A DNA stretch of 28,115 nt. It comes from a virus. Made by a program: the position numbers and the translations under genes. The DNA is taken from positions 1 through 28,115 of IMG/VR virus record IMGVR_UViG_3300035698_005765; one strand, given 5' to 3'. Below are positions 1 through 28,115 of the stretch, in pieces (position 1 is the stretch's first letter; each line of letters opens with the position of its first letter). The notes under the pieces were generated by a model. That model had not been told where the DNA came from, searched no databases, and was given only the letters and a program-made list of their open reading frames with translations.

Positions 1-381
1 GTGATTGAATCCACCCTCGTTCCAGGCCTCAAGGTAGTCCCTACCTTCCACCCTGCAACCTTCATCCCACCTAAGTTTAATTTCCTAAACAAACCTTTAA
101 TATGTGAAGACTTAATGAGGCTAGTCATGAATCAGAATTCAAAGAGATCAGAAGAATTGAGCGCACTATTATTATTAAGCCAACATTTCAAGAATCAATT
201 AACACTCTTAATTATTGCTACGAAGTCGGACTCAGAGGATCTACAGTTGATATTGACATTGAGGTCATTAATGGAGAAGTCGATTGCATCGCTTTTGCAT
301 GGAATCCTACACATGCCATCTGCATCCCCTTCCGAGATCACCAAGGAGACTACTTTACAGTCGAACAAGAATATGAAATAA
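1..381 (+). CDS. C-terminal piece of a uracil-DNA-glycosylase-like domain (partial; should be fused to the polymerase)
   Basis: The gene is cut by the left edge of the window, so the GTG at base 1 is probably an internal Val codon. The first 40 or so residues contain KVVPTFHPATF; the HPA tripeptide (bases 49-57) preceded by a hydrophobic strand is the C-terminal active-site loop of the uracil-DNA glycosylase superfamily, which removes uracil from DNA. After about base 120 the frame stays open to a TAA at 379-381, but the encoded residues look like non-coding shadow, whereas frame 3 over the same bases encodes a canonical exonuclease domain. The natural product is therefore most likely a UDG-exonuclease-polymerase fusion, with one base lost (or a -1 shift) near bases 107-121. 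UDG-like domains at the N terminus of family A polymerases are known in some phages. The TAA overlaps the ATG at 381, which makes this look deceptively like two coupled genes. Confidence 0.5.
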   Translation: MIESTLVPGLKVVPTFHPATFIPPKFNFLNKPLICEDLMRLVMNQNSKRSEELSALLLLSQHFKNQLTLLIIATKSDSEDLQLILTLRSLMEKSIASLLHGILHMPSASPSEITKETTLQSNKNMK

Positions 382-2114
382 TGCTTCTTATTGCTAAGAT
401 CATACAAGAAAGGAGGATAGGGAAACGTGGAGCTAATTTTATATTCGATACTCAATTTATTCTTCACAAATATGGCATTGTACCTCGTGGAGAGCTACAC
501 TGTACACAGATCGCCCAAAAGATTATGCTCCCAGATTTCAAGGCAGGCCTTGACTTCGTTGCTACCTCTCACACTGATATTCCTTACTATAAACAAGACG
601 GTAAGCAATGGATAAAGATGGGTGCTGGCACTTGGGAGAACTGGTGGAACTACAACGGATTAGACTCTATTGCCACTGCAGCTGCACACCCGAGACAGAT
701 CGAAGGTCTAATCAAACAAGGAAACCTAAACACCTACAACCGTCAACGTAAACTAATTAAGCCTCTTATCTACATGGCAGAGCGTGGGATTAAGATTGAT
801 GTTGAAGGTATGATAAAATGTAAGGATGAAGAGAAGGCTAAGCTTGACATTCTTATCAAAGCACTCCATAAGAAAGTCGGCTACGAGATCAATCAAGACT
901 CACCACAACAACTAATGCACTACTTCTACGATGAACTACACATTAAACCTTACAAGAAAAAGAACAACAAAGGCCAATGGGTTAAGACCTCAGACGTAGA
1001 CGCACTTAAACGTATAGCAAGACGTAACTATCCTGCTGCTCAGATCATGCTTGATATTCGTGGTTTGAGTAAGCGTATATCAACTTACTTAAATATCAGA
1101 AAGGTAGAACAAGATGGAAGATACAGGAGTAGCTATAAACCTGTCGGAGCGGAAACTGGTAGGCTTAGCAGTGGAAAAACTATATTCGGTACTGGAGGAA
1201 ATCAACAAAACTGGCCGCACGACCTACTTAGATTCTTTCTCTTTGACGAGGGATACATCGGGTATTCCTTCGATCTCAGTCAGATTGAGAATAGAATTGT
1301 CGCCTACGTTGGTGGAGTCATATCTCAAATAGAGGCCTTTGAGACTGAAGTAGATTTACATAGGCTTACTGCTTCAGTCATTATAGGCAAACCTTATAAT
1401 GAAATATCCTCTGAAGACGGCTCCTCACCTCTTGGCGATGGTCGCCAGTCCGAACGCTTCTGGGGTAAGAAAGGCAACCATGCCATCAACTACGATGTTG
1501 GCTATAAAACCTTCGCACTCAAGAACGAAATGCCTGAAGGCGAAGCCAAGCATGTAATTGAACTAGTCCACCGAGGCTATCCACAGATTAGAGGTAGTTA
1601 CCACTTAACCATCCAACAGATGCTTAAGAAAAATAGAATAATTAAAAACCTCTTCGGTCGTAGACGTCTATTCCTAGGTCCTATCATTCCTTCCTATCCT
1701 AACGTATCCAAAGGCGCTTGTGAGTCTACCTACCGTGATGCTTATGCTCAACTCCCACAATCTACTACCGCTGACAAGATTAACGAACAAGGAGTTGAAT
1801 ATATCTATTACAATCAAGACCTATTTGCACCTATTGAATTACTAACTCAGATTCATGATTCAGTTGTGTTTCAAATTCCTTTATCAGTTCCTTGGGGAGA
1901 GCATGCTAAGATGTTACTACTAATCAAACAGTCATTAGAACAACCTTTATACTGGCATGAGACTGAAATTAAAACTCCAGCTGATCTATCAATAGGCTAT
2001 AATATGAATAAAGATGACATGATAGAACTAAAAAGCAAAGACATTCCTACCAGTCAAAGTCAACTTGCAATTAAATTAGAGGAGGTCTATAGTAAACTAT
2101 TAAATAGGAGATAA
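108..2114 (+). CDS. Family A (Pol I-like) DNA polymerase with 3'-5' proofreading exonuclease, 5' end frameshifted
   Basis: This is the replicative DNA polymerase of the phage. Counting from base 108, just after a TGA at 105-107, the frame encodes exonuclease motif I (DIE, D50/E52, bases 255-263), motif II (N110 and D114 in GANFIFD) and motif III (Y182...D186 in YNGLD). Polymerase motif A follows as FDLSQIE (D389, E394), then a motif B-like KKGNHAINY (454-462) and motif C IHDS (H583, D584). The frame has no ATG, GTG or TTG between 108 and 381. The ATG at 381 lies inside the exonuclease domain, after motif I, so a start there would give a protein without exonuclease motif I. The real N terminus must come from the upstream UDG frame. 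Motif C carries HDS where HDE is usual, and a His (H458) aligns with the O-helix Lys of E. coli Pol I. The stop TAA is followed two bases later by the next start codon. Family identity is firm; the state of the 5' end is not. Confidence 0.88.
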   Translation, partial: RLNEASHESEFKEIRRIERTIIIKPTFQESINTLNYCYEVGLRGSTVDIDIEVINGEVDCIAFAWNPTHAICIPFRDHQGDYFTVEQEYEIMLLIAKIIQERRIGKRGANFIFDTQFILHKYGIVPRGELHCTQIAQKIMLPDFKAGLDFVATSHTDIPYYKQDGKQWIKMGAGTWENWWNYNGLDSIATAAAHPRQIEGLIKQGNLNTYNRQRKLIKPLIYMAERGIKIDVEGMIKCKDEEKAKLDILIKALHKKVGYEINQDSPQQLMHYFYDELHIKPYKKKNNKGQWVKTSDVDALKRIARRNYPAAQIMLDIRGLSKRISTYLNIRKVEQDGRYRSSYKPVGAETGRLSSGKTIFGTGGNQQNWPHDLLRFFLFDEGYIGYSFDLSQIENRIVAYVGGVISQIEAFETEVDLHRLTASVIIGKPYNEISSEDGSSPLGDGRQSERFWGKKGNHAINYDVGYKTFALKNEMPEGEAKHVIELVHRGYPQIRGSYHLTIQQMLKKNRIIKNLFGRRRLFLGPIIPSYPNVSKGACESTYRDAYAQLPQSTTADKINEQGVEYIYYNQDLFAPIELLTQIHDSVVFQIPLSVPWGEHAKMLLLIKQSLEQPLYWHETEIKTPADLSIGYNMNKDDMIELKSKDIPTSQSQLAIKLEEVYSKLLNRR

Positions 2115-2116
2115 AA

Positions 2117-2422
2117 ATGAAGAGATTTATTATAGTAGTTCTGGTTTTATTAGTAAGTGTATTATTCTATGGGTTTAAGTATACATCTCCAGAGACAGGG
2201 CAAAGAATTAATATATCTGGTGAAGATCATTCATGGTCATATTCTAGAGATGAAGTACATAAGATTATGGAAGATTATGTACGTAAAACTCAAGAGCTGA
2301 AAAAAGATATAAAGTTAAATTTCTCTATAAGGACAAACTCCTATTGTAGAGTTGAATATATTACTATATCATACAAACCACTATTTACAGTTAAAGAAGA
2401 AGGAACTCCATTTATTAAATAA
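2117..2422 (+). CDS. Small protein with N-terminal signal-anchor/signal peptide, unknown function
   Basis: A 101-residue protein that begins with a Lys-Arg pair followed by about 15 strongly hydrophobic residues (roughly 4-20), typical of a membrane anchor or Sec signal peptide. The rest is hydrophilic and probably lies outside the cytoplasm. The start is supported by AGGAG at 2106-2110, inside the end of the polymerase gene, and by a two-base gap to the polymerase stop, which suggests translational coupling. I recognise no domain. Its place between two replication genes gives no clear hint; small membrane proteins in phage early regions are often host-takeover or superinfection-exclusion factors, but that is inference only. 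Confidence 0.6.
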   Translation: MKRFIIVVLVLLVSVLFYGFKYTSPETGQRINISGEDHSWSYSRDEVHKIMEDYVRKTQELKKDIKLNFSIRTNSYCRVEYITISYKPLFTVKEEGTPFIK

Positions 2423-2449
2423 TGATTAAGTTAGAGACTGTTTACACCA

Positions 2450-2461
2450 AATTGTACAATT
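2450..2461 (+). other. Perfect 12-bp palindrome AATTGTACAATT in the 77-bp gap before the ATPase gene
   Basis: The gap between 2422 and 2500 holds this perfect 12-bp palindrome. It could be an operator or simply AT-rich chance. No convincing sigma70 promoter is visible next to it: a TTTACA-like hexamer lies just upstream, but no good -10 follows. It differs from the 27-29-bp palindrome family of the - strand block. Confidence 0.25.
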
Positions 2462-2499
2462 AAGAAAACTGGAAAAAATTGAAAGGCTGTAATTAAACT

Positions 2500-3729
2500 A
2501 TGCCTCGACTGACAAGGAAGTTACCCAACTGGATATCTGCGTTCATGCTCTACACTGAAAACACTGAGCCTCCTATCTTATTTAGAAAATGGTCTGCTAT
2601 CTCTGCCATTGCAAGTGCACTTCAAAGAAAGGTCAGGGTAAACTGGGGATCTAATTTAATATTCTATCCTAACTTATACATAGTCCTAGTAGGCCCAACT
2701 GCCACTGGCAAAGGTACTGCTATGAACCCTGCACTTAGTATCCTTAGTGAAATACCAGTCATTCGTATGAGTGCTCAAGCCACTTCACTCCAAGCACTAA
2801 TTCGTAGGCTTAAGGAAACTAACCTAACTGACATAGATATGGAGACAGGTGAACAACAGTATCATAGTTCTATGACTATCTTCTCCAAGGAATTTACTGT
2901 CTTCCTAGGCTATCATAATAAAGAACTAATGGCTTCACTCTGTGACTGGTTTGACTGTGATAATAGATGGGTGTATGAAACTATCTCACGGAAGAAGGAG
3001 GAGATCATAGGTGTTTGGGTTAACTTACTTGGTGGCACTACACCTGACTTAATTCAAAGTTCCTTACCTATTGAGTCAATAGGTGGTGGACTTACCGGCC
3101 GAATCATCTTCATATATGAAGAGAAGAAGGCAAAGTTAGTTGTCTTACCTACTCAAACTTCACATGAGTCTGATCTACGAAACTTCTTAATCCATGACTT
3201 AGAAAAAATCTCTATGCTATCAGGAGGTTTCAAATGGACTGAGGACTTTGCATCTGCCTGGTCTGACTGGTGCTATCACGCTGAAGACAACCCACCATTC
3301 TACGACCCAAAGTTCGATGGATATATTGGAAGACGTAGATCTCACGTCATGAAACTATCAATGATAGTAAGTGCCTCACATGGAAAACATGACCTAGTGC
3401 TAAGCAAAGATGACCTGGACGAAGCTATTGCACTGGCGGAGGAAGCTGAAGTTAAAATGGGCCTAGTATTTAGAGGCGTAGGCAAGAGTGACATTGCAAG
3501 TTCAATGAATAAAGCTATTGCATTTATGAAGAACTCAAAGACAACTGACATTCCTTTCTATCAGTTTGCTAGGTACTTTAGTAACGACATGGATAAGTTA
3601 ACAATGGATAGAGTGTTAGATACTCTTGAGTCAATGAAGATGGTACAGGTAATGAGTAAACCTGGAACAGATAATATGATTAAGGTGTTAGATTTAGAAG
3701 GGAAAAATGAAAAGAAGATCATTCCTTAA
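2500..3729 (+). CDS. DUF3987-like P-loop ATPase, probable replicative helicase/primase component
   Basis: A 409-residue protein with a clear Walker A motif, GPTATGKGT, at residues 65-73 after a hydrophobic strand. The region around residues 130-200 (acidic SKEF strand, CDWFDC helix, then LLGGTTPDLI and a Gly-rich GGGLTGR stretch) has the layout of DUF3987-type ATPases. These are common in phages and mobile elements next to polymerases and are thought to act as replicative helicases, often with a separate or fused primase. No primase/TOPRIM domain is visible here. The start ATG at 2500 has only a weak, distant GAAAGG upstream; the first residues (PRLTRKLPNWISAF) resemble the usual start of the family. 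The last 23 bases overlap the next gene. The protein is shorter than DUF3987 fusions that include primase domains. Confidence 0.7.
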   Translation: MPRLTRKLPNWISAFMLYTENTEPPILFRKWSAISAIASALQRKVRVNWGSNLIFYPNLYIVLVGPTATGKGTAMNPALSILSEIPVIRMSAQATSLQALIRRLKETNLTDIDMETGEQQYHSSMTIFSKEFTVFLGYHNKELMASLCDWFDCDNRWVYETISRKKEEIIGVWVNLLGGTTPDLIQSSLPIESIGGGLTGRIIFIYEEKKAKLVVLPTQTSHESDLRNFLIHDLEKISMLSGGFKWTEDFASAWSDWCYHAEDNPPFYDPKFDGYIGRRRSHVMKLSMIVSASHGKHDLVLSKDDLDEAIALAEEAEVKMGLVFRGVGKSDIASSMNKAIAFMKNSKTTDIPFYQFARYFSNDMDKLTMDRVLDTLESMKMVQVMSKPGTDNMIKVLDLEGKNEKKIIP

Positions 3730-3973
3730 AGCAATATGTTTGACTGTAGCTTCATTAGCTATCAATCCTGTATTAACTATAAAGTCAATCTCTGATGTAG
3801 GTGTAACAAATACATATAAAGAAAGTCTTCAGCAGCAAATAGACTTCTTATATAATGCTCATATAGCCAATATTAGAAAGGCTATGAACACGTTAATAAT
3901 AGATCCATATATTGTAGATATAAATGATTTAATAATAGACAATTCAAAAATTGAACAGTCTAATCCTCCATAG
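3707..3973 (+). CDS. Tat-like leader joined to a fragment resembling the phage portal protein
   Basis: An 88-residue protein. Residues 1-21 start MKRRSFLKA, which matches the twin-arginine (Tat) consensus RRxFLK, followed by a hydrophobic segment. Residues 41-75 align with residues 377-412 of the portal protein encoded at 20210-22162 on the opposite strand: 22 of 36 positions are identical with a single one-residue gap, and almost all other changes are conservative (for example DFLYNAHIANIRKA against DFLFNSHVANVRKA). The nucleotide sequences have diverged, so this is not a fresh duplication. The similarity ends about five bases before a palindromic repeat at 3936-3962. The gene overlaps the ATPase gene by 23 bases and has its own GAAGGG ribosome site, so it is probably translated. 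Its 3' end overlaps the end of the convergent 1815-aa gene by 14 bases. The function is unknown; it may be a remnant or a decoy-like exported peptide. Confidence 0.6.
   Translation: MKRRSFLKAICLTVASLAINPVLTIKSISDVGVTNTYKESLQQQIDFLYNAHIANIRKAMNTLIIDPYIVDINDLIIDNSKIEQSNPP
3936..3962. repeat. Palindromic element A (27 bp) at the convergent junction
   Basis: A dyad with arms TAGAC/GTCTA, one-base spacers and a core ATTCAAA-A-ATTGAAC. It carries the stop codon (TAG) of the - strand 1815-aa gene at its right end and lies in the last codons of the + strand portal-fragment gene. It could act as a bidirectional transcription stop, although no U-tract follows. It is one of eight related elements, listed as A to H. 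Confidence 0.65.
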
Positions 3974-6900
3974 TCTTATACACCCTAGCCCGTTCAACAG
4001 CAGACCTAAATATTTTAAGCCCCATTGTTTTGTCTGCCTTTTCCCTTTTTAATCTACCTAATATCTTACCATATCTTTTCCTCTCATTAACCGTCTCAGC
4101 TGTGTACAAGCCAACCCTAGCGTCTTCCAAATCTCTAACCGTCTCTCTCAATGACGCTGTAGCTTCAGCCTCAGCCCAGGATAGTGCGGAGGTAAATAGT
4201 GTATACGCAGGTAAGTTATTCTTCAGCGTAGCAACATAGGTATCTCTTAATGTCTCTTCATCTCCTTCTATAATAGCCTTCTTAAAATATTCCATAGATG
4301 AATATCTAGACATACCCTTTGAACTCTGCATCATTATGTCTAAAGGTTTGAACTCCATATCATCTTTCATATACCTTAAAATACTAATAGGTATTGGAGC
4401 CTTAGCAATGGTCTTGAGTATTCCTTTAGCTTTTTCAATTCCTTCCCACTTATAAATATCATCATTCTTAAACCCTGACAGAGTATGACCTGTTGCTATT
4501 TCAGATATTAACTGAGGTACGGGAGCTACCTTACCTCCAATCTTCCTAAGAGGATTCATAATCAGCTCAGGGAAATCTCTAAACTGTTTACCCCACCTCA
4601 TATATCTCTCAGTGCCATCTTCATACCTTCCCATAAACAGAAGAGTCTTCTTCCCCATAGTATTTCCAAACATAGTCTTATCCATAAATGTGTAGTCTTT
4701 GTCCTCATAATACTGAGGATTCTCTTCCATGTCTTTATTTCTATTCAATACATTTAGAAGGTTCATACCTATACCAAAATACAATCCAGCTCTTGCCCAG
4801 AACCTCCAGCCCATCTTTTGCCTTACACCCTTTGTTTCCTTATATACCTTACCAATTCCTGTAGGAGCTAATGCCTGCCTAGTCGTTGACACAGTCCAGT
4901 CAGCAGACAACAAAGACCAAGTTAACATCTGTACTTCCTTAGGAGTCATCATTAATGTATCCCAGTTCTGCCCACCGAAGGTATCATTAATAAACTGACC
5001 AATTTCTCTCTTTAATTTCTTAGTATCTACAGCATCTAGATTTGGGTCCATCTTTGCAACCATACTCTCATACCCATAAAGTTTTAATGTATCATGTAGG
5101 TATGTCCACAAAGCCTTATCCCATACAGAATTAGCACCCTTCATAAATGAAGTTAGTTTATTTGCTAAAGGTACATTACTGCTTACTCTAGCTAGATCAT
5201 TAAGATACCCTTGGATTCTATTTATAGGAATATCAGCTGTGGCACCATACTGTACTCCTCCATTTACTATAGAATCTCTTGCAATAGCTTCTTTAGTATA
5301 TATATCAAACTCTCCACGTACCATTGCATTGTATATCTTAACAGGATTAAAGTAAATATTGATAGTTTTAAGTGGTCCTATTACAGCTACACCTACCTCA
5401 AATAATGATCCATGATGGAATAGAGATAAGGTCAGCTTACCTTTCTTCAACACTCCATTAAGTGCTTCATATGCAGACACTACAGGGTGATCGAATCTTT
5501 CTTCAAATATAACCTTCAAAGGCCTAACTAAATCAGGGTGAATTCTTACCCTAGACTCCTTAACAAACTCACCCTTTTTCTTTGCCTCTCCTTTCTTTAA
5601 AGGAATACGTCTTGTCAATGCCGGATAGTTTACCTCTATCCAGTCCATAGGAGCTCCTTCACTCCGTTCAATCAGAAACAGCCCATCCTTTTTTAAGTCC
5701 AAAAGAGCCTCAATAAATTCAGTATTAGCAATAGCCCTATTTATAACTCCTGAATTAATCTTAATAATCTCAGCTACGTTAAGAGTTTTAGGCATAAATC
5801 CTCTTTCAATAGCCATCTCCATAGTTGGGATATGCCTTGGTTCAAGTGATTTAGCAAAGGTACTAAACCAGTTAGCTGCTTCCGCTTTTTTATGCTTAGG
5901 TATAACATATAAATGAGTTATGTAATCTTCTATTTGTTTAGTTGTTAAATCAGGCCATACTTTCTTTATCTCTGCCCACTGCTTATTATGGAAAACCTTA
6001 GTCTGTTTAGCTATATCATCAAGGATCTTTTTATCTTTATTTAATACCTTCTTCAAATCTGGTCTATTTAATTTTTCAGGTACTTTGGTCTTTTCAACTG
6101 CAAAGTAGGCAGCCTCTAATTGTTTTTCAGAGTATCCATATTCAAGCTTATTAACAAACTTATTTACATTATAATTTAAAAGATCAATCCTACCTCTCCT
6201 ATTTCTTACTATTTCTCTAGCCTCTTCCTTAACATTAGTGTCTGGCCTAGGTAATTTTTCAGGTAGCTTGACTTTCTTGGGTTTTTTAGATGTGGTTAGT
6301 TTGTCGTAGAGTTCTTGAATAGGTACACCGGAGTAGAGTTTAACTCCAGGGTCAGTGCCTTTGACTTCATTTATAAGACCTTCCTCAGCCATCATTTCAT
6401 CTAACGTTTCCCAGGGAGACTCACTCTTACGTTCTGACTTACTCATATCCATTCTTCGTTCAGCTATTCTAGCTTCCATCTCACCTGGGTCTTTGAGGTA
6501 TTCCTTGTGGGCATCTTTTTTAAGTATCTTATCTAATGACTTTCTAATTACATTATAGTCATGTTCACTTACTTGATATGCTAATCTTTCTACTTTATCA
6601 GTGGCAGCATGAGGAGACAATTTAGTATGCAGTCTATCATTTAACTCAATAGTTTTCTCTATTTCCTTAATTACATCTGGGTGAGAGACAAATTCCCTCA
6701 TCTCTCTAAGCATCTTACTCACTAAAATATCTTCTTGAAATGCAGGACTAGTCCCTTGAAATATAGACCTTGTATGTACATTAACTGCATGTTGAAGTTC
6801 ATGAATTAGTGTATCATTAGAAAACCCATACATACTTATATTATTATCCTTAGGACTATACGATCCTTTTCCTTTCTTACCAGGAAATATTGAGACAGAC

Positions 6901-9407
6901 ACATCTTTAATTTGAGGTAATTTGTCAAATAGGTCTGGGTAGTCAACAATATCTTTAACAAAACCTGTCCAAGCACCTTTCTGATATTCTTCTTTTGTCA
7001 CTAATCCTTCTAAGTATGCCGCTTTATTAGGTCTAATAAACTTAGGTTCTTTAATTGTAGCTTTACTATCATCTATCTCATATCTCCACTTCTTATCCTT
7101 ACCAAGCCAGAAACCAGTTGCATCAAACACTTCTTTATTTCTATATAAATAAGCTAACTTCCAGGGCTTTCCCTCTGCCCTACTCTCAGAAAATATACCT
7201 TTGTATTTAGATGCAAAATCAAATACTATTCCAGGTATCCTATCCAAAGGAATCATCATGTTAAGATCAACACCAGACGGTTCAATTTTTAAACGGTCTG
7301 TCTGCTTAGCCCACCCATCTAACCTATCCAAATAATCAGACATTTTCTCTATATCTTCCAACTTCATCTCATCAAATATTCCTGCCGGAGCTTCATCACC
7401 TTTTGCCCATACCTTAAATTGATTATTTAACTGGCTTAACAATTCTCTAGCATAACCAGCATCAACCTTTCCATCTAGTTCACTGTTAATCTCAGTTTCC
7501 ATCCTAGTCAACAGTTGATTTGGGGTGTCTATTTTTTCATATTCAGGTAGTAGGTCTAGGTTTCTTTCAGTTAGTTCTGCAGGTTGTCGGAATTGAGATT
7601 CTTCAGGAGTGGTGAGAGGTTCAGGTTTAGGCTCCTCAATAATAGGTTCCTTAACAATAACTGGCTCCTCCACAGTCGGTTTAATTTTTGAACGATCTTT
7701 AACAGCCTCTAACTTAGAATACTCCTTAGGAATAGGTAATACTTCACCAGACTCTCCTAATCTCTGTCGATCATACAACTTAAAGGCAGATGTAATATAT
7801 GACTTATGAAGTCCTTCATCATAAGATTGGCCAGCATCTTCAGCCTGTTTCATCATCTTATCAACATACTTCTCTATTCTAGGCATAGCAATATCAGTGT
7901 AATCTTGTAGGCCTTTCTTTATAAAACTTAAGAGTTCAAAAGGACTTAGAAATGCTTCTGCATTCTTTATTTCTTTCTTTATTTTTCTATGGATAGATAT
8001 CACATCAACTTTCTTCTTGACAATTTCTCCTTCCTTAACAGCATCAAGTTCTTTTTCAGTCCTAATCTTAGGCTCCTCAGCAACCTCACCAACTACCCTC
8101 TTCCCTATCTCAGCAGCCCTAATAACAAACGCATTACTAATCTCTCTACCTTTACTTCCATACCACTTGTCACCTATCTTCTCATACACATGACCTTTTT
8201 TACTAACAAACTCATACTCAGGCACTGCATCTACAGACTTAGTCGAACGCTTTGGAACACTCTTAAGTGGTTTGTCTAACAACTCTACATGCCTTGAAAT
8301 CGTAGGCTCACCAGCCTGCTTAGTAAATTCCATTTTATAAGGCTTAGCCCCTATCATCCTCTTAAATCCTGCCCACCAAGGTTTATCAACAGCTGTAATG
8401 ATTTTCTCAGAAGGAATCTTTACATCAATCCCTTGCTTCAGTGCATCTTTATACTGTTGTCTATTAATTCCTAAGTCCTTCAGCATATCAGATTCAGCTC
8501 TTGAAAGGATCTCTTCCCTACCTCTACCATGGAATTCCCTAATCTTCTCAGGAGAAATGTAGACATCCTTTGGAAGATTATACTTTGCCGAAACATCTCT
8601 TACAAACTTTGTGTATAAAGACTGTAAACCTGTATATACTTTAGGTGTCACTGACTTACCAATGCCACCTCCAGCAGCAACCTTCCAGGCCTGATCAACT
8701 GTCCACACCAGGTCCTTAACTCTCTGAGTAGTATCTTCTGGTAACATTTCTTGAAGACCTTTACCAGCACCAAACTCATATTCTTCCTCAGACTGTAGAG
8801 AAATAAGTGCATTCTCTACCTCAGCTAATCCCATGAAGGTTCCAACACCTATAACTGTGGCCAATGGATTGATAAGTAACCCAGCTGTAACACCTCCTAT
8901 TGCTAAGCCTTCAACTAACTTCTGAAATGTAGGCTGACCACTAAGCCCTACCTCCTTCGATAACCCATCTAAATAATCATATGCCATAGATGGCTTAATA
9001 CCAAGTGACTCAGCCATAGCATAAGCATTTTTACTTTTTATTATATCAGCTTCACTATCTCTAACAGCCTTAAGTGTCCCTTCCCAAGCTCTACTAATCC
9101 AGGACTTCTCTTCTATCTCAGGGGCTGGCCAGATCCCAGGCTCTCTATCTATACCAGGAAGAACTATAGGACTACCAGGTTCAAAGCTTATACCACTGGG
9201 CTTACCTTCAGCTTTAGCTATCGGATTAAAGCTAATGTTATTAAAGTCTAGCCCATCAGACGGTTGATCCACTTGACCCTTCGGTTCAAAGCTAATATTC
9301 TCAAAGTCTAAACCATCATCAGATAATTGAACTTCTGGATCTATATTAGTCTCCAATCCCATTGGAGGGAGAGTCTCTTCAATGACATTCTTAAATACAT
9401 TCAGCAT
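3960..9407 (-). CDS. Giant 1815-aa multidomain virion/ejection protein with an HExxH metallopeptidase domain (polyvalent-type)
   Basis: This is the last and largest gene of the virion operon. Residues about 10-80 hold three degenerate repeats of LDFxNISFxP type. A hydrophobic stretch at about 163-200 could cross a membrane. Residues about 590-625 are a Pro/Glu-rich linker. A domain at about 705-985 contains HELQH (869-873) and a downstream GEMEAR (975-980), the pattern of zinc peptidase-like domains in large polyvalent phage proteins; H869 and H873 would be two metal ligands and E976 or E978 a possible third. A C-terminal region with FGGQNWD near 1476 and a short hydrophobic segment near 1550 also resembles polyvalent phage proteins. 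Polyvalent proteins are packaged in the head and injected with DNA, and the position after the tail and ejection genes fits this. The start has AGGAG just upstream. Two palindromic elements lie inside the coding region. No lytic transglycosylase or RNA polymerase motif was found. Confidence 0.7.
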   Translation of the reverse strand: MLNVFKNVIEETLPPMGLETNIDPEVQLSDDGLDFENISFEPKGQVDQPSDGLDFNNISFNPIAKAEGKPSGISFEPGSPIVLPGIDREPGIWPAPEIEEKSWISRAWEGTLKAVRDSEADIIKSKNAYAMAESLGIKPSMAYDYLDGLSKEVGLSGQPTFQKLVEGLAIGGVTAGLLINPLATVIGVGTFMGLAEVENALISLQSEEEYEFGAGKGLQEMLPEDTTQRVKDLVWTVDQAWKVAAGGGIGKSVTPKVYTGLQSLYTKFVRDVSAKYNLPKDVYISPEKIREFHGRGREEILSRAESDMLKDLGINRQQYKDALKQGIDVKIPSEKIITAVDKPWWAGFKRMIGAKPYKMEFTKQAGEPTISRHVELLDKPLKSVPKRSTKSVDAVPEYEFVSKKGHVYEKIGDKWYGSKGREISNAFVIRAAEIGKRVVGEVAEEPKIRTEKELDAVKEGEIVKKKVDVISIHRKIKKEIKNAEAFLSPFELLSFIKKGLQDYTDIAMPRIEKYVDKMMKQAEDAGQSYDEGLHKSYITSAFKLYDRQRLGESGEVLPIPKEYSKLEAVKDRSKIKPTVEEPVIVKEPIIEEPKPEPLTTPEESQFRQPAELTERNLDLLPEYEKIDTPNQLLTRMETEINSELDGKVDAGYARELLSQLNNQFKVWAKGDEAPAGIFDEMKLEDIEKMSDYLDRLDGWAKQTDRLKIEPSGVDLNMMIPLDRIPGIVFDFASKYKGIFSESRAEGKPWKLAYLYRNKEVFDATGFWLGKDKKWRYEIDDSKATIKEPKFIRPNKAAYLEGLVTKEEYQKGAWTGFVKDIVDYPDLFDKLPQIKDVSVSIFPGKKGKGSYSPKDNNISMYGFSNDTLIHELQHAVNVHTRSIFQGTSPAFQEDILVSKMLREMREFVSHPDVIKEIEKTIELNDRLHTKLSPHAATDKVERLAYQVSEHDYNVIRKSLDKILKKDAHKEYLKDPGEMEARIAERRMDMSKSERKSESPWETLDEMMAEEGLINEVKGTDPGVKLYSGVPIQELYDKLTTSKKPKKVKLPEKLPRPDTNVKEEAREIVRNRRGRIDLLNYNVNKFVNKLEYGYSEKQLEAAYFAVEKTKVPEKLNRPDLKKVLNKDKKILDDIAKQTKVFHNKQWAEIKKVWPDLTTKQIEDYITHLYVIPKHKKAEAANWFSTFAKSLEPRHIPTMEMAIERGFMPKTLNVAEIIKINSGVINRAIANTEFIEALLDLKKDGLFLIERSEGAPMDWIEVNYPALTRRIPLKKGEAKKKGEFVKESRVRIHPDLVRPLKVIFEERFDHPVVSAYEALNGVLKKGKLTLSLFHHGSLFEVGVAVIGPLKTINIYFNPVKIYNAMVRGEFDIYTKEAIARDSIVNGGVQYGATADIPINRIQGYLNDLARVSSNVPLANKLTSFMKGANSVWDKALWTYLHDTLKLYGYESMVAKMDPNLDAVDTKKLKREIGQFINDTFGGQNWDTLMMTPKEVQMLTWSLLSADWTVSTTRQALAPTGIGKVYKETKGVRQKMGWRFWARAGLYFGIGMNLLNVLNRNKDMEENPQYYEDKDYTFMDKTMFGNTMGKKTLLFMGRYEDGTERYMRWGKQFRDFPELIMNPLRKIGGKVAPVPQLISEIATGHTLSGFKNDDIYKWEGIEKAKGILKTIAKAPIPISILRYMKDDMEFKPLDIMMQSSKGMSRYSSMEYFKKAIIEGDEETLRDTYVATLKNNLPAYTLFTSALSWAEAEATASLRETVRDLEDARVGLYTAETVNERKRYGKILGRLKREKADKTMGLKIFRSAVERARVYKTMED
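7274..7300. repeat. Palindromic element B (27 bp), inside the 1815-aa gene
   Basis: Arms CAGAC/GTCTG, single-base spacers and core GTTCAAT-T-TTTAAAC. It encodes residues about 703-711 (TDRLKIEPS) of the giant protein, just before the metallopeptidase-containing domain. Confidence 0.6.
7673..7699. repeat. Palindromic element C (27 bp, degenerate arms), inside the 1815-aa gene
   Basis: Core GTTTAAT-T-TTTGAAC with poorly paired outer arms. It encodes DRSKIKPT at residues about 571-578, directly before the Pro/Glu-rich linker. Its peptide DRSKIKP parallels DRLKIEP at element B, because both copies are read in the same frame. Confidence 0.5.
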
Positions 9408-9411
9408 TTAT

Positions 9412-10281
9412 TTATCTCCTGCCAGAAGGTACATAATCAAACTCATCAATAAAGCTTTGCTGAACCATATCTATCATCTTTCTACGTTGATTTTTATCTT
9501 TAATTTTCTGGGCTTTGTCTATATATTTATAGAACATTTCTTCCCTATCAGCTACCCACACTCTAGCACGTTTGTTAGCGTCATTTATTGCCTTCATAGG
9601 TTCTATACCCATGCCTTTATACTCTTCAAGAAACTCCTGAGCCTTATCATGAGCGACTCGTAGCTCAGGAGTAATAGCCCACATACCTGTAGGATCCATC
9701 TTTCCAAATCGTTTAGTTAGTTCATGCATAGCTGTTGTCCAAGTTACTAATGGACGTGTAGGTTCTTTCGTTGGTGCTCTAGTCACCCTAGCTAATTCTC
9801 CAACAGCTTCCATCAACTTTGGGTCTTCCATAGCAGCCCTAAGAAACCTTTCTTTATCAGTAGGTTTTGTATTCTCCCACTCTTCTGGAGACATAAAATC
9901 CTTATCACCAAGATTTCCAGCCTTTGCTTTAGCTAATGTATATTCCTTAGCTCTAGGAGTAAGAGCTTTGAATTGTCCAAGAGTAAGTCCTCCAATGAAG
10001 GGTTGATCTTCAGACTTAGTAGCTACAGGCTGACCAAGTTTCTTTTCTCTAGCTGCACTCTCCTTCGTCAACTGACTCCTATACTTGTCAAGAGATAAAA
10101 ATGCCTTTTCAGTAGCTTGTGCCCCTAGTAAATCATGCAATGTTCTGTACTCAAATGCTCTATCAACATTCTGTGCCCTTCTCACAAGGCTCTGCGCTTG
10201 TACAGCTCCACTCAGTGCTTGTGACACATCTGCCGCAGTCAGTCCTGCTAGATCAGCACCTGTTAGAAATGTATTGCCCAT
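9412..10281 (-). CDS. Putative internal virion/ejection protein, 289 aa
   Basis: The protein is mainly helical, rich in Ala, Lys and Glu, and has no signal peptide. The N-terminal 40 residues (small residues, LTAADVSQALSGAVQAQ) look like an amphipathic or packing helix; the C-terminal half is highly charged (KAQKIKDKNQRRK). No known domain is recognised. It sits between a 129-aa gene, with which it shares a TAATG overlap, and the giant 1815-aa gene, whose ribosome site lies in its last codons. The trio of genes downstream of the tail genes matches the arrangement of podovirus ejection proteins, which form the channel for DNA entry. That role is inferred from position only. Confidence 0.6.
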   Translation of the reverse strand: MGNTFLTGADLAGLTAADVSQALSGAVQAQSLVRRAQNVDRAFEYRTLHDLLGAQATEKAFLSLDKYRSQLTKESAAREKKLGQPVATKSEDQPFIGGLTLGQFKALTPRAKEYTLAKAKAGNLGDKDFMSPEEWENTKPTDKERFLRAAMEDPKLMEAVGELARVTRAPTKEPTRPLVTWTTAMHELTKRFGKMDPTGMWAITPELRVAHDKAQEFLEEYKGMGIEPMKAINDANKRARVWVADREEMFYKYIDKAQKIKDKNQRRKMIDMVQQSFIDEFDYVPSGRR

Positions 10282-10670
10282 TACATACCTCTTAATATAT
10301 CATACATAGCTGTATTATTCCCTGAACCAAATTGTCTCGCAGGCTGCCCACCATATCCAGGGGTTCCTTCTCCACCATAGCTAGGGGTTCCTTCCATACT
10401 CATATCCTTTCCTTCAGGATCAAGTTTGGAAAACTGTACCTTCATTCCCTTTTCATCTATAGTTAATTTATTTCCAGCTCCTACTTTACCTGCCAACATA
10501 TCACTAAACATTTTCATGTATCTTTCATTTAATTTAGCCTTACTCTGAGCACCTATGTTTTGCTGGGTGACTTGATTAAGTGCACCAGCCACAGGTTGCC
10601 CAGTCTGCATTGCTTGTCCAGCATTTGATAGATATTGGAGAAACAGTTTATTCTGAAATATGTTTTCCAT
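10281..10670 (-). CDS. Small putative virion protein with a Gly-Tyr repeat, 129 aa
   Basis: The N-terminal two thirds are helical and Gln/Ala-rich (NAGQAMQTGQPVAGALNQ). Near residues 92-109 there is a tandem pair EGTPSYGG / EGTPGYGG, then a Gly/Asn-rich linker and a short hydrophobic end (MYDILRGM). The start is backed by GGAGGA directly upstream. It overlaps the next gene as TAATG. No family is recognised; position suggests a small ejection or tail component. Confidence 0.55.
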   Translation of the reverse strand: MENIFQNKLFLQYLSNAGQAMQTGQPVAGALNQVTQQNIGAQSKAKLNERYMKMFSDMLAGKVGAGNKLTIDEKGMKVQFSKLDPEGKDMSMEGTPSYGGEGTPGYGGQPARQFGSGNNTAMYDILRGM

Positions 10671-10685
10671 CTAATCCTCCGTTAA

Positions 10686-11573
10686 TTACTGCATGTAAGC
10701 CATTGCAGCTCCAAGAACTGCACCAGCGGCAATACCATAGGGATTACCCCCAGTCACCATAGCACCTGTCGCAGCACCTGACATAGCACCACCTAGTACT
10801 GATGCAACTTGACTGGGTTCATTACCCTTTGTACCAGCCACTCCACCTCCGATGCTTGCTAGTAAATTAGCACCATACTGAAATACTTCCAAGTCCCAAA
10901 GAGCATCTGATTGATCTATCTTTAAATTACCATCATTTTCTTCCTTGTTAGCAACTATCTTAATCCTATTTCCTTCAATGACAGTTTTCATATAGCCATC
11001 TTCAAAAGAAATTCTTGATAGCATTAACTTTAACATCTGATCAGTAGCTATTAAATAACTTTTCCTTGCATCTATCCTTAACTTCGATCCATACTGTGCT
11101 ACGTCTCTATCTCTAAACCCTTCAATCACAGCCTCACCAATGACAAAAGCAGAACTAACCACTGCATTAATATCCCTCATCCCTGATTGAAATCTAGGTA
11201 AGACTACAGTAGTTATCTGATCATCTAAAACATCTCCAAACGCAGCTATATCTGCATTTATCTCAACATCACTACCTATAGAAGCTCCAGCTTGAGTATA
11301 AAGAGCTGCCCAGTCTACAGTGTCACTCATACCAGCTAATATTGCAGCAAAGTCAGTTATAGCTGCTTCATAATCTATAATATCCGCAGCTGGATCATAA
11401 GCAACTGCAGCTGCCCAAGGAGAAGCACCAATAGCTACTGCCATTATCTCAGACATATCCTCGCCAGCACCCATTACACCAGCACCCATAACACCTTCAT
11501 GAAAGGTAGTCATATAAGCTGGATAGTCAACAACTCCACTACCACCACCACCACCACCACTTGTTCCACCCAT
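10686..11573 (-). CDS. Putative tail/ejection protein with Gly-rich ends, 295 aa
   Basis: The protein starts with a poly-Gly/Ser stretch (GGTSGGGGGGSG) and a duplicated GVMGAG, has an acidic helical middle part, and ends in an Ala/Gly-rich hydrophobic segment (about 262-295, GAMSGAATGAMVTGGNPYG...). Glycine-zipper ends of this kind are common in podovirus tail or DNA-injection proteins that enter membranes. The ribosome site GGAG lies upstream, within the region after palindromic element D. Assignment rests on composition and gene order; there is no catalytic motif. Confidence 0.6.
   Translation of the reverse strand: MGGTSGGGGGGSGVVDYPAYMTTFHEGVMGAGVMGAGEDMSEIMAVAIGASPWAAAVAYDPAADIIDYEAAITDFAAILAGMSDTVDWAALYTQAGASIGSDVEINADIAAFGDVLDDQITTVVLPRFQSGMRDINAVVSSAFVIGEAVIEGFRDRDVAQYGSKLRIDARKSYLIATDQMLKLMLSRISFEDGYMKTVIEGNRIKIVANKEENDGNLKIDQSDALWDLEVFQYGANLLASIGGGVAGTKGNEPSQVASVLGGAMSGAATGAMVTGGNPYGIAAGAVLGAAMAYMQ
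11541..11560. repeat. Trinucleotide microsatellite (ACC/GGT)6
   Basis: About six copies of ACC on the + strand encode the poly-Gly run at the N terminus of the 295-aa protein. A 15-base imperfect tandem at about 11466-11495 encodes its GVMGAG duplication. Such tracts can change length by slippage. Confidence 0.7.
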
Positions 11574-11575
11574 AA

Positions 11576-12052
11576 CTATTCTCCGTCAAGATTGTTCAAA
11601 ATTTGAACGTACTTGCTAATGTCAAATGAAATAAATGTCTGCATGTCTGCATTGTATCTCTTAGCCATTTCAATTAAGAAAGGTACATCAGTATAAGCTA
11701 ATAACCTATCACAACCTTGAGCTATAGCATGCTTAGACATAAATGCAAACCCTTCCATCCAGAACTTCTCCTTAACTTTACTATACCCATACACACTGTA
11801 GAGTAATAAGTTCTTTGTATGTGTAGCATCATCGTAGACTAGCTTAGTCAATATAATCCCATTAAGACTAGACTTCTCTTCACTCTTATCATAAGACGCC
11901 CAGCAAGTCATCTTACCACTTAACAATGCAGAGAGGATTCTATTCATACTGTCTGAATGTTTAGTGACAATAGGAGGAAGTGATTGTTCTACTGCATATT
12001 TAATAACATCCCAGAAACCAGACACTTGGTCTGGTAATAGTCTAGTTATCAT
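11576..12052 (-). CDS. GNAT-like N-acetyltransferase-fold protein, 158 aa
   Basis: The order of elements fits the compact GNAT-like proteins found among podovirus tail genes: an N-terminal helix with LPDQVSGFWDVIKYAV, a basic strand pair (KMTCWASYD, NGIILTKLVYD), the LLLYSVYGY strand, then FAFMSKHAIAQGCDRLLAYT and a last strand TFISFDI. GNAT enzymes transfer an acetyl group from acetyl-CoA; I do not see a clear R/QxxGxG/A pyrophosphate loop, so it may be structural or inactive. The gene ends in TAG, showing that amber is used here as a normal stop. Its last codons are made from palindromic element D. It starts two bases after the previous gene ends, with AGGGGA upstream. Confidence 0.5.
   Translation of the reverse strand: MITRLLPDQVSGFWDVIKYAVEQSLPPIVTKHSDSMNRILSALLSGKMTCWASYDKSEEKSSLNGIILTKLVYDDATHTKNLLLYSVYGYSKVKEKFWMEGFAFMSKHAIAQGCDRLLAYTDVPFLIEMAKRYNADMQTFISFDISKYVQILNNLDGE
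11587..11615. repeat. Palindromic element D (29 bp)
   Basis: CAAG...CTTG outer arms, three-base spacers and a perfect core GTTCAAA-A-TTTGAAC. It lies in the last codons of the GNAT-like gene, 14 bases upstream of the start codon of the 295-aa gene. Confidence 0.65.
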
Positions 12053-12053
12053 C

Positions 12054-13481
12054 TTACTGTCCCCTCAATGGTGGTGCGTAGACACCTCTTATCCCTCTTA
12101 AGTCTGTCATCTTGTATCTGATTTTTATATAGTTTAGTCTTAACACAGATGCAATAACTTTAAACTTTATCGATACAGCAAGATCAGACCCAGCACATAT
12201 AATAGCTGCTATACCTTGATCATTTATAGGCACATACCCAGTATCACCACCAACATCATACGACTCCATCCACCAGATAGCAGCCTCTGGCTCTAACACT
12301 AACAAAGCATCTGTCTCAACAGAGAAAACAGTCTTCTGTCCTCTATATCCCATGTCAAGAATTCCAGATGCTATCGTAGGTTCATAGTCGTCTACTGTGT
12401 TAGGTAACATATTAGACTCATCATCATCCCAGGGAGGTATTACCCAGATAGCTGATGGATGCTGTGGAACTTCTGTTAGTCCATAAGGTGAGAGTAGATA
12501 TGTCTCCTCATCATTACCAATGTAGAAGTCTTTCATCCTTCTATCATACTTGACAATGACATCTTCACCACCTTCTACATTTTCCATGTAGCGATAATAA
12601 CCAAGTTCTTTAATACCTTCTTTTGTAATCTCTCGTAGTATAAGATCAGCACCTACATAAACATGACGGTCTAAGTTACCGTCCATAGCCCCTTGATTTA
12701 GCAGACCTACATCGCTTAGTTCGATGAAAGCAAAGGTAGCAGCTGGTTCACTAACTGGAGTCATTAAGACAACACCTTTAGATGAATAACCTATCACTCC
12801 ATCACCTAATCTCTTAGTATGATAAACTTCCCCACCATAAGGATCACGTCTGTACCCAGACACGTTACCTCTATCAGGCGTAAAGACAGCCTCACCAATC
12901 TTACTCCATATATAAGAAGTTTCATCACAGTCATGCCAATCATCGTAGACTAATGCAATAGCATTCCAAACACCTAAGACATTCCCACCTACTATCTGGC
13001 CTTTAAAGTTACACATAGTTCTCATCATAGGAATGTCTACAGTTGACCTAACTTCATGCCAGACACCTGCATTCCAGTAGATCATTATAACTCCATTAAC
13101 CATAATGACATACTCACCAAAGTCTGCAACTTCCATTAAGGTTCCAGTGCCAAAGGTTGCTACGTCACAATCAAAGATCCATGTTACTGTATAATCATCA
13201 TCTATTACATAAACCTTATCCTCAAAGTTAACTACACTATCCCTAACAACCAGGAAGTTATACCTTTCACCTTGTATAAACTGAGGAAATGGCCAGGAGT
13301 ACAACAGATCAACTCTACCAGCCAGTGGATCGTCATTACTTACTTCATAACCTTCAAGTACATTCTTACCAACTCGAAAGCCTTTAGCTATCCAAAGCTC
13401 CTCATTACCAGAAGGAATCTCTCGTCCTGAACTTAACCCTACCGTCAAAGCTTTATCAATGATGAGTTCATATTCACGCAT
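12054..13481 (-). CDS. Probable tail nozzle / DNA-stabilisation protein, beta-propeller-like, 475 aa
   Basis: The protein is almost all beta strand, with many short hydrophobic strands separated by turns rich in Gly, Asp and Asn (VYVIDDDYTVTWIFD, GEYVIMVNGVIMIYWN, NFKGQIVGGNVLG). This is the texture of the beta-propeller tail proteins that follow the adaptor in podoviruses (P22 gp10 or T7 gp12 type roles: closing the portal and forming the tail tube). No sequence motif proves the family. It shares a TAATG overlap with the 171-aa gene upstream, and the position after the adaptor supports the call. It was also considered as a fibre; the absence of repeats or collagen-like stretches argues against that. 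Confidence 0.55.
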   Translation of the reverse strand: MREYELIIDKALTVGLSSGREIPSGNEELWIAKGFRVGKNVLEGYEVSNDDPLAGRVDLLYSWPFPQFIQGERYNFLVVRDSVVNFEDKVYVIDDDYTVTWIFDCDVATFGTGTLMEVADFGEYVIMVNGVIMIYWNAGVWHEVRSTVDIPMMRTMCNFKGQIVGGNVLGVWNAIALVYDDWHDCDETSYIWSKIGEAVFTPDRGNVSGYRRDPYGGEVYHTKRLGDGVIGYSSKGVVLMTPVSEPAATFAFIELSDVGLLNQGAMDGNLDRHVYVGADLILREITKEGIKELGYYRYMENVEGGEDVIVKYDRRMKDFYIGNDEETYLLSPYGLTEVPQHPSAIWVIPPWDDDESNMLPNTVDDYEPTIASGILDMGYRGQKTVFSVETDALLVLEPEAAIWWMESYDVGGDTGYVPINDQGIAAIICAGSDLAVSIKFKVIASVLRLNYIKIRYKMTDLRGIRGVYAPPLRGQ

Positions 13482-13996
13482 TAGTCTTCCTCAGGAGCTT
13501 CTATTTCAAGTAACTTATCAATTAAAAAACTCTTGACTGTAGCCTCACCAATATGAGGAGTCCAAGTAAATGCTATCCAGACTTCAGACAACACTCCATC
13601 TTCAGGATCATTTGGACTTATACTAACTGTTAGTCTATCACCTGAAAGGACTTCTAAATTAGGCTTAACTATCATCTGATTAGTATTTGCTATGTAAGAC
13701 TTAGCCTGTCCACCTAAATCATTCTCTAACAACACAGTAATCTTAACCCCTGTTTTAAGTTTCTTATCAAACTTAATTAATCCCTTATTAATGATACCTT
13801 TAGTATTAAACATATACTTTAATATAGTACCATTAACATCCTCACCAGCAATGCAGTTAGATATAGGATAAGGAGATAACATTGCATAAGATTTAGTTTT
13901 ACTATGTTTAAGTACAAGCCTTGATATAATAAGCTCAATAAAACCTATACGATTTTCATCTATTGGAATATTTTTTAAAAACAGTGGTTTTTTCAT
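13481..13996 (-). CDS. Conserved-looking tail/head-completion protein, 171 aa, unknown
   Basis: A beta-rich protein with a basic N-terminal half (KKPLFLKNIPI, SRLVLKHSKTKS) and an acidic tail (EIEAPEED). No domain is recognised. GAGGA stands directly before the ATG, and the stop codon of the adaptor gene precedes that ATG by one base. Lying between the adaptor and the propeller-like protein, it may be a head-closure or tail component; this is positional inference. Confidence 0.55.
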   Translation of the reverse strand: MKKPLFLKNIPIDENRIGFIELIISRLVLKHSKTKSYAMLSPYPISNCIAGEDVNGTILKYMFNTKGIINKGLIKFDKKLKTGVKITVLLENDLGGQAKSYIANTNQMIVKPNLEVLSGDRLTVSISPNDPEDGVLSEVWIAFTWTPHIGEATVKSFLIDKLLEIEAPEED

Positions 13997-13997
13997 A

Positions 13998-14306
13998 TTA
14001 GTCCTCTATTTGACTTACTCCAGCAATTTGTTCTTCAACCAAGTCCATCCCAAGTCCTTTCATATCAACTGCAATAGCATTAGACCAGTCATTCACACCT
14101 TGAGTATTTCTATTAATAATTTCTAACTGTCTCATACCTGCCATAATGAGAAGCATTGGATGAACTGTAGACCAGTAATTAGTGTCAGTCTCAGCAGTTA
14201 ACTCATGTGAATAATAAAGACCTTTTATATCAAGTGAAATCTTTTCTTCAGTAGGTACATTAAGAAGAACAGCATTATAGTTATGATCACCAGCCGTTAT
14301 ATCTAC
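13998..14306 (-). pseudogene. C-terminal half of the head-tail adaptor, after an in-frame amber codon
   Basis: The reading frame of the adaptor gene continues without any shift past the TAG at 14307-14309 for 102 more codons to a TAA at 13998-14000, one base before the ATG of the next gene. The peptide (VDITAGDHNYNAVLLNVP..., SHELTAETDTNYW, HPMLLIMAGMRQLE) looks like the C-terminal half of a podovirus head-to-tail adaptor. It has no good start codon or ribosome site of its own next to the TAG. It should be read as one gene with 14307-14717, interrupted by a point mutation, stop-codon readthrough or a base-call error. Confidence 0.7.
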
Positions 14307-14717
14307 CTAACCAACAAAAGATTCAATATCACCTACTTCAGCGTCTTCTGGAATGTGGCGAGTTAGACAAGGTGAATAGTAAAGTGGGACTCCTACACCA
14401 CGTGAGGCTGGAAGACCTGTTAAATAACCTTTAGTTAAATCTTGTAAACTTTTTTTCTTGAGCTGCCAACGTGCTGTTACTGATCCAACCCACACCTCCT
14501 TGATTGCTCTACAGTGTGGAAACGAAGCACTAAAGTGACCTATCTCAACAAACCTAAAGCATGAAGCCCCAGACTTCTGTGTCTCATCCATACGATCAAG
14601 GAACTTCCTACCTTCATTAATATAAAAATCAGCTCCATTGTCTGTGAAGTCAGCATTGACTAGATCAAAGCGTCCTGAGATAGTACGAAACTGAGTCCGT
14701 AATTGTAGTAAATTCAT
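14307..14717 (-). CDS. Head-to-tail adaptor protein, N-terminal half, ended by an in-frame TAG
   Basis: The adaptor ring joins the portal to the tail. The N-terminal part is helical and carries the elements expected in these proteins: an early helix with TQFRTISGR, then FYINEGRKFLDRMDETQ and a strand/turn with CRAIKEVWVG. I chose the ATG at 14717 rather than the upstream TTG at 14732 because GAGG stands five bases before this ATG, and the TTG falls in the edge of palindromic element E. As translated the product has 136 residues; read through the amber codon it would have 239, which agrees better with the family and closes the 309-base gap that would otherwise lie before the next gene. Downstream of the capsid gene is the usual place for an adaptor. 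Confidence 0.65.
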   Translation of the reverse strand: MNLLQLRTQFRTISGRFDLVNADFTDNGADFYINEGRKFLDRMDETQKSGASCFRFVEIGHFSASFPHCRAIKEVWVGSVTARWQLKKKSLQDLTKGYLTGLPASRGVGVPLYYSPCLTRHIPEDAEVGDIESFVG

Positions 14718-14730
14718 CTTAACCTCAATC

Positions 14731-14757
14731 AAGACTGTTCAATTTTTAAACGGACTG
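14731..14757. repeat. Palindromic element E (about 27 bp)
   Basis: Core GTTCAAT-T-TTTAAAC with partly paired flanks, located between the capsid hairpin, with which it shares a few bases, and the adaptor's ribosome site. Confidence 0.6.
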
Positions 14758-14781
14758 GAGACCCCATTATCTCCAGCCCGT
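14750..14781 (-). terminator. Strong hairpin after the major capsid gene (terminator- or processing-like)
   Basis: On the transcribed strand a 12-bp stem (one G-U pair; arms 14770-14781 and 14750-14761) closes an 8-base loop. It is followed by TTAAAAATT and so has only a short T-run. It stands 24 bases past the capsid stop codon. It may be a partial terminator or an RNA-stability/processing hairpin that raises capsid mRNA over downstream tail mRNA; T7 also has a terminator after its capsid gene. Confidence 0.55.
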
Positions 14782-14805
14782 ATCGGTCTAGCAGGAGGTT
14801 AGCTG

Positions 14806-16110
14806 TTACACTATGTTGTCTAGACCAACCCCATTAAGGACAGCGCACTTCTGAGGCAGACCGAACTCAAGACCACATTCGGTTAAGTACTCCTCATTAG
14901 TACCATCAATCCTACGTTCTCCATAACCTTCTGGATGAGACTTGGAAGAGCTCTCACCAAAGAAAGTAGTATCAGTTATATATTTATATGCAAGTTCTTT
15001 AGGCTCAAGCAAGATACCCATGTTACGAGTAGTAGCATCATAAGAAAACAAAGGATGAGTCTTCATCTTAATACTACCAAAAGGAGTTCTCCACTCATCT
15101 ATCTCCATCCCATAGAACTTCTGCTTAGGGCCAATATTAATCTGTCCAGAAGCCTGTGCCAAGGCATCAATGCCGAGTAAAAATCCACTACCACACAGAC
15201 ATAATTTCTCACTAGATCCATAGCGGAAAATTAATTCAAGCATAGCCTTCAACCAGGTCTCACCACCTGCAGTCCATAGCTGACCAGCATAAGCTGCATT
15301 CAAACTATAGTCATTACAGTTAGCTGCTGAATAGGTACGAATAAAGTCAATGACTCCCCGAGTTGTTCGCTCAGGTTTTCCATTATCTCCAACATTCTGA
15401 GTCATGATCCCAAAGATATGAGCCAACTCCATTTCCCAGGAGTGCATCTCAAGACATTCTCTCTTCGCTTTCTGGTAATCATCACCAGTACGAAGATGAG
15501 TAGCCCGAGCTGTTCGAGTAATTGAAAGTGGTGTGCGAAAGATCTGGGTTTTATTATAAACCTCAACCGGATCTAATGCAATAGCATCCGGCATCTCGCC
15601 ACCCTCAGGATTAATATTACCGATAATCTTAAATACATCAGATTGATCAAGGTCATTAAGTGGAGCAACAGTCTGAGTAACATCAGCCTCAAGCAATCTT
15701 ATAGTAAGAATAGTTGCAACTCCAGCATTTACATTAATTACCTTACCCTGTGTATCAACACGCCAATCATCTGCATCACGAAGAAGAATCTGATGCCCAG
15801 CTCGTATACGAAGACCAAGAGCATTTGCTACTGATACATAGATTATATCACCAGCTATCCCAGTACCACCTACATAAGGCACTGTAAAAGCAGCGTCTGT
15901 ACAGATACCAGCATGATCTCCACCGACAGTAGTTTGTGCCTGTGTCCACCAATGAAAACTTGGATCATCTATTTTCTTACTACCCATCATAGACAGGATA
16001 GCAGTAAGTGGAGCCATCCCATTAGGATATAGATATAATATCTGTTGTCGCCAATTTTCAGGCCTTTGATTAGCAACCCAATCATCTGTTCCACGCATTC
16101 CTAAAAACAT
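14806..16110 (-). CDS. Major capsid protein, DUF5309-like, 434 aa
   Basis: The protein has the size and layout of the HK97-fold capsid proteins grouped under DUF5309: an N-terminal NQRPENWRQQILYLYPNG segment, a beta-rich middle (about 75-150), then the conserved block RTARATHLRTGDDYQKAKRECLEMHSWEMELAHIFG with a following RTTRGVIDFI loop, and a C-terminal region with strands such as FGSIKMKTHPLF. It forms the icosahedral shell. It follows the scaffold and several small head genes in the same operon and is followed by a strong hairpin. GGAGGAA before the ATG is one of the best ribosome sites in the window, fitting high expression. There is no sign of an N-terminal protease-cleaved delta domain. 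Confidence 0.8.
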   Translation of the reverse strand: MFLGMRGTDDWVANQRPENWRQQILYLYPNGMAPLTAILSMMGSKKIDDPSFHWWTQAQTTVGGDHAGICTDAAFTVPYVGGTGIAGDIIYVSVANALGLRIRAGHQILLRDADDWRVDTQGKVINVNAGVATILTIRLLEADVTQTVAPLNDLDQSDVFKIIGNINPEGGEMPDAIALDPVEVYNKTQIFRTPLSITRTARATHLRTGDDYQKAKRECLEMHSWEMELAHIFGIMTQNVGDNGKPERTTRGVIDFIRTYSAANCNDYSLNAAYAGQLWTAGGETWLKAMLELIFRYGSSEKLCLCGSGFLLGIDALAQASGQINIGPKQKFYGMEIDEWRTPFGSIKMKTHPLFSYDATTRNMGILLEPKELAYKYITDTTFFGESSSKSHPEGYGERRIDGTNEEYLTECGLEFGLPQKCAVLNGVGLDNIV

Positions 16111-16131
16111 AGTTAGTTCCTCCGTTATATA

Positions 16132-16581
16132 TTAAGCTATTCTATAAGCTACAAAAGTGTCAGCCGCTGTTTTTCTAACCCTAAAAGTACCAGTACCAAG
16201 ATAATAAGATACCTCAAACTCATTAGAGTTTACAACAGCACTACCAACAATAGTAAATCCAGCAGCAGCTGTTAAAGTTATACTATCACCATCTGCTGCA
16301 GATAAGTTTATGATAGTAAAGTCAAAAGAATCATTATTAATCATATAAGCTGTTAATGCAGCCTCCATGACTGTGCCAGTAGGTAGTGTATATGCTACAG
16401 TACCACCTGTTGACTGAGTCGCAGTAATAAGGCCATTAAGAATAGCATCAACAGTTATTGTAGCTACTCCAGTCATTGCTACAGGAGCAAGCTGCTTCTT
16501 ACCAAACAATGCAGCTCTTATAATCACCTCTGTATCACTGGACATTATACCACGTTGAAGTAAAAAGTTTCTAAATCCCAT
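16132..16581 (-). CDS. Putative capsid decoration or head-associated protein, 149 aa
   Basis: A short helical start (FRNFLLQRGIMSS) is followed by a single beta-rich domain with Thr/Ala/Gly-rich strands (TVDAILNGLITATQ, DFTIINLSAADGDSITL, TFRVRKTAADTFVAYRI). Proteins of this texture beside a capsid gene are usually decoration or minor capsid proteins. No cysteines or catalytic motifs are evident. The ribosome site GGAGGAAA is strong. Confidence 0.55.
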   Translation of the reverse strand: MGFRNFLLQRGIMSSDTEVIIRAALFGKKQLAPVAMTGVATITVDAILNGLITATQSTGGTVAYTLPTGTVMEAALTAYMINNDSFDFTIINLSAADGDSITLTAAAGFTIVGSAVVNSNEFEVSYYLGTGTFRVRKTAADTFVAYRIA

Positions 16582-16601
16582 TAGTTTCCTCCGATTATAA
16601 G

Positions 16602-16617
16602 TTTCCCAAGAGGGAAA
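16602..16617 (-). other. Small 6-bp hairpin between the 131-aa and 149-aa genes
   Basis: TTTCCC-TCTT-GGGAAA on the transcribed strand. No T-run follows, so it is probably not a terminator; it may be an RNA-stability or processing hairpin, or chance. Confidence 0.3.
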
Positions 16618-16620
16618 ATG

Positions 16621-17016
16621 TCACTTTACAACTGTTAGCGGTTCAATGTCTATGAACTTTTCCAGTGGAATTATCAAGCTAGCCTTTAGTATAAGAGGCT
16701 TATCATTGACTACCTGTGGAAGCATAACCTTATCAAAGACAAGTTCAGTTTTCTGGTTCATCAGTTCATTGTATTCTGTCATGAACTTAGGGAAGTTTTC
16801 ACTTCCTGGTACAATCTCAGTTTGATTAGTCTTTTCATTTGCAACACCATACTTAGTAACCAATCCAACTCTAACCTTCTCAATTGCTTGATAAGGCTCA
16901 CTGAGTTTACCTATTAATTTTGCCAGGCCTAAACTAGTCCTAACAGGCAATTCCATTTCAAAGATCTGATTCATAGAGTTCACCGCACTATGTATCTCTA
17001 TATTCATAAGTTCCAT
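16621..17016 (-). CDS. Head-operon protein of unknown function, 131 aa
   Basis: A soluble alpha/beta protein: strand MNIEIHSAVNSMNQIF, helix LGLAKLIGKLSEPYQAIEKV, a polar middle part and a C-terminal strand pair. The overall pattern is faintly like the small DUF1617-type phage proteins, but the match is too weak to name. AGGAGGG precedes the ATG at 17016. It ends in TGA. It lies between scaffold-side genes and the capsid gene. Confidence 0.5.
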   Translation of the reverse strand: MELMNIEIHSAVNSMNQIFEMELPVRTSLGLAKLIGKLSEPYQAIEKVRVGLVTKYGVANEKTNQTEIVPGSENFPKFMTEYNELMNQKTELVFDKVMLPQVVNDKPLILKASLIIPLEKFIDIEPLTVVK

Positions 17017-17041
17017 TTTACCCTCCTGAGGTAATTAAAAG

Positions 17042-17164
17042 TTATTTATTCTCCGCCTTAGGCTTTGATACTGGCTTTGGCTTAGACGAATCAATAGGAT
17101 CACCAGATTTCCAGACTGGCGATCTCGGTCTTCCAACAACAGTTTTAATTGTAGATTTAGCCAT
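17042..17164 (-). CDS. Small basic 40-aa protein with a Ser/Pro/Lys-rich tail
   Basis: The short frame reads MAKSTIKTVVGRPRSPVW, then a Pro/Lys-rich tail, and ends in TAA. It is preceded by a near-perfect GGAGGAG six bases or so before the ATG and fits exactly in the gap between the 453-aa and 131-aa genes, where every neighbour has the same kind of ribosome site. A longer overlapping frame on the same strand (17035-17229) has no ribosome site, would overlap the end of the 453-aa gene, and is rejected. The product is strongly basic and may bind nucleic acid or the acidic scaffold; that is inference. Confidence 0.7.
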   Translation of the reverse strand: MAKSTIKTVVGRPRSPVWKSGDPIDSSKPKPVSKPKAENK

Positions 17165-17191
17165 AACTCCTCCATAATTAGAATGTTATAT

Positions 17192-18553
17192 TTATGCGTT
17201 GTATACTGCAATGTATCTCGTAAGGTCACCTATCTGAAAAGCTATCCTCCCATCTGCAGCAGCACCACCACCTGTTGGATCAGTCCCATCTTTAGCAAGT
17301 GCTCCTGCATTCTCAGCTCTAAACCATCCAGTAAGAGCATGTCCAGAGTGATTAAATCCCATTTGAAAGGCCTTAGCTGGTGCTCCACCAGCCCCCAAGC
17401 ACATATCACAGTATGTACCATAAAGGTTAGCACCTGTTAAGTCAATACCAGAATATATACCAAGATCTAAATTCCTATGAGTACCAGCAGCACCAGGAGC
17501 TTCATTTATATTTGTCCAGATACCAGTTCCACAGATAACACCAGTATCAGTTCCAGTTAAGTTAGCCTGAATATAAGCTGCAGCACCAATAGAAGCTCCA
17601 GCATCCATAGTACCTTCAATATGCATTCCCTGACCACCAGTCAGTACAGTAGAACGATGATCCAGAATATTCTCCGCTATACTTAAGACTACATAACGAG
17701 CCTTATTACCACCAGTTACACATTGTAATCGACACCTAAGAGTCTGAGCATTTACAGATATTAGATGACCTACAAGCTCAGTTCCAGCCAGTGTAAACCA
17801 AAAAGCTTCATCGTCAACAGAAGTCTGAGTACCCCAAGCAGCAAACCTCATGTAGGATACCACTGTACCAGCACCCCAATCTGTTACAGCACCAGCAGAC
17901 ATTTCAAAATCAATACAAGTATAATGCCCACTAGGGATCGCTGCATGGTTAGGCAAAATCATCTCAGCACCAATAGCATAAGACAATCCAGCTACTCTAC
18001 CCGCAGCGGCTGAATAGTTAACCTGTGCAAAGATAGCACCAGCTGAGTTACCTAAAGCAACTGGAGAAGTAAGACTAACCCTAAGAACATCTACTGTAGC
18101 AGCTCCAGCTGTATCCATTGATAAAGCAATGTTTCTAAGATTAACTGCCCCAGCTATTAGACTAGAAGCAAAGGCAATATCACCAAACCTTTCACTTATC
18201 CAACACTGACCATCAGAGTAAAACATCTGACCTCGGCCAGCTTCATTAAGAACTACATCACCCTGCCAAGACTCACTATCACCAACTCCTCCAGCACCTA
18301 GTAGGCCACTATTATGTTCTTGAATTGTTATAGTGTTAGTATTATCAGCGTCTTTAGCCATGACAGTATAAAACCTGCCCTTTGCCGCAGATACAGGCGG
18401 TAGTGATATAGTGATAGCTGCGTCAGCTCCATTAGCTCCTGCATCTGGACGCACCACATAATCACGAGACGTCATTTCATAGTCTGCAATAGGCTCTGCG
18501 AACTTGTCTACTACAGCCATTCCATGTTGTGCACCTAATCTTTCTAAAGCCAT
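17192..18553 (-). CDS. Ala/Gly-rich virion structural protein, 453 aa (head-fibre or decoration-like)
   Basis: A beta-rich, Ala/Gly/Thr-rich protein. The first 100 residues have a pattern seen in small phage beta-sandwich modules (VVRPDAGANGADAAITISLPP, GRFYTVMAKDADNTNTITI, GQMFYSDGQCWISE). The rest has long runs of short strands with Gly turns and a hydrophobic C-terminal strand (RIAFQIGDLTRYIAVYNA). It lies between the scaffold and the capsid gene, which suggests an abundant head-surface protein or head fibre; a tail fibre is possible. GGAGGAA precedes the ATG. There is no enzyme motif. Confidence 0.55.
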   Translation of the reverse strand: MALERLGAQHGMAVVDKFAEPIADYEMTSRDYVVRPDAGANGADAAITISLPPVSAAKGRFYTVMAKDADNTNTITIQEHNSGLLGAGGVGDSESWQGDVVLNEAGRGQMFYSDGQCWISERFGDIAFASSLIAGAVNLRNIALSMDTAGAATVDVLRVSLTSPVALGNSAGAIFAQVNYSAAAGRVAGLSYAIGAEMILPNHAAIPSGHYTCIDFEMSAGAVTDWGAGTVVSYMRFAAWGTQTSVDDEAFWFTLAGTELVGHLISVNAQTLRCRLQCVTGGNKARYVVLSIAENILDHRSTVLTGGQGMHIEGTMDAGASIGAAAYIQANLTGTDTGVICGTGIWTNINEAPGAAGTHRNLDLGIYSGIDLTGANLYGTYCDMCLGAGGAPAKAFQMGFNHSGHALTGWFRAENAGALAKDGTDPTGGGAAADGRIAFQIGDLTRYIAVYNA

Positions 18554-18567
18554 TTGTTATTCCTCCG

Positions 18568-19422
18568 TTAATAGTTATCTACTGATTTATTCATCTCATC
18601 AATCTCTGCCAGCAAGGGATCGACGCTAGGTGGTTTTGCAGCCTGCCTTGGCTGACCCTTCTTTCTAGGAAGCTGCGGTGGTTTTTCTGGTTTAAGATCT
18701 GGTTTAAGTTCAACTGCCTTTTTATGAAGTTCCAGACGAATACGAACTTCATCAGCAACTCCTCCCATTATCTCAGTGTATTTTTTATCTGGGTCTTTTG
18801 CCCAAGTTTCTTCAAACACAGTACCTACTACCTTCTTAAATGGAATAAGATCTTTGTTTTTATCATAAAAGTCTTCACTCTCTTTACGTAAGGCAATTAC
18901 TGTAGCTACATTATTTTTTACAATTTCAGGGATATTACGAAGAACACCTTCAGTTATATGATCCCTTGATGCATTTACACCTTGAGTATAGATCTTGTTT
19001 AAGAGTGTATTAAATTCCTTTGGATCACTAGTTATATCATCCATACTAGCTTCACCAATAAAGTCTACTTCGTCTAGGGTTATAGGTTCAGGTTTAACTG
19101 GCTCTGGCTCTGGCTCTGGTTCCGGAGCAGATAAATCATCTATCCGTTTCCGAAGATCCTCATTTTCCTTTTGAATTGCTTCCAAGTCGATCTTAGATTC
19201 AGGTTCAGGTTCTTTAGGGACTTTTTCAAGTTCAGGTTCAGGTTCTTTAACCTCACCAGGATCAGGATCTGGAATCGACTTCGATTCAGGAATTTCTTCA
19301 AGTTCTTCAACAGGTACCTCCTCAATTATTTCCTCTGCTAGTTCTTCTTCAGAAACCTTAATAGTTGGTTCATCAGTAACTTTTAACATATCCTCAATCT
19401 GATCTATCATCCCATCTACCAT
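18568..19422 (-). CDS. Capsid scaffolding protein, acidic, 284 aa
   Basis: The N-terminal 120 residues are extremely acidic and Pro/Glu-rich (repeats of EPEPE, PDPDPGE), followed by a helical middle part with coiled-coil character (EAIQKENEDLRKRIDDL; NASRDHITEGVLRNIPEIVKNN) and a basic Lys/Pro-rich segment near the C terminus (QLPRKKGQPRQ). Acidic N terminus, helical core and basic C-terminal capsid-binding end are the standard plan of podovirus scaffolds, which organise the procapsid and then leave. The place between portal and capsid genes agrees. The ribosome site GGAGGT stands just after palindromic element F. Confidence 0.75.
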   Translation of the reverse strand: MVDGMIDQIEDMLKVTDEPTIKVSEEELAEEIIEEVPVEELEEIPESKSIPDPDPGEVKEPEPELEKVPKEPEPESKIDLEAIQKENEDLRKRIDDLSAPEPEPEPEPVKPEPITLDEVDFIGEASMDDITSDPKEFNTLLNKIYTQGVNASRDHITEGVLRNIPEIVKNNVATVIALRKESEDFYDKNKDLIPFKKVVGTVFEETWAKDPDKKYTEIMGGVADEVRIRLELHKKAVELKPDLKPEKPPQLPRKKGQPRQAAKPPSVDPLLAEIDEMNKSVDNY

Positions 19423-19436
19423 TTGCTAACCTCCAT

Positions 19437-19465
19437 TAAGTTTGTTTAAAATTTGAACGGTCTTA
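19437..19465. repeat. Palindromic element F (29 bp)
   Basis: TAAG...CTTA outer arms and core GTTTAAA-A-TTTGAAC. Its right end is the TAA stop of the 154-aa gene; its left end lies just before the scaffold's ribosome site, so it nearly fills the gap between the two genes. Confidence 0.65.
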
Positions 19466-19927
19466 TACATTTGCAGCTCTGTCTACTTCTCTCCAGTAAC
19501 CATGGGTTCCAGCACCATCACCTCCTATATTTACCACAGTAAGAACATCGTCTACTGCCGGTGTATAGTTACCAAGCGCTGGTGCTTCATTTAAGTGAAA
19601 GGTTCCATTTGCTTTAGCATTGCTGTCTGTTATAACTACATTAAGATCTTGAAATACAAACATCTTAACCTGCCCCTGAATACCTCCAAGGATAGTTGCT
19701 AAAACAGATGCACCAGTACTGGAGATTACTACTGTCTCAAATCCTTCTTCACTAAGCTCAGTTCCAATAGTTAGTGACACAGCAGCTAAGACATCTAACG
19801 TCTGAGCACCAACAGCCCCAGTTCCAGATAGACTGATAGTATTCATCTCAGTCCTACCCTCTCTTATATAAGCAGGTAGCTCACTAACTAATGCTGCATC
19901 AGTCGGTTTCGTCGCGTCTATTGTCAT
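19463..19927 (-). CDS. Virion structural protein, 154 aa
   Basis: The protein begins MTIDATKPTDAALVSELPAYIREGRTEMN, a pattern (DxTKPxD...SELPAYIRExRxxxN) that recurs at the N termini of phage structural and fibre-related proteins, followed by a beta-rich domain. The start lies within the last 29 bases of the 103-aa gene, with GGAGG upstream. No closer function can be given. Confidence 0.55.
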   Translation of the reverse strand: MTIDATKPTDAALVSELPAYIREGRTEMNTISLSGTGAVGAQTLDVLAAVSLTIGTELSEEGFETVVISSTGASVLATILGGIQGQVKMFVFQDLNVVITDSNAKANGTFHLNEAPALGNYTPAVDDVLTVVNIGGDGAGTHGYWREVDRAANV

Positions 19928-20210
19928 CTTTTTTATCCTCCAGTATTTGTAAGAAGATATCAGGAATACTTAAGAAAAAAGCTACAGCCTTCCTTCTACC
20001 TTTTATATCACCTAAGTGAATTAATGTCTCTGATGAATTAGGTACTACCTTATACCCTTGATCATCAGTATGAGGCTCACCAACTAAATCATATTCAATA
20101 GCTGCATTCTTAGCTAGCCTACTTAGTTCATCAACTATATCTAACCATATAAAGGACTCTTTAAATTCTTCTATATCTGACTTAGTTGATCTTATAGTCA
20201 TCTCATCCAT
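19899..20210 (-). CDS. Small portal-adjacent protein, 103 aa, unknown
   Basis: A helical, acidic protein (IEEFKESFIWLDIVDELSRLAKNA) with a conserved-looking core, ETLIHLGDIKGRRKAVAFFLSI, and a charged, disordered end (DKKDDNRRDETD). It shares a TAATG overlap with the portal gene and overlaps the next gene by 29 bases, so translation is probably coupled. Genes of this kind commonly follow the portal gene in podoviruses, but I know of no assigned function. Confidence 0.55.
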   Translation of the reverse strand: MDEMTIRSTKSDIEEFKESFIWLDIVDELSRLAKNAAIEYDLVGEPHTDDQGYKVVPNSSETLIHLGDIKGRRKAVAFFLSIPDIFLQILEDKKDDNRRDETD

Positions 20211-22162
20211 TAGTATTCTCCTACAGGAACAATGTTACCAGCGTTAGCCTGTGCATCAACTTCATCATCAGGCATTCCTTGACCCTGAATCTCATTAACA
20301 TTTCTACGGAAGTCTTCTACATTCTTCGCTCCCATCTGTTGTGCTATGTACATGAAGATTCTAGTTATATCAAACTTCTGCATTAACTCTGGAGTTGTAC
20401 CTATGGTTTGGAACATCTGTAACCAAGCCTCGGAGAAATTACCGCCTGGTATTGAGCCGTCTCTTGGTATAAGGTCATAGCCTACAGCTAGATCATAAGG
20501 TGAAACAGCAATTGACCCTTCTTTTTTTCCAAACTGTTTAGCTAGTTGATTACTATACCTACCTGTAATTCTTACAAAAGTTTCTTTATTTAAATATTGC
20601 TGTGTATGGACAGCAAACATAGTCCCTATATCCTGCATAAACTGCATACCTACTATCATAGCTATTCGTTGCAGTCTAGAAATAGCACTTCCACGTGTAC
20701 CTTGAAATTCACCTTTTGTCAATCGTTCAGGTCCACCTTGACGTTGAGCACCCTGCATAGATTGATCTGCACCTGAGATACGATCCATCCAAGATGTAAT
20801 ATAACCAGAATCAGCTATATTTGATCTTGTAATATCATTAACTTGTAGCTGCTGAACAACCTTATCAACTCCTCTTCCCCAAGCAGGTCTACGTAAGCGA
20901 ATTAATTTACCTGGTTCAGGATCCTTTAAATCATTAATATTAACCAAGTAAGGATCAACAACCAGCATATCATTAATGGCCTTACGGACATTAGCCACAT
21001 GCGAATTGAATAGAAAGTCCAGTGTATGTTGTAGTCCATGAAGAACCTCCATACGTCCAATAGGTGTTATTGAGTATCCATCGTACTCAGGAGATGCTAC
21101 AGCAGCTGGATACATACCGTGATGATGGTCAGCTTTATTACACTGAATTATTACATCGTCTGCAGCCAGTGCAAAGAACCATTTTTCTGGAGATTCACTG
21201 GTACCTAACCCCCACTCCTTTGGGATTAAGTTAACATACATCTTAATTATATCTACAGGATTTGCTGAACTAGTCATATCACGTCTAACATCAGTAGGTC
21301 CACCATGTCTAGTTTCACGCTCTGACTGATCATTTGATAAAGCAGATTTTTTACCTTTTTTCTCATGTAGATATTTAACATTAAACATTTCAGAGTCAGG
21401 TTGAGCTTCTTCCGATAGTACATTCATTAAGTTATCACGATCTATCCAACCAAAAAATTCACCTTCTTGGATTCTATCAGAAGACACACATGGATCAGGT
21501 AGCCACATATAAGGATCAATATTGCTAAGGTCATTACCTTCAAATAGTAAAGTGTCTATGAACTCTACACCTGTAGTGGTATCATCACCTAACTCTGATT
21601 GGGTAGTTATAGATGTTTTAACAGGTTTCTTTCCATACTGTCTTACCCATCCAGGGATTCCAATACCTACTCCATAACATAAAGAATCACGTAAGACTGT
21701 GTGTAATGCCAAGGGAACCTTAGTCTTAATACAATGTAGACGAATAACTAACTCCATCAACATTGCACCTATTGTATCATCATCTTCAACCCCTTCATAC
21801 TGAAACATAGGATCTTGGAAAAAGGCCATTGAAAGATAGGTTAACAAAGCCTCAAGCATTGAGTAGGAATAAGGGAAGACTATCGACACAGGCTTCGTTG
21901 AGTCCTTTTTCTTTAACCTATCCTCTGAATCCTTCAAGTCAATATAGACAGTGTTCTTCTTATCTATCTCACGCCATGCAGGAAATCGTTTACTAATTTC
22001 ATTCCTTGATTCTCTAGCACGAGCCCAGATCTTACCTCGTAAAGCAATATGAAAATCAGAGTCAGGCTTTAGCTTAAGGCCTTCTGGATAAGTATAGTCA
22101 TATTCTTTACCTGAATAATCAACCTTCTGAGTATCAGATTCGCCCTGTACAATGTAAGGCAT
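20210..22162 (-). CDS. Portal (head-to-tail connector) protein, 650 aa
   Basis: The portal forms the ring through which DNA enters and leaves the capsid. The length and helical wing, the conserved-looking segment GLQHTLDFLFNSHVANVRKAI (about 376-396), the following DPYLVNINDL, the Gly/Arg-rich PGKLIRLRRPAWGRG and a C-terminal long-helix region (SAISRLQRIAMIVGMQFMQDI) fit podovirus-type portals. The C-terminal 50 residues are low in complexity (GQGMPDDEVDAQANAGNIV). AGGAG precedes the ATG. A diverged copy of residues 377-412 appears in the small + strand gene at 3707-3973. The terminase genes that normally precede a portal gene are not in this window; secreted and fibre-like genes stand in their place. 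Confidence 0.75.
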   Translation of the reverse strand: MPYIVQGESDTQKVDYSGKEYDYTYPEGLKLKPDSDFHIALRGKIWARARESRNEISKRFPAWREIDKKNTVYIDLKDSEDRLKKKDSTKPVSIVFPYSYSMLEALLTYLSMAFFQDPMFQYEGVEDDDTIGAMLMELVIRLHCIKTKVPLALHTVLRDSLCYGVGIGIPGWVRQYGKKPVKTSITTQSELGDDTTTGVEFIDTLLFEGNDLSNIDPYMWLPDPCVSSDRIQEGEFFGWIDRDNLMNVLSEEAQPDSEMFNVKYLHEKKGKKSALSNDQSERETRHGGPTDVRRDMTSSANPVDIIKMYVNLIPKEWGLGTSESPEKWFFALAADDVIIQCNKADHHHGMYPAAVASPEYDGYSITPIGRMEVLHGLQHTLDFLFNSHVANVRKAINDMLVVDPYLVNINDLKDPEPGKLIRLRRPAWGRGVDKVVQQLQVNDITRSNIADSGYITSWMDRISGADQSMQGAQRQGGPERLTKGEFQGTRGSAISRLQRIAMIVGMQFMQDIGTMFAVHTQQYLNKETFVRITGRYSNQLAKQFGKKEGSIAVSPYDLAVGYDLIPRDGSIPGGNFSEAWLQMFQTIGTTPELMQKFDITRIFMYIAQQMGAKNVEDFRRNVNEIQGQGMPDDEVDAQANAGNIVPVGEY

Positions 22163-23004
22163 TAGATTGGTTCTCCTAGTTTATCCATTATAAACTCAAA
22201 ATGGACTGCAATTAAATCTACATTAACTCCACAGGTTCCAACATTAGTGTATTTTAATATCATCCCTATATCATCACGAGCAACAGCTCCAGTGATACCA
22301 GTAGTAAGTCGAACTCTTTCAAGTCTATTCACTGCAGTTGCTGCAGAGGTTGCATTTATAGTAGTAGTTGCCCCTGTTACAAGCTCTCCAGAATTAGCCT
22401 CTACATTATTATACTCTAATTCCCAATTAACAGTACCAGTGTTTGCAGCTGTTTGATGACAGAAATCTACATCAACTTGTATTGCTTCACCTGCATCCAT
22501 TCTGAAAGGAACATGTAGAGAATAATGAGCATCATCACCTTCAGCAAATATCAAAGTAGGGAAGACACTTAATCTACTTACAGTTGGAGAAGTAGCACCA
22601 AGAGTCCAAGAGGCTGCACTAACTCTAATGTGCCTATTAACTCTAGCATCACCAGCCAAAGTAAGCTCACCATCGGTTGCAATATCTAAATGATTAGCTC
22701 CAGCACCAAAGAAGCCACTTTGAGCAGTTATCAATCCAGCATCACTTACTAAAACTGTGCTATCCTGTATTATCCTAGCCCCACCATCACCACGAACTAC
22801 TGCATGATCTGTGATAACAGCTGTAGATGATAATATATCAGCTAATGTAGGCAGACTACCTTGGATAACCACATGATCTGCCGCTGCAGGAGCTGCTGCA
22901 GATATTGGTGCAGTACTTTCAATACCAGAAGTATGAGGAACATCAGCATCATCATACTGATATACATCTATTGCATCACCTATTCGTATTTGTTGCTTTG
23001 CCAT
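22162..23004 (-). CDS. Fibre- or appendage-like structural protein, 280 aa
   Basis: The N-terminal part has the texture of phage fibre repeats (TADILS-type turns, ITDHAVVRGDGGARIIQDS, TVLVSDAGLITAQSG). The C-terminal half (about 150-280) is a jelly-roll-like beta domain (YSLHVPFRMDAGEAIQVDVDF, TVNWELEYNNV, GMILKYTN). It may be a head fibre or tail appendage. Unusually, the ATG has no recognisable Shine-Dalgarno sequence: palindromic element G abuts it directly, and the upstream gene's stop codon lies inside that element 12 bases away. Translation may depend on coupling to the upstream gene. Confidence 0.55.
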   Translation of the reverse strand: MAKQQIRIGDAIDVYQYDDADVPHTSGIESTAPISAAAPAAADHVVIQGSLPTLADILSSTAVITDHAVVRGDGGARIIQDSTVLVSDAGLITAQSGFFGAGANHLDIATDGELTLAGDARVNRHIRVSAASWTLGATSPTVSRLSVFPTLIFAEGDDAHYSLHVPFRMDAGEAIQVDVDFCHQTAANTGTVNWELEYNNVEANSGELVTGATTTINATSAATAVNRLERVRLTTGITGAVARDDIGMILKYTNVGTCGVNVDLIAVHFEFIMDKLGEPI

Positions 23005-23032
23005 AAGTTTGTTAAATTATTGAACGATCTTA
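23004..23032. repeat. Palindromic element G (29 bp)
   Basis: TAAG...CTTA arms and core GTTAAAT-T-ATTGAAC. It contains the stop codon (TAA) and last four codons of the 1429-aa gene and touches the start codon of the 280-aa gene. Confidence 0.65.
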
Positions 23033-26000
23033 ACTGATAAATCATTAACTATACCAATCATAGAACCAACAGTACAAAATGGAAGATAGGAATTACCTAC
23101 GCCATTATCTGTAACCCCACCTGTAAAGAACACACATCTAACATGGTTATTATCACCAGTAAATACTAATGTACCTGTATTTATTTGTGTCTGACCAATC
23201 CCTGATATAATATTACCATCAACTGTAATATCTACATTATCAGAGACAAGGGATATATAGATATAAATGTCATCATCTAATTGTTCTCTATTTGAAATCT
23301 TTAATATAGACCCATCAGTACCTATAGTAATTGGATCAGCTATAGTAGACGGAGCATCTATTATAATATTCCCACCTGCTGGATCAGCTACATCTAACGT
23401 GTATGTTATCTCATTTCCCGCATAGTCTTCAAGAATAGTAACTCCATGAATTAAGCCTGTATCTTCTACTATACTCTCTGCCTGTAGATTATCTTCACTG
23501 TCACCTACTTGAATATCTCGATAGAATTGTAATATTGCTGTCTCAATTCTCGCATAATATTCAAATTCTTCTTTATCAGGATAGGACATATTAGTGCCTA
23601 TTTTAAGACTACTAACAGGGCCATCATTAAAGTATATTATATCTCCGTCACTCTCTACACATAGATAACAAGTATCTCCAGCATTGTATGTTGTTTCAGC
23701 TACAATTATGACTTTGTCTACATTACAATGATAGAATCCATTTATGCCACCAACAACTGGAGCAGTGGTATCAATTACGATAGCTGCGTTACCTGAAAGG
23801 CTATTCGCTGGCAAAGACACATCAGCATCAATAGCAGGAGAACCATATTGGAATGTACCACCATTTAGTGTAATACTGCCTACCGTTAGATTTGCATCAG
23901 CTGATGTCATACCCGCTGCAATCATACTATTGACATAATTTGCATCTGTAGCATGAGTGCTAAAATAATGAATAGTCGCTGCAACTGTTGTAGCAGGTGA
24001 CGAGTGATAAAGAGCTAAATCAGTCCCACCTGTTTCAACCTCAACATAACCATAAGGTAAAGCTGCATCCGTCCAGGTTACAGACTTATCCAACTCGACA
24101 CCAATAACAAAGGTATCACCTATTCCAACTGTTCCTGTTGTATCAGGTGTTACCGCCCAGATATTTATAATACTAGCAACTGGAAATTGGTCAGAAGCAA
24201 GGGCCTGAGCTTCATCAGCTGTAAGCTCTCTTTTAAATATAGACACACCTCCAATATCTCCAGTCAAATAAGCATTAGCAGTGGCAAGCCTACCTATATT
24301 GAACTGCACACTTTCTGCATTAATATCAGCAGCTACAGTCCCAACAGGATCTGTATTTTGCTGACTTGTGCCTGCCGTATTCCAAGTATAAATATGAACA
24401 TCATCGTTTGTGTTATCGTATGTAGCGATTATATCATATGACGAAGTAGCAACACAATCAAAACTCGTGTCTAAGACATCATTTGAATCTGCCCCAACAT
24501 TAGTACCTATAGTAAATAGTATTTCATCCTCAGACCCACCACCTGAATCATCCTTTATTCCTAACGCCCAGCACTTTGCATTTCCAGATCCATCCCATTC
24601 AGATACTAAGATTGCAGTTATATCATCACCGAGTTCAGCATCAAAATGAAAGTTCTTAACAAATACACTAAAATCTCCATCCCTATCAGCAGTTAAGTTG
24701 GCAAGATATAACGCATCATCACCATCTAATGTAACTATACTACCAGCAAAAGATGGATCACCGAAGCTCGATAAATCATCAGTACCTACAGAGTCCGTAC
24801 CATCTGCCAGTTCCCACCAGTTATCAGTGTCAGCATCCCCTGAGATATCATTAGTCGCTACAGCAGTGTCATCATAAGTTACATAAAGAGCAGGCCTTTC
24901 TCCATTAGTCCCCTCAGATGAATCAAAAGCCCAGTATAAGCCTTCATCCCCAGTTTCGACAGGAGTGACTATAATAAGTCGTATAGGATTACCAGCTAAA
25001 ACCTGCGTAGCTATATATGTATCAAAAGTTGCCCCATCAAAAGTATATGCTGTTCCTACAGTATGGCTTGAAGATATTGTAATATCATCTAATTCTGTAT
25101 TCTGCCCATGAGTCCCTGTCCATGAGTTACCTGTTGAATATTCAAGCCATGTAGCAGTTGCATCAAAGGCATCTAAATTATCATATATTTTAGGTGTAAT
25201 ACTATACGCATCATCCCAGGTTTTATAAAGATATATCTTTAAGTAAGCATCTGTTACGGTTTTACCAGAAATAGCAGTAGTAATAAAGCTAATCACAGCT
25301 TTCTTATCATATGCACTTGAGGTATCACTCAAGCGAACATAAGCATTATCAAAGTCCTCAGTCCCAGCGGTAGCATTGATATAACCGTCTACTGTAACAC
25401 CTGTATGAGTGTCCCCTGTATTTTCACCAAGACTAACAGTTTCTGAAGCTACTGTCCCTACATCTATATTATATATTGCTGTATTTACACATTCATCTGC
25501 AGGATCACACACCTGACAGTATATCTGCACAGTTTGATCGTCATAGGTAGGTGTAGCTACAGCATATGTACTGCCAGAAGTAGTACCGAACTCTATTCCG
25601 TTAATTTTCCATGAGTAGGTAAGAGTCTCAGCCTCTGGGTCAGTTGCTGTAACAGAATAGGTTAACGTACCATTATTGGCTACGACTGACGGTGTAACTG
25701 ATGAAGCTGAAATTATAGGAGGGCGGTTCGATGGATAATCTGAATATACATAAGCTCCCATCTCCCAAGGTGCGTAGGCAGTATGATCTAAGGTAATTAC
25801 AGAACTGGGCCACATACTTGCAGAACTAAGACCCAGTTTATAACTATCTGCTAATGTCACTCCAGCACTAATAAATGCCGAGCTTGCCCCCATTACAGCA
25901 TCAGCCCAGGTTGTCCAGGGAGTAGCACACTGCCGCCAGCCATCAGTGCATGGAGTTTCATTTATAAGGTGTGGGTCGCCGGAGACATCACTTGTATGAG

Positions 26001-27306
26001 TGTAGCCTGTCCCACTACCTAATATTTCATTCGATGTATCCCAGCCGTTACCGAGGAAATAGACCATAGAAGTATCAACATTTTCAAGACCATGATGATT
26101 ACAATATGTAGTATCATTTATAATTGATAGATTATTAATAAAATCGGCTTTTATCTCCATATTGCCGACACTATACACTACGATATTATTAGTGTTATCT
26201 ATTAAAAGATTATTATAAATTAATACAGCTTCAGGTGATTCGTCATCATCTCCATTCCAATCTGCAACAGTGAGTCCTCTATAGCAACCAATTATAACAT
26301 TGCCATAAATAGCTCCCCCATAGGGGTCAAGTGCCCAAGCAGGCTTTCCGCTACCCTCATTCTCGTCAGATATAGAAATACCCGCACCCCTATAAGTCCA
26401 AGACCAATCAGAGTCAGTAGTGTTCATGATCCAGTTATACCGTATAATATTGTCGTAGCCGCAACGATATAAAACACCTTCTGAAGCATGGTCATAGATA
26501 TAATTATATTCTACAATACAATTATTCGCTTGCTGATATCCTCCATCGTACCAAGATTCCTGTAAATTAACTCCTTCACCCAAACCTTCGCGTATCTCAT
26601 TTCTACGAATAAGTATATTAGTCCCACCTCTGATAACTATTCCACCTGACCACCCACTTCGCGGATCAGTGGTGCAATCAAACCACAGATTATGTTTAGT
26701 AATCGTGCAATCCTGGATTGTCCAATTACTTGAGCTAAAAAGCATCCCAATGCCTTGTGACCCTACATTATCAACTACCACTCTTTCAATCGTTCCACCA
26801 TCAACCGGTGCGGTAGGACCAACATAAACACCCCTTCCATTTACATTCTCCATTTGAATGTCTTTGATAAGTGTTGTTGTGCCACCCACAGTTAAATATA
26901 TAACAGACCTACCACTCGTAGCAGGATTATCCACTTCTGCATTAGGATCAGCTATCTCCCTGTCTATTGTAGGCAAAGCACCGGCACAAGAATTATCAGC
27001 ATCTATTTCTGTTGGGCCTGCCCTATAAGCCCCTACGGTTGGGTTTGCCCAATCAACTGTAAATCTCCCATCCCAGTCACCATCACCGTATGACCACGTA
27101 TCACCACATAGAAGTAAGACTTTATCTCCATCCCCGCTTACTTCGGTTTCAACTTTTGTAAGTGTTTTCCAGGGAGTAGCAGAATTAGTCGCGTCCGCAC
27201 TGGCGTCGCTACCAGTGCTCTCACTGACATAATAGGTCGCAGCCTGCGTATTTGAGTATATAAACAACAAAGTCAGGCCAATTATTAGTAGAAATAGCTT
27301 TTTCAT
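23017..27306 (-). CDS. Giant secreted beta-helix / Ig-like / DNRLRE / LamG adhesin-like protein, 1429 aa
   Basis: Residues 1-22 form a typical Sec signal peptide (KK, hydrophobic core, cleavage after TQA). Residues about 25-500 read as a right-handed parallel beta-helix (pectate-lyase-like fold): a PWKTLTKV start, then repeated turns such as TIQDCTITKHN, NILIRRNEI and CIVEYNYIYDH. An Ig/PKD-like domain follows (about 527-617, SVTATDPEAETLTYSWKING), then a DNRLRE-type domain (about 620-811, ending RPALYVTY), a LamG-like sandwich (about 821-1039) and a bacterial Ig-like domain ending IDTTAPVV, plus a C-terminal beta tail. Such domains bind or cut surface glycans. A Sec signal on a phage receptor-binding protein is unusual, since tailspikes assemble in the cytoplasm. 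It may be a depolymerase or adhesin exported from the host cell. No catalytic residues can be assigned with confidence. Confidence 0.7.
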   Translation of the reverse strand: MKKLFLLIIGLTLLFIYSNTQAATYYVSESTGSDASADATNSATPWKTLTKVETEVSGDGDKVLLLCGDTWSYGDGDWDGRFTVDWANPTVGAYRAGPTEIDADNSCAGALPTIDREIADPNAEVDNPATSGRSVIYLTVGGTTTLIKDIQMENVNGRGVYVGPTAPVDGGTIERVVVDNVGSQGIGMLFSSSNWTIQDCTITKHNLWFDCTTDPRSGWSGGIVIRGGTNILIRRNEIREGLGEGVNLQESWYDGGYQQANNCIVEYNYIYDHASEGVLYRCGYDNIIRYNWIMNTTDSDWSWTYRGAGISISDENEGSGKPAWALDPYGGAIYGNVIIGCYRGLTVADWNGDDDESPEAVLIYNNLLIDNTNNIVVYSVGNMEIKADFINNLSIINDTTYCNHHGLENVDTSMVYFLGNGWDTSNEILGSGTGYTHTSDVSGDPHLINETPCTDGWRQCATPWTTWADAVMGASSAFISAGVTLADSYKLGLSSASMWPSSVITLDHTAYAPWEMGAYVYSDYPSNRPPIISASSVTPSVVANNGTLTYSVTATDPEAETLTYSWKINGIEFGTTSGSTYAVATPTYDDQTVQIYCQVCDPADECVNTAIYNIDVGTVASETVSLGENTGDTHTGVTVDGYINATAGTEDFDNAYVRLSDTSSAYDKKAVISFITTAISGKTVTDAYLKIYLYKTWDDAYSITPKIYDNLDAFDATATWLEYSTGNSWTGTHGQNTELDDITISSSHTVGTAYTFDGATFDTYIATQVLAGNPIRLIIVTPVETGDEGLYWAFDSSEGTNGERPALYVTYDDTAVATNDISGDADTDNWWELADGTDSVGTDDLSSFGDPSFAGSIVTLDGDDALYLANLTADRDGDFSVFVKNFHFDAELGDDITAILVSEWDGSGNAKCWALGIKDDSGGGSEDEILFTIGTNVGADSNDVLDTSFDCVATSSYDIIATYDNTNDDVHIYTWNTAGTSQQNTDPVGTVAADINAESVQFNIGRLATANAYLTGDIGGVSIFKRELTADEAQALASDQFPVASIINIWAVTPDTTGTVGIGDTFVIGVELDKSVTWTDAALPYGYVEVETGGTDLALYHSSPATTVAATIHYFSTHATDANYVNSMIAAGMTSADANLTVGSITLNGGTFQYGSPAIDADVSLPANSLSGNAAIVIDTTAPVVGGINGFYHCNVDKVIIVAETTYNAGDTCYLCVESDGDIIYFNDGPVSSLKIGTNMSYPDKEEFEYYARIETAILQFYRDIQVGDSEDNLQAESIVEDTGLIHGVTILEDYAGNEITYTLDVADPAGGNIIIDAPSTIADPITIGTDGSILKISNREQLDDDIYIYISLVSDNVDITVDGNIISGIGQTQINTGTLVFTGDNNHVRCVFFTGGVTDNGVGNSYLPFCTVGSMIGIVNDLSVKIVQ

Positions 27307-27315
27307 ATACTCACC

Positions 27316-27714
27316 TTACTTGTCAAACTCAGCAGTTATCTGAATCTTAGCTGGTGTAACTAAAGCTTCACTTATAAACCTAAATGACCTTATCCAGTCA
27401 CCATTAACTATTCTTAGACTCTGTGTGGAATATAGAATATGGCCAAGACCATCTAGAGCTATTGATGTAGGAGAAGGATCTACTCCTCCAACTGTCCATC
27501 TAATATTTGCATTTTCACAAGTAATGTAGACAGCAATAGCTTTATTATCTCCAGTAGTAATTATTACATTAGCTGGTAGAGTCTGTACTGCATCAGTTGA
27601 GTGAACAATCTGAGTTACAGTAAATACAGATCCTTGTGTAGTTACTACTTTATCAGTAGCAAGTGATAAAGTTGGAATTGCTAACATCAGTAAGATTATT
27701 AGTATACGAAGCAT
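27316..27714 (-). CDS. Small secreted beta protein, 132 aa
   Basis: A signal peptide (MLRILIILLMLAIPTLSLA, cut before TDK) leads a single beta-rich domain with one cysteine (AVYITCENANIRWTVGGVDP; ALDGLGHILYSTQSL). I start it at the ATG at 27714, which has CTGGAG eight bases or so upstream; a TTG at 27735 in the same frame lies inside palindromic element H, has no ribosome site, and would spoil the signal peptide. It is followed nine bases later by the giant secreted gene, so the two are likely co-expressed. Function is unknown; a head-decoration-like domain is possible but would not explain the signal peptide. Confidence 0.6.
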   Translation of the reverse strand: MLRILIILLMLAIPTLSLATDKVVTTQGSVFTVTQIVHSTDAVQTLPANVIITTGDNKAIAVYITCENANIRWTVGGVDPSPTSIALDGLGHILYSTQSLRIVNGDWIRSFRFISEALVTPAKIQITAEFDK

Positions 27715-27723
27715 AATTTTCTC

Positions 27724-27750
27724 CAGATTGTTCAAATTTTGAATTATCTG
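27724..27750. repeat. Palindromic element H (27 bp)
   Basis: CAGAT/ATCTG-type arms and core GTTCAAA-T-TTTGAAT. It abuts the stop codon (27751-27753) of the upstream secreted gene and ends just before the ribosome site of the 132-aa gene. Confidence 0.6.
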
Positions 27751-28103
27751 TTAAAGCTCAAAGAGTACATAAGCTTGATTAGCTACACCAATTACAGTCT
27801 CATTAGCATGAATATAGATACTGATAAGTTTACCTATATCTATCTTACCATCTTCTCTATATTCATCCTTTAATATATCATAAGTTCCAAGCACTTCAGC
27901 CCTAAACATTCCAGGGCCATTCTGTCCATCACGGACTACTAACTCATCAGCAACAGCACTTGGACGAAAGACTATCTTTCTAATCCTTAAGCCACTTGGA
28001 GCATTTTTACACCCTCCTGTGGATTACAAATCAGAAAAGGCGCGGCCTGACACACCCCTACCAATAAAAACAAAACTCCTATGATTAGTGCTAATACTTT
28101 CAT
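27751..28103 (-). pseudogene. Small secreted protein interrupted by a frameshift in an A5 run
   Basis: The ATG at 28103 has an excellent GGGAGG site. It starts a signal peptide (MKVLALIIGVLFLLVGVCQA) and mature residues APFLICNPQEGVK, then the frame ends in TAA at 27987-27989 after 38 residues. In the -1 frame the same strand stays open from the A5 run (T5 on the + strand, 28004-28008) to a TAA at 27751, reading NAPSGLRIRKIVFRPSAV... and ending NQAYVLFEL. Adding one A, or slipping back one base on AAA, joins the halves into a sensible 117-residue secreted beta protein, similar in plan to the 132-aa neighbour. It is either a real homopolymer deletion, a sequencing or assembly error, or recoding. 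No other gene lies to its right within the window. Confidence 0.6.
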
Positions 28104-28115
28104 CTTAACCTCCCA

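Follow-up and report, generated by a model that had tools for sequence, protein, structure and literature searches.

Structural proteins of phages are mostly familiar as complete products of late genes. The SU10-type portals (PF23899; PDB 8zkk, gp5) are homologous to residues 27-75 of an 88-residue ORF (3707-3973) that we describe here, and the ORF keeps their invariant Q, N, H, N, R, N, DP and D. It differs from them in having about 8% of the portal length, in lacking wing, clip and crown, and in adding a leader of its own. Like Tat signal peptides (TIGR01409), this leader consists of RRSFLK and a hydrophobic run and scores above the curated cutoff; unlike them it has no AxA site, its cargo is not a folded enzyme domain, and export is a prediction. 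SaPIbov5 Ccm is likewise a structural-protein homologue encoded by a separate gene outside the morphogenesis cluster (PMC8569155). However, Ccm is a satellite's capsid-protein homologue that redirects assembly, whereas here the phage itself carries the short portal piece, known from its sequence.

A small ORF with a Tat-like leader and a portal segment

The window, that is, the whole stretch of DNA analyzed (28,115 nucleotides), is the 28-kb record of a virus of bacteria and encodes an SU10-type portal and a major capsid protein. On its plus strand, a DNA polymerase A gene is followed by a small membrane-type ORF, a DUF3987 primase gene and ORF 3707-3973, which is probably expressed early with the primase, judging by its operon position. 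The start codon of the ORF lies within the final 23 bases of the primase gene, and its 3' end runs into a palindrome (3937-3961) and into the stop of a convergent gene for 1815 aa. The features are as follows.

381-2114, plus strand (same direction as the ORF): DNA polymerase A gene of the replication module (PF00476, 1e-39)
2500-3729, plus strand: primase-like DUF3987 gene, directly 5' of the ORF and overlapping its start (PF13148, 3e-14; phrog_14296, 3e-57)
3696-3702, plus strand: AGAAGGG, Shine-Dalgarno-like, 4 bases 5' of the ATG, within the end of the primase gene
3707-3973, plus strand: 88-aa ORF with ATG start, predicted Tat-like leader plus portal fragment (GC 0.28, window 0.39)
3707-3784, plus strand: leader, residues 1-26, MKRRSFLK and a hydrophobic run (TIGR01409, hydropathy, AF2)
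3785-3931, plus strand: portal-homologous segment, residues 27-75, strongest at 41-75 (3827-3931) (alignment, portal profile, AF2)
3937-3961: palindromic element AGACAATTCAAAAATTGAACAGTCT, read through by the last ORF codons and kept at the primase end in relatives
3960-9407, minus strand: large convergent gene, 1815 aa, its stop overlapping the ORF end
20210-22162, minus strand: the phage's intact portal gene (650 aa), from the family that supplied the fragment (PF23899 SU10_portal, 2e-15; PDB 8zkk portal gp5, 3e-63)
20927-21073, minus strand: portal stretch matched by the ORF, residues 364-412

The small ORF between polymerase and primase (2117-2422, plus strand) encodes 101 aa with an N-terminal run resembling a membrane anchor.

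The sequence-only reading had described ORF 3707-3973 as an RRSFLK leader fused to a fragment of the phage's own portal, and both halves of this description held up. On TIGR01409 (NCBI), MKRRSFLKAICLTVASLAINPVLTIKS scores 17.9 bits against a cutoff of 16.7, and by this profile the leader passes as a Tat motif. In all the DNA fetched, 4761 distinct frames start with ATG, and no other one has RRxFLK with a hydrophobic run behind it. The hydropathy of the leader reaches 2.0. Residues 10-35 of the ORF hold no canonical AxA signal peptidase site, the nearest sequence being SLA at 16-18. The charge bias of the leader suggests an N-in topology, and the product would be targeted to, or associated with, the membrane.

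As first noted, residues 41-75 are identical to portal residues 377-412 at 22 of 36 positions. Gapped local alignment (Smith-Waterman) lengthens the match to ORF 27-75 against portal 363-412; the score was 127, compared with 30.4 +/- 4.4 (maximum 58) for 3000 shuffles. The portal was the sole other match to the ORF in a search of the whole record (E = 5e-13), and a profile of 66 relatives' portals found it with i-E = 1e-11. Among Pfam, PHROG and PADLOC families none fits better than portals, so that the refutation by an unrelated family envisaged in the sequence-only reading did not come about: the ORF product (P0001) has no Pfam match at E <= 1, PF23899 included, its best PHROG is a family of unknown function (E = 0.055), and it matches the portal profile of close relatives only. 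With a significant alignment and portals as its best match, the ORF classes as a homologous fragment of the portal family; at 88 aa, with ~50 of the 650 portal residues, it is not a full-length portal. Alignment thus identifies residues 27-75 as a true portal homologue, a captured fragment. A split second copy of the full portal was rejected, there being no more portal similarity flanking the fragment, and action as an antisense RNA is unlikely because the two transcripts have the same sense across the matched stretch.

The AlphaFold2 (AF2) model of the ORF product shows helices at residues 3-19 and, longer, at 21-65, with low confidence (mean pLDDT 63.6). In the portal model a helix at 371-399 follows a beta-rich clip-like region, also with low confidence, and the exact placement of the segment is too uncertain. 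By the usual order of portal domains, this helix may be the stem helix leading into the channel loop. The residues that follow RLR are visible in the intact portal gp5 but missing from the solved portal VP1 in the released state, as would fit a mobile loop. Mini-proteins of relatives, described below, include the loop after RLR; ORF 3707-3973 ends before it. The view that the captured piece comprises the post-clip helix and the beginning of the next loop is, jointly with the explanation we prefer below, evenly balanced.

Substitution pattern and a variable slot behind the primase gene

Relative to the consensus of 71 distinct portal segments, the ORF carries 12 substitutions, which average +1.42 in BLOSUM62 score, and has lost one codon in frame. 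Simulated neutral AT-biased drift to equal divergence from the portal gave -0.53 +/- 0.53, with 0 of 3000 runs reaching +1.42, and 45% of these runs acquired a stop. When the seven ORF residues never seen in portals were tested alone, 0.6% of drift runs reached the observed value. Even at columns invariant in the 71 portal sequences the ORF departs conservatively (F to Y, N to D). Neither the unconstrained substitutions nor the frame damage expected of a drifting remnant was found, and the conservative substitutions argue against free drift. At the DNA level third positions are saturated (pS 0.87, pN 0.21). P0001 agrees with the portal consensus at 24 of 36 positions, a distance equal to that of the most divergent portals sampled; the fragment may come from an unsampled portal that already had these residues, and the conservative pattern would then be older than the capture. 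The 28% GC of the ORF could reflect recent foreign DNA or relaxed constraint.

No close relative of the fusion was found in IMG/VR, GTDB (84,980 species genomes) or phage records, and a degenerate DNA pattern of leader plus portal motif had no match in IMG/VR.

The last base with portal similarity is 3931, and the palindrome starts at 3937, in agreement with the sequence-only reading, which had gone on to suggest that the fusion arose by recombination at such elements. This suggestion stands in part. The insertion abuts an element that is found at the primase stop in relatives, where the slot is empty or otherwise filled, but the portal gene and the leader/portal junction are both free of such elements, so that excision of the portal piece is left unexplained by palindromes. 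L077 is the closest of the relatives with a primase match (its primase is 76% identical). It has the stop codons of the primase and the convergent gene right next to the palindrome and therefore lacks ORF 3707-3973. The palindrome is located at the primase stop in L092 and L112 as well, and in the window and L085 an inserted ORF displaces it by 140-210 bases. At the primase loci of other relatives the slot either contains nothing or is filled by small ORFs of unrelated kinds: G023, G024 and G026 share one family, and G006 and G009 have different ones. There is thus a variable cargo slot 3' of the primase gene, with the palindrome as its right border. A search using the terminal part of the convergent gene revealed no more filled slots. 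An unrelated family of small ORFs (about 70-86 aa) occupies the same slot in L098, L108 and L102.

Palindromes of the form AGAC-GTTCAA-nnn-TTGAAC-GTCT are interspersed in the window, mostly at gene borders (3937-3961, 7275-7299, 7674-7698, 11589-11613, 14732-14756, 19439-19463, 23004-23032 and 27725-27749); seven sites compare with 0.01 chance matches expected, and the copy at 23004 came from the repeat search. The terminator scan did not call the element at 3937-3961 as an intrinsic terminator, and Rfam gave no RNA family in the window or in four portal loci searched alongside. At 13998-14738 (minus strand) the window has a gene broken by an in-frame stop, which is a single intact frame of 258 aa in relatives.

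Portal mini-genes in related phages

We searched the whole records behind the relatives' portals and found further short, free-standing portal ORFs in four related phages (G024, G027, G040 and G066). They lie in replication/recombination modules at the following positions.

L078, 1773-2006, minus strand: portal mini-gene
L079, 1830-2102, minus strand: portal mini-gene
L081, 3995-4240, plus strand: portal mini-gene
L201, 2019-2411, plus strand: portal mini-gene

The best scores of these mini-proteins against portals are 87-117, compared with about 31 +/- 4.5 for shuffles. Those of G024 (77 aa), G040 (81 aa) and G027 form one family (46-61% identity to G024), with dN 0.24-0.54, dS 1.2-2.1 and dN/dS of about 0.2-0.4, values that indicate purifying selection. 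A RecB/PD-(D/E)XK-like nuclease is encoded in the same module as each of their genes, and an AAA ATPase is close by in G024 and G040, domains having been tested for G040 only. The G066 mini-gene (130 aa, with a Cys-rich tail) lies between DNA polymerase and primase, the position that corresponds to ORF 2117-2422 (plus strand) of the window. All five mini-genes, ORF 3707-3973 included, are on the strand opposite their own portal.

Like ORF 3707-3973, the four mini-proteins are short and free-standing, carry the portal stretch NDxLxVDPYxxNxxDL and are encoded in early-type modules. Unlike it, they have no Tat leader and run on through RLRRPxWGxG, which is missing from the ORF. On the portal profile they cover positions 402-443 and the ORF 379-417, the common part being 402-417. 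ORF 3707-3973 is not orthologous to the G024/G027/G040 family, which it matches with scores of 32-45 versus 127-133 to portals, and it is a separate case. Among 5718 short ORFs scanned, with L032, L065 and L084 set aside, the portal was the only structural gene with internal free-standing copies. Other short ORFs matching internal fragments were mostly antisense or low-complexity frames, and the split portals in L061, L065, L069, L072, L074 and L076 are contig ends or frameshifts rather than free-standing fragments. Portal mini-genes, as recognized by homology, thus recur in this phage group. The observation appears new, and our literature search found no paper describing portal mini-genes. 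Recurrent, selected early mini-copies of one portal stretch would, if true, indicate a testable use of portal mimicry.

Candidate roles and origins of the fusion

The explanation we prefer, although we hold it with only even confidence, is that ORF 3707-3973 is a real small gene, a captured portal fragment behind a Tat-like leader, which encodes a selected, early, accessory, membrane-directed protein. A Tat-like export or anchor leader would have been joined to a captured piece of a portal gene, and the resulting small gene would occupy the variable cargo slot with which the replication operon ends. The leader would take the product to the inner membrane, where the portal-derived amphipathic helix would be its working surface. 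The likeliest action would be mimicry, the portal-like surface occupying a partner that normally meets the portal, either a phage assembly factor or a host sensor. We hold this step only tentatively; about equally likely, the helix would simply be reused as a membrane-active element. Equally tentative is the broader idea that phages of this group repeatedly make early portal-mimic mini-proteins (decoy, competitor or assembly regulator), with the version in the window Tat-directed to the inner membrane. For a selected gene we count the Shine-Dalgarno-like stretch, the overlap with the primase gene, the homology far above chance, the conservative changes, the leader match, the slot, the mini-genes in four relatives and the portal's position as the sole structural gene with such copies; against it we count the lack of an orthologue of the fusion, the AT-richness, the possible origin from an unsampled portal, the missing AxA site, the low-confidence AF2 model and the fact that the relatives' mini-genes are leaderless and cover a partly different stretch.

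The sequence-only reading had also allowed for an inert remnant, an option that the conservative substitutions disfavor. A recent capture from a divergent phage by slot recombination, landing by chance behind a hydrophobic start and having no function, nevertheless accounts for a fusion seen in one genome only, for its AT-rich composition and for a distance from the portal consensus like that of the most divergent portals; we consider it doubtful but a serious contender. The departures at invariant portal columns are hard to fit to it, as are the intact start, Shine-Dalgarno-like stretch and Tat motif and the purifying selection on the relatives' mini-genes. The other option of that reading was that the peptide enters or obstructs competitors' portal rings, either by itself or at the membrane, for which the long helix predicted for the portal segment and the precedent of SaPIbov5 Ccm (PMC8569155) can be cited. 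Yet the leader would send the peptide into or through the membrane, where it would be remote from portals under assembly. The charge bias suggests a cytoplasmic N-terminus, and a portal piece that is anchored or exported in this orientation would end up on the periplasmic side, which is not a place of portal assembly. A helix like that of the portal, lying at the inner membrane or past it, would thus miss its targets, which weakens the idea for this ORF. Moreover, the phage's own portal would be equally exposed, and early expression is deduced from gene position; we regard such interference as unlikely.

Avs-type STAND proteins sense folded protein broadly. Some of them recognize portals (PMC12931631), and the product could be a decoy for such a host immune sensor, since mini-genes in replication modules are plausibly expressed ahead of the portal and such copies come from the portal and from no other structural gene. 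However, a piece of 35-50 residues may be too small for Avs, and Tat export would take it out of the cytoplasm; among the readings considered this is the least probable. Only slightly less improbable is a scar of intein homing, in which repair of a break at a portal intein site lost flanking DNA or captured it ectopically. An intein bearing a LAGLIDADG domain interrupts one relative's portal precisely at FLFN|SHVAN, a site that falls between residues 50 and 51 of the ORF, at the middle of its portal-like part (27-75), and another relative's portal has a 15-residue deletion across this site; but the relatives' mini-genes lie downstream of the site, and the stretch is also the most conserved, so that inteins and detectable fragments are expected there anyway.

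The intein is at about 11192-12214 of L067, within the most conserved portal stretch. The deletion, in the portal of L042 (10001-11890), is clean and in frame, removes FNSHVANVRKAINDM and is either real or an assembly artifact. Intein, deletion and fragment may coincide through homing breaks, or only through the high conservation of the stretch. Since an intein inserts in this stretch and one relative has a deletion there, the stretch can usefully mark recombination and homing events in portal genes.
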